Positions 1 to 64,000 of a DNA stretch of 64,000 nucleotides are shown one piece after another (position 1 is the first letter of the stretch; each line of letters opens with the position of its first letter). The stretch is from Oscillatoriaceae cyanobacterium M7585_C2015_266 (lineage in GTDB: Bacteria; Cyanobacteriota; Cyanobacteriia; Cyanobacteriales; Oscillatoriaceae). The notes under the pieces were generated by a model, which searched no databases, was not told the origin of the DNA, and worked only from the letters and a program-made list of their open reading frames with translations. Location: positions 1 through 64,000 of the forward strand of contig DVEG01000005.1 in NCBI GenBank assembly GCA_015295835.1. Direction: 5' to 3'. The position numbers were made by a program, and so were the translations under genes.

Positions 1-133
<133 letters not shown>

Positions 134-157
134 TTGTTTTGTGTGATTTAGGTTTTT

Positions 158-190
158 AAAAAAATCCCCTGCCCTGGCAGGGGTTTTTTT
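158..190 (+). terminator. Rho-independent terminator of psaB
   Basis: A perfect stem CCCCTGCC (166-173) / GGCAGGGG (176-183) is preceded by a run of A and followed by seven T (184-190). It lies 33 bases after the psaB stop codon. The A-run means it could also fold on the other strand, but no gene on that strand needs it. Confidence 0.92.
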
Positions 191-387
191 ATCAAAACAC
201 CGCTATTTTCTGCCTTCCTGTGCGGGGAATTGCATTTGGGGTATGTTACAATAACCTAACTAAAGTAGTAGAAAGTTCCAATAGCAATACTGGAAACTAC
301 CAATATACCGCCTGCTTAGTGTTAGAGGATGTTACTGTGGCAAAATGTGAACAGTAGCTTTTTCATCCGTTCACCTTTGCCAATCGC

Positions 388-3300
388 ATGACTGCTACCA
401 CGATCCCAACCCTCCCCCCCCAGTACAATGCCCAAGCCACCGAAGCAAAGTGGCAAAAGTTTTGGGAAGAACGCCAAATCTTCAAAGCTAACCCCAACGC
501 AGGCGGCAAACCCTACTGCATTATGATTCCGCCACCCAATGTCACAGGCAGCCTGCACATGGGGCACGCTTTCAATAATTCTTTGATAGACGTGCTGGTG
601 CGCTACCACCGCATGAAAGGCTACAACACCCTCTATCTGCCAGGAACGGATCACGCAAGCATCGCGGTGCAAACCCTTCTGGAAAAACAACTTAAGGAAG
701 AAGGAACCGATCGCTACGCAATAGGGCGCGAGAAATTCTTAGAGCGGGCTTGGCAGTGGAAGGCAGAATCAGGAGGCATGATTGTCAATCAGTTACGGCG
801 ATTGGGTGTCTCTGTAGATTGGTCTAGGGAACGCTTCACAATGGATGAAGGCTTGTCGCGAGCAGTCCAAGAAGCTTTCATCCGTCTCTACGAAGAAGGG
901 CTGATATATCGCGGCGAGTACCTAGTAAACTGGTGCCCTAGCTCTCAGTCTGCTGTATCGGATTTGGAAGTTGAAAATCAAGAGATAAAAGGTAACCTGT
1001 GGCATTTCCGCTATCCTTTGGCAGATGGTTCCGGTTTTGTAGAAGTGGCAACTACTCGCCCAGAAACTATGCTAGGCGATACGGCAGTGGCAGTAAATCC
1101 CAATGACGCTCGCTATAAGGATTTAATCGGGAAAATGGTGAAACTGCCAATAATGGGGCGGGAAATTCCTATTATTGCCGATGAATTGGTCGATCCAGAA
1201 TTCGGTACGGGCTGTGTGAAGGTGACGCCAGCGCACGATCCTAATGATTTTCAAATGGGCAAACGCCACAATTTGCCTTTTATTAATATTATGAATAAGG
1301 ACGGTACTCTGAATGAAAATGCAGGACCGTTCCAAGGTCAGGATCGCTTTGTCGCTCGCAAGGGTGTTGTGGAGCGGCTTGAGGCTGAGGGCTTTTTAGT
1401 AAAGGTGGAACCCTACAATCATACGGTGCCTTACAGTGAACGTGCTAAGGTTCCTATAGAACCTCTACTTTCAACTCAGTGGTTTGTCAAAATTCGTCCC
1501 CTCGCTGAACGCGCTCTTCAAGCCCTGGATACTGAAAATTTACCTAATTTTGTGCCAGAGCGCTGGAGGAAAGTTTACCACGACTGGCTAGTGAAATTAG
1601 AAGATTGGTGTATCTCACGACAACTTTGGTGGGGACACCAGATTCCAGCTTGGTACGTTGTTTCTTACACCGCAGGCGAAATTACTGACTCAACTCCTTT
1701 TGTTGTTGCTAAAACTGAGGCGGAAGCACGAGAAAAAGCGATCGCTAAATTTGGTAAGGATATCAAACTCAAACGCGATCCCGATGTTCTCGATACCTGG
1801 TTTTCATCGGGTTTGTGGCCTTTTTCTACTTTGGGATGGCCAGAAGAAACAGTGGATCTGGCTTTTTACTACCCCACTAGCGTTTTAGTCACCGGCTTCG
1901 ACATCATCTTTTTCTGGGTGGCAAGAATGACGATGATGGCGGCGCACTTCACCGGCAAAATCCCTTTCCAAGATGTGTATATTCACGGTTTGGTGCTGGA
2001 TGAAAAAGGCAAGAAAATGTCTAAGTCGGCAGGCAATGGTATTGATCCACTGCTGCTGATTGATAAGTACGGCACTGACGCTCTCCGCTATACCCTGATT
2101 AAAGAAGTGGCAGGAGCGGGTCAAAATATTCGTCTGGAATATGATCGCAAAAAAGATGAATCGCCATCAGTAGAAGCATCGCGCAATTTTACTAATAAGT
2201 TGTGGAATGCAGCGCGATTCGTAATCATGAATCTAGACGGAAAAACTCCAGCACAGTTGGGGCAACCTGTAGAAAACCTGGAAATTAGCGATCGCTGGAT
2301 TCTCTCCCGCTACTCTCAAATAGTGCAGCAAACTAATAAATATATAGATAACTACGGGTTGGGCGAAGCAGCAAAAGGACTTTACGACTTTATCTGGGGT
2401 GAATTCTGCGACTGGTATATCGAACTGGTAAAATCCCGACTTTCCGGAAATAATCCCACTTCCCGATTGGTAGCGCAACAAACGCTTGCTTTCGTATTAG
2501 AAGGGATTCTTAAACTATTGCATCCCTTCATGCCGCACATCACCGAAGAAATATGGCACACTCTCAACCAAGCGGGAGAAGGAGAAAGTCTAGCACTACA
2601 AGCATATCCAGAAATAATTACGCTTCCAAAAAGCAGCGAAAAATATCCAGAAACTCCAAAAAAAACTGCCACACACTCTTGGCAACTAAAGTCTTTATTA
2701 ACATCTCTACCAGTACCGCCTCTGCTGGAAAAGGTGCTGGATTTCTTTAAAAGTTGGCCAAATTATTTTGATGAATTATTTGCAGCGTATAAAAGTGCGA
2801 TCGCTATCTTTATTTTATTAGTAGTCGCTTCTTTCCTGCTGAGAATCGGGTTAGCGCCAGTAGTAGCAGTAAACGAAATTCCTTTGCTGCCACAAACTTT
2901 TGAATTGATAGGTTTGGGATACTCGATTTGGTTTATCTTTCGCTATTTGATTTTGGCAGAATCTCGCAAAGAACTGTTAGAAACTATTCAAGAATTCGTC
3001 AACGAGACACTGCTAGGTAAGGAAAAATCCGAAAATCAGAAGATTCGCCAAGAAACAGTGAAAATTTCTGCCCTCCGCACTAGCGCCGCTGCAGAAGCAG
3101 TTCATTTACCCGCCTCAGCAGAGGCGAGCTACATCGATGAGACACTAGAATCTGATTTTGAGCTGCTTATCGGTACGATTCGCACAATTCGCAATTTGAG
3201 AGTAGAAGCAGATGTAAAACCAGCTGCAAAAATTAAAGTGATTTTGCAAAGCGAAAGCGAGCGCGAACGTCAAATCCTCACAAATTGCCAATCCTATATC

Positions 3301-3618
3301 AAAGATTTAGCAAAAGTTGAGGAATTAATCATCACACCTACCCTAGAGTCAGAACCCACGGGAACAATTGTCGGCGTAGTAGGAACTATACAAGTATTAG
3401 TTCCCCTCGCTGGCGTGGTGGATATCGAGACACTGCGTGGCAAAATCGAGAAAAACTTAGCTAAAGTAGAAGCTGAAGTAAAATCTCTTACCGAGCGTCT
3501 GGGTAATGCCAGCTTTATCAACAAAGCTCCAGCTAATGTAGTAGAGGAAGTACGCTCCTCCCTAGCTGAAGCTGAGAAACAAGCAGAAATTCTCAAGGCT
3601 CGGTTGAGCAAACTCTAA
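388..3618 (+). CDS. valS: Valyl-tRNA synthetase with membrane-anchoring CAAD-type insertion
   Basis: Cytoplasmic class I synthetase that charges tRNA-Val. The HIGH motif is HMGH at residues 57-60 and the KMSKS motif is at 543-547. The Rossmann core, editing domain and anticodon-binding domain follow the usual order, and the coiled-coil tRNA-binding arm is at about 1005-1076. The protein has 1076 residues, against roughly 880-950 for ordinary ValRS. The excess is an insertion at about 745-890 with two hydrophobic helices (about 801-820 and 841-858) and a charged flank. This matches the CAAD domain (cyanobacterial aminoacyl-tRNA synthetase appended domain), known to tether some cyanobacterial synthetases to thylakoid membranes. 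The assignment of the insertion comes from position and helix pattern. No clear ribosome-binding site precedes the ATG. Confidence 0.95.
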
Positions 3619-3682
3619 AAAAGAAATTACAGGGGGCGTGCGCTCGCGCTCCCTACTGGTTACTTTTAACAGATATTAGAAA

Positions 3683-4147
3683 ATGCTTTACTTAGCCCTA
3701 GTGCAAAAAAAAGGATTCTTAGGCAAAACTGACTTAAAATTGCTGGCTTGCCAGAAATCCGAAGGCACCTGGGCTTTTCTTTCTGGCGAAGAAATTATTA
3801 TTTCTACAGAATTACAAACACCAGGCGAAGGCGTATTTGTTTTAGTCGAAATTTCCACCAACCACCAAATTAACAGCATACAAAACGCCACAAACTGGGT
3901 TTTAGAACTAATACAACAATATCTCGTGGAAGGGCTAACACCCGCATTTTTGCAACAAGAAACAAAACGAGTCGAGCAGTGGCGGCAGTCTCTCACTCTA
4001 CAGAGTCAAGAACTTTCCCGCCGCGCTATAGAAATTGAAGCCCGTCGAGAACAGCTTCAAAATTTAGAAGAAGAACTCAAACGCGAGAAGAAAAAGCTCG
4101 AATCTATTGCTGCTAAATTAAAATCTATAAACAAACCCTCGCCGTAG
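3683..4147 (+). CDS. Conserved cyanobacterial protein with C-terminal coiled coil
   Basis: This 154-residue protein has no family I can name. The first 80 residues look like a compact alpha/beta domain (MLYLALVQKKGFLG...). Residues about 95-150 are rich in E, K, R and Q in a heptad-like pattern and probably form a long coiled coil. No signal peptide or membrane segment is visible. It starts 65 bases after valS on the same strand, so the two may be cotranscribed. It converges with the methyltransferase gene, with only 5 bases between the two stop codons and no clear terminator. A real gene is likely from the unbroken frame and normal codon use; function is unknown. Confidence 0.75.
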   Translation: MLYLALVQKKGFLGKTDLKLLACQKSEGTWAFLSGEEIIISTELQTPGEGVFVLVEISTNHQINSIQNATNWVLELIQQYLVEGLTPAFLQQETKRVEQWRQSLTLQSQELSRRAIEIEARREQLQNLEEELKREKKKLESIAAKLKSINKPSP

Positions 4148-4152
4148 CTAAG

Positions 4153-4998
4153 CTAAAGTAAGGTAGCGCTCCTATCTAAAATCCGCCCGAAAACAAAAAA
4201 AGTTAAAATATCATTCCAAATACCTTTCTCAGTCTCCAAGGCTTCAAGTTCGTCAAAATACTCAGCCTTGACTTGCATTAATTTTTCCGGCTCTAATTTC
4301 CTCAAAGAAAGACAAAGTGGAAAATTTAATATGCTTTCCCACATCCCTTGCGCCTCAGCCAAAGTGACATAATTGCCAAATTGCTCGGCTCTTATCTCAA
4401 TTTCTTCAAAACCCGCTGCCTTTAACAAAACGTAACATTTTTCTTCCGTGCCCGTTAACTCGTTTAAAATTAACTCTACACCATACCTTTTAGCAACTTT
4501 CTGTAACACAACACTTGTGACAAAAGCAGTTTCCGCAACAACCTGAATTCCTATACGCCCACCCGGCACAAGAAACTTATGCCAAAGACGCAAAGCCGCA
4601 GGAATATCTTTCATAAAAATCAACGCCGAAGCGCAGAAAATTACATCAAAACTATTATCTGGAAAATCCAAAGTTTCTGCATCGGCTTGGATAAGTTGAA
4701 TATTATTCAAACCCCTTGCCTCGATTTTATGCCTCGCTACTTGCAGCATACCAGTAGAAATATCTACTCCCACAACCCGCCCTGATTCGCCAACGCGCTC
4801 AGCTGCTGCAATAGCTACTAATCCCGTGCCCGTCGCAATATCTAAAATTCTTTCTCCTTTGCGAAGATGAGCGTATTCCACCAGACGGTAAGCCCATTGC
4901 TGGTGCAAATTCCCTTCGCTATCATACTTGTGGCTTCTCTGATTGTAAATAGTAGCGATTTGTTGTTTAAATTCTTCTAGTTCGAGGGATTTGCTCAT
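4153..4998 (-). CDS. Class I SAM-dependent methyltransferase (UbiE/MenG-like)
   Basis: A methyltransferase of the Methyltransf_11/UbiE type. The SAM-binding motif I is ILDIATGTGLV, followed by the acidic VVGVDIS strand end and the NIQLIQADAETLDF segment, the canonical Rossmann order. The C-terminal third (from about residue 200) is less typical and may bind substrate. I chose the ATG at 4998, giving MSKSLELEEF; a GTG six codons upstream (5016) stays open but adds an unlikely leader. The real substrate cannot be read from the sequence. The gene is convergent with the coiled-coil gene and has no clear partner. Confidence 0.82.
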   Translation of the reverse strand: MSKSLELEEFKQQIATIYNQRSHKYDSEGNLHQQWAYRLVEYAHLRKGERILDIATGTGLVAIAAAERVGESGRVVGVDISTGMLQVARHKIEARGLNNIQLIQADAETLDFPDNSFDVIFCASALIFMKDIPAALRLWHKFLVPGGRIGIQVVAETAFVTSVVLQKVAKRYGVELILNELTGTEEKCYVLLKAAGFEEIEIRAEQFGNYVTLAEAQGMWESILNFPLCLSLRKLEPEKLMQVKAEYFDELEALETEKGIWNDILTFFVFGRILDRSATLL

Positions 4999-5087
4999 TC
5001 TCCCAACCCTACTCACAATCCAGAGATTAAAATAAAAAAATTAAAATTCCCCAAATTGTAACATATAATATTTTATTACAATTTTTT

Positions 5088-6446
5088 CTATTTTTGCAAT
5101 TTAACACCTCGAATCGAAAAATCGAGTAATTCCATTGGGTGCATTATGGGTAATATTTTCCCTTTCATTTGCAGGTGTTTTTTGATTTGCAGCGAGCAAC
5201 CTGGATTGGGCGATGCAATTAATTCTGCCCCTGTGTTTAGCAAATTTTCTACTTTTTGCTTTCCCAATTCATCCGCTACTTCTGGCTGCAACATATTATA
5301 AACACCGGCACTGCCGCAGCACAAGGCGGCGTCTATGGGTTCGCGCAATTTTACTCCTGGAATTTGCCGCAGCAACTGACGCGGTTGCAGGCTTATTTTT
5401 TGTCCGTGTAACAAGTGACAGGCGTCTTGATAAACTATTGTCAGTTCTCTATCTGTCAGAGGATAAAGTTTTGCCGTCAAGCCGATTTGTGCTAAAAATT
5501 CTTGAGCGTCTTTGACTAGACTAGCAAATTTTTTCGCTTTTTCCCGATAATTAGAATCATCTTGCAAAATGTGACTGTATTCTTTTAAAGTGTGACCGCA
5601 ACCAGCTGCATTTATAATAATAGCATCGACGTTGGTGCCTTCAAAACTGTCGATCATTTGACGAGCGATCGCTTGTGCTTGTTTTTCTTGCCCTTGGTGT
5701 GCTGGCAGAGCCGCACAACATCCCTGAGATTTAGGTATCACCACCTCACATCCATTTGCCGTCAGCACCCGCACCGTTGCCTCATTTACTGGTGAGAAAA
5801 ATAACCGCTGCACACAGCCTAAAATAACCCCTACACGGTAGCGTTTTTCTCCTTGCGCTGGGATAACTTCCGGCATATTATCCCATAAACAATTGAGGTT
5901 TACTTGCGGTAAAATTGACTCCATCGCCGCCAAGCGCGGGAATAATTTTTGCAGCAATCCCGTCGCCCGCACTGTTTTCTGTATATTTAATTTCTGATAA
6001 AGATACAAGAAGGGAAGCAGGATGCGCAAGCGATTAGGATAGGGAAAAAGATTGAAAATCATAAAGCGCAACATGCGCTCGCCTATTGAGCGCTTATAAT
6101 TCCGCTCTATTTGTGGGCGAGTTGCAGATATTAATTTATCATACTGCACACCCGAAGGGCAAGTACTTACACAAGCCAGACAGCCCAAACAAGAATCAAA
6201 ATGCTGCACCGTCGCTGAATTCAGTGCCGCTTCACCTTTATTAATTGCATCCATGAGATAGATGCGCCCTCTGGGAGAATCCATCTCTTTGCCAATCACA
6301 CGATAGCTAGGGCAAGTTGACAAGCAAAACCCACAGTGAACACAGGTGTCAATTATTTTCGGATCGGGTGGATGTTTAGCATCGAAGTTGCTCAATGCCG
6401 CTGTAGATTTATCTTGGTTTATGGCTAATGATTCTAAATTTTGCAT
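5088..6446 (-). CDS. glcF: Glycolate dehydrogenase iron-sulfur subunit GlcF
   Basis: Iron-sulfur subunit of the membrane-associated glycolate dehydrogenase, which oxidises photorespiratory glycolate to glyoxylate and passes electrons on to the quinone pool. Two [4Fe-4S] motifs are visible: C35-x2-C38-x2-C41-x3-C45-P and C86-x2-C89-x2-C92-x3-C96-P. Two cysteine-rich CCG domains follow (around GCCAALPAH and LCCGSAGVYN), as in the GlcF/LutA/HdrB group. At 452 residues it is full length. It lies 24 bases downstream of glcE on the same strand, so the two form an operon. The catalytic subunit gene glcD is not in the window. Confidence is high because both neighbours fit. Confidence 0.93.
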   Translation of the reverse strand: MQNLESLAINQDKSTAALSNFDAKHPPDPKIIDTCVHCGFCLSTCPSYRVIGKEMDSPRGRIYLMDAINKGEAALNSATVQHFDSCLGCLACVSTCPSGVQYDKLISATRPQIERNYKRSIGERMLRFMIFNLFPYPNRLRILLPFLYLYQKLNIQKTVRATGLLQKLFPRLAAMESILPQVNLNCLWDNMPEVIPAQGEKRYRVGVILGCVQRLFFSPVNEATVRVLTANGCEVVIPKSQGCCAALPAHQGQEKQAQAIARQMIDSFEGTNVDAIIINAAGCGHTLKEYSHILQDDSNYREKAKKFASLVKDAQEFLAQIGLTAKLYPLTDRELTIVYQDACHLLHGQKISLQPRQLLRQIPGVKLREPIDAALCCGSAGVYNMLQPEVADELGKQKVENLLNTGAELIASPNPGCSLQIKKHLQMKGKILPIMHPMELLDFSIRGVKLQK

Positions 6447-6470
6447 AATGATTTTTATTTGCTAATTTTA

Positions 6471-7793
6471 TTATATTTCGCCTACAAAACGATGGTAACT
6501 GAATATATTTTCTGGATCGAACTTTTGTTTTATTTTTTTCATTAAATCCAGTGCATTGCCATTATATCCCCAGACATCAATTTGCTGTTTTACAGGAATC
6601 GGGGCTTCTAAAACTGTGAGAAATCCGCTGTTGACTAATAATAGCGATCGCAGTTTAGATATACGCTCGACTGCTCCTTCGCTGTCAAATCGCAGGTATC
6701 CCAAACCGCTGAGGGCGTGAATCTTGCCCAAACCAGAATCGCTTACTAAATCGTCAAATTGCTTCAGAGTAGCCACCGCTGCAGAAGGTTTGACTCCTAT
6801 TTTGGCAAATATAGTATTTTTTTCAGCGGCAGGCAACATTAATTCTCTTAATCTTTGCCATAGAGCAGAATCTTCAGTATCGGTATAGATACTGCTTTGC
6901 AATTCTAATTTTTTACCAATTTCTATAAGGCGCTCGCTCTGTTGTGAAACACTTTCTGGAATACTTTGAAAGCGGATAAGCAATCCCATTCCCGATGTAG
7001 CTGCTAGCGCCCGTGTCAGGTGTGTTGACAGCAAATCCATAGCAGTGGGCGTCAGGGCAGAAGCAAGTAAAATTTTTGCCGCAGAGGCTATTGCTTCTGT
7101 TTCTCCAGTCAGCAGCACCGTTTTTGATGCTTCTGGCAGTGGATAAACCCGAAATGTGACTTGACAAATCACCCCCAATGTGCCGTAAGAACCGGTAAAC
7201 AATTTCATCAAGTCATAACCAGCTACATTTTTTACCACTCGCCCACCGGCTTTTGCTATCAAACCGTCGGAGCGGATAAAAGAAAACCCAATTAGTTGAT
7301 CACGCACGCCTCCATAACGCTGCCGCAGGGAACCGCTATCAGCCGTAGCGACGATACCGCCTAGAGTAGCGCTATCTGGATAGGCAGGAGCGAGGGCGAG
7401 GAATTGATTTGCAGGGGCGAGAATTTGCTGTAGCTGGCTAAATTTCATTCCCGCTTCTGCCGTTACCGTCATATCGCCAGCGGCATGAGCGATTAGACGG
7501 TTGAGGCGCTCGGTGCTGATAGCGATATTGACATTTTTTACTAAACCGCCCCAACTGAGTTTACTGCCGCTGCCATAGGGCAAGACGCCCCAACGCTGAC
7601 GGCGAGCCATTGCAATAATTTCAGCAAGTTCAGCTTGGGTGTTGGGATACACCACACAATCAATCTGGGTGTTTGGAGCGAGCGCGTTTGCTATCTTTTG
7701 TTTTAGGGGTGGGGGCAGATTTTCTGGGCTGGAGATAACGTTATTAGCACCGACTATTTTTTCCAGTTGAGGGGCGAGCGCAGAAACCACCAC
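6471..7793 (-). CDS. glcE: Glycolate dehydrogenase FAD-binding subunit GlcE
   Basis: FAD-binding PCMH-type protein and a GlcD homologue. The FAD-binding signature spans about residues 45-95 and includes VLPYGSGSKLSWGG; SATLGGIVATADSG and the later GGRVVKNVAGYDLMKLFTGSYG are typical of GlcE/GlcD. It acts with GlcF, encoded directly downstream. No ATG is available at the N-terminus. I prefer the GTG at 7793 because AAGGA lies 7 bases upstream; a TTG at 7835 would add 14 residues. The gene is divergent from pyrR with a short shared upstream region. GlcE as opposed to GlcD is inferred from length and from the adjacent glcF. Confidence 0.9.
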   Translation of the reverse strand: MVVSALAPQLEKIVGANNVISSPENLPPPLKQKIANALAPNTQIDCVVYPNTQAELAEIIAMARRQRWGVLPYGSGSKLSWGGLVKNVNIAISTERLNRLIAHAAGDMTVTAEAGMKFSQLQQILAPANQFLALAPAYPDSATLGGIVATADSGSLRQRYGGVRDQLIGFSFIRSDGLIAKAGGRVVKNVAGYDLMKLFTGSYGTLGVICQVTFRVYPLPEASKTVLLTGETEAIASAAKILLASALTPTAMDLLSTHLTRALAATSGMGLLIRFQSIPESVSQQSERLIEIGKKLELQSSIYTDTEDSALWQRLRELMLPAAEKNTIFAKIGVKPSAAVATLKQFDDLVSDSGLGKIHALSGLGYLRFDSEGAVERISKLRSLLLVNSGFLTVLEAPIPVKQQIDVWGYNGNALDLMKKIKQKFDPENIFSYHRFVGEI

Positions 7794-7903
7794 TTTATTA
7801 TCCTTTTCCCGAGATACGGCTTTCTTAAGATACAATACTTGAAAACCCGTTCATCCGCCAGGCTAGAGAAGCCCGCGAGGACGTCACAATTCAGTTACTT
7901 GCT

Positions 7904-8446
7904 ATGCCCTCGGAAGTAGTAGAAATTCTCTCAGGTGACGAAGTGCGCCGGACTGTCAATCGCATGGCGTCCGAGGTGATTGAAAAAGCTAGAGACTTTT
8001 CTAAACTGGTACTCTTAGGCATTTATACCAGAGGCTATCCCCTGGCGCAAATGTTGGCACGTCAAATCGAAGCCCTAGAAAACGTACAAGTGCCCGTAGG
8101 AGGCATCGATATTACTTTTTATCGAGATGACTTAGACAAAATCGGCGTACGCACCCCTACAAAAACAAATATTCCATTTGACCTCACCGACAAAACTGTA
8201 GTATTAGTCGATGATGTTATCTACAAAGGGCGCACTATTCGCGCTGCCCTCAATGCTATCAACGAATACGGAAGACCTGAGAAGATTTGGCTGGCAGTAT
8301 TAGTAGATAGGGGGCACCGCGAACTCCCGATACACCCAGATATCACTGGTAAAAAACTACCGACTGCTAAAGAAGAAAAAGTGAAAGTATATTTATATGA
8401 TGAAGATGGGCGAGATGCTGTGGAGCTAATTAAATCAAGCAGTTAA
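7904..8446 (+). CDS. pyrR: Bifunctional pyrimidine regulator / uracil phosphoribosyltransferase PyrR
   Basis: A 180-residue type I phosphoribosyltransferase. The PRPP-binding motif is [18 protein letters not shown] with the paired aspartates D103-D104, and the family's [10 protein letters not shown] loop is near residue 45. PyrR proteins convert uracil and PRPP to UMP, and in many bacteria bind pyr mRNA leaders to attenuate transcription. Whether this copy regulates RNA is not shown by the sequence, since no pyr genes sit beside it. The ATG at 7904 is the first possible ATG/GTG start in a frame open back to a stop at 7826. Confidence 0.9.
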
Positions 8447-8512
8447 ACTGGATGCGTTTTCGATGTAATCTGGAGGAGAGCCTTTCAGTCACTTGCGGTA
8501 TTTTAATTAACT

Positions 8513-9562
8513 GTGAACTTGTATTTTAGCTCTGCAAAAGAAACCCAAAACCGAAAAGCAGAACACTTGCGCGTCTGTTTGGAAGAAGATGTGCAATTTC
8601 GTCAAACAACAACGGGTTTAGAACGCTATCGTTTTATACACTGCTGTTTGCCAGAACTCGATTTTGCTGAAATCGATATCACAACGACATTTCTGGGTAA
8701 ACCCATGGGTGCGCCGCTACTGATTTCCTCAATGACAGGGGGAACTGAAGAAGCCAAAAAGATTAACTATCGGCTGGCTGAAGTGGCGCAGCAATACAAA
8801 CTGGCAATGGGGGTGGGTTCCCAGCGGGTGGCAGTAGAGAATCCAGAGGTGGCGGATACGTTTGCAGTGCGCAAACTTGCTCCTGATATTTTATTATTTG
8901 CTAACTTAGGCGCAGTACAGCTAAACTATGCTTATGGTATCGAACAGTGTCAGCGCGCTATCGATACTCTACAAGCCGATGCCCTGATTTTACACCTCAA
9001 TCCCCTACAAGAATGCGTGCAAACAAACGGCAACAAAAATTTTCGCGGACTGCTTGACAAAATTGCTAAATTATGCAGAGTGTTGCCGGTGCCAGTGATT
9101 GTAAAAGAAGTGGGCAACGGCATATCTGCAGCAATGGCAAAAAAACTGATTGAGGCGGGAGTATCAGCGATCGATGTAGCAGGAGCGGGGGGTACATCAT
9201 GGGCAAAAGTAGAAGGAGAGCGGGCAAAAGATGCACGGCAACGTCGGTTGGGAAAAACATTTGCTGACTGGGGTTTGCCGACAGCCGAGTGCATTACTCT
9301 TGTTCGTGCTGTAGCCCCGAATATACCTTTGATAGCTTCTGGAGGATTGCGAGATGGCATAGACGTAGCAAAAGCGATCGCCTTAGGAGCAGATATCGCC
9401 GGGTTAGCATGGCCATTCTTGCAAGCAGCAGCAGAATCAGAAGCAGCAGTAAGCGAACTAGCAGAAATGTTAATGACAGAAATTGCTACAGTGCTGTTTT
9501 GTACCGGAAATTCCAGCCTCTCAGAACTAAAACGCTCAGGAGCTTTGCAGCGATTAGGATAG
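8513..9562 (+). CDS. fni: Type 2 isopentenyl-diphosphate delta-isomerase (FMN-dependent)
   Basis: Interconverts isopentenyl and dimethylallyl diphosphate, feeding carotenoids, the chlorophyll phytol tail and quinones. The fold is an FMN-dependent TIM barrel. Family motifs seen are [16 protein letters not shown] at the N-terminus, [10 protein letters not shown] for FMN binding, [14 protein letters not shown] for substrate and metal, and [17 protein letters not shown]. The length, 349 residues, is normal. The start is a GTG at 8513, at the position where family proteins usually begin. Most cyanobacteria use this type 2 enzyme rather than type 1 IDI. It may be read with pyrR, 66 bases upstream. 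Confidence 0.93.
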
Positions 9563-9673
9563 TTAAAGTAGAGGTTAGATAGGTTAGTATCCGGATTTTG
9601 AATTCTATTTTAAGAATGAAATCACCAGTCTAAAATCCCCTCTGCACCGATAATCTTGCCAAGGATGGCTACA

Positions 9674-11488
9674 ATGCGTGACTTTTTAAAATATACCTTT
9701 GCCAGTCTGGTAGGAAGCTTGCTCGGGCTCGTACTGTTATCGACACTGGGAATAGTGGGGCTAATGTCGATAATAATCGCCGCCACATTCAGCGACAGTA
9801 GCCCCAAAGTCGAAGACAAATCGGTGCTGGTTTACGATTTGTCACTGAAAATTACCGACAGCAAGCCAATATCAACAACAGGAGAAGTAATCCAACAAGC
9901 CCTCTTTGACGAGGCTGGCGAATCTATAACCTTGCGGGAGGTTCTCAATGCGCTCGACAAAGCTACAAAAGACTCGCGAATCGCAGCGATTTTCCTGCAA
10001 GGCAGCACGAGTGACACAAAAAATGGCTTCGCCACTCTCAAGGAAGTGCGCTCAGCCCTAGAAAGGTTCCGCAAAGCAGGCAAAACTATTATAGCTTATG
10101 ATCAGGATTGGACGGAGGAAGAATATTTTCTCGGTTCGGTAGCAAATACTGTAGTGGTGAATCCCCTCGGTCAAGTGGAAATAAACGGGTTCAGTTCCCA
10201 GACAATGTTTCTGACAGGGGCACTACAAAAGTACGGCATCGGTGTGCAGGTGGTGCGGGTTGGAAAATATAAGTCGGCAGTGGAACCGTTCGAGCGCACT
10301 AAGTTAAGCCCTGAGAATAAACAACAGATTGAAAAAATGCTTGGGGATTTGTGGGGAGAATTCCGTACAAGTGTGGGTAAATATAGACAGTTGAGCCCAC
10401 AACAGGTGCAGGCGATCGCAGACAGTCAAGGTATACTAATGGCTCAACAAGCGCGCGCTCGCCGATTAGTCGACAAAGTTGCTTATTTTGACGAATTGAT
10501 TGCCGAACTCAAAAAACTCTCTGGCAAAGATGACAAAGAAAACTTCTTCCGTCAAATCAGCTTACCTGCCTACATCAAAGTCAGCGAAGCCAATATCAAA
10601 AGCAGCCGCAACAGTAAAAACCGCATAGCTGTACTTTATGCCGAGGGCAATATTGTAGATGGCGAAGGAGGTTCGACAGATGTCGGTGGCGAGCGCCTCG
10701 CTAAAGAACTGCGGAAACTCCGCCTCGACAAAAATATCAAAGCCGTTGTTTTGCGAGTAAACAGCCCCGGCGGCAGTGCTACCGCCTCTGAGGTGATTCA
10801 GCGGGAAGTGAAACTTACTCGCGAAGCCAAGCCGGTAGTTGTCTCAATGGGCAACTATGCTGCATCTGGAGGTTACTGGATTTCTACCTATGGTAACCGC
10901 ATCTTTGCCGAATCGACGACAATTACGGGTTCGATTGGGGTATTCGGGTTGCTGCCAAATGTGCAACAATTGGCTAATAATAATGGTATCACTTGGGATG
11001 TAGTCAAAACCGGCCGCTATGCCGACGCTGAAACCGTTTTTCGTCCCAAAACTGAGCAAGAAATCGCTATTTATCGTCAGTTTGTAGAGAAAATTTATGA
11101 GCAATTTTTAAATAAAGTTGCTGAATCCCGTAATCTCCCTAAAGAAAATGTCGCAGCGATCGCTCAGGGGCGAATTTGGTCCGGCATAGAAGCAAAAAAA
11201 ATTGGCTTAGTTGACGAAATCGGCGGTTTGCAAGACGCTATCCAAGCAGCAGCAAAGTTGGCCAATTTGCAAGACAACTGGGAAATTGACGAGTATCCCA
11301 AATCCCGCAGTATAGAAGAGCGGATTTTGCAAAAACTTCTTGGCGCTAAAGCTTCCCGCAATCACAGGCGCCTCGATCCTTTGACGGCACAGTGGCAGCT
11401 ACTCCAGCAAGAGCTGGCGGCTCTACAAACTTTTAATGATCCGAAAGGGGTTTACGCTCGCTTGCCTTTTAATTTTCGCATCGATTGA
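9674..11488 (+). CDS. sppA: Signal peptide peptidase SppA, long two-domain form
   Basis: Membrane-bound S49 serine protease that degrades cleaved signal peptides; in cyanobacteria SppA has also been linked to thylakoid protein turnover at high light. An N-terminal transmembrane helix (about residues 8-38) is followed by two tandem S49 domains. The catalytic lysine lies in GKYKSAVEPFERT (K200) and the nucleophilic serine in NYAASGGYW (S398), in different domains as in the 67-kDa E. coli type. I favour the ATG at 9674 (MRDFLKYTF); an ATG at 9665 and a TTG at 9656 are also in frame. A terminator follows. Confidence 0.93.
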   Translation: MRDFLKYTFASLVGSLLGLVLLSTLGIVGLMSIIIAATFSDSSPKVEDKSVLVYDLSLKITDSKPISTTGEVIQQALFDEAGESITLREVLNALDKATKDSRIAAIFLQGSTSDTKNGFATLKEVRSALERFRKAGKTIIAYDQDWTEEEYFLGSVANTVVVNPLGQVEINGFSSQTMFLTGALQKYGIGVQVVRVGKYKSAVEPFERTKLSPENKQQIEKMLGDLWGEFRTSVGKYRQLSPQQVQAIADSQGILMAQQARARRLVDKVAYFDELIAELKKLSGKDDKENFFRQISLPAYIKVSEANIKSSRNSKNRIAVLYAEGNIVDGEGGSTDVGGERLAKELRKLRLDKNIKAVVLRVNSPGGSATASEVIQREVKLTREAKPVVVSMGNYAASGGYWISTYGNRIFAESTTITGSIGVFGLLPNVQQLANNNGITWDVVKTGRYADAETVFRPKTEQEIAIYRQFVEKIYEQFLNKVAESRNLPKENVAAIAQGRIWSGIEAKKIGLVDEIGGLQDAIQAAAKLANLQDNWEIDEYPKSRSIEERILQKLLGAKASRNHRRLDPLTAQWQLLQQELAALQTFNDPKGVYARLPFNFRID

Positions 11489-11512
11489 CCAAAAAACTTA
11501 AAAGTGAACAAT

Positions 11513-11541
11513 AAGGGAGAACAAAATTCTCCCCTTTTTTT
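11513..11541 (+). terminator. Terminator of sppA
   Basis: The stem GGGAGAA (11515-11521) / TTCTCCC (11527-11533) with a 5-base loop is followed by a run of seven T. It lies 27 bases after the sppA stop codon. Confidence 0.88.
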
Positions 11542-11949
11542 GTTAACAAAACTTTATAATTCAAATTGCATTTTAAAGATAAAACCACAAACTATAAATC
11601 ATCAATAAAATGAATTAAGTATTATTTTATTGATGAATTTATGCAAGCAAATGACGCCCATGGATGTCAGCAGCCAATGAAACAGATAAAATAATATTAG
11701 ATTTTAAGCTTGATATATTTCCAGAGTCTTACCGGCACCGACGAGAAACGGTGGCAATGCGATTAAAATGGGAAACCAACTAAAAGTCGATATTACTTGG
11801 GAAAAGAGCAGTAGTTTCTGGCTTGATTTGACAGAAATTGTCGGCATAAAGTTAACCGAAACCTCTCTTTTCTATTATCCGTAGATTCGGCAAGCAAAAA
11901 GCTTCTGAATCATCGAAAATCAGGGTTTATCGAATATTTAGGGGGAGCC
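11542..11949 (+). other. Gene-free stretch upstream of the hybrid kinase
   Basis: About 400 AT-rich bases. The only open frame is a 38-codon one at 11768-11884 that starts MGNQLKVDITW. It has no ribosome-binding site and matches nothing I recognise; it could be a gene remnant. Just before the kinase gene, AGGGGGAG at about 11940-11947 serves as its ribosome-binding site. Confidence 0.4.
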
Positions 11950-13440
11950 ATGACGTCAATTAACATCGAAAAAGCCAAAATATTGATAGTCGATGATAGT
12001 TCAATTAATTTGAAATTTCTATCAAATACAATAGCTTCGGAAGGATGGGAAATCATAGTTGCAACAGATGGCGATACAGCAATCAAGCAAGCAGAATACG
12101 CTCAACCAGATTTAATTTTATTGGATGTAATGATGCCGGGAATAGACGGGTTTGAAACTTGCGATCGCCTGAAAGCCAATGCTGCTACTTCCCACATTCC
12201 CGTTATTTTTATGACAGCTCTATCTAACCCCATTGATAAAGTAAAAGGCTTGTCAATAGGGGCAGTTGATTATATTACCAAGCCATTTCAAAAAGAAGAA
12301 TTAATTGCTCGGCTTAAATTACACTTAAAACTAAATTATTTAACCAAGGAATATGCTACTCAAAATCAATTATTGAAACAGGAAATTGCCGAAAGAATTG
12401 CAGCAGAAACAGCACTACAACAGTTAGCAGAAGAGTTAGAGAAAAAAGTCGAACAGCGTACGGCTGAACTGAAAAAAGCCCTGCAAGAGTTGCAGCAGAC
12501 TCAAATACAATTAGTCCAAAATGAAAAAATGTCTACCCTTGGTCAATTGGTAGCAGGAGTTGCCCACGAGATAAACAATCCAGTCAATTCGATTTCTGGG
12601 AATCTCAAATATCTTGAGAACTATTTATATCAGATTTTAAAAATTTTAAAGCTATACATTGATAAATACCCAGAGCTAGACAAAGAAATTCAATCTGAAA
12701 TTCAAAGCTTTGATTTAGAATTTTTAATGGAAGATCTGCCCTACCTGCTCAAATCTCTGAAAGCAGGAACGGAAAGCATACTGAATATTAGCAAGTCTCT
12801 CAGGTTATTTTCGCGAGCAGATAACACTACTAAAATTGCTTTTAATATTCACGAAGGAATTGAAAGTACATTATTAATTTTAAAGCACCGACTCAAAGCT
12901 AATAAAAACCGCCCAGAAATAAAAGTAATTGCCAAATATGGAAACCTACCGCTGATTGATTGCTATCCGGGACAACTCAATCAAGTATTTATGAATATCC
13001 TAGCCAACGCGATTGACGCACTAGAAGATCAGGGAAAATGGTGCTTGGCAGATGAAAAGGAAAATCAATACCCAATCCAGAATACCAAATGTCCGACTAT
13101 TTGGATTCGCACCGAAATCAGCGCCGATAATAAAAATGTAATTATCTCCATTAAAGATAATGGTCCTGGAATGTCTCCCGAAGTTATGAAACGGGCATTT
13201 GAGCAACTATTTACCACTAAAAAAGTGGGAGCTGGTACAGGATTGGGGCTGTCGATTTCTCGCCAAATTGTGGAGGAAAAACATCAGGGCAAGTTGAGCT
13301 GTATTTCGGCACCAGGAGAAGGTGCAGAATTTATTATTGAGCTGCCGATATCCTCCACTCCCAAGAATGAAGATAAACTGAAAAAGCCCGACGAAAGCGG
13401 GCTGAATAACATGTCACTTCAGTTACAGATGAGAGGTTAG
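11950..13440 (+). CDS. Hybrid two-component protein: receiver domain plus histidine kinase
   Basis: An N-terminal REC domain (about 10-125) carries the acidic pair D15-D16 and phospho-acceptor D59 in LILLDVMMPG. A coiled-coil linker follows at about 130-190, then a HisKA segment with the H-box VAGVAHEINNPVN (H206), then an HATPase domain with the N-box (FMNILANAIDAL) and the G-boxes DNGPGMS and GTGLGLSIS. No membrane segment is present, so this is a cytoplasmic kinase controlled by its own receiver, an arrangement common in cyanobacteria. No cognate partner is encoded nearby. A strong ribosome-binding site precedes the ATG. Its stop codon overlaps that of the convergent GDYXXLXY gene. Confidence 0.93.
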   Translation: MTSINIEKAKILIVDDSSINLKFLSNTIASEGWEIIVATDGDTAIKQAEYAQPDLILLDVMMPGIDGFETCDRLKANAATSHIPVIFMTALSNPIDKVKGLSIGAVDYITKPFQKEELIARLKLHLKLNYLTKEYATQNQLLKQEIAERIAAETALQQLAEELEKKVEQRTAELKKALQELQQTQIQLVQNEKMSTLGQLVAGVAHEINNPVNSISGNLKYLENYLYQILKILKLYIDKYPELDKEIQSEIQSFDLEFLMEDLPYLLKSLKAGTESILNISKSLRLFSRADNTTKIAFNIHEGIESTLLILKHRLKANKNRPEIKVIAKYGNLPLIDCYPGQLNQVFMNILANAIDALEDQGKWCLADEKENQYPIQNTKCPTIWIRTEISADNKNVIISIKDNGPGMSPEVMKRAFEQLFTTKKVGAGTGLGLSISRQIVEEKHQGKLSCISAPGEGAEFIIELPISSTPKNEDKLKKPDESGLNNMSLQLQMRG

Positions 13441-14192
13441 AAACGATAATTGCGATTATACACCCAAAAGCTAACTGGCACAGCATAACCTCGCTCATCT
13501 ACTTTTATTTCTACAACAAAAGGTTGCGGCTGCGCAGGTGCTTCAGTTTGGCGTTGCTGAGCTTTGCTGATTTCATTATTAATGCGATCGCGTTCTTTTT
13601 CTGGTATGTAATAAGTTTCCAAACCGTATTCTATTCGCCAGCCGTTGTATTTACCCTTGAGAGCTACCTGATTTTCTGGCAATAAAGAAGGGCGTTTAAT
13701 ACTCACTCTTACCGGCTTCCAAGGTTGCGGGCGCCCAGAATAATTAGAGGATTTCGGTTTTTCCAAAATCACATAAAAACTAATTCCCGCATCGATTTTT
13801 TTCTCCTCTTTGCAATTTTCTATTTCTACTTGTTCTGGCTGACAGGGAATAATTGTTCCCGGCAATTCTTTCCAACCAGGTAGTTTTTTCAGATTATTGG
13901 GGAGAGAAATATCATAACTGAGAGTCTGATAATAGCCTGTAAGAAAATTATAAGGGTCTACTGGTGCTGTCTGTAAAATAACAGTTTTTCCTGTCATGTA
14001 GGTATAAACAGATTGTGCGGGTACGGCAGCAATTAGCGCAGTTTGGAAAAGCAAGGGTACCCACAGTCGCCAAGCTTGCATTGGCTTTTTGGGGGTTTGC
14101 CAATTAACCGTAGACTCGTTATCTTTTTCACTTTCAGGGGCTAATTTTTGTTCTAACACTTCTGATTGGGAATCTTCGCGATTAGAAGTCAT
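13437..14192 (-). CDS. GDYXXLXY-family membrane-anchored protein
   Basis: A 251-residue protein with a polar N-terminus of about 40 residues, one hydrophobic helix at about 42-62 and a larger domain probably outside the membrane. Residues about 84-95 read LTGYYQTLSYDIS, a variant of the GDYxxLxY motif that names this family. The family is known to pair with DUF2157 membrane proteins, and here its start codon overlaps the stop of the DUF2157 gene (14189-14192, ATGA-type), implying translational coupling. Function is not established for the family. Its own stop overlaps that of the convergent kinase gene. Confidence 0.8.
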   Translation of the reverse strand: MTSNREDSQSEVLEQKLAPESEKDNESTVNWQTPKKPMQAWRLWVPLLFQTALIAAVPAQSVYTYMTGKTVILQTAPVDPYNFLTGYYQTLSYDISLPNNLKKLPGWKELPGTIIPCQPEQVEIENCKEEKKIDAGISFYVILEKPKSSNYSGRPQPWKPVRVSIKRPSLLPENQVALKGKYNGWRIEYGLETYYIPEKERDRINNEISKAQQRQTEAPAQPQPFVVEIKVDERGYAVPVSFWVYNRNYRF

Positions 14193-15616
14193 AGAGAATT
14201 CTCCTTTGAAGGTTTTAACCTTGATGAATAGCGCTCAAACCATAATCCGGCTGCTATAACAGCTATGCCACACGCAAAAAAAGCAAGCGCTTTTAAGATT
14301 AAGTCGGTATTGTATTCGATTGTGCGGCTGATAATTTGCAGCGTCAATAGCAGCATTCCGCCCCAAAAAAAGCGGCGATTTGTTATTGTCAGCCCTTCCC
14401 GAATTAATGCTGTAGCTAAAAAGAATAGCAACAGGTTAAAAATGAAAACAGTCAGTTCTGGAATTGGGTAAATACTCAGGTTAAAGATAGAAGTTAAAGT
14501 GGCGATCGCCATCAAAAAGGCGACAAATTTTGAAGTCAGAATCGTGCTCTTACTGAGCTTATTTTTTTTCTCGCGACGTGCTAGAGAAAACCATTCCCAG
14601 ATAGCAATAGCGCCGAGAATGATGATATCAATTATCAATGGCCTGCTCAGCAACTTTGAAATTTCCACTGTCTGGCTGGGGAAATTAGACCACAAATTAA
14701 AAGAAGAAAAATAAAATAAAATACTAAGAAAAACCAGAGCTAAACGGCGAGCGAGGGGTTGAAAAATCCGGCTGCATAAAAAAGTTGGAAAATTTCTGTC
14801 ATCGTAGCCCCATAATAGAGCTGGCGGCAATGTGTAAGCGAGCGCAAAGAAAAAACCAGGAGCTATATTCAACCCTTGACTGATAGAGGTAAGCAGGGGA
14901 AAAATCACGGCATTTGCTCCCAGGGCAAAAATTATTCGCGAGCGGCACCAATAGGCAAGGGGAATAAATAACAAAGTCGCCGCTAACGGTGCATGTTGAA
15001 TGAGTATCTGTACCCAAGAAATATCCTGTTTTGAATTCCAATCAAATACACTAAGCAAATAACCGCAACCCGAAAGGAGGATTGCCATAACCCCAAGAGA
15101 AGTCAAACGTAGGCTGTAAGCCATTGCCAACACTCCCAGCCCCCAAACCAAGTAGAGCTCGAATAGGGAACCACCGATGTGGAACATCTGCGCCATCAGC
15201 GCCATATTCGCTCCCAAGAGGATTGCTCCCAACAGCAACAACCCCTCCCCCAGCCGCTGCTGCCAGCCGGTTTGAGAGGGTTCTGTGTTGATTTTGGCGT
15301 TGGATACAGGAGCAATTCGCCACAGATAGAATCCCGCTGCATTCACGCCAACAAACACGCTAAGCAATAGCATGACGCGAAATTCCCGGGACCACACTTG
15401 CCAATTTGCTGCCACGAAAGCGATCGCACCCAAACCTAGCAGGATTCCCCCCAACCCCATGAAAATACCGATAAAGCGATTGCGCGCTGCTATTTCCAGA
15501 CTGTCAAATTGATAGCGTTCTTCTAATTGTCGATACAGCTGTGCATCAATCAGCCCCTCAGCCCGCCATTGTTCGACTTCTTGGCGTAACTGGTAGCGAA
15601 ATTTTTCTGAAACCAT
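14189..15616 (-). CDS. DUF2157 multi-span membrane protein, copy 1
   Basis: A 475-residue integral membrane protein with about twelve hydrophobic segments. The N-terminal 45 residues are polar and contain EGLIDAQLYRQLEERY, the short helical region typical of DUF2157. The first transmembrane segment is FIGIFMGLGGILLGLGAIAFVA. It ends in the overlap with the GDYXXLXY gene and is probably in one operon with it. A related but diverged paralogue lies directly upstream (15905-17386). Function is unknown; a membrane complex of DUF2157 with GDYXXLXY is an inference from the gene coupling. Confidence 0.82.
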   Translation of the reverse strand: MVSEKFRYQLRQEVEQWRAEGLIDAQLYRQLEERYQFDSLEIAARNRFIGIFMGLGGILLGLGAIAFVAANWQVWSREFRVMLLLSVFVGVNAAGFYLWRIAPVSNAKINTEPSQTGWQQRLGEGLLLLGAILLGANMALMAQMFHIGGSLFELYLVWGLGVLAMAYSLRLTSLGVMAILLSGCGYLLSVFDWNSKQDISWVQILIQHAPLAATLLFIPLAYWCRSRIIFALGANAVIFPLLTSISQGLNIAPGFFFALAYTLPPALLWGYDDRNFPTFLCSRIFQPLARRLALVFLSILFYFSSFNLWSNFPSQTVEISKLLSRPLIIDIIILGAIAIWEWFSLARREKKNKLSKSTILTSKFVAFLMAIATLTSIFNLSIYPIPELTVFIFNLLLFFLATALIREGLTITNRRFFWGGMLLLTLQIISRTIEYNTDLILKALAFFACGIAVIAAGLWFERYSSRLKPSKENSL

Positions 15617-15904
15617 ATTTTATGGGCTCTATTGTTTGAAAGAATTAGCTTGATTGTTCTAATCTGTCACTGTTTTGATAGTTTAAAAACAGGACTATGA
15701 CACAACTAAAGTTGTCATATTCCTTGGCTTGACGGTAGATTGCCTCAATGTGTTGCCCCCGCCTCGGGTGCGAGCAAGCAACCGACAATTTTTACGACTG
15801 TTGAGTTATAGCGACGGGAATTAAACTATAAAAATTCTTAACTGGTAGATGCGGCTTTGGCAGCAGCGAGCGCCCTTTTGCTTAGGTTATAAAAACATCC
15901 AGAG

Positions 15905-17386
15905 TCAGCGAGGGAGTATGTCACGAGCAGCCCTACCGGGAAAAAAGCGCGCAGCAGCCATCCCCCAATCTCCCAATCCCCGCAATCCTGGCTGTTTTAA
16001 ACCAGAGCAGATTCGTAAACAAAAACCGATAGCGAAAAAGGCAGCACCGCTTGCAAGCAAGCCCACAGAGATCGCTTCTAGAGTGCTAGCGTATTCGAGT
16101 AAGCGGCTGAGCAGTTGTAGAATAAGCAACCCCAAACCGAACCACAAAGCTTGTGTTTTTCCTGCCGTGCCAGCACGAATCAAACCAGCAGCGAGGAGAA
16201 ACAACAGCGCGTTGAAAATTAGGGTAGCGAGCGCACCAATCGGGCTGATACCGAGATGCCAGAATTGTGCCAGGGCAGCAATAGCAATCAAGCAAGCGAG
16301 AATGTTACTGGTGCGGCTAGCATTACTGCCTTCAGGGCGTCGTCGCCAAAAAAGTGCTACCCAACCGCCTGCAATTAATAGCACGTCGAAGAGATAGAGT
16401 AATCCTTCCTGTAGCTCTGCCGGATCGATAGCCTCTTTGAGAGAAAGGGTTTGGGTGTTATCTGCCCAGAAGCTATGGAAAGAGAGAATGTAAAAAGCGA
16501 TCGCAAGAAATACCAGTGCTAGGGAGCGAGCGTCGCGGCGAAAAGACGGAAAAATTTTGGGTGAAAGATGAGGGAATTTGCTTGTGCGCCGGAGATAGAG
16601 GGAGTCGTCATAGCTCCACAGCAAGGCGGGTGGGAGGGCGATTGCGATCGCTGCCGTCCAATGTAGTGGCACACCCACCGCTGCAAATGCCGCCCACAAA
16701 TTTACTTCTAGCGAGCCGCAAAGAGTCAGCGCCGCCAGGATAAACACCGGGCGCGACTGACACCAGTAGGCGAGGGGTACGAATAGCAAAGCCGCGAATA
16801 TAGGAGCGTGTTGTACTATAGCTTGTAGCCAGGAAAATTGCCCTGCTCCTAGCTCGAACCAAGCTAGCCAGTAGCCCAGCCCTATTAGTATGATTGCTAA
16901 TCCGCCAGTTCTTGCTAAGCGCAGGCTGTAGGATATTGCCAGCACCCCTACCCCCCAGCTTGCTAACAGCTCGGCAATTGAACCATTGACGTGAAATAGC
17001 AATCGTATCAGAATCAGGTTGGCTCCTAAAACTAGGGTACTCAGGAATAACAATCTTTTGCCTAGTTCTTTTTGCCAGTTGCTTGCCGATGCCGTTGAAG
17101 TTTGTCGCCACAGGCAGAAGCCGGCTACATTCAGAGCGATAAATAGGCTTAATAGCAGCAAGATTTTTAGTTCCCGCGTACAATTTGGCCACAATGCTGC
17201 TAAAATTGCGCTCGCTGCCAGCGTCAGGAAAATCACTCCTGCGCCGATGATAATTGCGATCGCTTCTGGTATATCTTGGTGCTTCGTCACTGCTGCTTTA
17301 CTTTTTCCCGAGCAGTTTCCGGATATATTGACGGAGCCGTCGAGTTCGTTTTCCTCTGAGACTTGGTGGAATTTATCTGAAACCAT
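15905..17386 (-). CDS. DUF2157-like multi-span membrane protein, copy 2
   Basis: A paralogue of the next gene downstream. It shares the start MVSDKF (compare MVSEKF), the segment order, WPNCTRELKILLLLSLFIALN against a similar stretch, and an ALLFVPLAYWCQSR motif matched by ATLLFIPLAYWCRSR. The polar N-terminal part is diverged and lacks the EGLIDAQLYRQLEERY helix of copy 1. I set the start at the ATG at 17386 by alignment with copy 1; an ATG five codons upstream (17401) is also possible. The last 25 or so residues are not matched in copy 1 and are encoded by a short tandem repeat. No GDYXXLXY partner follows this copy directly. Confidence 0.78.
   Translation of the reverse strand: MVSDKFHQVSEENELDGSVNISGNCSGKSKAAVTKHQDIPEAIAIIIGAGVIFLTLAASAILAALWPNCTRELKILLLLSLFIALNVAGFCLWRQTSTASASNWQKELGKRLLFLSTLVLGANLILIRLLFHVNGSIAELLASWGVGVLAISYSLRLARTGGLAIILIGLGYWLAWFELGAGQFSWLQAIVQHAPIFAALLFVPLAYWCQSRPVFILAALTLCGSLEVNLWAAFAAVGVPLHWTAAIAIALPPALLWSYDDSLYLRRTSKFPHLSPKIFPSFRRDARSLALVFLAIAFYILSFHSFWADNTQTLSLKEAIDPAELQEGLLYLFDVLLIAGGWVALFWRRRPEGSNASRTSNILACLIAIAALAQFWHLGISPIGALATLIFNALLFLLAAGLIRAGTAGKTQALWFGLGLLILQLLSRLLEYASTLEAISVGLLASGAAFFAIGFCLRICSGLKQPGLRGLGDWGMAAARFFPGRAARDILPR
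15962..15988. repeat. Short tandem repeat (STRR-like) inside the 3' end of a gene
   Basis: Repeated CCCAAT/CCCCAAT-type units lie side by side (CCCCCAATC, TCCCAATCC, CCGCAATCC). Short tandemly repeated sequences of this sort are dispersed in cyanobacterial genomes. This copy encodes the GLGDWG-like tail of DUF2157 copy 2. Confidence 0.6.
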
Positions 17387-17497
17387 CTCGAATAGGCTCA
17401 TCTCTTTGAGAATATTTTCTCTTTTTCGGGCGCTACTTGCAAAGCTCCCCCACCGCTTCTTTCTTGGGAAAGAAACCCCATCTTACAAACAAACCCT

Positions 17498-17512
17498 GTT
17501 TCTTTTAGAAAC
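17498..17512. repeat. Small palindrome GTTTCT-TTT-AGAAAC
   Basis: A 6-base perfect inverted repeat with a 3-base loop sits in a 203-base spacer among AAACCC/CCCGTTT-like words. It resembles a decayed copy of the GAAACCCGGTTTC-type dispersed repeats of filamentous cyanobacteria. No gene function is implied. Confidence 0.4.
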
Positions 17513-17604
17513 CCGTTTTACTCGTTTTCTTAAAAATATCGTCTCTCTGGTTCTGTTTTGTAAAAACCAGAAATAAGCTATATAAGATATTTTTTATCCT
17601 CTGC

Positions 17605-18102
17605 CTATTGCTTCCCCTTGCCAGCCTTTTGCCGCAGCGCCTCAATAATTTTGACATTGGCAGCAGGAAACGTAAATTTATCGATTTCATCTAATGTCAC
17701 CCAGCGAATTTCATCGCATTCAATTGCTTGGGGTTCTCCTGAAATCAGGCGGCAGTTATAGACATTGAGGGTGACGCGAAAATCAGTATAGGTGTAATCG
17801 ATGGTAATTAAGTGTTCGCCGACTTCAATAACGATACCTAATTCTTCCAGAATCTCCCGCTGAATGCACGCTTCCAGAGTTTCACCCTCTTCCTTTTTGC
17901 CGCCGGGAAACTCCCACAAGCCGCCCAGCAGCCCGCTTTGCTTACGTTTGTCGATTAAAATTTCTCCGCAGTCATTCCAGATAACAGCAACGCCGATATT
18001 TTTGTGGGGGATGGGGGCTAGCTCTTGGCGCATGGGCAGCTTTAATTGTATCCTTAAAGATTCTAAGCCTAGCAGTGTATCTGCCACGGACAAATTAAGC
18101 AA
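17605..18102 (-). CDS. Nudix hydrolase, MutT-like (8-oxo-dGTP diphosphatase candidate)
   Basis: A Nudix fold protein with a complete box at residues 67-90: G68 then the R82-E83-x2-E86-E87-x-G89 core (REILEELG). GGLWEFPGGKKEEGE before it is characteristic of the MutT/MutY-C group, pointing to nucleotide-pool cleaning, that is hydrolysis of 8-oxo-dGTP. The frame starts with 24 residues that family members usually lack; MRQELAPIPHK, beginning at 18030, may be the true start. The substrate remains an inference. It is transcribed in the same direction as DUF760 and the DUF2157 genes but separated by about 200 bases on each side. Confidence 0.85.
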   Translation of the reverse strand: MLNLSVADTLLGLESLRIQLKLPMRQELAPIPHKNIGVAVIWNDCGEILIDKRKQSGLLGGLWEFPGGKKEEGETLEACIQREILEELGIVIEVGEHLITIDYTYTDFRVTLNVYNCRLISGEPQAIECDEIRWVTLDEIDKFTFPAANVKIIEALRQKAGKGKQ

Positions 18103-18346
18103 GCCAAAAATCTTGCCTCCTAGCTTTTTGATCCTAATCCTAGGGTTTGGAAATCCAAGGGGCGCTGCCTTATTTCACTGAGCGCGAGCGCACTTGTTGC
18201 CAATTGCCGACGCCACCTTACGCGGCAAATCCCCTCTATTATACTAAGCCACACCTGGAAAAAGATAAACTTCGGCAGACTCCCTGCACAGCCTGCCGAG
18301 CCGTTTCAACGTTAAACCCTTAACACTGTCTGCACGCTTTCGTTGT

Positions 18347-18688
18347 TTATTCTTCATTCTGGCAGCTCTCAGCCGCTTGCAAGGATTTTTCAAACTGCAT
18401 CCTCTGTTCGGCATTACGCAAGAAATAACCGCTAATCATTGCCGAGGCGAGGAGCCTGCCTAGATGTTCGCGACTGGTGGTTACTGTGATCCCGAAGTGT
18501 TCGGAAGGGAGATTGCCCAGCAATCCTACTATGTTGCGTTCCATCACCTGAAACACTTCAGCCGAGGCTGGTTTTGATAACTGTGCGATCGTTTCCGGGC
18601 TTAGGGATTGGACATAGTGCCACAGCAAATTACCCACTTCTGGTTCGCTGCCATAGGAATCAGGAGTGCGATTGGATGGGTTGATCAT
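18347..18688 (-). CDS. DUF760 protein
   Basis: A 113-residue protein of the DUF760 family, found in cyanobacteria and plastid-containing plants. Recognisable parts are LLWHYVQSLSPETIAQLSKP, EVFQVMERNIVGLLGNLP and LGRLLASAMISGYFLRNAEQ. It is all-helical in character, soluble, with no signal peptide. Function is unknown. It lies downstream of the sigma factor gene and is separated from it by a long nested hairpin, so it probably has its own promoter. Confidence 0.85.
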   Translation of the reverse strand: MINPSNRTPDSYGSEPEVGNLLWHYVQSLSPETIAQLSKPASAEVFQVMERNIVGLLGNLPSEHFGITVTTSREHLGRLLASAMISGYFLRNAEQRMQFEKSLQAAESCQNEE

Positions 18689-18853
18689 ATTGTACCTCCT
18701 AGCAGCTTCTGCTGCCCCCCTAAAGATCTCAATTTGTTAGTATTGGAATGGGGAAAGAGTTTTAGTTATGCTTCTACATATTAATGTAGCAATCCTATAG
18801 CCTGCCGAATAGTAGGCGGAACCGAACCAAAATGGGCCGCTCTCCCAATTTAA

Positions 18854-18900
18854 GATTTTAGATTTTAGAGGAGAAAATCTCAAGTCTAAAATCTAAAATC
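18854..18900 (-). terminator. Nested inverted repeat 3' of the sigma factor gene
   Basis: GATTTTAGATTTTAGA (18854-18869) and its exact complement (18885-18900) flank a 15-base loop that holds a second small hairpin (GAGA/TCTC, 18871-18881). It starts 10 bases after the sigma gene's stop codon. The arms are themselves repeats of TAAAATC. It could act as a terminator or RNA stabiliser; no T-run is evident, so termination is not certain. Confidence 0.6.
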
Positions 18901-18910
18901 TAATTTAAAT

Positions 18911-19867
18911 TTAGCTTGCAACATATTCACTAATGTCAGCTTTGCGCTTGCGCAGCTTGCTTAGGGCTTCTCGTTCGATTTGCCGCACCCGTTCGCGGCT
19001 AATGTTGAGGCGATCGCCTATCTTCGATAGAGTGAGAGCTTGTCCGTCTTCCAGACCGAAACGCATGGACAGGACTTGTCGCTGTTGTGGCGTCAGCTCT
19101 GCCATAATATTTTCCAGATCTGCTCGCAGAGAGGAGTTGATAGCAAAATCTTCCGGAGAAGGGCCAGTGTCTTCTAACAACTCTCCTAGTTCTGTATCTT
19201 GATTATCGCCGACGCGCAAATCTAGTGACAAGGGCTGGCGGGAGCGTTCTAAATATTCCCGAATTTGCTTGGGGGTTAATTCTAATGCTTCAGCTAGTTC
19301 GGCTACGGTTGCTGCTCGTCCCAAGTTTTGCGCTAATTGGCGCTGTGCTTTTTTAATTTTATTTAGTTTTTCGGTAATGTGTATAGGCAGACGAATCGTA
19401 CGCCCTTTTTCGGCGATCGCCCGCGTGATTGCTTGGCGAATCCACCAATAGGCATAAGTAGAAAACCGATATCCCTTCGTCGGGTCGAATTTTTCTACTC
19501 CTCGCTGCATTCCTATAGTGCCTTCTTGAATTAAATCTAATAAATCTACATTGCGTTTAATATATTTTTTAGCTACCGATACTACCAGGCGCAGGTTCGC
19601 CTCTACCATGCGACGTTTGGCTAGTTCCCCTTCAGCAATAGCGCGCTGCAATTCGTCAGTAGACATTCCCGCTTCCTTTGCCCACTCCGCCAAAGAGGGC
19701 TCGTAACCGAGTTTTTCAGCTAGTTTTTCTTTTAGTTCCTGCAAGGCAGTCAGCCGCTGCACTTGTTTGCCATAGATAATTTCTTGCTCGTGCGTCAGCA
19801 GGGGAACCCTACCAATTTCTCGCAGGTATGCCCGCACTATATCTGTAGAAGTCTGAGCAGTCTTCAT
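18911..19867 (-). CDS. Group 2 sigma-70 factor (SigB/SigD-like)
   Basis: A non-essential-type sigma factor of 318 residues. It opens with region 1.2 ([21 protein letters not shown]). Region 2 is the [22 protein letters not shown] stretch and the promoter-melting [16 protein letters not shown]; regions 3 and 4 follow, with an HTH at [20 protein letters not shown]. The absence of the long region 1.1 and of the large non-conserved insertion separates it from the primary factor SigA. Cyanobacterial group 2 factors respond to light, heat, nitrogen or carbon status; which one this is cannot be settled without a tree. No anti-sigma gene is adjacent. Confidence 0.9.
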
Positions 19868-19948
19868 AACCTTTTTGTCCCAGATTAATAACGACGGATT
19901 GAAAAGGTGTGCGTGCTGAGAAATCCCTCAGCCGCCTGGGAAATGTCA

Positions 19949-20025
19949 AAGGCTGCCTGTCTAGCAAATAGCAGCCTTCTCAAACTAAGTAACCGCTCAA
20001 CTGAGTCGGTTTTGTATCGACTCAG
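19949..20025 (-). terminator. Two hairpins in tandem upstream of the sigma gene
   Basis: AAGGCTGC (19949-19956) / GCAGCCTT (19971-19978) and CTGAGTCG (20001-20008) / CGACTCAG (20018-20025) are two perfect 8-base stems. They lie just after the stop of the small reading frame at 20032-20166 and before the sigma gene. They could terminate the former or structure the leader of the latter. Neither has a long T-run. Confidence 0.5.
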
Positions 20026-20031
20026 CTGACA

Positions 20032-20166
20032 TTACGAGCGCTCTTCAACTCTTACGGGAATTGGAACGACGGCTCTTTCGGCTTTTTGCCGCTCTTGCGC
20101 TGCTAACTGCGCGTTTAAAGCGATCGCCACCGCTATTACCGCCAGTAAAATAATTGCCGTTACCAT
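20032..20166 (-). CDS. Possible small single-span membrane protein, 44 residues
   Basis: ATG at 20166, TAA at 20034-20032. The product begins MVTAIILLAVIAVAIALNAQ, a clean hydrophobic helix of about 17 residues, then a charged helix (AAQERQKAERA) and a VPIPVRVEERS tail. Single-span proteins of this size are common in thylakoid complexes, but I do not recognise this as a known Psa, Psb, Pet or Ndh subunit. There is no strong ribosome-binding site (TTAAGAAAATCGCA before the ATG). Hairpins follow the stop codon. It is the only plausible gene in the 570-base gap between the sigma factor and carB. Confidence 0.5.
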   Translation of the reverse strand: MVTAIILLAVIAVAIALNAQLAAQERQKAERAVVPIPVRVEERS

Positions 20167-20321
20167 TGCGATTTTCTTAAGTTTTCTGTTGATATGTAAA
20201 CTATTGTAACAGCTTTATAAGAATTGTCTAGTCCTCGGTAAAGAATTTTTGCGCGGGCCGATGTTACTTGCGATATAAACGACAATAAATGGTACTATGA
20301 AATCTTTTTTAAAAAAGCATC

Positions 20322-20360
20322 ACAGGCAAAAAAAGAGCGGCAACTTGAAAAAGTTGCCGC
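20322..20360 (-). terminator. Terminator of carB
   Basis: GCGGCAACTT (20337-20346), a 4-base loop and AAGTTGCCGC (20351-20360) form a perfect 10-base stem. Read leftward it is followed by TCTTTTTTTG. It lies 75 bases after the carB stop codon. Confidence 0.9.
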
Positions 20361-20435
20361 CAGATTTAGAAACGGGCTATGTTTTCCTTTCTTAACATTT
20401 GCCCTTGCAGAAAGGGGAGTCTGGAAGAGAAAATT

Positions 20436-23400
20436 TCAGCCGATATAATCCTGTAAAGCTTTCACTTCCAGGGGACCCTCCTTAAGGGAGCGGAGAGCGG
20501 CAGCAGTAGCCTTAGCACCAGCAATCGTTGTAATAATCGGCAGTTTATAATCCAAAGCGGTACGCCGAATTGTGCGGGCATCAGTTTGCGACTCTTCCCC
20601 CGTAGGGGTATTGACAATATATTGAATGCGCATATTTTTAATCCAGTCGACAACGTGCGGACGACCCTCGTGCATTTTAAAGACGAGTTCCACATCTTTG
20701 ATGCCGTTTTCCTGCAAGACACGACGAGTGCCTTGAGTGGCCACAATCTTGAAACCCAAATCAATCAATTCTCGGACAACGGGGACGACATCAGCTTTGT
20801 CGCGATCCGAGAGTGAAACAAAAACAGTCCCCTGCTGCGACAAGCGCACACCCGCTGCTAATTCAGCTTTGGCAAATGCTCGTCCGAAATCACGATCAAT
20901 ACCCATCACCTCTCCGGTAGAGCGCATTTCTGGTCCAAGCAGAGTATCAGCTCCAGGAAACTTATCAAAGGGCAACACAGCTTCCTTCACCGAAATGTGC
21001 TTAGGTATTTTTTCCTCAGTAAAACCGAGAGACTCTAAAGTTTCACCAGACATAATCCGAGATGCCAATTTGGCCAAGGGCACGCCGATCGCTTTAGAGA
21101 CAAATGGCACTGTCCGAGAAGCACGGGGGTTGGCTTCCAGAATGTATACCTGTTCATTTTGCACGGCATACTGGATATTGATCAGCCCCACGACATTCAG
21201 GGCTTTGGCAAGCTTTACCGTCCACTCGCGAATTGTCTTCAAGACAGATTCGGAAAGAGTGATGTAGGGGAGCGAACACGCCGAGTCGCCAGAGTGAACC
21301 CCGGCTTCTTCGATGTGTTCCATAATGCCGCCGATAACAACACGACCAGTTTGATCTGCGAGCGCGTCTACATCCACTTCGATCGCATGTTCTAAAAACT
21401 TATCAATCAAAATCGGATGCTCCGGCTCCACCTGCACCGCAAACATCATGTACCGTTCCAGCTCAGCGTCGGAATAGACGATTTCCATCGCCCGTCCCCC
21501 TAAAACATAGCTGGGACGCACTACCACCGGATAGCCAATCCGCCGTGCCACTAATAGTGCGTCTTCGTAATTGCGGGCAATACCGTTATCAGGCTGTTTA
21601 ATTTCTAACTGTCGCAATATTTTTTCAAACCGCTCCCGGTCTTCTGCAATATCAATTGAGTCTGGAGACGTTCCCCATATTTTAGTTTGCACACCCAAGA
21701 GCAAATCAGGATTTTCCAGGGCTTTTTGTAGAGGCACTGCCAATTTTAACGGCGTCTGACCTCCGAATTGAATAATTATACCTTCTGGGTTTTCCGCTTC
21801 GATGATATTGAGAACGTCTTCTTTGGTTAAAGGCTCAAAGTAAAGGCGATCGCTCGTATCATAGTCCGTAGAAACCGTTTCTGGATTGGAGTTTACCATG
21901 ATCGTCTCAAATCCTGCCGCCCTGAGAGCAAAAGAAGCGTGACAACAGCAGTAATCAAATTCGATCCCCTGACCTATGCGGTTTGGCCCTCCACCCAGAA
22001 TCATCACTTTGCGCTTATTAGAGGTGCGCACTTCCGATTCTTCTTCATAAGTCGAATAATAATAAGGTGTAAAAGCTTCAAACTCAGCAGCGCAGGTATC
22101 GACTAACTTGTAAACCGGCGTCACACCTAAACTCTTGCGGTAAGCACGGACTTCATCTTCTGTCGTTTTAGTAGCAAAGGCAATTTGGCGATCGCTGAAT
22201 CCCTGACGTTTTATCTCATAAAGCTGCTCTTTTGTCAAACTCTTAAGCGGCGTTCGCTTCAGAAACTTCTCAGTTTCCAGCAATTCCTGCATTTTATCCA
22301 GAAACCAAGGATCGATGCCGGTGATTTCATAAATTTCCTCAATCGTCATTCCCATCTGCATGGCGTGGCGGATAGTGAAAATCCGTTCTGGATTGGGAGT
22401 GCGCAAACCAGCGCGAATTTGTTCAAGACTAGGAAGAATTTCTTGGCGATCGCATCCCCAGCCAGCGCGCCCAGTTTCCAAACCACGCAGTGCCTTTTGC
22501 AGTGACTCCTGAAAAGTTCGCCCAATCGCCATCACTTCCCCGACAGATTTCATCTGCGTTGTCAGCACCGGCTTAGTGCCCGCAAACTTCTCAAACGCAA
22601 ACCGAGGCACCTTCGTCACTACATAGTCGATAGTAGGTTCAAAAGAAGCAGGAGTCTTCTTAGTAATATCATTGGGAATTTCATCCAGAGTGTAACCCAC
22701 CGATAATTTAGCGGCAAACTTGGCAATTGGAAAACCCGTCGCTTTCGACGCCAACGCCGATGAACGGGAAACCCGGGGGTTCATTTCAATTACTATCACG
22801 TCGCCGTTGACTGGATTGACGGCAAATTGTATATTTGAACCCCCAGTTTCTACTCCTATCTCTCGGATAATTTTTATCGCAGCATCCCGCAATCGCTGGT
22901 ATTCTTTATCAGTCAGAGTTTGGGCAGGCGCGACAGTTATCGAATCACCTGTGTGAACCCCCATCGGATCGACGTTCTCAATCGAACAGATAATCACGAC
23001 ATTATCTGCTATATCTCGCATCACTTCTAGCTCGAATTCTTTCCAGCCAATTAGAGACTGCTCGATTAGGATTTGCGAGACAGGAGAAGCGTCAAGCCCG
23101 GCTTTCGCCATGTCTTCAAATTCTTCTTGGTTGTAGGCAATACCGCCACCAGTGCCTCCTAGGGTAAAGGCAGGGCGAATAATCAAGGGGTAGGTGCCGA
23201 TTTGCTGGGCTACTGTTTTGGCTTCCTCAAGAGTATGGGCAATTCCCGATGGACAGCACTTGAGGCCAATCTTTTGCATCGCTTGCTTGAATAAAAGGCG
23301 ATCTTCGGCTTTTTGGATCGCCTCTAATTTCGCACCAATCAGCTCTACACCGTATTTGTCTAGTACGCCGTTTTTGGATAAGGCTACTGCCAGATTTAAG

Positions 23401-23684
23401 CCGGTTTGCCCACCCATTGTCGGCAACAAAGCATCTGGGCGCTCTTTTGCAATGATTTTTTCTACTATTTCTGGTATCAGTGGCTCGATGTACGTGCGAG
23501 CGGCAGTTTCTGGATCAGTCATTATTGTTGCTGGGTTAGAGTTTACCAGCACGACTTCGTAACCTTCTTCCCGTAGGGCTTTACACGCTTGTGTTCCTGA
23601 ATAATCAAACTCACACGCCTGACCTATAACAATTGGTCCTGAGCCAATCAGCAGAATTTTATGGATATCGTTGCGACGTGGCAT
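20436..23684 (-). CDS. carB: Carbamoyl-phosphate synthase large subunit
   Basis: Makes carbamoyl phosphate for arginine and pyrimidine synthesis from bicarbonate, two ATP and ammonia delivered by CarA. Two homologous ATP-grasp halves are evident: the N-terminal half begins [24 protein letters not shown], and the second repeats the pattern with [19 protein letters not shown] near residue 560. [13 protein letters not shown] and [14 protein letters not shown] are the paired nucleotide-binding loops. The last 140 or so residues form the MGS-like allosteric domain ([19 protein letters not shown]). Length is normal at 1082 residues. carA is not nearby, which is usual in cyanobacteria. Confidence 0.97.
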
Positions 23685-24065
23685 AGCGATTTCGAATTTT
23701 TGACTTTTTCTTTTGCTTCGGGTTAATCCCTGAATCCAAACTATTTTAGAGGTTTACTCCGGATTTTTGTTAATTGCTTTAGCTTAGTTTCACAAAATTT
23801 GATGACATTATGCTTTATTGCGATCGCTGCCTGCTTCTTTCCTACTTTCTGTTAATTCTTAAACAAATTTATCTTTTATTTATATTTATATATAAAAAAA
23901 ACGTTAATTATTTTTACTCAAAATAGTGTATTTGTCAAGAGGTTAAATGTCGGCACCGCTCACAGGCTATATTTCTTTACATTTTTTCAAAAAAAATGAA
24001 TTGTCAACGTGGTAAAATAAGTTAAAATATTATTTTTTCAAATGCTAAAAAAGCAAAAATTAGAT
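23685..24065. other. AT-rich divergent region upstream of carB
   Basis: No gene is visible. The first 100 bases probably hold the carB promoter. Beyond that there are long A/T runs (for example at 23876-23908 and 23985-24000) and one HIP1 site (23820-23827). No promoter element can be assigned with confidence. Confidence 0.4.
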
Positions 24066-24581
24066 ATGAATTATGCGAGCGCGCCTCCAGAATTACCCAC
24101 TTCACTGCCAAATCATACTACCCAGCCAATATTACAGAAAATCAATCCTGACGGGCAATAGCATAGATCAAGATTCTGGCATTGGCGCATAACTGAGCCA
24201 CCAGAAAAAGGCGCAGAAGCACCCGATTGATTTTATCCGGCGTTCTTATGTATTATGGCAAAAACATATTGCCCCGTTGATTGTCTTAGAATTTGTTTCG
24301 GGAAATGAAACAAAACAACGCGCAAGCACACCCCTATCTGCCATGCAGACATAGCTCAGAAGTGCGGCAAATTCTGGATTAACGAACAAGTGATGCCCAT
24401 TCCTTTCTACGGCATTTATGAACTAAAAAAAGCCAGTTTATTACCATGCCTTGGCTCCAGTTGTGGGATGCACAAGGCAATCTCTTATTAACAGGTTACG
24501 AACGAGCAGAAAAAAACGCGCCAGAGCAGAACCTTTGGCAAAGCAATTGCGAGCTTTCTGGGAATTGAGCCAGAAACCTGA
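24066..24581 (+). pseudogene. Decayed Uma2-family (DUF820) gene
   Basis: Pieces of a Uma2 endonuclease-like protein appear in order but in different frames: APDxFYP near 24220, RSYVLWQKHIAPLIVLEFVSGNE (24244-24310), KFWINEQVMPIPFYGIYELKKASL (24370-24440), LPWLQLWDAQGNLLLTGYERAE (24448-24515), and the C-terminal LGIEPET followed by TGA at 24579-24581. At least three frame changes and stops interrupt it. The stretch normally lying between the KKAS and PWL motifs, about 40 residues, is missing. Uma2 genes are abundant and often decayed in filamentous cyanobacteria. The 5' limit is uncertain. Confidence 0.75.
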
Positions 24582-24687
24582 TAAAAGACGGCAATACCTC
24601 TATTAAAAGGTGCGATCGCCGAACCTAAGTGATCGTCCTTACTGTCTAAACTTTAATTAGAAAAATTTTATACCTTGTCTATCAGCT

Positions 24688-27306
24688 ATGCAACCTACCA
24701 ACCCAAACCAATTTACAGAAAAAGCCTGGGAAGCAATAGTTCGTACCCCAGATATTGCTAAACAAGCTCAACAGCAACAACTGGAGAGCGAACACCTACT
24801 CAAATCCCTATTAGAACAAGACGGACTTGCTACGAGTATTTTTAACAAACTCGGCATTGACGTACAACGCCTGCGCGATCGCACCGAAGCTTTCATTAGC
24901 CGTCAACCCAAAGTTATCGGCAGTGGCTCTGTCTACCTTGGGCGCAGTCTCGATGCACTACTTGATCGCGCCGAAGAATATCGTAAACAATATGGAGATG
25001 AATTTATCTCAATAGAACATCTAATACTAGCATATACCAAAGATGATCGCTTTGGTAAAGCTTTATTTCAAGAATTCAGAATAGATGAAAGGAACCTGAA
25101 AGCCGCCATTGATCAAATCCGGGGGAGTCAAAAAGTGACCGATCAAAATCCTGAAGGCAAATATCAAGCCCTAGAAAAATATGGCCGCGATCTGACTGAA
25201 TGCGCCCGTCAAGGTAAACTAGATCCGGTGATTGGGCGGGATGACGAAATTCGCCGCACTATTCAGATTCTTTCTCGCCGCACAAAAAATAACCCAGTAT
25301 TAATTGGAGAACCAGGAGTTGGCAAAACCGCGATCGCAGAAGGATTAGCCCAGCGCATAGTAAGCGGCGATGTACCTCAATCTCTCAAAGATCGTAAATT
25401 AATTGCCCTAGATATGGGGGCTCTCATTGCCGGTGCCAAATATCGCGGCGAATTTGAAGAACGCCTAAAAGCCGTGCTCAAAGAAGTAACGGAATCCCGC
25501 GGTCAAATTATACTATTTATTGACGAAATTCACACCGTTGTTGGTGCAGGCGCTACTCAAGGGGCAATGGATGCAGGTAATCTGCTCAAACCCATGCTTG
25601 CCAGGGGAGAATTGCGCTGCATTGGCGCCACGACTTTAGACGAATATCGTAAATATATCGAAAAAGATGCGGCATTGGAACGCCGTTTCCAACAAGTTTA
25701 TGTCGATCAGCCCAGCGTGGAAGATACTATATCTATTTTGCGGGGTTTAAAAGAGCGCTACGAAGTACACCACGGGGTAAAAATTTCCGACAGTGCTTTA
25801 GTGGCGGCGGCAACCTTATCAGCACGCTATATCAGCGATCGCTTTCTTCCTGACAAAGCGATCGACCTTGTAGATGAAGCTGCCGCTCGTCTTAAAATGG
25901 AGATTACCTCCAAACCCGAAGAACTGGATGAAATTGATCGTAAAATTCTCCAGTTAGAAATGGAGAAATTATCCCTGCAGAAAGAAAGTGATCCAGCCTC
26001 ACTAGAAAGATTAGAACGCTTAGAAAAAGACCTGGCAAATCTTAAAGAAGAGCAGCGAGCCCTCAATGCTCAGTGGCAGGCAGAAAAAGATATAATTACC
26101 AAAATTCAGACAATTAAAGAAGAAATTGATCGCGTAAACTTAGAGATTCAACAAGCAGAACGCGATTACGATCTTAACCGGGCAGCGGAACTGAAATACG
26201 GCAAATTAACTGATTTACACCGAAAATTAGAAGCAGCAGAAGCTCAACTAGCACAAACTCAAAAGAGTGGCAAATCCCTGCTGCGGGAAGAAGTTACTGA
26301 AGCAGATATTGCTGAAATTATCTCCAAGTGGACGGGAATTCCAATCAGCAAACTCGTCGAATCGGAGATGCAAAAACTGCTAAAATTAGAAGAAGAACTG
26401 CACCGCCGCGTCATCGGACAAAATGAAGCAGTAACGGCAGTAGCAAATGCCATTCAGCGATCACGTGCTGGCTTAGCCGATCCCAATCGACCAATTGCCA
26501 GTTTTATTTTCCTAGGTCCTACAGGCGTTGGTAAAACCGAACTCGCCAAAACTCTCGCCGCCTATTTATTCGACACCGAGGAAGCATTGGTGCGTATCGA
26601 TATGTCAGAATATATGGAGAAACACGCCGTTTCTCGTCTAATTGGAGCACCTCCGGGATATGTCGGATATGAAGAAGGCGGGCAATTAACTGAATCCATC
26701 CGTCGTCGCCCCTACGCAGTAGTGCTATTTGATGAAATTGAAAAAGCTCACCCAGATGTTTTCAATATATTCCTGCAAATTCTTGATGACGGGCGCGTAA
26801 CCGATGCTCAAGGTCATACAGTAGATTTCAAGAATACTATCATTATTATGACCAGCAATATCGGTTCGCAGTACATTTTTGAACTCGGCGGCAATGAAGA
26901 ACTATATGAAGAAATGCGCTCTCGTGTCATGGAAGCAATGCGGGCTAGCTTCCGTCCAGAATTTCTCAACCGGGTTGATGAGATAATTATTTTCCACAGC
27001 CTCAAGCGCGAAGAACTACGGCAGATTGTTAACTTACAGATTAGTCGCCTAGAAAAACGACTGAACGAGCGCAAGATTTCGCTAAAACTTTCTGATGCAG
27101 CCCTTGACTTTTTAGCAGAAGTCGGCTATGATCCAGTATACGGTGCCCGTCCGCTAAAACGCGCCATTCAGCGGGAATTAGAAACCCAAATTGCTAAAGC
27201 TATTTTGCGTGGAGAATTCACCGAAGGCGACACCATATTTGTCGATGTAGAGAATGAGCGTCTTGTTTTTAAGCGCTTATCAGCGGAATTAATAACAGCT
27301 CGTTAA
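24688..27306 (+). CDS. clpB: Chaperone ClpB (Hsp100 disaggregase)
   Basis: A hexameric AAA+ disaggregase that works with DnaK to rescue aggregated proteins. The N-terminal Clp domain occupies about 1-150. The first AAA module has Walker A GEPGVGKT at 207-214, and the second has GPTGVGKT at 610-617 followed by [31 protein letters not shown]. The middle coiled-coil domain (about 410-530), which distinguishes ClpB from ClpC and ClpA, is present. At 872 residues it is full length. Cyanobacteria usually carry ClpB1 (heat-induced) and ClpB2; the paralogue type is not resolved here. No CIRCE operator is visible upstream. A terminator follows. Confidence 0.95.
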
Positions 27307-27316
27307 TCAAGAAAAG

Positions 27317-27343
27317 AAAAACCCGGTTTTTGCCGGGTTTTTT
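27317..27343. terminator. Bidirectional terminator between clpB and the SRPBCC gene
   Basis: AAAAACCCGG / CCGGGTTTTT with a short loop (stem core 27321-27326 and 27333-27338) has A before and T after, so it can serve both converging genes. It lies about 11 bases after the clpB stop. Confidence 0.88.
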
Positions 27344-27358
27344 GTTTACATAAAAAAT

Positions 27359-27916
27359 TTATCCCCAACAAATAACTTGCCGCATTTGCCGCATATTTGC
27401 AGGCAATTCTAGATTGATTGCTTGTTCAATAAAAATAGGCGGCACTGGAATAGTAGGAGTAGCTTTAACTGAATAAGTAAGCAAAGTACCAGAATTGCAA
27501 TCGTGCAGTTTCAAATCAGCTGCAAAATCAAGAAAACTCCCCTTTTCCAAGCGAAACAGAATTTGATGATGAACAAATTCAAAAACTCTCAGATAAACCT
27601 CAACCTGTATTGTCAAAAATAAAAAAGCTTTTTTAGCAGCTTGGTAAAGACGTTTACTACCATGAGTAAAACCTAAAATCTGAGAATGAGTGAGAGCGGG
27701 GAAGTAATTTACCCAGCGGGGATAATCAGTCAATAGTTCAAAAACACGCGCTCGCTGCAATGGCAAATACATTGTAGCAGTTACCGCGCCACCCCAGGCT
27801 GTATGAGATTGAGTCTTGAGCAAAATTTCCCCCTGCAGAAGTGCAGTTTTTTCAGCCTGATTCCAGTTTAAATCCGCATCTGCATCGCTTTCGTCTGATC
27901 TAATCGGTACAGTCAT
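27359..27916 (-). CDS. SRPBCC (START/Coq10-like) cyclase or lipid-binding protein
   Basis: The product has a START-like fold, inferred from TATMYLPLQRARVFELLTDYPRWVNYFPALTHSQIL near residue 50 and the C-terminal helix with IFIEQAINLELPANMRQM. Such proteins bind hydrophobic ligands in a central cavity; the substrate is not evident. I chose the ATG at 27916 (MTVPIRSDES); the frame runs a further 26 codons upstream to a TTG but without family similarity. It converges with clpB and shares the terminator. Confidence 0.75.
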   Translation of the reverse strand: MTVPIRSDESDADADLNWNQAEKTALLQGEILLKTQSHTAWGGAVTATMYLPLQRARVFELLTDYPRWVNYFPALTHSQILGFTHGSKRLYQAAKKAFLFLTIQVEVYLRVFEFVHHQILFRLEKGSFLDFAADLKLHDCNSGTLLTYSVKATPTIPVPPIFIEQAINLELPANMRQMRQVICWG

Positions 27917-28081
27917 ATTTGTGTCCGATGAGTTAATACTTAGTAGAGTATAAAATAATTGAATTTTAGAAACAAAAAAAACCAGGGTAACCAACTAAAA
28001 TAGATTTGTCAGGAATTCCCTAAATATTTCCGGACAGTTACAATCGGTAAATAATAAGCGCTCGCACAAGGAGTCAAATCC

Positions 28082-28282
28082 ATGAGCCGCTCTTCCAACT
28101 CAGAAACCCTAATCCTTTCATACCTATTTGGTATCACCTTGGGGTTGACAATCGTTGTTTGGATGCTTAGAGGTTTCGGCGTTCTCACCTTCCTTCCCGG
28201 AGGGGTAATATGGGTATTGATTTTTCTTTCCATCGTCACCGGCATCCTCAGTCGTGCCTTCAACTCTAGGAGACGATACTGA
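28082..28282 (+). CDS. Small two-helix membrane protein, 66 residues
   Basis: A good ribosome-binding site (AAGGAG, 28068-28073) lies 8 bases before the ATG. The protein has two hydrophobic segments, at about 9-28 (LILSYLFGITLGLTIVVWML) and 39-57, and a basic C-terminus (SRRRY), so it is probably a hairpin in the membrane with both ends in the cytoplasm. I do not recognise the family. It is an isolated gene, divergent from the SRPBCC gene. Confidence 0.65.
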   Translation: MSRSSNSETLILSYLFGITLGLTIVVWMLRGFGVLTFLPGGVIWVLIFLSIVTGILSRAFNSRRRY

Positions 28283-28467
28283 GCCTGCTTATGTTCATCA
28301 GTTACCGAAGCAAAGCGCGATTCCGCCTTTCAGTAGTGGCCTCCATCAAAGGTGCAATAACCCAGCCTTATAAGTACAATTATAGATTATGGTTGTTAAA
28401 GTAGGCAACATACAACTGGAATTTAAAATCTAGTGTAAGGAGCAAAACACTATAACCTAAAATTGAT

Positions 28468-29043
28468 ATGACTTACGAAATAACGCAATGGTTAGAAGAA
28501 ATCAAATCACTACAACAACAATTAGCGCAAGCGCAAAGCGAGCGAGAAGCTGCGCAAGCATCTGCTGAACACTGGAGAGAACTTTATAATACAGAAGCAC
28601 AGCAGCGTCGCACCGAAGCAAAGCAAGCAGAGCAAATTATTGCCAACCTCAAACAAGAAATTCAACAGCTCAAAGAAAAACACACCTTCTTAAAAACAGA
28701 CAATAACAGCGAAAGTATTTCCATAGAAAAAGAATTAGAAAAAATACCAGTTAACGAACTGAAAATCAAACTAGCCGAAGTCATGCAGCAACGCGATCGC
28801 CTTTTGAGCGAAAACGAACGCCTTGCAGAAGCCCTCAAAGCCGAACAAGCTGCCCATATAAAAACACGACAGAATTTAACAACAGCTCTAGGAGACACGA
28901 TCGAGCTGTTAAAGGCAACCCGTGCTGCCATCCTCAAATCGGAAAGCAGCCCCGGTAGTAGCCCAACCCAGAGTACCGCCGCGCCCCTTAAAAACCCATC
29001 ACTGCAGCTACCGCCGATAAATCCGGATCAATCCCCCGCTTAA
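28468..29043 (+). CDS. Coiled-coil protein of unknown function
   Basis: A 191-residue protein dominated by coiled coil. Residues 10-75 and 95-150 are rich in Q, E, A, K and L with heptad spacing, including [21 protein letters not shown] breakpoint with a serine-rich and acidic stretch lies at about 78-92. The C-terminal 35 residues are low complexity (S, P, T) and probably disordered. The last 56 bases overlap the 3' end of thrC on the other strand. No catalytic motif is seen. Confidence 0.7.
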
Positions 29044-30145
29044 ATTGGTTGTTGCAGAGATTAATAGCAACATCGGGATCTTTAAGCCCATTGCCAGTGA
29101 GAACACAAACTACCCTTGCCCCGGTAGGTACTTTATCTTTAACTTTGAGTAAGCCGGCGACAGAAGCTGCAGAAGCAGGTTCGCAGAAGATACCTTCTTG
29201 ACTTGCCAGCAAACGATATGCCTCTAGAATTTCGGCATCGGTAACAGCATTAAATTCACCTTGGCTAGCCTCAGCTGCTGCAACCGCTTTCTGCCAACTA
29301 GCGGGATTACCGATGCGAATTGCGGTAGCAATGGTTTCTGGATGCGCCACAGGTTGGCCCGTAACCAACGGCGCTGCCCCTGCTGCTTGGAAACCCATCA
29401 TTCGCGGTAAGCGAGCGCAAATTCCCTGCTGATGGTATTGACAAAATCCCATCCAATAAGCAGTGATATTGCCGGCATTTCCTACCGGAATACATAGCCA
29501 ATCGGGAGCGTCGCCCAGGGCGTCTACTATTTCAAAAGCTGCAGTTTTCTGCCCTTCTAAGCGATAGGGATTCAGGGAGTTCACTAAAGTTACTGGATAG
29601 TGAGCTGCCATCTCTTGGACAATTGCCAAGGCTCGGTCGAAATTGCCTTTTACCGAGAGAACTTCTGCTCCGTATACTAAAGCTTGGGCTAACTTTCCCA
29701 AAGCAACATAACCGTCAGGAATGAGTACGAAGGCGCGCAACCCAGCTCTGCGGGCGTAAGCAGCGGCTGAAGCAGAGGTATTGCCTGTGCTGGCACAAAT
29801 CACGGCTTGGGAGCCTGCCTCTACCGCTTTAGAAATGGCCATAGTCATTCCCCGATCTTTGAAGCTGCCGGTGGGGTTGAGTCCGTCATATTTAACGAAA
29901 ACTTCTACTTGTCGCCCTATGAGGCTTGCGATCGCAGGCACAGGAATTAGAGGGGTATTGCCTTCTTGCAGAGTTACCACTGGTGTAGTATCTGTGACAG
30001 GCAAAAAGCGGCGATAAGCTTCAATCAAACCGGGCCAATTTTTCAGGGCAATGCGGCGAGCGCCCGCAATAGCTGCGGCACCTGAAGCATAAGAATCAGC
30101 GGCAGACAGACTCAGAGTCACGGTTTTTTTAGGTTTTGGATGCAA
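28988..30145 (-). CDS. thrC: Threonine synthase
   Basis: A PLP enzyme that converts O-phosphohomoserine to threonine. The PLP lysine is K96 in [11 protein letters not shown], and the phosphate-binding loop of PLP fold type II is [22 protein letters not shown] at the N-terminus and [18 protein letters not shown] are typical of the short, SAM-insensitive bacterial form. Length is 385 residues. The gene ends inside the coding region of the convergent coiled-coil gene, an overlap of 56 bases that gives it the C-terminal tail [13 protein letters not shown]. No other thr gene is adjacent. Confidence 0.93.
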
Positions 30146-30332
30146 ACAATAGTAGTTTTCTTTACCTCTAGTTTACCTTGAGACTCCCAACTTGCTGACG
30201 AGTACCTAGTCAACAAACTGACACCCGCAACTACGCGTTCCGGTTTTTTCAATAAATCGGGATTTTTAACTTACATTTACCTGTAAAATTTTCTGATGAT
30301 GTCAGTAGGCAAGAATAACTAGAGAATTACCA

Positions 30333-30551
30333 ATGTCAACTTCCAGTAACTCCAGCACGGTTACTAACTCTGCCATGGTTGCCAATATCCAATCGCTGAA
30401 ATGCCTCTACCAAGCCCCTCAACAAGTCAAGCTCCTGCACCTACACGCTGAAATAGAATCTTTGCTTTTGCACTTGCAAGCCCTAAAACGCCAGCGGCTA
30501 GAAAATAGGCCCACAGCCGAAAGCGGTACCCTCAAACGCCAAAAACCGTAA
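30333..30551 (+). CDS. Small conserved-looking protein, 72 residues
   Basis: After a Ser/Thr/Asn-rich start of about 18 residues comes a helical region, AEIESLLLHLQALKRQRL, that could form a short coiled coil. There is no signal peptide and no catalytic motif. It is divergent from thrC and precedes desA by 270 bases. Proteins with this LQALKxQR pattern occur in cyanobacteria, but no function is known to me. Confidence 0.6.
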   Translation: MSTSSNSSTVTNSAMVANIQSLKCLYQAPQQVKLLHLHAEIESLLLHLQALKRQRLENRPTAESGTLKRQKP

Positions 30552-30824
30552 TTTTAATCCAGAGAAACTAAAACGATTGTGCGAATTTCATGCGACAGGA
30601 AAAATAGGGAGAAAAACAAAGAAATCAAGACTGTGGTATATATTTTGAGGCTTTATAAATTGCAGTGCCAAATTTCCCGCCCTACCAACTTGAGACGGGA
30701 GTGTTCGCCAAAAAACTCAATTGCGTGATTTACGCTTCTATTTTACTAAAGCTTCACGCGCAAACGAGTTTTTTCAGTAAAACCACTGATTCACTTGTCG
30801 AAGTAACAGAAAATCACTCTATAA

Positions 30825-31877
30825 ATGACAGCATCAACCATACAGCCTCAAAAATTGATCCCTATTTCTCCCAGCGCCACGCTACAACTAAAACACATCA
30901 TCAAGACACTGCCGCGCGAATGCTTTCAAAAAGATCGGCGCAAAGCTTGGACATCAGTGGTAATCAACGTTTTAATGGTTGGTTTAGGATATTGGTCGAT
31001 TTCAATAGCGCCGTGGTATCTACTACCAAGCGCATGGGTTTTTACCGGTACAGCCCTAACTGGTTTATTTGTAATCGGGCACGACTGTGGGCATCGCTCA
31101 TTCGCCAACCGGAAATGGGTTAACAATTTAGTGGGCCATATTACCATGTTGCCCTTGATTTACCCCTTCCATAGTTGGCGTATCCTCCACAATCACCACC
31201 ATCGCCACACCAACAAACTAGAAGAAGATAATGCCTGGCAGCCTTGGAAACAAGAATTTTATGCCGATTTAGCAAGCCCCATACAATGGTTATATCGCCG
31301 TCTCAGGGGTCGTTTTTGGTGGTTAGGCTCGATTGCCCACTGGGCACTTTTGCACTTTGACTGGAGTAAATTTAAAGGCAAACAACAAGAGCAAGTGCGA
31401 TTTTCTGTTCTATTTGTTATAGTTGCAGCCGCGATCGCATTCCCGCTACTTATCGCCACCATCGGCATTTGGGGATTTGTCAAATTCTGGCTGTTACCCT
31501 GGCTGGTGTATCACTTTTGGATGAGCACCTTCACCCTCATACACCACACCGCCCCTGGCATTCCCTTCAAATCCCCCGAACATTGGAACGAAGCAGAATC
31601 CCAACTCTTCGGTACTGTTCACTGTGATTATCCCCGTTGGGTAGAATTCCTCTGCCACGACATCAATGTTCACATTCCCCATCACATTTCTACGGCAATT
31701 CCTTCCTATAACTTGCGCATGGCTCACCGCCGTTTGAAAGAAATTTGGGGCGACAAACTGATTGAGTGCAAGTTTTCTTGGTCCTTAATAAAAAAGATTA
31801 CTAACGAATGTCACTTGTACGATGCAAACAACTGCTACCGTTCATTTAAAGATTTTCACGCAGCCAATAAACTCTAA
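30825..31877 (+). CDS. desA: Acyl-lipid omega-6 (delta-12) fatty acid desaturase DesA
   Basis: A membrane di-iron desaturase that inserts the delta-12 double bond into oleoyl groups of membrane lipids using ferredoxin, important for cold and light tolerance. The three histidine boxes are HDCGH (86-90), HNHHHRH (122-128) and HIPHH (283-287). The stretches [20 protein letters not shown] and [16 protein letters not shown] are close to those of DesA from other cyanobacteria, as opposed to DesB (omega-3) or DesC (delta-9). Four hydrophobic segments are visible. Length is normal at 350. A terminator follows directly. Cold induction is usual for this gene, but no element is visible here. Confidence 0.94.
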
Positions 31878-31907
31878 GCTGCGGCACTGTTAAACCACAA
31901 GCAATCG

Positions 31908-31944
31908 ATATAGGGGTAAGGCTTTCACCAGCCCCTATATTTTT
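31908..31944 (+). terminator. Terminator of desA
   Basis: A perfect 9-base stem, ATATAGGGG (31908-31916) / CCCCTATAT (31932-31940), ends in TTTTT. It lies 31 bases after the desA stop codon. Confidence 0.9.
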
Positions 31945-32107
31945 ATCCATAATTAAATTATACCACAAATCCAAAGAGTTTTTAGCAACAGAGCCGAGGG
32001 CAAAGCTAAAAAATTACAAACAGAGCCACTTTATCTCAATTACCAGGGCACCTAATCTCATGGATGCCTTTAACTGAAAATAGCTGACAGCTTTTTACCG
32101 CATCCCC

Positions 32108-34540
32108 CTATTCAAAAATTTGCCGCTTTGCATTCCAGCGCTTTAACATGTAACCATTCGGGCTATCCACCACCAAAGCAACCGCACCCCCATCTTCCAA
32201 ATCGGCAAAACCAGTAAGCGACTGAGTTGCATGTGTTGTAAATTCGCTATAAATTAAATCCCCAACGTCATCAAAAATCAATGTTCTAGTAGCAGCATTT
32301 CCTTGCAGTGCCGCACCAGGTTGTTGCAAGTTTGCGAAAACATCTGCTCGCAAAGTTAACACTGCATCGGGCAAATTATTATTATTCACATCAATTAATT
32401 GTACTACCCAATCGCTACTCTGTTTAAGTAATTCTTCGAGATTAGGCATCGCCCTTTCTGTAACACGACGGGCTTTCTGTAAATCGCCCCAGAGATTTGT
32501 CAAAATTGCCATCACCCACGCAGGCTGTTGCTGATTTAAATCCCCCAGAATAATAGAATCTGGCTGTAACCAACGGAATCTATCAACAGAAAAAGCAATA
32601 GGGCGCGGTTTTAATGCACCAGCACTATACCCAGCAGGTGTTATTTCTCCCGATGCTAAAAGTTGCACTATACCTTTATCAAACCAAAGCGCCTTTACAG
32701 TAGCCGAAACAAGTTTTTGTTGCCCATCTGGCATCCAAACACTAATTTGAATTTTCGGATCGAGATTTAATCCTAATATTCGCCATAAGCGCCTCTGGGG
32801 GTAAATTCGTGGTAGGTTCAATTGATTGAATGGCGCTCGCCGCCAATTTTGCCCATCGTGAAAAGCCGCCACCTGTACTTTATACCAAATTTGCCCCTTT
32901 TCTAGCTGCAAAATTTCATCTTTCTTCGGTAGCAACCAATCGTCATTATTCACCTGCTCTACTGGCAGTGCCAAACCTACCAATTTGCCTGGGTGGTTGA
33001 TGAGAGTTGCTTCTGACAAAGCTACATCCATTCTTTCTAGTAATTCACGCACTCGCTCTACGGTGCCGCTAGTATTGTTTTGCTGCTCTTCTAACCACTG
33101 GCGAGCGCGGGGGCTACCTTGTTTAGCCGCTCGAATTAGTGCCCCCCAAGCTTTGAGCTCTATCTGTTTTGGAAATATTTTTAAGGCTTTGTCTAATCGC
33201 TTTTCGAGTGAGCCTTTATCTGCTTTTAGGGCGAGAGCAATTTTGTAACTATTTTCTAAATCTTCTTCGAAAATTTTCAGCGCTTCATGCCAACGCCCTT
33301 CAATCAGAAGTGCGATCGCTCTTTCCTCTGGCTCTGTTGAAGAAATGTTAAATTGTTTCTGTATTTCCAGGGCGTGCAATTTAATAACATCTAATTGCGC
33401 TTGCACAGCCTGTGGCCAACTTTCACCCTTCTTCTGGCGCTCCTGTTTAAGCGCTTCCATTAGCTTCACCGCCGGTATCCACAAACCGCTACGAGCTAGC
33501 TGCAAAGCTTGCCGATAAACCGGATTTTCTAAAACCGGCTGCTTGAGAGAAATTTCTTCTAAAGCAATTGGATTGAGTAGGAAATTTCGCGATTCAATCT
33601 GATACACTTGGAAAGAAGGTTCATTACCTGTAGCGCGAGTGATTACTAATTCTGGCTTGCCTGCGCCTGTTACTTCCTGCCAAGTCGGAAGTTTGCCAGC
33701 AGGTGAAGTCCACTGCAACATCAAACTGAGATTGGCTTTTTCAGGATAGAAATGAAAAATTTGTCCATAAGAAATCGCTTTTTCACTTTCCAGACGATGC
33801 CCGGTGAAATTCAGCCAAATCCCTGTAGCCGGCGCTTCTCCCTGTAGGGGTTCTAAAGCTGTTAGAGGTAGGGATTTACTAGAACCTTGTTTTTTTGAGT
33901 CTGAGTCAGTAAGCGAGTCTAGTACAAATGATTCTGCTGGACCTTGTACGGGCATCTGGCTTAAAAGGCGAAAGTAGGGTTCTTTGCTTGCTTTGTTGTT
34001 GGGTGGCGCTACTGTTTCGTAAATTCTCAGTTCGTACAACTGCTGACAGGGAGACTGACAGAGTAAGGATTTTGGTTGTAGTGCTTCTACCATTACTTGC
34101 ATCAGTTGAAAGGATGCTAATTCTGACTCTGGCAGCTCTGCTGTCTTACTGTTGAGGGGCAAGAGGGCAGGTGTAAATAATCCTTCTTCTTGTAGTTGTT
34201 TTTGAATTTCGGCAAAAGTCTGTGGCGGATTTTTGCTGTTGCTTAGCGGTATGCTATCTGTTTCTGGTAAATATTCGTCAACCCAGTTGATTTGCTCTGG
34301 TGTTAGAATTAGCTTTAGGCTGAACCATGCGCCAGCGGCGATCGCGCTGATGCCGCTGAAAAAGGCAATGCTGACTATTAAAGCTGTTGACAATTTTCCC
34401 TGTCTGTCGGGTGGAATTTGGCGACGGCTTTCTGGTTGTCTTTGGAAAGTTGCTGTCTGGCGCTGGGGTGGGAGTGTGATTTTTGGGTTGTTTTTGTATT
34501 TAGATAGGGGTTTGTTGGCACCGGCAAGGTTGTTATTCAT
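32108..34540 (-). CDS. Large membrane-anchored protein of unknown function, 810 residues
   Basis: A 49-residue basic, Q/P-rich cytoplasmic start precedes one hydrophobic helix (about 50-79), followed by 730 mostly soluble residues. The middle (about 350-490) is helical with a TPR-like spacing of alanine, leucine and tryptophan residues; this is my reading of the pattern, not a confirmed domain. Near the C-terminus, DVNNNNLPDAVLTL resembles an FG-GAP or calcium-binding loop. I do not recognise the family. It is read in the same direction as the upstream glycosyltransferase, with 34 bases between them, so cotranscription is likely. Confidence 0.72.
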   Translation of the reverse strand: MNNNLAGANKPLSKYKNNPKITLPPQRQTATFQRQPESRRQIPPDRQGKLSTALIVSIAFFSGISAIAAGAWFSLKLILTPEQINWVDEYLPETDSIPLSNSKNPPQTFAEIQKQLQEEGLFTPALLPLNSKTAELPESELASFQLMQVMVEALQPKSLLCQSPCQQLYELRIYETVAPPNNKASKEPYFRLLSQMPVQGPAESFVLDSLTDSDSKKQGSSKSLPLTALEPLQGEAPATGIWLNFTGHRLESEKAISYGQIFHFYPEKANLSLMLQWTSPAGKLPTWQEVTGAGKPELVITRATGNEPSFQVYQIESRNFLLNPIALEEISLKQPVLENPVYRQALQLARSGLWIPAVKLMEALKQERQKKGESWPQAVQAQLDVIKLHALEIQKQFNISSTEPEERAIALLIEGRWHEALKIFEEDLENSYKIALALKADKGSLEKRLDKALKIFPKQIELKAWGALIRAAKQGSPRARQWLEEQQNNTSGTVERVRELLERMDVALSEATLINHPGKLVGLALPVEQVNNDDWLLPKKDEILQLEKGQIWYKVQVAAFHDGQNWRRAPFNQLNLPRIYPQRRLWRILGLNLDPKIQISVWMPDGQQKLVSATVKALWFDKGIVQLLASGEITPAGYSAGALKPRPIAFSVDRFRWLQPDSIILGDLNQQQPAWVMAILTNLWGDLQKARRVTERAMPNLEELLKQSSDWVVQLIDVNNNNLPDAVLTLRADVFANLQQPGAALQGNAATRTLIFDDVGDLIYSEFTTHATQSLTGFADLEDGGAVALVVDSPNGYMLKRWNAKRQIFE

Positions 34541-34574
34541 CTACTCAGGGCTTGTGATTAAAAAGTTAGGTTTC

Positions 34575-35801
34575 TCATTTGGCATGTAATAATAATTTTT
34601 CATAACGTTGACCGATTTGCTCCCAAGTATACTCCTTTTCTACTAGCGAGCGCCCATTTTTGGACAGTTGCTGTCGTAATTCTGGGTTTTCAAATAGGCG
34701 GGTAAGTGCTTCTATGTATTCTGGTATCTGATTCGCTCGCAAGGCTGCTAAGCCTTCTGATGTTTCTATTTTTATTCCTTCTAAGCCGCGATCGCTTGCT
34801 ACCACTGGCACTCCTGCTGCCATTGCTTCTAAGGTTTTGTTTTTTATGCCGTAGCCTACGCGCAAGGGAACTACGCAAACTGTGGCTCGATGTAATTCTG
34901 GTGCGATCGCTGGCACTTCCCCTGTGACGGTTATTCCTGGGCGTTTTGCTAATTCTAGCACTGCTTTTGTCGGGCGGGCACCAATAATCCGAAATGTTGC
35001 TGAAGTATAGCGTTTTTGGAGTACTGGTAGTATTTCTAATGCAAAAAATCGTACTGCGTCGATATTGTGGGATGCATCCATCGCTCCGACAAATACTATC
35101 TGTTCACCCCCTGGATCTTCACGTCGATAAGGAAATAAATCTAAATCTACTCCGTTGGGAATCACTTCTATGTTAGCCCTTGGATTTAATTTGAGAAATT
35201 GATTTTTATCATCTTCTGTTGTTACTACAAGATAGTTAAATTTTTCGCTGTAGCGTTTTTCGTATTTTTCTAATAACAGAGCTAGATAGAGGCGATCGCG
35301 CCAAGGATTGGGAGAAGCTCCCACCTCTAATTGATTGCGAATCCATCCAGAAACTGAACTATGAATATTGATTATTGTTCTTACTTGCTGACGAAATTGC
35401 GGACGTATGTATATTTCACTGACACTGTGTTCGCAAGCGATCGCCTCACATTTCCCCTCCCTTACAAATTCGTCTATCCACCCTTGCATCGCTTCTGAGT
35501 AGCGATATAATACATTTGGAGGTGTCATTTTTATTAGCGACTCTAAAAACCGCCCCACCTTACCTTTTACGTCGATACTTTTTTTCGTTTCTATTTTATC
35601 TGCCTGCGTAAAAACAACCAAATTGCTCGCCCACTTTCTCAGCTCTTCTACATCTGAATCGCTTACTCCTTTTTGTCTCTGCGTCACTAGCGTTACATCA
35701 TGGCGCAAATTTAGGTACTTGAGCAAGTTAAACGTTCTGATTTCTGTCCCCCCCCTGCTTGGCGGATAGGGAAACGTCGAAGAAATCATTAATATTCTCA
35801 T
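34575..35801 (-). CDS. GT4-family glycosyltransferase
   Basis: A GT-B fold retaining glycosyltransferase of 408 residues. The N-terminal domain begins MRILMISSTFPYPPSRGGTE with the glycine-rich acceptor loop. The C-terminal half has the donor-binding pattern VPLRVGYGIKNKTLEAMAAGVPVV, in which the second glutamate of the EX7E-type motif is present and the first is replaced (VGYGIKNKTLE). No signal peptide. It sits apart from the polysaccharide cluster at 56-64 kb. Donor and acceptor cannot be inferred. Confidence 0.87.
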   Translation of the reverse strand: MRILMISSTFPYPPSRGGTEIRTFNLLKYLNLRHDVTLVTQRQKGVSDSDVEELRKWASNLVVFTQADKIETKKSIDVKGKVGRFLESLIKMTPPNVLYRYSEAMQGWIDEFVREGKCEAIACEHSVSEIYIRPQFRQQVRTIINIHSSVSGWIRNQLEVGASPNPWRDRLYLALLLEKYEKRYSEKFNYLVVTTEDDKNQFLKLNPRANIEVIPNGVDLDLFPYRREDPGGEQIVFVGAMDASHNIDAVRFFALEILPVLQKRYTSATFRIIGARPTKAVLELAKRPGITVTGEVPAIAPELHRATVCVVPLRVGYGIKNKTLEAMAAGVPVVASDRGLEGIKIETSEGLAALRANQIPEYIEALTRLFENPELRQQLSKNGRSLVEKEYTWEQIGQRYEKLLLHAK

Positions 35802-35980
35802 ATTTTTTCATATTTTTGCTTATTTGATTATATATTCAACTTTACCTAATAAATTATGCCCCTCTCCCTTATTCAATAAATTTAAGTAAATTTTTATTTT
35901 TTCTAAACTTTATTTTTTTGAAATTTAAAACATGAAAAATTATTCTGCTCTGCAGTACTCTTGCTTTTCAGCAATTTAAA

Positions 35981-36068
35981 GGTAACTGGCAATTGGCAAT
36001 TAGAAATGGAGTTCCTTATAAGTTACAAAATTCAGCCAAGAAGGAGTAATTGCCAATCACCAATTACC
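35981..36068. repeat. MITE-like element with imperfect 22-base inverted ends
   Basis: The ends 35981-36002 and 36047-36068 are inverted copies that match at 19 of 22 positions, including a perfect 11-base core ATTGGCAATTA / TAATTGCCAAT (35992-36002 and 36047-36057). The 44 bases between carry no gene. Size and structure fit a miniature inverted-repeat element or a dispersed cyanobacterial palindrome. It lies in the 294-base gap between clpS and the glycosyltransferase gene. Confidence 0.6.
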
Positions 36069-36095
36069 GGTTTATTGTTATATAGGCACACCTTT

Positions 36096-36377
36096 TTACT
36101 CTTCTGGTTCAATTGTGCTAGTCAATCCGTGATTTTTCAGAGTTTCGCAATAGAACTCTGCGTGTTCTTGAGCGCAGGTTATCACCAGAGCCAGCCCGTT
36201 GGTGTGCGCTTCCATCATTATGCTGACAGCCTGGGGTTGAGTCAGACTGGGTACCGTCTTCAACAAAGTCTGCACAACATACTCCATAGTGTTGAAGTCA
36301 TCGTTGTGCAATAAAACACGATAGCGAGGCGCGAGTTTACGAACCGTCGAACGTTGTTCAAGGGTTTCAACTGACAC
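36096..36377 (-). CDS. clpS: ClpS protease adaptor
   Basis: A 93-residue adaptor that recognises N-degrons and hands substrates to the ClpC-ClpP protease. The core RYRVLLHNDDFNTMEYVV and the VITCAQEHAEFYCETLKNHGL segment are typical, including the N-end-rule pocket residues around HNDDFN. The short disordered N-terminal extension that enters the Clp pore is present. The gene is monocistronic here. Cyanobacteria often have two clpS genes; this looks like the canonical one. Confidence 0.92.
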   Translation of the reverse strand: MSVETLEQRSTVRKLAPRYRVLLHNDDFNTMEYVVQTLLKTVPSLTQPQAVSIMMEAHTNGLALVITCAQEHAEFYCETLKNHGLTSTIEPEE

Positions 36378-36601
36378 GGCTATTATCCTCTATTCGTAGT
36401 GATTGACAATTGCTTTCAGTATATTAATAAGATTGTGCTATAAAACTCAATTCGTCAACACCCCTTATTTGTCGGATAACCGTACCTTTCTTTAAGCGCC
36501 ACTCGTTACCACATTAGATCTAAAAAGTCAATAAGTAATAACCGAACTATGAAAATTAGTAAAAATTAGTAAATTCGTAAAATATTTTACATTTTCATTC
36601 T

Positions 36602-36991
36602 ATGAAGCCAAGAATGAGCGATTCAGCCCCATACTTTCAAAATAGCCAGATAATTTGCCTAGAATATCAAAATAGCTACCTATATGCAGAGGTCATAGAT
36701 ATAGTGCAAGCGCGTCAGATATGCTGGGGGCGACCGCTGATGTTGGTAGTCTATACTGAGCATTTGTTATCAGAACCGCCATTGTTATATGATTTGCGTG
36801 CAGGTGCTGACTTACTTTTGCCCATTACCTTATTCAGAGCAGCTTTAGATACTGAGTTAATTCCTTTATTAGCACAGCTAGAAGCGATCGCCAAACACCA
36901 ACCCCCAGATGCCCCCATAATTGCCCACCGAAAATTGAAAAATTTCATTCAGCAAGTTTGGCAAGCACATCCAGATAATTTTAAACTTTAG
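36602..36991 (+). CDS. Conserved cyanobacterial protein of unknown function
   Basis: A 129-residue soluble protein starting MKPRMSDSAPYF (a second ATG four codons in is possible). Residues 17-60 alternate hydrophobic and polar strands (IICLEYQNSYLYAEVIDIV, MLVVYTEHLL), followed by a helical half containing DLLLPITLFRAALDTEL. No known motif is seen. A hairpin with a T-run follows at 37157-37186. Confidence 0.65.
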   Translation: MKPRMSDSAPYFQNSQIICLEYQNSYLYAEVIDIVQARQICWGRPLMLVVYTEHLLSEPPLLYDLRAGADLLLPITLFRAALDTELIPLLAQLEAIAKHQPPDAPIIAHRKLKNFIQQVWQAHPDNFKL

Positions 36992-37156
36992 AGAAATAAA
37001 AACTAGAATTAATCAAAACTAATAAATATCGGCGTTTTTTATGCGTCGAATGGACTGAGAAATTGAGATGCAAGCAGAGCAAGCTCAGCGAGCGCCTGAA
37101 ATCCCTCTTGAGAATTGCAATTGCGAACAAAAGCAAACCCGTGCATTAGCATATTA

Positions 37157-37186
37157 TAGCGCCACCCTAAGAAAGCGCTACTTTTT
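37157..37186 (+). terminator. Terminator in the 36992-37300 gap
   Basis: TAGCGC (37157-37162) / GCGCTA (37175-37180) followed by CTTTTTG. It is the only structure in this 309-base gene-free stretch apart from a direct repeat of GTAGGAATT (37207 and 37221). It lies 165 bases after the upstream gene's stop codon, so it could also end an unannotated short RNA. Confidence 0.55.
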
Positions 37187-37300
37187 GCTAGCAGCACTCA
37201 CAAATTACCTACAGTAGGAATTCTACGGTAGGAATTGCATGTGGTACATTTGTTAAATTTTTATAAATGGCCACTTTTCACCCTAGCAGCCTTGGCAGTA

Positions 37301-37480
37301 TTAGGGGTTGGGCACTAATTCAATCCGCCCTGCATCCATTTCCGTCATCAGCAATTCCAGAGCTTCGTAATCGACATCAGAAATGTACCCCAGTCGGGTA
37401 AGCTCATAATTAATCTCGTTTTCGATATCCGGCGTTAGACGTTTGATATATAAAGCTTTTTCGACAAGTTGACGGATCAT
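37301..37480 (-). CDS. Small protein of unknown function, 59 residues
   Basis: The start is the ATG at 37480 (MIRQLVEKALYIKRLTPD), preceded by AAAGGTG as ribosome-binding site. A TTG seven codons upstream is in frame but has no such signal. The product is acidic and helical, with DIENEINYELTRLGYISDVDYEALELLMTEM split over two helices. Short proteins of this type (MIRQLVEKAL...) recur in cyanobacteria. It is divergent from the radical SAM gene; function unknown. Confidence 0.65.
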   Translation of the reverse strand: MIRQLVEKALYIKRLTPDIENEINYELTRLGYISDVDYEALELLMTEMDAGRIELVPNP

Positions 37481-37769
37481 AGCGACACCTTTGCTTATCA
37501 ATAAACTAAACTGTATATAGTCTTCATTGTTGACTGAATATCAGGTAAAGAAAGTGATATGCGCTCAACAGTAGTAATGATCTAAATCACCCAGCCGCCG
37601 TGCGCCCCAGTATTATCGTCAATTCTTACCAGCAGTAAGCTCTTATGGGCCAGATTGTGGAGTTTTAAAATAAGCCAGGCTGTCGCACCTGACTGACAAA
37701 TTCCAGTATATTAAAAGCATGAGAGAAAAAGTATTAGTAGTAGCTGGAAGTAAGAGATAGGGTTGTGCA

Positions 37770-40418
37770 GTGGCAGTTGCAGTAGAAGAATTATTAACGC
37801 CAGATATCCAGCAGCCAGCTCGTTACCTGGGTAATGAGTTAGGCTCCATCCACAAGCCGTGGGCGGAAAACACTGTTCGCTGGGTGCTCACCTACCCAGA
37901 AGTGTATGAAGTAGGGGCGTCAAATTTGGGCCATATAATTTTGTACAATATTTTAAATGCCCAACCCCGGCAATTATGCGATCGCGCCTACTTGCCCGCC
38001 CCGGATCTAGCTAAAAAACTTCGGGCCACTCAGACACCCCTGTTTGCAGTAGAATCGCGCCGCCCCCTAAAAGAATTCGATATCTTAGGCTTCAGCCTCA
38101 GTTACGAACTAGGAGCCACCAACATATTAGAAATGTTGGATTTAGCAGGCATTCCCTTAACTTGGCAACAGAGAAAAGAAAAAGCCGGTAAACTGGGAGA
38201 AAATAATCATCATATACCCCTGGTTTTTGCAGGGGGCCAAACAGCCACCTCGAATCCGGAACCTTACGCCGACTTTTTCGATTTCTTCGCCATAGGAGAT
38301 GGGGAAGAACTACTGCCAGAAATTGGGCTAGTCATAGAAGAAGGGAAAGCAGCGGGGCTGAGCCGAGAAGAATTGCTTCTCGATTTGGCGCAAGTACCGG
38401 GAGTCTACGTTCCTCAGTTTTATGATATGGCAGAGGACGGCTCCATTCATCCCAATCGTCCAGACGTGCCGCAAAAGATATTGCGCCGAGTGGCAACACC
38501 CATACCAGCTTACTCGATAGGATTAGTTCCCTACGTATCAACGGTACACGATCGCCTAACAGTAGAAATCCGGCGCGGTTGCACAAGGGGCTGTCGTTTT
38601 TGCCAACCAGGAATGCTGACGAGACCCGCAAGAGATGTAGAGCCAGAGAAAGTAGTAGAAGCGATCGAAAAGGGAATGCGTGCCACCGGGTACAACGAAT
38701 TTTCTCTGCTTTCTCTAAGTTGTTCCGACTACTTAGCACTACCTGCGGTTGGGATAGAAATTAAAAATCGTCTCAAAGAAGAAAATATTTCTCTCTCCCT
38801 TCCCAGCCAGCGGGTAGATAGGTTTGACGAAAATATTGCTCACATAGTAGGCGGCACCCGACAGGGGACACTGACATTTGCCCCGGAAGCAGGCACGCAA
38901 AGAATGCGGGATATTATCAATAAAGGTTTGACAAATGAAGAATTGCTAAGGGGGGTGAAAACAGCTTTCCTTGCAGGGTGGGATAAAATAAAACTGTATT
39001 TTATGATCGGCTTGCCAGGGGAAACCGACGCAGATGTATTAGGAATAGCTGAAACCGTGCGTTGGCTACAACAAGAATGTCGGGCAAAAGGGCGCAAGCG
39101 CATGGAGTTTAACCTGACGATTTCTAATTTCACGCCAAAACCGCACACACCTTTTCAATGGCATTCGGTGTCAACGGCTGAATTTGAACGCAAGCAGGAA
39201 ATGCTGCGGGAAGAATTTCGCCGCATAAAAGGGGTAAAGGTAAACTTTACTGATGTGCGAATTTCAGCTATAGAAGATTTCCTAGGAAGGGGCGATCGCC
39301 GGTTGGCAGCAGTAGTGCATCGCGCCTGGGAACTAGGAGCAGGGATGGACTCCTGGTTTGAAAATATAGAAAAAGCTCACGCAGCCTGGGAACAAGCGAT
39401 CGCAGAAGCAGGGCTGACATGGAAATATCGCCAAATAGAAAAAGGCGAATGGAACGTAATGGAAGGCAGCGAAAGCTGGGAGGCACGATTAGATAACCCT
39501 CTGCCTTGGGATATAATCAATACAGGCATTAACAAAGAATGGCTAAAAGCTGACTTAAAACGGGCGCTGCAAGCAGCAACAGTGCCAGATTGCTCATTTG
39601 AAGGATGCTCTCATTGCGGTGTATGTTCTCCCGATTTCGGTCATAATATTGTTATCGAACCGCCACCAATTCCCAAATTTGTTGGCCACTTAAAACCCAA
39701 AGCAAACCGAGTAACACGGCTGCGGGTGTGGTTTGGCAAACTGGGAGAAATGGCTTTAATAGGCCATTTGGATTTGGTAAGGCTGTTTGAGCGGGCTTTA
39801 AGACGGGCTTCATTACCTATTTCCTTTACAAACGGATTCCACCCCAGCCCGCGAGTAGCGCTCGCCCACGCTCTGCCCCTCGGTGCAACCAGCAGCGGCG
39901 AAATAGCTGACTTCGAGCTAACGGAACCGATGGATAAAGAGGATTTCCGAAAAAAATTGGCAGCTCAACTGCCAGCTAACCTTCCCCTTTATCGCGTCGA
40001 GGAAATAGACTTAAAAGCTCCCTCAGCCAGCGAATGGATCGAAAAAGCAGAATATTACATAGTAGTAGCTGCCCCTATCAATGTCAGCGAAGCAACTTGG
40101 GTTTCCTGGGTGGAAAAAGTTAAAGCTAGCGAAACAATCTGGTGGGAGCAAACCACAAAATCTGGAGAGAGGAAAAGGTTCAACTTGCGCGAGCGCTTAT
40201 TCGCCCTCCAAGTAGTACCCTCCCCTCCAAAACAGCTCAATCTAAAGTTCGCCGAAGCTGACAACGCTGTGGTATTACGATACCTCGGAAGCTGTCGCAG
40301 TGACGGCACCTTTCTCAAAGCCGAGCATGTACTCTACATGCTCGAAAAAATAGCTAGACTAGACCTACAATTGCTGCACACCCACCGATATCAGTTACTC
40401 GGTTCACTTGCATCTTAG
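37770..40418 (+). CDS. B12-binding-type radical SAM protein (TIGR03960-like) with DUF2344 domain
   Basis: The protein has three parts. The N-terminal 200 residues resemble a B12-binding domain. The radical SAM core has its cluster cysteines at C271-x3-C275-x2-C278 (RRGCTRGCRFCQPG). The C-terminal domain (about 645-860, starting RLRVWFGKLGEMALIGHLDL) is of the DUF2344 type. This architecture is known, and in many bacteria it is adjacent to or fused with RNase E/G partners; here rne is the next gene downstream. The reaction is unknown. The start is GTG at 37770. The TIGR03960 label is from memory of the pattern. Confidence 0.88.
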   Translation: MAVAVEELLTPDIQQPARYLGNELGSIHKPWAENTVRWVLTYPEVYEVGASNLGHIILYNILNAQPRQLCDRAYLPAPDLAKKLRATQTPLFAVESRRPLKEFDILGFSLSYELGATNILEMLDLAGIPLTWQQRKEKAGKLGENNHHIPLVFAGGQTATSNPEPYADFFDFFAIGDGEELLPEIGLVIEEGKAAGLSREELLLDLAQVPGVYVPQFYDMAEDGSIHPNRPDVPQKILRRVATPIPAYSIGLVPYVSTVHDRLTVEIRRGCTRGCRFCQPGMLTRPARDVEPEKVVEAIEKGMRATGYNEFSLLSLSCSDYLALPAVGIEIKNRLKEENISLSLPSQRVDRFDENIAHIVGGTRQGTLTFAPEAGTQRMRDIINKGLTNEELLRGVKTAFLAGWDKIKLYFMIGLPGETDADVLGIAETVRWLQQECRAKGRKRMEFNLTISNFTPKPHTPFQWHSVSTAEFERKQEMLREEFRRIKGVKVNFTDVRISAIEDFLGRGDRRLAAVVHRAWELGAGMDSWFENIEKAHAAWEQAIAEAGLTWKYRQIEKGEWNVMEGSESWEARLDNPLPWDIINTGINKEWLKADLKRALQAATVPDCSFEGCSHCGVCSPDFGHNIVIEPPPIPKFVGHLKPKANRVTRLRVWFGKLGEMALIGHLDLVRLFERALRRASLPISFTNGFHPSPRVALAHALPLGATSSGEIADFELTEPMDKEDFRKKLAAQLPANLPLYRVEEIDLKAPSASEWIEKAEYYIVVAAPINVSEATWVSWVEKVKASETIWWEQTTKSGERKRFNLRERLFALQVVPSPPKQLNLKFAEADNAVVLRYLGSCRSDGTFLKAEHVLYMLEKIARLDLQLLHTHRYQLLGSLAS

Positions 40419-41658
40419 CAGCAATTTATCAAAAATAGAAGCAAGATTGTCCAAACAGGCAGCTGGCTTTCTTCTAGCCCGATAACTCAGAAACTTCTGT
40501 GGCAAGCAAAGGGTTTCCTGACGGAACCAAACAGCTCAAGAATAGCTCTGTATTCCTAGTGGAAACCCTTCTTGTCGGCTCTATCAAGAGCCAAACTCAA
40601 AACAGTCCGCAGCCAAGAAGCGTCAAGCACCATTTTTTCAGGAATGGCAAAAACCCTCTTTCCAAATTCACAGAAAAAAAGTACAATAAAAATAACGTGG
40701 CTTCAGACACATCACTCTTGTGGAAAACAGTTGCAACTCCTTGCTAAAATCCAAACAAGCTCGCCTGGGCAAGTAGCCCTAGTGGACGACAAAATAAAAT
40801 TGCGAAAAGGCAACGAGTACATTCCAATTAACTCAAGCCTTTGCGAACACCTCATTCCCAGGGAAAACAAAGAAAAAAATATTACCCGTAGGGAAAGGGG
40901 ACTAACCTAAACCTTACAAAGGAATGACTGAAAGCTCCGCCTTTTTGCAACTGCTGTATAATCTAACTTAAAAGCAAGGATATTCAACCTCTCTAAAAAC
41001 CCAGCATAAGAGCGAAGCAATAAAAACAACAGAACTTTCCTGTATGTTTCCAGTACCGTCGGGCACACAGTAATTAACGCTACCCAGCGGGAAGCAGCTT
41101 CGCTTTTATGGGTACAGAATAACCTCTGCTTGTCTATCTTAGAGGGTAGCAAGTAAGTAGACTGGTTGAATCAAGAATCCCCTGATAAAATCAGGCGGAA
41201 TATCAAAAAAAATAACTCTCGGATTGCTGAGAGCGAAAATTAAAGCAGTTGCATATTCACTCAAGCATCCGGTGTAGCTTTTGAGTAGAATACCACTCAA
41301 GCTATAACCTGAAGCGCAAATTTTACTAGATGCCACGCCTTCCTAAAAAACTTGACAAATTTTTGTAAATTGCGGACAACCTACCCAATTAAAAAAGAAT
41401 TATCAGTAGGGGTTGTAAGAAAATCGGTTAATTGTCAGTATCAATTGATTACGAATTCACCAAAGTCCCTGAAAAATGTAATAAGCCTAGTCTATAGGTG
41501 TAGCGTGCTTCGTAGAATTATCACTCGCCACAATGTATGGGAGTGGCACGAGAAAAGCAACCAATCTATTTCAGCTAGTGAAAACCAGGGATTGATTTAT
41601 AAACAGGCAAAGCGACGAAAAATTGCCGCTAGCACTGCGTTCATGTTGAGGAAATTAA
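40419..41658 (+). promoter_or_regulatory. Long structured gene-free leader upstream of rne
   Basis: 1,240 bases hold no convincing gene. RNA structures appear in its second half: a bulged hairpin with arms TACCCA (41089-41094) and TGGGTA (41117-41122) enclosing GAAGC/GCTTC; CCTGAT-AAA-ATCAGG at 41181-41195; and three competing arms, ACTCAAGC (41259), TTGAGT (41281-41286) and ACTCAAGC (41295). A TTGACA at 41352 could be a -35 box. Cyanobacterial rne genes have long 5' UTRs that RNase E itself cleaves, which fits. Where transcription begins is unknown. The rne ribosome-binding site is GAGG at 41648-41651. Confidence 0.55.
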
Positions 41659-43650
41659 ATGCCAAAGCAAATCATTATCGCAGAGCAGCATAGAATCGCT
41701 GCAGTATTTTCGGAAGACCAAATTCAAGAACTTGTCGTTGCAACAGGTCAACACCAGGTAGGAGATATTTATCTGGGAATTGTTGAAAATGTATTACCAG
41801 GGATAGATGCAGCCTTTGTCAATATCGGGGATTCAGAGCGCAATGGATTTATTCACGTAACAGATCTCGGCCCATTGCGCCTGAAACGCACTGCTGGAGC
41901 AATAACAGAATTATTAGTGCCCCAGCAAAAAGTACTGGTGCAGGTAATGAAAGAACCAACAGGCAGTAAAGGTCCCCGACTGACTGGCAATATCACATTA
42001 CCAGGCCGCTATTTAGTATTAATGCCCTTCGGACGCGGTGTAAATCTGTCCCGCCGCATCCGCAATGAAAACGAACGTAACCGCTTGCGAGCATTGGCCA
42101 TCCTGATCAAGCCGCCAGGGATGGGCCTGTTGGTGCGCACAGAAGCAGAAGGGATGGCGGAAGAAGCGATACTGGAAGATTTAGAATTCTTGCAGCGCCA
42201 GTGGGAAAGTATTCAACAAGAAGCGGCATCGACGCGCGCCCCGGCACTGCTGAATCGAGATGACGATTTCATTCAGCGGGTGCTGCGGGATATGTACAGC
42301 ACTGATGTGAACCGGATTGTAGTAGACTCGCAAGCAGCTATTAAGCGGGTGAAGCAACACTTAATGAATTGGAATGGGGGCAAGGCACCTCAAGGAGTGC
42401 TAATAGATCACCACCGCGAGCGCATCCCAATACTAGAATATTTCCGCGTCAATGCCGCTATTCGCGAAGCCCTCAAACCACGAGTAGATTTGCCCTCTGG
42501 CGGTTATATCATCATCGAACCGACAGAAGCCCTCACAGTAATCGACGTCAACTCAGGCTCATTCACGCGCTCGGCAACGGCACGAGAAACGGTACTGTGG
42601 ACAAACTGCGAAGCAGCGACGGAAATTGCACGTCAATTGCGACTGCGCAATATCGCAGGCGTAATCGTAGTTGACTTTATCGATATGGATTCCCGCCGCG
42701 ATCAACTGCAAGTCTTAGAACACTTCAACAAAGCTCTGAAAGCAGACAAAGCACGGCCTCAAATTGCCCAACTTTCCGAACTGGGCTTAGTAGAGCTGAC
42801 TCGCAAGCGCCAAGGTCAAAATATTTACGAATTGTTCAGTCGTCCTTGCCCAACATGCGGCGGATTGGGACACTTGGTTCAATTGCCGGGAGAAGAACCC
42901 ACAGCTGAAGAAGAAATCGAGCGCCCAATACCCTTGCGCATTGGAGACTACCGCTCCACTGAAACAAAACCGGCTGCCGTTGTCGAAGTACCAGAAGTGG
43001 AACCTTTAGCAGAGCCGCAAGAATTAGAGCTTTTGAATCATCCCAACTATCAGGAGCGCGGAGGGCTGGATGAAACCCGCCGCCGTCGCCGCCGCCGGAT
43101 CGGATTGAGCGAAAGCAGTGTAACAGAAGAAGAAATGCCACTGATTCGCTCTTCTGGGCTGATAACGCTTAAAAGTTCTAAATCAGAGATAGTTACAGAA
43201 CCTGAACCAGAAGAACGGGAAGAGTTCATGCCGATATTGAACCGTTCGCCTGAAAGGAGTTCTCGCTATGCTAGTCGAGAAATAACCCCGATTCCTGCAG
43301 AACCTCCAGAGGTGATTTCGGTGGAAATGACTCCTGAGGAACAGGAAGTTTATGCGATGATGGGGATTTCTCCATTGGTTCTGGTGAATCAGGAAGTGAA
43401 AAATCCAAAAACTGCTATTATTTCGGTGGTCACCCCTGGTCAACAGCCTCGACAAACTACAGAAGTGCCGGTGGCAGAACCGGCAATCGCTGAAAAAGCT
43501 GCTGTTGCTGCTACTGTTGAGTCTGAATCGGAATCGGCATCGGAAAAAATCGAGCCACAGGCGCTCGCCTCTTCTAGCGACAATACCAGTGAAACTATAG
43601 TCAGCGTAACTCGCCGTCGCCGTCGCCGCTCATCTGCTATAGAGTCTTAG
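41659..43650 (+). CDS. rne: Ribonuclease E
   Basis: The endoribonuclease of mRNA decay and rRNA processing. The catalytic half contains an S1 domain (about 36-125), the RNase H-like and DNase I-like regions (ALTVIDVNSGSFT, VIVVDFIDMDSRRDQL) and the Zn-link cysteines C397-P-T-C400. The shorter C-terminal half is disordered and acidic, with an arginine patch at about 473-480 (TRRRRRRRIGL). The protein ends RRRRRRSSAIES. An RRRRRRSSA nonapeptide of this kind is the known cyanobacterial site that binds polynucleotide phosphorylase. Length 663. It is followed by rnhB, an arrangement typical of cyanobacteria. Confidence 0.95.
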   Translation: MPKQIIIAEQHRIAAVFSEDQIQELVVATGQHQVGDIYLGIVENVLPGIDAAFVNIGDSERNGFIHVTDLGPLRLKRTAGAITELLVPQQKVLVQVMKEPTGSKGPRLTGNITLPGRYLVLMPFGRGVNLSRRIRNENERNRLRALAILIKPPGMGLLVRTEAEGMAEEAILEDLEFLQRQWESIQQEAASTRAPALLNRDDDFIQRVLRDMYSTDVNRIVVDSQAAIKRVKQHLMNWNGGKAPQGVLIDHHRERIPILEYFRVNAAIREALKPRVDLPSGGYIIIEPTEALTVIDVNSGSFTRSATARETVLWTNCEAATEIARQLRLRNIAGVIVVDFIDMDSRRDQLQVLEHFNKALKADKARPQIAQLSELGLVELTRKRQGQNIYELFSRPCPTCGGLGHLVQLPGEEPTAEEEIERPIPLRIGDYRSTETKPAAVVEVPEVEPLAEPQELELLNHPNYQERGGLDETRRRRRRRIGLSESSVTEEEMPLIRSSGLITLKSSKSEIVTEPEPEEREEFMPILNRSPERSSRYASREITPIPAEPPEVISVEMTPEEQEVYAMMGISPLVLVNQEVKNPKTAIISVVTPGQQPRQTTEVPVAEPAIAEKAAVAATVESESESASEKIEPQALASSSDNTSETIVSVTRRRRRRSSAIES

Positions 43651-43716
43651 TGGCTTGCTAAATTTTTAGGGCACGTCTTTCTCTCTCTCGCGTGCCCTTC
43701 CTGCTGTCACTATCTT

Positions 43717-44373
43717 ATGAATGAGGACGCTAAGTTTCCTAAACAGCTTAGTTTATGGGAACCTCCCCCTACTTTCTACCAGTATTGCTTAATTGCTGGG
43801 GTGGATGAGGTGGGGCGTGGCTGTTTATTTGGACCAGTGGTGGCAGCAGCGGTGATTTTGCCTCCCTCGTTGGAGGCAGATTTATTGGCGGCTGGTGTTA
43901 AGGATAGTAAGCTGCTAACGAGCGCTCGCCGCTTGCAATTAGCTCGGCTGATTCAAAAGGTGGCGAGCGCTTATTCTATTGGTGTTGCTTCTGTTCGCGA
44001 AATTGACCGTCTTAATATTTTGCAGGCTTCTTTGTTGGCAATGAAGCGGGCAATTTTCAAGCTTGGCGTCGCACCAGAACTTTGTTTAATTGATGGTAAT
44101 CAGCCTATTCCTGATTTGCCTTTTCCACAACAAACTGTTGTCAAGGGCGATCGCACTTCCCTTGTTATTTCTGCTGCTAGTATTATTGCCAAAGTATGGC
44201 GCGATGAATTAATTACTCGTTTAGCGGCAAAATATCCTTTTTATGACTTAACAAATAATAAGGGATATGCAACCAAAAAACATCTTTTGGCATTGCAAAA
44301 ATACGGGCGATCGCCCCACCACCGTCTTTCTTTTACTCCCTGTCAGATTAGCTATGAATCTAAAAATTTTTAG
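43717..44373 (+). CDS. rnhB: Ribonuclease HII
   Basis: Removes ribonucleotides from DNA-RNA hybrids. The catalytic acids are D30 and E31 in GVDEVGRG, D126 in LIDGNQ, and a fourth aspartate near VWRDELI. The conserved KGDRTSLVISAASIIAKV segment and C-terminal GYATKKHLLALQKYG are typical. Length is 218 residues. It starts 66 bases after rne on the same strand, so one transcript is likely. The last residues have no PCNA/beta-clamp box. Confidence 0.94.
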   Translation: MNEDAKFPKQLSLWEPPPTFYQYCLIAGVDEVGRGCLFGPVVAAAVILPPSLEADLLAAGVKDSKLLTSARRLQLARLIQKVASAYSIGVASVREIDRLNILQASLLAMKRAIFKLGVAPELCLIDGNQPIPDLPFPQQTVVKGDRTSLVISAASIIAKVWRDELITRLAAKYPFYDLTNNKGYATKKHLLALQKYGRSPHHRLSFTPCQISYESKNF

Positions 44374-44460
44374 TACTGGCTTAATTCTAATTGTGCAGCT
44401 TGCAATCACTTAATACTGTTTAATAAATCAAGCACTCAGTTATCCTAATATAATTCCTAC

Positions 44461-44518
44461 AAGATAATTCGTACAATATTTGCAGGAGTTAGGAATTATC
44501 TTAATTTAGCCTAACTCC
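44461..44518 (+). terminator. Two interlocking hairpins after rnhB (alternative or pseudoknot)
   Basis: Stem A is AAGATAATTC (44461-44470) with GAATTATCTT (44493-44502). Stem B is GGAGTTAGG (44485-44493) with CCTAACTCC (44510-44518). Both are perfect. The left arm of B lies in the loop of A, so the two either exclude each other or form an H-type pseudoknot. It sits between rnhB and the convergent DUF1997 gene and probably ends one or both transcripts. Confidence 0.6.
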
Positions 44519-44528
44519 CTCACCGACT

Positions 44529-45122
44529 TTATCCGTTTGGTGATAGAATCGGCTCTGAGACACTTCCCTGGGTTACACTTTCGGAACAAGCCCACTTGCG
44601 ATAATCTAACAATAGTTGGTGCATCAAGCGGTGTTTAATCGTCACAAGCACGCTATTAAGTAAAGCGTTACCGGAAGTTTCCAGAATCGGTTTTGGTGTC
44701 AACCACAGCGGAGGGGGCAGCTCAACCCTTACTTCTAAATCAGCTCTACCCTTGAGATAGGTAACTCCGTTAATATTTAACGGATAAAGCTTCCCTATCA
44801 GGTTGAGAGAAAATCGTTGATTGATGTATTCTACACCCCGAATTTCACACCTGACTGATTTTAGATAAATTGTCCCGTCTGCTGTAGCCGACACATTCAT
44901 ATCTACCGTGGGTTGTATGCTCAGCATCATAAAACTCAGCGGACGCATTTTCAAGCGAAACAACTCCGGGCTTAACTGCTCCAGCCGACTGCGATCAACC
45001 AGCGCGTACACCAGACGTTGGGGCTGGCGCAGATAGTGCTGAATTGGCACGGGTTGCTCTGGAACGGCAATCTCAACGGATTGTGAAGCAACAAACCGGG
45101 TATCCATCAGAGGGGTGTACAA
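44529..45122 (-). CDS. DUF1997 protein
   Basis: A 197-residue protein of the DUF1997 family, found in cyanobacteria and chloroplast-containing plants. The pattern LSPELFRLKMRPLSFMMLSIQPTVDM, the strand-rich middle and the final KPILETSGNALLNSVL-VTIKHRL are seen. The fold is probably START-like (binding of a hydrophobic ligand), which is an inference. A second ATG at 45107 (MDTRFV) could be the real start. Divergent from pheA. Confidence 0.82.
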   Translation of the reverse strand: MYTPLMDTRFVASQSVEIAVPEQPVPIQHYLRQPQRLVYALVDRSRLEQLSPELFRLKMRPLSFMMLSIQPTVDMNVSATADGTIYLKSVRCEIRGVEYINQRFSLNLIGKLYPLNINGVTYLKGRADLEVRVELPPPLWLTPKPILETSGNALLNSVLVTIKHRLMHQLLLDYRKWACSESVTQGSVSEPILSPNG

Positions 45123-45327
45123 AATAATGAATGTATACTTATGTTAATTTATTTTACGATTTTTTGCATTTCTGCGGAAGTGCCAAGGATGATAACCGTA
45201 CTTCTGCAAAAAATAGGTCTAGAGAAGTAATTTCAGGAAATTTTATACTCATAGGGCTGAGTTTATATCTGATAAAAGTAATAAAAATAATTAAGACGGT
45301 GAATTGAAAAATTTATAGGGAACTGAA

Positions 45328-46188
45328 ATGACTTTATTGATAGCACATTTAGGCCCTCCCGGCACTTATACGGAGGCAGCAGCCCTGGCTTATGTTGAAA
45401 AAATGGCCAGAGAAACAGGTCAAGACTGCTTGTTACATCCGTATCCGACGATCGCTAAAACGCTGCAGGCAGTGGCGCAAGGGCAGGTACAGCGAGCTGT
45501 GGTGCCGGTGGAAAATTCCATCGAAGGAAACGTGCCGATGACACTGGATACCCTGTGGCAGTTAGACGAGCTACAAATTCAATTAGCGTTGGTTTTGCCG
45601 ATTTCTCATGCTTTGCTTTCAACGGCAGAAAAGTTAGAAGAAATTCAAAAAGTTTATTCGCACCCGCAAGCGCTTGCTCAGTGTCAAGACTGGTTGGCAA
45701 AGTTTCTCCCCAATGCCCAGTTAATTTCCACTAATTCGACGACAGAAGTGCTCAAAAATTTAGAGCGGGAGAAGACTGCAGGGGCGATTTCCTCTCAACG
45801 AGCCGCTCAACTCTACCAACTGCCGATACTAGCGTATCCAATTAATGATTACCCACACAATTATACTCGCTTTTGGGTGTTGAGTTTAGATGCTTCTCCT
45901 GGCGGTACGCATACCTCTTTAGGTTTTAGTGTTCCCGCCAATGTTCCCGGTGCTTTAGTTAAACCCTTGCAAGTGTTTGCAAACCGCCAGATTAATCTGA
46001 GTCGGATTGAATCGCGCCCAACTAAGCGCTCGCTCGGCGAGTATCTTTTTTTCATAGATTTGGAAGCTGACGCTACCCAACCTTTCGTACAAGCAGCGCT
46101 AGAAGAATTAAAAATTCATACTGAGACTTTGAAAATTTTCGGCAGCTACAGTGTTCTCACAGCCCCTCTTGACTTTACAAACCAATAA
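45328..46188 (+). CDS. pheA: Prephenate dehydratase
   Basis: Converts prephenate to phenylpyruvate for phenylalanine synthesis. The N-terminal catalytic domain begins HLGPPGTYTEAAAL and includes VVPVENSIEGNVP and the catalytic T180-R181-F182. A C-terminal ACT domain (about 195-280) for phenylalanine feedback carries the ESRP motif (LSRIESRPTKRSLGEYLFF). No chorismate mutase domain is fused, as in other cyanobacteria. Length is 286 residues. Confidence 0.94.
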   Translation: MTLLIAHLGPPGTYTEAAALAYVEKMARETGQDCLLHPYPTIAKTLQAVAQGQVQRAVVPVENSIEGNVPMTLDTLWQLDELQIQLALVLPISHALLSTAEKLEEIQKVYSHPQALAQCQDWLAKFLPNAQLISTNSTTEVLKNLEREKTAGAISSQRAAQLYQLPILAYPINDYPHNYTRFWVLSLDASPGGTHTSLGFSVPANVPGALVKPLQVFANRQINLSRIESRPTKRSLGEYLFFIDLEADATQPFVQAALEELKIHTETLKIFGSYSVLTAPLDFTNQ

Positions 46189-46399
46189 ACAGTAGTAATT
46201 TGTATACTTCACTGCTCTAACCGATTTAATTGGTGAATTTTATCTAAAATAACAACTCCTGGTAAGGTATTTTCTCAGTAAGATATCTGATAATTCTGGT
46301 TATTATTTTTTTGACGCGCCTATTTAAATCAGGTTTTTAATACTAACGTTTTGTTTTTTATATAAAAAGGGAATTCTTCGAAATATGGACTAATTGAAT

Positions 46400-46465
46400 A
46401 AAAAAACCTGCTCAGCAGATAAACCGAGCAGGTGTTTGGTGTGAGGAGTGAACATGAAATGCTCT
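46400..46465 (-). ncRNA. yfr1: Yfr1 cyanobacterial small regulatory RNA
   Basis: Read leftward, all three parts of Yfr1 are present in order. First comes a 5' hairpin, GAGCAT-TTC-ATGTTC (46464-46450). Then an unpaired stretch contains exactly ACTCCTCACAC (46449-46439), the ultra-conserved Yfr1 core that pairs with target mRNAs. Last comes a 3' terminator stem ACCTGCTC/GAGCAGGT-type (46433-46406) followed by seven T (46406-46400). Length is about 66 nt, within the known range. A TTGACA lies upstream (46496-46491) as a possible -35; no good -10 stands out. In other cyanobacteria Yfr1 controls outer-membrane porin-like mRNAs. It lies between pheA and a membrane-protein gene with no gene on its own strand. 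Confidence 0.9.
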
Positions 46466-47047
46466 ATAAGAAAAGGATACTGAAGGAATGTGTCAATGTT
46501 GTGACAGTCTTATGTCAAGTCTGTGTTATTTTGCTGACTTGTGAATTGAGATGCCTGAAAAGGTGCAATAAAAGCTTTTTCTAGTACTTAGTGCATATAA
46601 TAAGATTTGATATTACAAACTAGCGCAATCGCTTACTAGAATTAGAGGTTATTTAAAATATGGTAATTTATTGATGGCATCTTTCCCACTATAATAGGTT
46701 ATACAAGAATTTAACTTTTGTCAAGCAGCTTTGGAAACAGAAAGTAAGCTTTCTTTCACTAGCGAGCTTTTTGGTACTTTTCTAGGTTTGCCGAAAATCA
46801 AGCACAATAGAGAGCTAGGGCGTAAGGGGAGAAGATATAACCATTGAGAGACAATAAAGTAAATTTTAACTTTTTTTTATGGGAATGAACTAGCTTACGA
46901 TGTTGGTTTTGGTGCAATATATCACCTTGGGAGTTTGTACCCAAGGAGTTGCTCGGTCTATAACCGAAGAAATAAAACGCGCACATAGCGCTTTCATAAG
47001 ACGTAATGCGAATTGCGTCGCAAAAACTTGTGAGGAGGAAACCGATT
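46466..47047 (+). promoter_or_regulatory. AT-rich upstream region of the membrane-protein gene
   Basis: No gene. A hairpin CCTTGGG/CCCAAGG with an 8-base loop lies at 46925-46946, and a strong ribosome-binding site (AGGAGG, 47033-47038) 9 bases before the ATG at 47048. The hairpin-rich part may be the 5' UTR of that gene. The left end also contains the promoter of Yfr1 on the opposite strand. Confidence 0.45.
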
Positions 47048-48601
47048 ATGTGGATAATTGCTCAAGGTATTCCCAACCTACCGGATTTGACGCATCCCAA
47101 TGAATTAATAGAATTTGGCACCCAGATGCTGAGGAATGCCCAAGGGTTGGCCATACTGGTAGGGGTTGTAGGAATCGCGCTCGCCCTAATCGGTTTTTCT
47201 CTGCATCGAATGGAGGTAGAGCGAGCGGGCTGGCTCGAAAAATGGCTAGAGCGTTACGATTTATTGCTGGGCAAATTACTGCACGCCATATTAGTGATAG
47301 CGCTTTTGGTGGGGGGATTTTATCTAAGTTCTACATTAGCGAATCGCTACCACAATTGGGAACAGGCACGATTGGCGAAAGCAGCCTTCAGCGTAGCGGG
47401 TGAGCGCATGGAACAACCAGCGCCGCAAGTGCGCTACGTCATCCAAGAACCCTATACCTACGACACAGTGGTAGAAAATCGAGTCGTCCGAGTGCAAAAG
47501 ACGCGAGCGGTGAACCGTTTTTTAACGCTTAGCAGTTCTCAGATTGAGGTAAAGATAGACCTAGTTGGCGAGCCCCAAAAACAGGGGCGATACCTCTACA
47601 GTGTTAATTACAGTGGTGATTATAAAGTTACCAACCCATTTGCTCAGACTCAGTCTTTTTTCTTTGAAGTGCAGCCGCCTAAGGGTTATTTGTTGTTGCA
47701 AAACTTCAAAGTTGAGCAAAACGGAACGCGGCTGGTGCCGGTAAATCCGGGAGACTATGGTTTTCCATTTAACCTAGAGCCGGGGCAAGAAGCTAAATTT
47801 CGAGTTACTTACAAGGCGCAAGGTGGACCTCGCTGGGTTTACAATGCCAACGGGCAACTGCTTTCTAAATTTCGCTTAAATGTTTTAGCGAATTTTCCCA
47901 ATGCTGATTTTGCTAGCGGCATTATTCCCACACTGATTAGCCAGGAAGGGGAAGGCACCCAATTTACTTGGGTGTTTGATGATAATGTTTCTGTCCGCCA
48001 TCCTTTTGGGGTTTTTACTTCTAGTGGGCCAATTCGCAATACAGGTATTCTTCCGCGTTTACTGATACTGGCACCGGCACTTTTCCTGTGGTGGATTTTG
48101 ATGCTGTACTTGTCGCTACCGATGAGTTTGCGAGATGTAGCGCTTGCAGGAGGGGTCTTTTTTGCCTGTCTGTTGGCTTTAACTTATCTCAGCCGTATTG
48201 TAGATGTCAAGGACGCTTGGGGCGGCATTTCTCTATTTATGCTCATACTGGTTTGGGGGCTTGGTTCAAATTGGCGAGCTTCTCTTGCCGCTGTTATTGC
48301 TACTATTGCTGGTTGCTTGCTGCCGGTGTTTGGATTGCTGATTCCTTATAGTGGACTTACGCTCAGCCTTGCCGGTATTCTTTCCGTGCTGTGGCTTGCG
48401 GTGCGTCACTGGTATGGCTGGTATCAGATTGATAGAAAGCCTAATGGTAAAAAAGATCAGCAAAAATTAAATAATGGCAAGAAGATGAAAGTTGAAGATA
48501 TAGTAACGACTGAGCCAGTTGTCACCACCGATGAAGTTACAAAAGAAGCTCCAAAAATTGATTCAGGAGTTATTGAGGAGCGGCTGCCTGAAAAGCCATG
48601 A
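47048..48601 (+). CDS. Multi-span membrane protein with a large extracytoplasmic beta domain
   Basis: The start is set at the ATG at 47048 by the AGGAGG ribosome-binding site; an ATG 14 codons upstream lacks one. The topology reads: hydrophobic segments at about 30-52 and 75-97; a soluble, strand-rich domain of about 225 residues (about 100-325); five more hydrophobic segments from 335 to 475; and a charged, disordered-looking C-terminal tail. The layout recalls CreD-like inner-membrane proteins, but I would not assign it to that family without a profile search. Function unknown. Convergent with the LON-domain gene and terminated by the hairpin at 48659. Confidence 0.75.
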   Translation: MWIIAQGIPNLPDLTHPNELIEFGTQMLRNAQGLAILVGVVGIALALIGFSLHRMEVERAGWLEKWLERYDLLLGKLLHAILVIALLVGGFYLSSTLANRYHNWEQARLAKAAFSVAGERMEQPAPQVRYVIQEPYTYDTVVENRVVRVQKTRAVNRFLTLSSSQIEVKIDLVGEPQKQGRYLYSVNYSGDYKVTNPFAQTQSFFFEVQPPKGYLLLQNFKVEQNGTRLVPVNPGDYGFPFNLEPGQEAKFRVTYKAQGGPRWVYNANGQLLSKFRLNVLANFPNADFASGIIPTLISQEGEGTQFTWVFDDNVSVRHPFGVFTSSGPIRNTGILPRLLILAPALFLWWILMLYLSLPMSLRDVALAGGVFFACLLALTYLSRIVDVKDAWGGISLFMLILVWGLGSNWRASLAAVIATIAGCLLPVFGLLIPYSGLTLSLAGILSVLWLAVRHWYGWYQIDRKPNGKKDQQKLNNGKKMKVEDIVTTEPVVTTDEVTKEAPKIDSGVIEERLPEKP

Positions 48602-48658
48602 GTTGTTATTATAGTGTTTGCTTTTCCGTGGCTGGTACTGGTATAATAATTTGATAAG

Positions 48659-48686
48659 ATAGCAGCGGATAAAAAACCGCTGCTGC
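48659..48686. terminator. Bidirectional terminator between convergent genes
   Basis: AGCAGCGG (48661-48668) / CCGCTGCT (48677-48684) is a perfect stem around an A-rich 8-base loop. It stands between the 3' ends of the membrane-protein gene and the LON-domain gene. T-runs are weak on both sides. Confidence 0.7.
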
Positions 48687-48787
48687 TGTTAGTAGGGTTG
48701 TTTTTTTTGGCAAGCGATCGCAACAAAACAAAGTATGCCATTTTTTTAAAGCGATGCGGTTGCTGCCCTTTTTCTTTTCCCTATTTC

Positions 48788-49429
48788 TTATTTGAGAGTA
48801 TCTTTGAGAACGGTACGAGCTGCCAGATGATTGCGAGTTGAGGTCAAAATTTCTGCTTCTCGCTGCAATCGGGCGGCGGTATCCTGCATTTCTAAAAGTG
48901 CTTGCTGCTCGGAAGCGACGCCATATAGGTTGCTAGCAACCCAGTATGACAATTCCCTAGGCAGGCTGGGAATATCTTCGGGCAGTTCAATATTCTGGTC
49001 CATCAACTTAGCTGACAGACGCACTACATCGCGAAGTAGTTGTTCAACATCTTTTGCTAGTGGTCTTAGATCTTTATCTGGTGGCTGATCTTCGATCCAC
49101 TCTACCAAGCCGACGCGATAGGGTTTTTCTCGAACATACTCTAGCACGCGAAAGCGTTGCTGCCCTATGGTCCAAATTTTCATGCGGTCGTCAGGCAAGC
49201 GCTGGAACTGAACAATTTCTGCACAGCATCCAACGGTAGCGATTTTACCTTGAACCGGATCGACCATGAGAACCCCAAATCGGCGATCGCTTTCCAGAAT
49301 TGTATTCATCATAATCCGGTAGCGATATTCAAAGATGTGCAGGGGAAGCGGTCTGCCCGGAAATAGAACCACCTCCGGCAAGGGAAATAAGGGGAGTTCT
49401 CGAACAGCGATCGAGGATGCGGATGCCAT
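48788..49429 (-). CDS. LON substrate-binding-domain protein
   Basis: A 213-residue protein consisting of the N-terminal substrate-binding domain of Lon protease without the AAA or protease parts. The start ELPLFPLPEVVLFPGRPLPLHIFEYRYR is diagnostic, and the RFRVLEYVREKPYRVGLVEWIED segment fits the second half of the domain. Such stand-alone proteins occur widely, and in cyanobacteria often follow the rpsJ gene, as here. The biochemical role is unknown. 328 bases separate it from rpsJ. Confidence 0.87.
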   Translation of the reverse strand: MASASSIAVRELPLFPLPEVVLFPGRPLPLHIFEYRYRIMMNTILESDRRFGVLMVDPVQGKIATVGCCAEIVQFQRLPDDRMKIWTIGQQRFRVLEYVREKPYRVGLVEWIEDQPPDKDLRPLAKDVEQLLRDVVRLSAKLMDQNIELPEDIPSLPRELSYWVASNLYGVASEQQALLEMQDTAARLQREAEILTSTRNHLAARTVLKDTLK

Positions 49430-49521
49430 TGTCCCTCTGTTAAAACGGTAATAGCAGTTCTTTCCCTACTTTAGCGAATTTCTGAGATAGAATGGCGCCC
49501 TTGAGCTAATTGCTCGGCCAA

Positions 49522-49552
49522 CCCCGCACCCTATTTTTAGTTGGGTGTGGGG
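49522..49552 (-). terminator. Strong hairpin after rpsJ
   Basis: CCCCGCACCC (49522-49531) / GGGTGTGGGG (49543-49552) pairs over ten bases with one G-T. It lies in the 328-base gap between rpsJ and the LON-domain gene. There is no T-run on the leftward strand, so it may be a processing or stabilising element rather than a terminator. The rest of the gap holds no supported gene. Confidence 0.5.
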
Positions 49553-49757
49553 ATAAGAGCCTCAGAAAGGTTTATAATGCCTACTTACACTGGTTTGAGA
49601 TGTTGCCTCACTATAAAAAGCAAAGGCTGCGAGGCAGTAAAAGCCCAAACCTTGTGTTGACATTGGTGCTGAGATTGAGTTAACTCTAAATGGTTTTGTT
49701 GCGCCTGGTGCAGCCCAAATGGCAACTCTAATCTTGGCTACAAATTTCTCAAGACAT

Positions 49758-50075
49758 TTACAGCTTGACCTCAATATCGACACCTGCGGGCAAGTCGAGT
49801 TTCATCAAGGCGTCGATTGTCTTCGAGGAAGGTTGATAAATGTCGATAATGCGGCGGTGGGTACGAGTTTCAAAATGTTCGCGGGAATCCTTATCGACGT
49901 GAGGGGAGCGAAGTAGACAGTAGACTCGCCGTTTTGTGGGCAGTGGGATCGGGCCTATGGCCATAGCGTTAGTCCGGTTAGCCGTATCCACTATTTTTTC
50001 GCAAGAGGTATCGAGCAAGCGGCGATCATATGCTTTCAGACGAATGCGAATTTTTTGCTGCTGTAGTGTGGCCAT
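49758..50075 (-). CDS. rpsJ: 30S ribosomal protein S10
   Basis: 105 residues. [51 protein letters not shown] and the terminal [11 protein letters not shown] are canonical S10. It binds 16S rRNA in the 30S head and also serves as NusE in antitermination. It follows tuf at the end of the str cluster, as in other cyanobacteria, but 378 bases and a strong terminator-like hairpin separate them, so it may have its own promoter. Confidence 0.97.
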
Positions 50076-50316
50076 TTGTTTTTTTAGTTGTCTAGGTTCG
50101 GTTTGTGAAATACTCTCTTGCCTTTAGGCAAAAGTTTTTCTTAGCGTTGCGACTCAGATTTTTCTGCTGAGTTCGCAATTGCCTTCACCCCAAAGTTAAA
50201 CAGGCTTAAATTCCTGTATTCTCGGAGGTAATATACAACATTTTACCGCCAGTCGTCTTAAAACACAAGGTTTCAAAATAATCATCAAGAACTCTGCTTT
50301 TTCGTGATTAGGAAGC

Positions 50317-50338
50317 TACCCATATAGAGTCATGGGTA
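50317..50338 (-). promoter_or_regulatory. Hairpin in the rpsJ leader
   Basis: TACCCAT (50317-50323) / ATGGGTA (50332-50338), a 7-base stem with an 8-base loop, lies about 240 bases before the rpsJ start and just after the tuf terminator. It could be part of the rpsJ 5' UTR. Nothing more can be said from sequence. Confidence 0.35.
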
Positions 50339-50383
50339 TTCACCTTAAGAACAAGAATAGGGTTGCCGAGAGTTTGACTAAAG

Positions 50384-50436
50384 GAAACAGAAAGAGCAGA
50401 AAAGCTGCTTGACATTGAATTGCTTTTCTGCTCTTT
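50384..50436 (-). terminator. Long hairpin terminating tuf
   Basis: AAAGAGCAGAAAAGC (50391-50405) and its perfect complement (50422-50436) form a 15-base stem with a 16-base loop, starting 17 bases after the tuf stop. Leftward the stem ends in CTCTTT and then CTGTTTCC. It is expected to end most tuf transcripts. Confidence 0.8.
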
Positions 50437-50453
50437 TGAGCTATAAATGCATC

Positions 50454-51683
50454 CTACTTGATGATTTTAGAGACGACACCAGCACCCACAGTGCGACCCC
50501 CTTCGCGGATAGCGAAGCGCATCCCTTGTTCGATCGCGATTGGGCTAATCAGCTCAACCGTCATTTTGATCCGATCTCCAGGCATTACCATTTCAGCTTT
50601 TTTGCCGTCGTCAGAAGTAAAGGAGGTAATGGTGCCAGTCACATCCGTAGTGCGCACGTAGAACTGAGGACGGTAGCCGGCGAAGAAAGGAGTGTGACGC
50701 CCCCCTTCTTCTTTCTTGAGAATGTAAACTTCAGATTCAAAATGGGTGTGCGGCTTAATCGTTCCCGGTTTAGCCAACACCATTCCCCGCTCGACATCTT
50801 TCTTTTGAATCCCCCGCAGGAGAAGTCCGACGTTATCCCCAGCAATTCCTTCCTCTAGGGTCTTTTGGAACATTTCCACGCCGGTGACTGTAGTGCTGCG
50901 AGTTTCTTTGATGCCCACCAGTTCGACGGTATCGCCAACCTTAATCTTGCCGCGCTCGATTCGTCCCGTGGCTACGGTTCCGCGACCGGTAATCGAGAAT
51001 ACGTCTTCAACTGCCATCAGGAAAGGCTTATCAACATCGCGCTCTGGGGTGGGGATGTAAGAGTCTACAGCATCCATCAATTCGTAGATTTTATCTACCC
51101 ACTCATCTTCACCCCGCTTGGTATTTGGGTGAGAGGTCATTCTTTCTAGCGCCTTGAGAGCCGAACCTGCCACGATGGGAATTTCATCACCGGGGAAGTC
51201 ATAGGAGCTTAGCAGTTCCCGTACTTCTAATTCCACCAGTTCCAGCAATTCATCGTCGTCCACCATATCTTTCTTATTCAAGAAGACGACGATGTTGGGG
51301 ACGCCGACTTGTCTGGCGAGCAGGATGTGTTCGCGGGTTTGGGGCATGGGGCCATCAGCCGCCGATACCACCAAAATTGCGCCGTCCATCTGAGCCGCCC
51401 CTGTGATCATGTTTTTAACGTAGTCAGCGTGCCCAGGGCAGTCAACGTGAGCATAGTGCCGCTTTTCGGTTTGGTATTCGACGTGAGCGGTGTTGATGGT
51501 AATTCCCCGCGCTTTCTCTTCAGGGGCAGCATCAATTTCATCATATTTTTTGGGTTTGGCCTGCCCCAGAGCTGCCAGTGTCATTGTAATAGCGGCAGTT
51601 AGAGTTGTTTTGCCGTGGTCAACGTGACCGATCGTACCGATGTTTACGTGGGGTTTAGTCCGTTCAAACTTTGCGCGTGCCAT
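50454..51683 (-). CDS. tuf: Elongation factor Tu
   Basis: GTPase that delivers aminoacyl-tRNA to the ribosome. G1 is GHVDHGKT (19-26); [13 protein letters not shown] and NKKDMVDD give G3 and G4; VAGSALKAL gives G5. Domains 2 and 3 are complete. The 409-residue length with the usual cyanobacterial insertion ([20 protein letters not shown]) is normal. It lies 87 bases downstream of fusA, in the str order. A tandem heptamer repeat fills most of that spacer. Confidence 0.98.
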
Positions 51684-51713
51684 GAATGATGTGTTCCTTG
51701 TTTCTCTTAGCTT

Positions 51714-51762
51714 TTAGCTATTAGCTATTAACTATTAGCTAACAGCTAACAGCTAATAGCTT
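51714..51762. repeat. Tandem heptamer repeat in the fusA-tuf spacer
   Basis: Seven consecutive 7-base units: TTAGCTA, TTAGCTA, TTAACTA, TTAGCTA, ACAGCTA, ACAGCTA, ATAGCTT. Because the unit changes halfway, the array also folds on itself: AGCTATTAGCT (51716-51726) is the exact complement of AGCTAATAGCT (51751-51761). This is a short tandemly repeated repetitive sequence of the kind dispersed in filamentous cyanobacteria. Confidence 0.85.
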
Positions 51763-51770
51763 ACTGCTGG

Positions 51771-53849
51771 TTATGCGTTCCCTTTGTTTTTAGCGATTAT
51801 GGGTTCTGCCACGTTGCGAGGCACCTCTTCATAGTGGCTGAACTCCATAGTAAAAATCCCTCGGCCTTGAGTTTTAGAGCGGATGACAGTGGCGTAGCCG
51901 AACATTTCTGCCAAAGGAACTTTAGCAGTGACTTTAGCTATTCCCTGTTCTGTTTCTTGCCCTTCAATTTGGCCGCGTCGGGAGTTGAGGTCACCGATGA
52001 CGTTCCCGATAAAGTCTTCGGGGACTTCGACCTCTACCTTCATCATAGGCTCTAGGAGCACTGGTGAAGCTTTCATTACTGCTTCTCTCATTGCCATTGA
52101 GCCGGCGATTTTGAAAGCCATTTCCGAGGAGTCTACTTCGTGGAAAGAACCGTCTACCAGAGTTGCCTTCAAATCGATCACCGGATATCCAGCGAGTACG
52201 CCGGATTCGCAGGCTTCTCTCATGCCTTGCTCAGCGGGACCGATATACTCTTTGGGCACTATGCCGCCAACAATTTTAGAGACGAATTCAAAGCCGCTAC
52301 CTGGTTCTCCCGGTTCGACTTCGATGACCACGTGGCCGTATTGACCTTTACCGCCGCTTTGGCGAATAAATTTCCCTTCTGCCCGGGCTGGTTTGCGAAT
52401 CGTTTCGCGGTAGGCGACTTGGGGAGCGCCGACGTTTGCTTCTACTTTGTATTCCCGCAGCATCCGATCAACGATAATTTCCAGGTGCAGTTCACCCATA
52501 CCTGCAATCACAGTTTGGTTTGTTTCGGGATCGATGCTGACGCGGAAGGTCGGGTCTTCTTCTGATAGTGCCTTCAGGGCTTTGGAGAGTTTCTCCATGT
52601 CCTGTTTGGTCTTTGGTTCTACGGCTACGGAAATGACGGGTTCGGGAATGAAGAGAGACTCCAAAATTACTTTGGCATTTTCGTCGCAAAGTGTATCGCC
52701 AGTCAAGGTATCGGATAAACCGGGAATTGCTCCGAGATCGCCGGCTCTGAGTTCATCTACGTCTATGCGTTCGTCTGCTTTGAGTACGATCAGGCGAGAG
52801 ACTCGCTCTTTTTTGTTTTTAGAGGAGTTATATACGTAGCTGCCTTTTTTGAGTACGCCGGAGTAGACGCGAATGAATGTCAGTCTACCGACAAATTTGT
52901 CGGCCATGACTTTGAAGGCCAAAGCTGCTAAGGGTTCGTTGTCGTCGGCTTTGCGCTCGGTTGGGGTGCCGTCTGGTAGGGTCCCCTGTATAGCGGGAAT
53001 GTCTATGGGTGATGGCAGGTAATCGACTACTGCATCCAGGATTAGTTGTATGCCTTTGTTTTTAAAGGCTGAACCGCACAGCATTGGTACGATGGTGCCG
53101 GCGATGGTGCCTTTGCGTAAAGCTGTCTTGATTTCTTCTTCGGTTAATTCTTCGCCTTCGAGGTATTTTTCCATCAGGGTGTCGTCGGTTTCTACTACCG
53201 ATTCCACCATTTTGATGCGGTACTCTTCAGCCAGATCTTTTATGTCTGCTGGGATTTCTGTTTCTTGAATTTCGGTTCCCAAGTCGTTGGTGTAGATGAC
53301 GGCTTTCATGCGTACCAAGTCTACGATTCCTCGGAAGGCTTCTTCGCTGCCAATGGGTACTTGGATGGGGACGGCGTTGGCCCGCAGGCGCTCGCGGATT
53401 TGATTGTACACCTTGAAGAAATTCGCCCCCGTTCTATCCATCTTATTGACAAAGATGATCCGAGGTACTTTATATCTGTCTGCTTGCCGCCAGACTGTTT
53501 CTGATTGGGGCTGCACTCCTCCTACCGAGCAGAATACTGCTATCACGCCGTCTAGTACTCGCATGGAGCGTTCGACTTCAATGGTGAAATCGACGTGCCC
53601 TGGCGTATCAATAATATTTATCTGGTGGTCTTTCCAACTCGTGCTGATTGCAGCGGCAGTGATTGTAATTCCCCGCTCCCGCTCCTGTTCCATCCAGTCT
53701 GTGACTGTGGTTCCTTCGTGTACTTCACCAATTTTATGTATCAAGCCTGAATAGAACAGAATTCGCTCTGTTGTTGTCGTTTTGCCTGCATCAATATGCG
53801 CTGCAATTCCTATATTGCGTACTCTTTCGAGCGGGACCGTCCGTGCCAC
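51771..53849 (-). CDS. fusA: Elongation factor G
   Basis: Translocation and ribosome-recycling GTPase. G1 is AHIDAGKT (17-24), with the switch and G3 parts [12 protein letters not shown] and DTPGHVDFT, and G4 VNKMDRTG. Domains II-V continue to the C-terminal [19 protein letters not shown]. Length is 692 residues. It lies between rpsG and tuf in the str order. The 309-base upstream spacer is unusually long. Confidence 0.97.
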
Positions 53850-53923
53850 AGCTACCTCCTTATTCTCTGCCGCAGATATTTATAACTAAACTCTCACTTG
53901 AGATTTTCTGTAGACTCTTTCCC

Positions 53924-53953
53924 TCTGAAGACTTTTTGCCTTCAGAATTTTTT
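53924..53953 (+). terminator. Terminator-like hairpin on the + strand, antisense to the str operon
   Basis: TCTGAAG (53924-53930) / CTTCAGA (53940-53946) is followed on the + strand by six T. The surrounding genes are all on the - strand, so in the sense direction the T-run would lie before the hairpin. It sits in the rpsG-fusA spacer, about 80 bases before the fusA start. Confidence 0.5.
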
Positions 53954-54037
53954 GTACTTGTGCTATCTGGAAGACCTCTGTCCTCACAGCCAGAGCGGCT
54001 GCGAAACTTGTTTGGGCGATTTCCGCGCCTATGCTGC

Positions 54038-54059
54038 AGGCCGTCTTAGATGACGGCCT
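54038..54059. promoter_or_regulatory. Hairpin in the rpsG-fusA spacer
   Basis: AGGCCGTC (54038-54045) / GACGGCCT (54052-54059) is a perfect 8-base GC-rich stem with a 6-base loop. It has no T-run in either direction. It may be a processing site or an S7-binding-type control element for the str mRNA; there is no direct evidence for either. Confidence 0.4.
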
Positions 54060-54158
54060 CTAGAGACCGAGCTTCCCCGTTACTATATCTTAATATTTTT
54101 TGTTAAGTTTTGTTCACTGCGGAACAAAGGTTGCAGGAACTCGGGCGAAGCGCAGATA

Positions 54159-54629
54159 TCAGTACCGATAGTGAGCAAATGCCTTATTTGCTTCTGCCAT
54201 GCGGTGAGTTTCTTCTCGCTTGCGAATCGCACTGCCCGTCTCGTTGGCTGCATCCATTAGCTCGTTAGCTAGTTTGCTGGCCATAGTGCGGCCAGTTCTT
54301 GCCCTGGCATATTGGATCAGCCAACGTAGTGCCAGAGATGTTCCGCGCTCGGGACGAACTTCCATTGGTACTTGATAGGTAGCTCCGCCAACGCGGCGAG
54401 CTTTGACTTCCACGAGCGGGGTGGCATTGCGGACTGCTTTTTCAAACGTTTCCAGGGGGTCTTTGCCGGTGCGTTCCTGAATAGTTTTTAAGGCTTCGTA
54501 GACAATCCTGTGAGCGAGAGATTTTTTGCCGTTTTTCATCACCCGCCGCACCATCATACTTACTAGGCGGCTGTTATAAACTGGATCGGGAGGAACTGGA
54601 CGTTTTTGAACAACAGTGCGACGAGACAT
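54159..54629 (-). CDS. rpsG: 30S ribosomal protein S7
   Basis: 156 residues, with [47 protein letters not shown] and [19 protein letters not shown]. It nucleates assembly of the 30S head and in other bacteria represses the str operon by binding its own mRNA. Position between rpsL and fusA is canonical. Confidence 0.97.
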
Positions 54630-54729
54630 ACTTGGTAAAATGAGATAAAATTAGGTTCATCTTGGCATTCCCGTACCTCTACCATTGGGGTTTCGAGGTT
54701 TTATTGGTTGCCTGCTGTTGGGTAGGTAT

Positions 54730-54751
54730 GGCCCTATAAAGGGCCTTTTTT
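54730..54751 (+). terminator. Terminator-like hairpin on the + strand in the rpsL-rpsG spacer
   Basis: GGCCCT (54730-54735) / AGGGCC (54740-54745) then TTTTTT (54746-54751). All genes here run leftward, so as a terminator it points the wrong way; in the sense direction the stem is followed by ATACC. It is the second such structure in this operon. Confidence 0.5.
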
Positions 54752-54883
54752 GTTGTGCGTTAATTTTCCGCGTTGAAAGCGGTTTTGGCTTTTTTACTGT
54801 GTGGTTTTTTCAGACAGTCGGTTGAGTGCGAGCGCTCTGTTTCTGCTCTTCTGGCGCATAGCAGAGTTCTCAATCAAGTGACT

Positions 54884-55258
54884 CTATTTTTTAGGACGCT
54901 TTGCACCGTACTTAGAACGACCTTGACGTCGATCTTTGACTCCGGCAGCATCTAATGTCCCACGGATGATGTGGTATCTAACACCGGGCAAGTCTTTGAC
55001 TCGTCCCCCTCGAATCATCACTACTGAGTGCTCTTGCAGGTTGTGGCCAATACCTGGAATATAGGCTGTGACTTCAAATCCAGATGTTAGGCGAACCCGC
55101 GCTACTTTCCGCAGAGCGGAGTTGGGTTTTTTGGGGGTAGTGGTGTATACTCTCGTGCAAACGCCGCGACGCTGAGGGCAACTTTTTAGAGCTGGTGACT
55201 TAGTTTTCTTCTTTTGTTTTTGGCGTTCTGCGCGAATGAGTTGCTGAATGGTGGGCAT
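54884..55258 (-). CDS. rpsL: 30S ribosomal protein S12
   Basis: 124 residues. The decoding-site loops are [12 protein letters not shown] and [18 protein letters not shown]; the latter holds the aspartate that is often methylthiolated. The C-terminal [15 protein letters not shown] is normal. Classic streptomycin-resistance positions look wild type, with lysines in both loops (TPKKPNSA and RVKDLPG). First ribosomal gene of the str cluster, 51 bases downstream of the IscA-type gene. Confidence 0.97.
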
Positions 55259-55309
55259 GAGTTAAAGCGCGTGCAGCTTTTTGTTGTTCCAACTTTTAAC
55301 AAAAGAAAA

Positions 55310-55684
55310 TTATACCGATTTTGCCGTGTCTTTGTCAATTTTTTCAGAAAAAGAGTCCATCGGCATGGAAAAAGAGTGACCGCAGCTACATTTGGTGGTG
55401 GCTTGGGGGTTGTGGAAGCGGAAGGAGCCTCCCATCAAATCTTCTGAATAATCCAGGGTGAGGTTGGCAATGTAGTTCAAACACTTGGCTGCGATCGCTA
55501 CTTTTAGACCGCTACAGTTAAATACATGGTCGTCTGGTTTAAGGTTATCGTCCAATTCCAGGGTATAGTATAGCCCAGAACACCCGCCGCGCTCAACTCC
55601 CAGACGCAAAAATAGGTTCGGGTTTTGATGCTTGGACTTCATGCGCGTGACTTCGCGGACTGCAGATGGGCTTAGTTGAATCAT
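55310..55684 (-). CDS. A-type iron-sulfur carrier (IscA/SufA/ErpA family)
   Basis: A 124-residue HesB/IscA-type protein with the three ligand cysteines: C35 in RGGCSGL, and C99 and C101 in TKCSCGHSF. It carries Fe-S clusters or iron to target proteins. The middle contains an LDYSEDLMGGSFRFHNPQA segment as in IscA/ErpA. A C-terminal extension of about 20 residues follows the last cysteines. Which A-type class it belongs to is not resolved. It lies just upstream of rpsL and may share its transcript. Confidence 0.9.
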   Translation of the reverse strand: MIQLSPSAVREVTRMKSKHQNPNLFLRLGVERGGCSGLYYTLELDDNLKPDDHVFNCSGLKVAIAAKCLNYIANLTLDYSEDLMGGSFRFHNPQATTKCSCGHSFSMPMDSFSEKIDKDTAKSV

Positions 55685-56645
55685 AGAGGCGTGCTTGCTT
55701 GTAAACGAAAAGGCGCTATGTCCCTATGGTCACATGCTAGCGCGCGAGCGCAAGAAACACCCCTGGGTATTTTTACTTAAACATTATTAAAGTAAGCAAA
55801 ATATAGACAATTTTGCGAAATTTACATATATAGAATAAAAAAAGTGATCATTTGTCTTCAGCCTTGACACTTGCCGAGAGCAATGGCTCTGTTTTCTGGA
55901 CAATTGAAATTATAAAAAAATATATATTTTAAGTTATACTTTAAGTAAGCGCAAAAATAAGCTGATGTTGATAAAACTGCAATTAAGGCTGTAAACTGAG
56001 CTGACGCTTTGACACACTTGGGATCACACTTATATGCTTATGGATTCAGAGAAGATTTGTTAGGAAGTTGTGCAAAAATCAAAAAAATGTAAAAATATTT
56101 CTCAATCTCCTAGACATTCTGGCAAAATCTCCTAATATTTATTATAGAGGCTGATACTATGAGTAAAAATGCGAAAGCGCTCTGTCAGTTATACAGAAAA
56201 AGCTGCAAGGAGTCAGTTGAGGCATTTAAAAAAGCCTTAAAGTATACCTAGCTTGTAGAAGGCAAGCCTCAATAAAGCCGAAGTAGAAGGCAGTTGTTGA
56301 AACCAAGCTAGTTTCCAAGATAAGAGAAAGACGGTAAATCCGAGCTTTATAGCATTTAGGAAACTGTAAACTAGGTTTTAACTGCTCTCAATCACCTTAA
56401 GAGACACTCAAGGGTGGAGCGCGGCTATGTGCTAGGACAAATATAATACAGGCACTGATATTGGGGATAAGCCATAAAGAGGCAGGTGCTAGACCATTAG
56501 TAAATGCTATAGAAGCTAGAAGATTAAAGATTTATTGAAGTTAGAACTGTAACCAATTGAAAAATAAAATAAGCTTAAATAAAATAAGCTATATGTATAG
56601 TACAATACACCAGAGAGTAATCAATCTAATATCCAGGGGCACAAT
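55685..56645. other. Gene-free stretch between iscA-type gene and polysaccharide locus
   Basis: 960 AT-rich bases. No convincing gene. A 30-codon frame starts at 56159 (MSKNAKALCQLYRKSCKESV). A further 56413-56538 stretch reads GISHKEAGARPLVNAIEARR before a TGA; it looks like coding sequence but has no start codon and no match I recognise. These could be gene remnants. The first 100 bases should hold the promoter of the IscA-type gene. AGGGG just before 56646 is the ribosome-binding site of the next gene. Confidence 0.4.
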
Positions 56646-57443
56646 ATGACTTCGGCAGATAAAGTTAAAATACTCAATATTTCAATAGACAATCTTACCC
56701 TATCAGAATTATTAGAAAGATTAGAAAAGGGAATTGTATTTACACCCAATGTTGATCATCTGATGAAACTACAGAAAGATCAAGAGTTTATGGAATGCTA
56801 TAACTTAGCAGATTATCGGGTGTGCGATAGCAAAATTGTAGAATATGCAAGTAAATTTCTGGGAACGCCTCTGAAAGAAAAAATTTCAGGTTCAGATTTT
56901 TTCCCTGCTTTTTACAACTATCATAAGCATAATGAAAAGATTAAAATATTTCTGTTAGGAGCAGCAGAAGGAGTGGCACAAAAAGCTCAACATATCATCA
57001 ATGAAAAAGTAGGGCGGGAGATAATTGTAGGGGCGCACTCTCCGTCTTTTGGGTTTGAAAATAACGAGCAAGAATGCCTGGAAATTATAGATAAAATTAA
57101 TCAATCTGGAGCTACCGTATTAGCAGTGGGTGTTGGTGCTCCTAAGCAAGAAAAGTGGATTATTCGCTACAAAGACAAAATGCCGAATATATTGATATTC
57201 CTGGCTATAGGAGCGACGATCGAGTTTGAAGCTGGCTGCAAGCCGCGTTCTCCCAAATGGATGAGTAATCTAGGAATAGAATGGTTGCATCGGTTAATTT
57301 CAGAACCACAAAGATTGTGGAAAAGATATCTTGTAGACGATCTTCCTTTTCTGTGGTTAATTCTCAAAGAAAAATTTAAAAGCAAACCGCAGCTAATACT
57401 AGGTAAACTGGGTAATATAGAAACTATGCGGGCGTCTAAGTAA
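56646..57443 (+). CDS. WecB/TagA/CpsF-family glycosyltransferase (GT26)
   Basis: 265 residues. Family landmarks are FTPNVDHLMKLQKDQEF, KISGSDFFPAFYNY, IFLLGAAEGVAQKA, and the diagnostic AVGVGAPKQEKWI, with GATIEFEAGCKPRSPKWMSNLGIEWLHRL near the C-terminus. Members transfer N-acetyl-mannosamine-type sugars to lipid-linked acceptors in polysaccharide or teichoic-acid-like synthesis; the actual sugar here is unknown. No membrane segment. First gene of the glycan locus. Confidence 0.92.
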   Translation: MTSADKVKILNISIDNLTLSELLERLEKGIVFTPNVDHLMKLQKDQEFMECYNLADYRVCDSKIVEYASKFLGTPLKEKISGSDFFPAFYNYHKHNEKIKIFLLGAAEGVAQKAQHIINEKVGREIIVGAHSPSFGFENNEQECLEIIDKINQSGATVLAVGVGAPKQEKWIIRYKDKMPNILIFLAIGATIEFEAGCKPRSPKWMSNLGIEWLHRLISEPQRLWKRYLVDDLPFLWLILKEKFKSKPQLILGKLGNIETMRASK

Positions 57444-57553
57444 TAAAATAGCAGGGTATTTTCTGCGTGATAGAGTAAAAAGCTATAATAGGGAGCGCAT
57501 TTAAAATATACTCTGCAGAGAGAAAAATTTTACTGCTAGCAGGAAAGGCTAAG

Positions 57554-58669
57554 CTAGTTCAAATCATAAGCAGCTGTTTTTTCTAACGCTTTACGATAAA
57601 TATCGCCAAGAGAGCGAGAATAATTTTTTACATCAAAAGGTACGACTTGTGCTCTAGCATTTATTCCCAAAGAAAGTCTTAAATTTTCATCTTCAATTAA
57701 TAACTTTAGGGCGTCAGAAAGTTCTTGAATATTACCGGGATTCACCAGCAAACCAGTTACGGATTGGGTAACCACTTCGGGAATGCCTCCTACAGGAGTT
57801 GTAATCACAGACAAGCCCCAACTCATTGCTTCTAGTAGTGCCATTGGCAAGCCTTCATTATAGGAAGGGAGAACAAAAACATCGGCTTTTGCTAAAAGTT
57901 CGTTGCGCTGCTGTGTATTAATCCAATTCAAAACTGTAATGCGCTCGCCTAAATTCAAACTCTCAATCAATTGACGGGCTGACTCCACCTCTCCATCTCC
58001 AGCCAGAATCAGGGTTGATTTAGATTGTTGCTCAGATGGCAACATAGAGAATGCCCGAATTAAATCAAAAGCGCCCTTGCGCTGACCAATGCGTCCCAAA
58101 AAAACAAAATTCACGCCCTCTTTGCCTGCTCTCTGGGGAACAGTTGCAGGCATTTCCACCGGATTTGTAAGCACGACGACTTGTTCAGGTTTTAAGCCTA
58201 AATTAGTAGTATAAAATTCTTTCCAACTTTCTGATAAAACAATTAGATAAGTACATTGTCGAAATATTCTAGCCATTAGCTGCTTCAGCGATTCAGGTAG
58301 TTGAGAGTAAAAAGTATGAAACTCGCTGCCATGTGCGTGCAAAATAACAGGTTTGCGGAATAACAGAGCCAGGGGGAGAGCGATCGCCTTACGAAAGGCG
58401 CTGCCTCGCTCTGCAAAGTGAATATGAACCAGATCAGTTTTAAAACTAGACAATTTCCAGAAAAACCGTATCAAACCCCAGACAAATACCATCACTCTGC
58501 GGGCTAAGGAGCCTTCTTCATGGGTAGAAATATGTTTTATTTCGACATTTGTAGGAGCGTATCGTAGAATCAAGTTTTCGACAGCTGCCACTCCCCCCTG
58601 TTGAAGCAAGGTAGGACCAAGCATAACTACTTTTATTTGTTTGCTTCCCTGACTGAATTGAGTGTTCAC
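57554..58669 (-). CDS. GT4-family glycosyltransferase
   Basis: 371 residues, GT-B fold. The EX7E motif is ENxGLPMALLE-like: NEGLPMALLEAMSWGLSVI. The acceptor domain contains RGSAFRKAIALPLALLFRKPVILHAHGSEFH. The start is a GTG at 58669 with GGGAG as ribosome-binding site 9 bases upstream. It runs opposite to the WecB-type and methyltransferase genes. Substrate unknown. Confidence 0.9.
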   Translation of the reverse strand: MNTQFSQGSKQIKVVMLGPTLLQQGGVAAVENLILRYAPTNVEIKHISTHEEGSLARRVMVFVWGLIRFFWKLSSFKTDLVHIHFAERGSAFRKAIALPLALLFRKPVILHAHGSEFHTFYSQLPESLKQLMARIFRQCTYLIVLSESWKEFYTTNLGLKPEQVVVLTNPVEMPATVPQRAGKEGVNFVFLGRIGQRKGAFDLIRAFSMLPSEQQSKSTLILAGDGEVESARQLIESLNLGERITVLNWINTQQRNELLAKADVFVLPSYNEGLPMALLEAMSWGLSVITTPVGGIPEVVTQSVTGLLVNPGNIQELSDALKLLIEDENLRLSLGINARAQVVPFDVKNYSRSLGDIYRKALEKTAAYDLN

Positions 58670-58813
58670 AGAGTTTATCTCCCTGTCAAGAATTTTATAT
58701 TTATGTAAAGTCTGAAAACTTCTATCTTACTCTATATTAATATATAAGAGGTAGGCTGATAGCCACAAGTTTAATATTTTTTTCACTTAAAAGTAATTTC
58801 AGAAGGAGTTTAC

Positions 58814-59530
58814 ATGCTAGAAGAAGATCCGCAATTACAGTCAGTAGTTGACAAACTGCTTGCTGGCAAGCAAAGTTTAAAAATTCTTGAAATTGGCTGT
58901 GGTTCTTGCAGTCACGTTGATTTTGGGCCTAGGGCTTATATTGTTGGGATTGACGTATCAGAAAAACAACTCGAAAGAAATACAATTCTCAACGAAAAAA
59001 TTTGTGGAGATGTAGAAACTTACGAATTTCCGCCTGAAGAGTATGATGTAATTATTTGCTGGTGGATTTTAGAACACTTATCGCAGCCATATAAAGCGTT
59101 AGAAAATTGTCAAAAAGCGTTGAAACCCGATGGAATAATGATTTTAGCCACTCCCAATGTAATGTCAATAAAAGCACTAGTGACTAAATTTACACCTCAT
59201 TGGTTTCACGTTTGGTTTTATCGATATATTTTCGGAGAAAAACTCGCCGGTGTTGACGATCGCGTACCATTTAAAACATTTTTAAGAATGTCAATAGCTC
59301 CCGAATCTATCAAGCGATTTGCGAAAGAATACGGGCTGTCGATTGAACGTTTCCACCTCTATGAAAATCCGCGCCAGAAAAATCTGAGAGCGCGGCATTG
59401 GCTAATCGATGCTGCCTGGAAGGTGTTAGCTGTTGTAACTAAAGTATTATCATTTGGAAAACTGGATGCAGAGATGACTGACTTAATTGTCGTCTTGAAA
59501 AAACCTGCAGTTACTCCTGCTTTAGTGTAA
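58814..59530 (+). CDS. SAM-dependent methyltransferase of the glycan locus
   Basis: 238 residues. The SAM motif is LKILEIGCGSCSHVDFG, slightly atypical (GCGSCS rather than GxGxG), followed by YIVGIDVSEKQLERN and WWILEHLSQPYKALENCQKALKPDG. A ribosome-binding site (GAAGGAG) lies 7 bases before the ATG. It probably methylates a sugar of the polysaccharide made by this locus, an inference from position. Confidence 0.84.
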   Translation: MLEEDPQLQSVVDKLLAGKQSLKILEIGCGSCSHVDFGPRAYIVGIDVSEKQLERNTILNEKICGDVETYEFPPEEYDVIICWWILEHLSQPYKALENCQKALKPDGIMILATPNVMSIKALVTKFTPHWFHVWFYRYIFGEKLAGVDDRVPFKTFLRMSIAPESIKRFAKEYGLSIERFHLYENPRQKNLRARHWLIDAAWKVLAVVTKVLSFGKLDAEMTDLIVVLKKPAVTPALV

Positions 59531-59574
59531 CTGTAATTTTCCGGAGTAGGGCTGGCAGTAATTTTTTACCAGCT

Positions 59575-61209
59575 CTATTCTTCTTTTTTAAGTTCCCACA
59601 ACACTCCTTCTTCTCTTGGAGTTGCATGGATGGGATAGATTTTATAGTGGTGATTTGTTTCTAAAATGTTTTGCAGAGCTTGAGAAGGAGAAAATACAAA
59701 TATATTGCTAAAGTTTTCTGGGATTTTAAAAATTTTTTTTGGAGAATTTACAAAGAAAAATTTTACATGAGGATCTACCTCATAACTGAGAGATAGAAGT
59801 GAACCGACAGCAAAATCATCTCCAATATCGGCTATAATCAGGGGGCGGGGGGATATGTTCACAAATTTATTTATTGTCTGAGGTATGTAAGCTCTTTGTA
59901 TGATTTGACTTTGATGAAACCAGATTCTAGATTGAGAAATTATAACACAAGAGAAAACTCCTGCTGACAATACGAATAGTAATGTAATTTGCCAAAAAGT
60001 TTGCTGCCATTTTTTTAAACTATCAGCAGTAAGTTGAGAAGATAAAAGATAGGCAACTGCTAGTTGCAAGCCAAGGAAAACCGGAGTGTAATACCTTGAT
60101 ATTACAGATATACGTCCTTGTAAAATTAAGTCATGCCCGATTAATGCTAGGGTAGGCACAGCTATTAAAGTGATAACAAATAGCCAAACTTTAAGAGGCG
60201 CTCGCTGGCAGATAAAATAAATAGAATATCCCACTAATAACAGAATTGGTAAAACAAGAATGAGTGCGGGAGTAGGGGGATCTTCGGAGCGAAATCCCCA
60301 ATCTAGAAATAACCGAGTAATGCCGCCAATCCATCTGACAACTAATGATGGTAAAGATAAAGGCTCAAACATCCAGGATGTATTTGGATCGTGAGTGCGC
60401 TCTGGCAATCTTTTAATCAAGGCAATTATCCAGGGAGTGAAAGCTAAAATACCGAAGAGTGAAGATAGGAGATAAGCCTTAAAGGTTTGGCTGAATTGGC
60501 AGCGTTCCCTCCCTAAAACATAAACTCCATATCCAATGACAGAGAGCATAAAAAAAGGGAAAGTATAAAGCCCCAATATAACAGTCAGAGTATAAAATAC
60601 CCAGCTAGTTTTACTTTTCAGCCGAATACTTCGCAACAATGCTAGACTAGAAACGACGGAGAGGAGCATCCACAAACTATATTGGCGAGCTTCTCCAGCA
60701 TAAAGGAGGTGGAAAGGTGAAACTGCGAGCGCAGCTACAGCAATCCATCCTGTGAAGGGCGACGAAAATAACTCACAACAGAGCCAATAAACAGAGGGAA
60801 AAACTAGTAAACTAATAAAAGCAGACAGACTGCGTATTGTCGGCACTGAAAAGCCGAAATATTGTAACCAAAGTCGGGCTATTAGAAAATAAAAAGGCGG
60901 ATGCTGGGGTTCTTCTCGTGCCAAACTTGTGATTGTATCTAAAGCAGTTTTTTCGGGATTGGGGCGTTGAAATTTTTGCAGCTCTTCCAGACTGATTACT
61001 CGTGAATTACTAACGTACTCCACAAACTCAACTGTTGTATAACCAGAAATTCGCAGGGAAGTAAAGACTTCATCATACCAATAAAATCGCCTTCCTAGGT
61101 TAGATACTCTCCAAAAAATCCCCATTATTATGATTAAAATGATTAAAACTCGCAGCCAGTTAACTTGTAGCCAGTTGAAAGAAATGAAAGAAAATTTTTT
61201 AGGGAGCAT
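59575..61209 (-). CDS. GT39/ArnT-like membrane glycosyltransferase
   Basis: An integral membrane transferase with about eleven hydrophobic segments. The N-terminal luminal loop carries WYDEVFTSLRISGY, where the acidic pair matches the catalytic DE position of PMT/ArnT-type GT-C enzymes. Such enzymes use polyprenyl-phosphate sugars. I set the start at the ATG at 61209 (MLPKKFSF). The frame runs upstream to an ATG at 61320, but that start would overlap the GT2 gene by 68 bases and adds an unlikely polar leader. Convergent with the methyltransferase gene. Confidence 0.85.
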   Translation of the reverse strand: MLPKKFSFISFNWLQVNWLRVLIILIIIMGIFWRVSNLGRRFYWYDEVFTSLRISGYTTVEFVEYVSNSRVISLEELQKFQRPNPEKTALDTITSLAREEPQHPPFYFLIARLWLQYFGFSVPTIRSLSAFISLLVFPSVYWLCCELFSSPFTGWIAVAALAVSPFHLLYAGEARQYSLWMLLSVVSSLALLRSIRLKSKTSWVFYTLTVILGLYTFPFFMLSVIGYGVYVLGRERCQFSQTFKAYLLSSLFGILAFTPWIIALIKRLPERTHDPNTSWMFEPLSLPSLVVRWIGGITRLFLDWGFRSEDPPTPALILVLPILLLVGYSIYFICQRAPLKVWLFVITLIAVPTLALIGHDLILQGRISVISRYYTPVFLGLQLAVAYLLSSQLTADSLKKWQQTFWQITLLFVLSAGVFSCVIISQSRIWFHQSQIIQRAYIPQTINKFVNISPRPLIIADIGDDFAVGSLLSLSYEVDPHVKFFFVNSPKKIFKIPENFSNIFVFSPSQALQNILETNHHYKIYPIHATPREEGVLWELKKEE

Positions 61210-61252
61210 ATTTGACTTAGCGGAGCGTGAGTCTGACAGAAGAGCTGTATTT

Positions 61253-62368
61253 CTAGCTGAGGCGCTGGGTTTTTCCCCAATAGCCCATACCACCTCCGCT
61301 TTTGAGTTCTTGGTTAGCAAAAAAGCAGACTATTAAGTCGGCAAGAAAAGCAGCGATCGCTACAGGGCTAATGAGAATTGCTTTCAATAAAGGTTTGTGT
61401 CGCAGACTACGCAAGCGACGAAACACTGCCCAGTGGGGAATAACCCACCAACCAGCCTGTGCCACTCCAGATCGAATAATATCGTGAAGCCAAAGAGGGT
61501 TTTCTTGGTTACGGCATTCAATTAGGGTTCCAGCGTCTAGTTGAGGAGAACAGTTTTCTGCCAAGTATCGACAAAGAAACCAATCGATAGTATTACACAA
61601 TACAATCCAGCGCTCATGACGCACCATACGGCTTAAGTCTGTATAAGCCTCGAAAACGTGGCGAGCTCCAGGGGCACGGATAATGCGCTCGCTCATATCC
61701 GGTGTTGTAAAACAAGCCGTGCGAATCATCGTTGCCAAAAAGCCATCTTCGCCTTGCATAGCCACTGGCAGACGGATGCGACGCAATTTCTCGGCTCTGG
61801 CACAGTAAAGCTGTCCACAGAGACCCGGGGGTCCAGAATCTTGTGACGACTTGGATAGCCAACTCGAAAGCCATTCAATTAGGTTTTTCTTAGTTTTGAG
61901 TGCCACATCTTTGATAGGTGTATCTACGGCTACCCACGCCTCCGGGGCTGCAGCTAAAGTTGTAAGCATTTGCTCAAGGGTATCGGAGTCAAGGAAATGG
62001 ATATCAGCATCCATCAGAAAAAGATAGTCAGCGTTGGCATCGGAAAATTTGCCTACATAATGGTTCCAAGCATTACATTTTCCGGGCTTTTCGATTTCGC
62101 AGACGCGCCAGCGGATACTGGGATGGGGGCAACATGTGGTCAACTTTTCTAAGGTAGAGCGGGCGATCGCTGCGGTATCGTCGGTGCAGCCATTGGGCAC
62201 AACCACTACTTCGATTGACTTTACTTTTTTAGCGTCTTTAAACAAACTCTGCTCGAAAAGTGTCTCTAGAGCTTTCCCGATTTTGCCCGCCTCATTGTAT
62301 GCTAGGATACCGATGCTGACATTCCATTCTCTATTTTCTTCCTGGGAAGCAGTTTCTTTTGCAGACAT
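61253..62368 (-). CDS. GT2-family glycosyltransferase
   Basis: 371 residues with a GT-A fold. The N-terminal NVSIGILAYNEAGKIGKALETL, the VVPNGCTDDTAAIA strand and the DXD-type LFLMDADIHFL site are seen. A PG-x-CNAWNHYV segment follows. The final 40 residues contain a hydrophobic stretch (AAFLADLIVCFFA) that may anchor it to the membrane. It lies directly upstream of the GT39-type gene, suggesting the two are cotranscribed. Confidence 0.88.
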   Translation of the reverse strand: MSAKETASQEENREWNVSIGILAYNEAGKIGKALETLFEQSLFKDAKKVKSIEVVVVPNGCTDDTAAIARSTLEKLTTCCPHPSIRWRVCEIEKPGKCNAWNHYVGKFSDANADYLFLMDADIHFLDSDTLEQMLTTLAAAPEAWVAVDTPIKDVALKTKKNLIEWLSSWLSKSSQDSGPPGLCGQLYCARAEKLRRIRLPVAMQGEDGFLATMIRTACFTTPDMSERIIRAPGARHVFEAYTDLSRMVRHERWIVLCNTIDWFLCRYLAENCSPQLDAGTLIECRNQENPLWLHDIIRSGVAQAGWWVIPHWAVFRRLRSLRHKPLLKAILISPVAIAAFLADLIVCFFANQELKSGGGMGYWGKTQRLS

Positions 62369-62482
62369 CTGTAAAGGCGTAGAGTTTTAATTGTTTACAA
62401 TATTTTACCAACTTTCTACAAAATTATTCCATCCCAAAACTGTTATCCATTTAACTATTGTTTGCCACTTAGGAAACTCTAC

Positions 62483-63592
62483 CTACCGCCCTAAAACCTC
62501 AACTATCTTTTCAGCAATACTATTCCAGTTAAATTTAGTTTTTATCTTCTGGCGTGCTGCCTCAGACATACAGGCAAGGCGCTCCGGATTATTCAGTAGG
62601 GTGACTATATTTTTTGCCAAAGCTTCTGGCGTTAACTGCTCAATTATCATTCCGTTGATTTCTTGATCAACTATTTCTGGCATTCCATCTCTATCAGAAA
62701 CAATACAGGGCACGCCGTAATTCATTGCCTCCAATAAAAATTCTTGAAACGGTTCGCAATAGGAAGGCGCTACAACTAAATCGCTTTTCAAAAATAAATC
62801 GTGTAGCTCTGAAAGAGAACGAATTTTTCCAGGATTATTTATTCCTTCTCCTCGTTTATTTACTTTTTTCCCTATTATTACTAATTTAGCTTCTGGAATT
62901 ACTTTTTTTACCTGTTTAAATGCCTCGACTACTAAATCTCCTCCCTTTCTTTCCCAATCAGAGCCGTTAAATAATATTTGCTTGCTCCCAAAAAGCTTTT
63001 CCCCTGTATAAGGCTCTGGAAAATTCCCCGAAGAACCTACAACAGTAATTTTTTGATGCTCTACGCCGTAATCTTCTATTAAAGAAGACTTAACGACATT
63101 GCTCATCGGAAAAATATGAAAGGCTTTTTGATATGTTTGGCGCTCACATTCTAGCCACGCCTCTCTTTCTTGAGAATTTTTAAAAGGAGCCCAAGGGGAC
63201 CAATTTTTTATAGCTAGTGCCATTGTATAATCTAAGTACATGGCATAAGGAATATCTGAGCGCTCCCAGAAAGGGCTAAACATCCCAAAAATTTGAAATA
63301 CTAAATCAGGAGTAAATTTTAGTTTTCCAATCTTTTGCTCTGCTTGGCGCGATTTGGCAATATAAGCGCGCTGATTTTTCTGAAATAGCCTATCTGCTGT
63401 ACTCAGTGAAAATTTGTAAATAATCTTGTACACTAACTCGGCAATGGTGTTGGCAAATGGCGAAGAGTAGAAGCGCTCGCCACAAGGCAAGTATTCTAAA
63501 TGTTCGTAATGAGAAGCAATCGCCTTCAGTAAAAATTGATACCTATATATAAAATTAGGAGCCCCTGTTACTACAACCTTTCTGATTTTCAT
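62483..63592 (-). CDS. GT4-family glycosyltransferase
   Basis: 369 residues. GT-B features: ILFNGSDWERKGGDLVVEAF, LVIIGKKVNK, and the EX7E site in APSYCEPFQEFLLEAMNYGVP. The N-terminal half is diverged (VVVTGAPNFIYRYQFLLK...), suggesting an unusual acceptor. It lies 115 bases upstream of the GT2 gene on the same strand and 38 bases downstream of the edge gene, so this is probably one operon. Confidence 0.88.
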   Translation of the reverse strand: MKIRKVVVTGAPNFIYRYQFLLKAIASHYEHLEYLPCGERFYSSPFANTIAELVYKIIYKFSLSTADRLFQKNQRAYIAKSRQAEQKIGKLKFTPDLVFQIFGMFSPFWERSDIPYAMYLDYTMALAIKNWSPWAPFKNSQEREAWLECERQTYQKAFHIFPMSNVVKSSLIEDYGVEHQKITVVGSSGNFPEPYTGEKLFGSKQILFNGSDWERKGGDLVVEAFKQVKKVIPEAKLVIIGKKVNKRGEGINNPGKIRSLSELHDLFLKSDLVVAPSYCEPFQEFLLEAMNYGVPCIVSDRDGMPEIVDQEINGMIIEQLTPEALAKNIVTLLNNPERLACMSEAARQKIKTKFNWNSIAEKIVEVLGR

Positions 63593-63629
63593 CTTTCTAT
63601 TTTCTCTATTTTATGAAAATAATAAGAAA

Positions 63630-64000
63630 TTAATAATTACATTCGCTTTCCCTGTAGACGAGCATTTTATTTTTTATCTCCGCACTTTTGCGATCATATT
63701 GGTGTAAAATATTAATCACGCTACCATCTTCATTTAAAAGATATCCCCTTTCGTCAAAACGAAGTTTTTCATCTTTTGAAAAGTGCATTGTTAAAACCGG
63801 TCCGTGATAATTTTCGTAAAATTTCACATTCTTAATCTTTCCAGAATGTAAAATATAATTGTGAACCCCTTGATCGATACCCCAAGTATGACATTTTAGC
63901 TCTATTAGATTATCAATCATGCCTTCCAGATATTCCATCATGGCAAAACGGCTGCCTATAGTTATACCGGCACAAGATATTTTTTTATCTCCAATAGCAT
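63630..64000 (-). CDS. Transferase-like protein, N-terminus beyond window edge
   Basis: The frame is open from the right edge without a stop, so the start lies outside the window; the ATG pair at 63941 is probably internal. The visible 123 residues include SCAGITIGSRFAMMEYLEGM, GIDQGVHNYILHSGKI, GPVLTMHF and INILHQYDR. The order of a [CS]AG-x-IG motif then DQGVHNYIL recalls GT-A-like proteins in glycan loci, but I would not name a family. It begins the leftward operon with the GT4 and GT2 genes. Confidence 0.6.
   Translation of the reverse strand, partial: AIGDKKISCAGITIGSRFAMMEYLEGMIDNLIELKCHTWGIDQGVHNYILHSGKIKNVKFYENYHGPVLTMHFSKDEKLRFDERGYLLNEDGSVINILHQYDRKSAEIKNKMLVYRESECNY

Follow-up and report, generated by a model that had tools for sequence, protein, structure and literature searches.

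A second Yfr1-motif small RNA gene with a phased repeat array in its promoter region in Oscillatoriaceae cyanobacteria

Yfr1 is an abundant transcript of 54-69 nt that is usually encoded near guaB/trxA in cyanobacteria (PMC2190773). The original prediction placed a Yfr1 gene elsewhere in Oscillatoriaceae cyanobacterium M7585_C2015_266, between pheA and a membrane-protein gene, and took its neighbourhood to be different from trxA/guaB. Is this element the Yfr1 of the genome, or another RNA with the same motif? We analysed the window (a stretch of 64,000 nucleotides, contig DVEG01000005.1), the rest of the genome and related genomes. The element is an extra Yfr1-motif small RNA (sRNA) and not the true Yfr1 of this genome.

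Anatomy of the sRNA gene

Direct reading of the - strand across the element (...TATCCTTTTCTTATAGAGCATTTCATGTTCACTCCTCACACCAAACACCTGCTCGGTTTATCTGCTGAGCAGGTTTTTTTATTC) confirmed the hairpin, the 11-mer and the GC-rich terminator with seven T at the positions originally given. The locus has the following features:

46489-46528, - strand: four TGTCACA-like units with exact 11-bp spacing, a putative response-regulator operator (direct reading and conservation); the units are TAACACA (46528-46522), TGACATA (46517-46511), TGTCACA (46506-46500) and TGACACA (46495-46489)
46474-46479, - strand: predicted -10-like hexamer TATCCT, which aligns with TATAGT/TATGGT of relatives
46400-46465, - strand: predicted sRNA transcript of about 65 nt (from the distance to the -10 hexamer and the terminator end; fold z = -5.6)
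46464-46450, - strand: 5' hairpin GAGCAT-TTC-ATGTTC of 6 bp, including one G-U (RNA folding)
46438-46453, - strand: GTTCACTCCTCACACC, the Yfr1 core and flanks, the same in the canonical Yfr1 of this genome
46449-46439, - strand: exact 11-mer ACTCCTCACAC (direct reading)
46433-46406, - strand: intrinsic terminator stem-loop ACCTGCTCGGTTTATCTGCTGAGCAGGT with an 11-bp stem, then T7 (46406-46400)
45328-46188, + strand: pheA (prephenate dehydratase and ACT domains; Pfam PF00800, PF01842), convergent neighbour with conserved synteny
47048-48601, + strand: membrane-protein gene, upstream neighbour, with the start taken from homologue starts

The transcript would begin at about 46465-46467, given the spacing from the -10 hexamer. 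It folds with -23.5 kcal/mol (z = -5.6 against 200 shuffles), leaving all 11 core bases unpaired. The exact ACUCCUCACAC lies inside an unpaired stretch of 16 nt (46449-46434), within the 16-20 nt of Yfr1. The 5' stem of 6 bp, with its G-U pair, falls in the Yfr1 range of 6-10 bp, and the GC-rich 3' hairpin is followed by a U tail as in Yfr1, with 11 bp and T7 (published stem range 6-9 bp). A scan of 900 bases gave two terminator-like sites, this one included, against 0.3 expected. The 11-mer occurs once in the window, where shuffles give an expectation of 0. In the whole 3.98-Mb genome there are five exact copies, against two for the reversed pattern, and the 11-mer is therefore weak evidence by itself. 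An sRNA gene at 46400-46465 is nevertheless well supported, and the predicted unit of core, terminator and promoter, conserved at the same locus in relatives, is not a product of chance.

For the membrane-protein ORF, 47048 (MWIIAQGIPNLPDLTHPNEL) is the probable start, in line with its homologues, and not 47006, the start of the longest ORF. Its product matched no Pfam family.

Relation to the canonical Yfr1

The best alignment of the element with the Rfam covariance model of Yfr1 (RF01116) scored 22.8 bits, below the gathering score of 38, and no match was found within the window at the gathering threshold. The element thus fails this check as a canonical Yfr1. Other sub-threshold Rfam matches, such as RyhB, STnc370, LhrC and sR084, were far under their cutoffs and we took them as chance. 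Searching the whole genome with RF01116 revealed a canonical Yfr1 of 60.7 bits on contig C23 (21843-21907), flanked by guaB (IMP dehydrogenase) and trxA, as named from translated ORFs. This gene order is the published arrangement (PMC2190773). Hence, the window element encodes an additional RNA, because the position between guaB and trxA is occupied by a high-scoring Yfr1. The original prediction was right about an sRNA gene that has the motif and layout of Yfr1 and lies on the - strand between pheA and the membrane-protein gene; it was wrong in taking this gene for the Yfr1 of the genome in a different neighbourhood.

The two RNAs have GTTCACTCCTCACACC and the general layout in common, with unrelated hairpin stems and promoters. 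The likeness to RF01116 thus comprises the undecanucleotide with its flanks, two hairpins around an unpaired stretch of 16 nt, an intrinsic terminator and a predicted length of about 65 nt. The element differs in its sub-cutoff score, its location away from guaB/trxA, its coexistence with a canonical Yfr1 and a phased-repeat promoter in place of the canonical one. All 13 near-complete genomes checked have a canonical Yfr1 above the cutoff, and so do all near-complete family members; none was found in G006, a 66%-complete genome.

A phased repeat array upstream of the sRNA

The four repeats, which end directly ahead of the -10 box, are the most informative part of the element and had been overlooked in the original prediction. 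A scan for sigma-70 two-box promoters was negative at the sRNA promoter, with no canonical -35 at 16-18 bp from TATCCT. Over nine loci, the mean unit score at -11, -22 and -33 bp was 5.56, 5.89 and 5.67 of 7, respectively, against a background of 2.3. The periodicity profile peaked at 11, 22 and 33 bp, and none of 20,000 random draws matched the mean score at -11 and -22. This array is the only three-unit site with at most two mismatches in the genome, and in seven family genomes the promoter of canonical yfr1 showed no TGTCACA-like array.

Which regulator could bind such an array? Sites of the OmpR/PhoB family consist of 8-bp boxes with 3-bp linkers, and the cyanobacterial Pho box has three repeats of CTTAACCT with an 11-bp period (PMC1906773). 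The array shares with the PhoB/SphR Pho box the 11-bp spacing of direct repeats upstream of the -10. We rejected this identity since the TTAA core is absent and units such as TGTCACA and TGACATA do not fit CTTAACCT. The HLR1 element of RpaB is (G/T)TTACA(T/A)(T/A), repeated twice with a 2-nt gap and a period of 10 (PMC9241938); it was also discarded, the array having a period of 11 and units of TGTCACA, not TTACA. We infer that the array is the operator of an OmpR/PhoB-type response regulator, whose geometry it fits, while its sequence matches none of the consensus sequences compared. A literature search for a Yfr1 duplicate, covering the main texts, found no paper describing a TGTCACA operator.

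Conservation within the family

The element is present in six of the eight genomes of the GTDB family, always with the array conserved. The locus beside pheA and the neighbour gene is kept in most of the family, across four genera. Homologous copies at this locus occur in G002, G003 and G004. In the first two, pheA and the element are convergent, with the element on the downstream side of pheA and, in G003, the neighbour gene immediately following. G004 (Oscillatoria sp. PCC 10802, NZ_KB235948.1) has the same orientation, with the neighbour gene at about 0.6 kb and pheA about 8 kb off. In G001 the element adjoins the neighbour gene by a contig end, and pheA lies by the end of a different contig. 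The copy of G006 is on a short contig. G005 and G007 retain pheA and the neighbour gene and have lost the RNA at the locus. Among genomes with the neighbour gene outside the family, the core was not found beside it.

All six copies have the same twelve core bases (CTCCTCACACCA), in surroundings that diverge. The terminator stems differ among relatives, with compensatory changes at two pairs (RNAalifold), and G002 has only a weak 5' hairpin.

Two rearrangements of the locus were seen. In Oscillatoria sp. PCC 10802 (L099, 3119-9700), about 8 kb of additional DNA separates the sRNA from pheA; it contains a REP-type transposase-like ORF and repeats, and is missing from the window genome. In genus g3 (L049, L050, L052) a pentapeptide-repeat-like ORF lies immediately 3' of pheA; two of its three species (G005, G007) are those that lost the sRNA there.

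Occurrence beyond the family

We searched 293 genomes of the order for the core together with CACA/TG-ACA repeats. Apart from the six family genomes, only one of the other 285 (G186) had such a copy, adjoining a glycogen-synthase-like gene. Requiring one TGTCACA in 390 genomes of the class gave non-canonical copies in families f33 (G081, G113) and f56 (G385, G413, G478); all have a terminator, and most have further units in 11-bp phase. Reversed-pattern controls gave no match in either search.

In 149 genomes of the order we also searched for the core and a T-run irrespective of the operator. From the matches we picked 20 further regions by eye for a hairpin ahead of the T-run, with 21 non-canonical cores. 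Twelve of these cores reach at least 16 of 21 for a three-unit 11-bp array (each p ≤ 0.011 against random placement): five in f18, four in f15, two in f12 and one in f2. The other nine are without array, and most of them (f33, f15) have an upstream motif CTGTTACCAAAACTGTTACGAG and CCGTG/CACGG-type terminators, forming a second promoter class. Over 17 loci of the array type, most copies have the 5' hairpin, with variable arm sequences (mean z -1.4, combined z -5.7); it is absent from the f56 and f2 copies.

Six further families thus have the arrangement of array, core and terminator, at unrelated loci, and a canonical Yfr1 is also present wherever checked. Since the neighbour genes differ between families, the conserved unit is the operator with the RNA, not the locus.

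These data bear on whether the array belongs to the sRNA at all. It could serve the divergent membrane-protein gene and leave the RNA as a constitutive backup of Yfr1, given that this gene (start 47048) lies upstream, that both share the intergenic region and that G005 and G007 keep the gene without the sRNA. We consider this unlikely, because the proximal unit lies 42-54 bp from the core in every copy and other families have the array ahead of the core at unrelated loci beside different genes. It is more doubtful still that the element encodes no functional sRNA and is either a paralogue in decay or just a bidirectional terminator of pheA with a chance motif. The low Rfam score and the five exact 11-mers of the genome, at least two of which look incidental or are complements of ribosome-binding sites (RBS), would fit such an origin, but the invariance of CTCCTCACACCA over four genera amid diverging surroundings, the compensatory changes in the terminator stem and the conserved promoter argue against it.

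The second-class loci (L209, L212, L219-L223, in G070, G148, G097, G063, G041, G081 and G113) share terminators of the CCGTG type and conserved upstream boxes resembling CTGTTACCAAAACTGTTACGAG; G097 encodes two such Yfr1-core RNAs in tandem, about 300 bp apart.

Candidate targets and a Yfr2-type RNA

According to two studies, the Yfr1 motif pairs with the 5' UTRs of genes for porins, other outer-membrane proteins and peptidoglycan functions, and mutations of UCCU abolish this pairing (PMC6974561, PMC6778093). In the window genome, GTGAGGAG occurs 2-14 nt from an ATG at 17 sites, against 10 for the reversed control. This enrichment is modest. Porin mRNAs had been suggested as targets, and an SLH-OprB porin (C20:132891; Pfam OprB, 6.9e-39), with a site at the start codon, is indeed among the candidates. 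A strong candidate is a predicted 171-aa barrel-like protein with a signal peptide, whose RBS has a perfect 12-nt complement, GGTGTGAGGAGT (C18:482454-482471, - strand; L203); its matches to OMP_b-brl in Pfam are weak and sub-cutoff.

The adjacent membrane-protein gene is a further candidate, its RBS CTTGTGAGGAGG being complementary to the core over 9 nt. Might the sRNA act mainly on this gene, by pairing at its RBS? The complementary stretch TGTGAGGAG is immediately 5' of the start codon at 47048, and G003 carries a variant, GTGAGAGGAG. The site is not conserved in G001 and G004, where the sRNA is in the same place, and is absent from other homologues, which makes a mainly local role a slim prospect.

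A Cyano-1 RNA on contig C18 (519753-519820) scored 38.3 bits, slightly below the cutoff of 41. Its GTGTGAGGAGCGAAC is complementary, with one mismatch, to the core of either sRNA together with its GTTC flank. We take it to be the local Yfr2.

Proposed function and relation to known RNAs

We consider it quite probable that the element is an additional gene for a Yfr1-motif sRNA under its own control, with a response-regulator promoter, envelope mRNAs as targets and titration by Yfr2. A regulator of the OmpR/PhoB family would bind the four phased repeats abutting the -10 box and activate transcription of an RNA of about 65 nt, from near 46465 on the - strand to the terminator at 46406-46400. Its single-stranded GUUCACUCCUCACACC may pair with the ribosome-binding sites of mRNAs encoding mainly outer-membrane and envelope proteins, and repress their translation. 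The sRNA would then supply the Yfr1 motif in response to a signal, atop the constitutive Yfr1 pool, and the Yfr2-type (Cyano-1) RNA, with its complementary GUGUGAGGAGCGAAC, could titrate it. The least probable reading is that the genome's own Yfr1 moved from trxA/guaB, as originally thought: the core is identical and the layout alike, but the 60.7-bit Yfr1 still lies between guaB and trxA, the element scores only 22.8, and both RNAs coexist in relatives.

Extra Yfr1-motif sRNAs are already known as a kind. Those described are Yfr10, Yfr12 and Yfr18 of Prochlorococcus MED4, Syr5 of Synechocystis 6803, two RNAs of Nostoc 7120, and Yfr104 (PMC2518516, PMC6778093). The element resembles them in carrying the motif on an additional sRNA in a Yfr1-bearing genome. 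Yfr10 has the motif in an apical loop atop a stem and, in high-light Prochlorococcus only, lies beside Yfr2; in our element two hairpins enclose the motif, and the Cyano-1/Yfr2-type gene is far away, on contig C18. The locus and promoter of the element are conserved within its family. Against the texts compared, three features seem to be new: a second copy with the two-hairpin layout of Yfr1, its conserved family locus and, most of all, a phased operator in at least seven families. The operator may have been noticed before.

The abundance of Yfr1 has been described as almost constant, and only sequestration by Yfr2 has so far been proposed to let its regulon respond to conditions. Our results suggest that many cyanobacteria make a Yfr1-type regulator on demand besides constantly. 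The enterobacterial sRNAs OmrA and OmrB are activated by OmpR and repress outer-membrane proteins. The likeness is in the proposed principle only, from an OmpR-family regulator through an sRNA to mRNAs of outer-membrane proteins, with a putative regulator and putative targets on our side, and there is no homology to the window sRNA.

The evidence seems to us about evenly balanced on a broader view: that filamentous cyanobacteria have a module of an OmpR/PhoB-type regulator, an 11-bp-phased TGTCAYA array and a second Yfr1, a cassette occurring in at least seven families at differing loci; that the CTGTTACCAAAACTGTTACGAG-driven class is a third Yfr1 in some genomes; and that the name 'Yfr1' covers a family of RNAs under different control, all with one pairing motif and one Yfr2 sponge. 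A separately switched paralogue with a recognisable operator offers a testable route to the regulator and its signal. Studies of Yfr1 targets in filamentous strains may capture effects from two or three RNAs at once, and the Rfam Yfr1 model misses the second type.

Other copies of the 11-mer in the genome

Three further exact 11-mers were rejected. The copy at C18:482463 is the complement of an RBS, and the one at C29:87916 has no terminator alongside. At C10:123421 there is a strong hairpin with the core, but the terminator is distant and weak. This last copy (C10:123421-123431, - strand; L002, L148) forms a third core-bearing hairpin, AGTGAACAG..CTGTTCACT, which overlaps the Yfr1 core. Only a weak stem-loop follows, about 45 nt downstream, and the hairpin is flanked by murI-like and polyprenyl-synthase-like genes.
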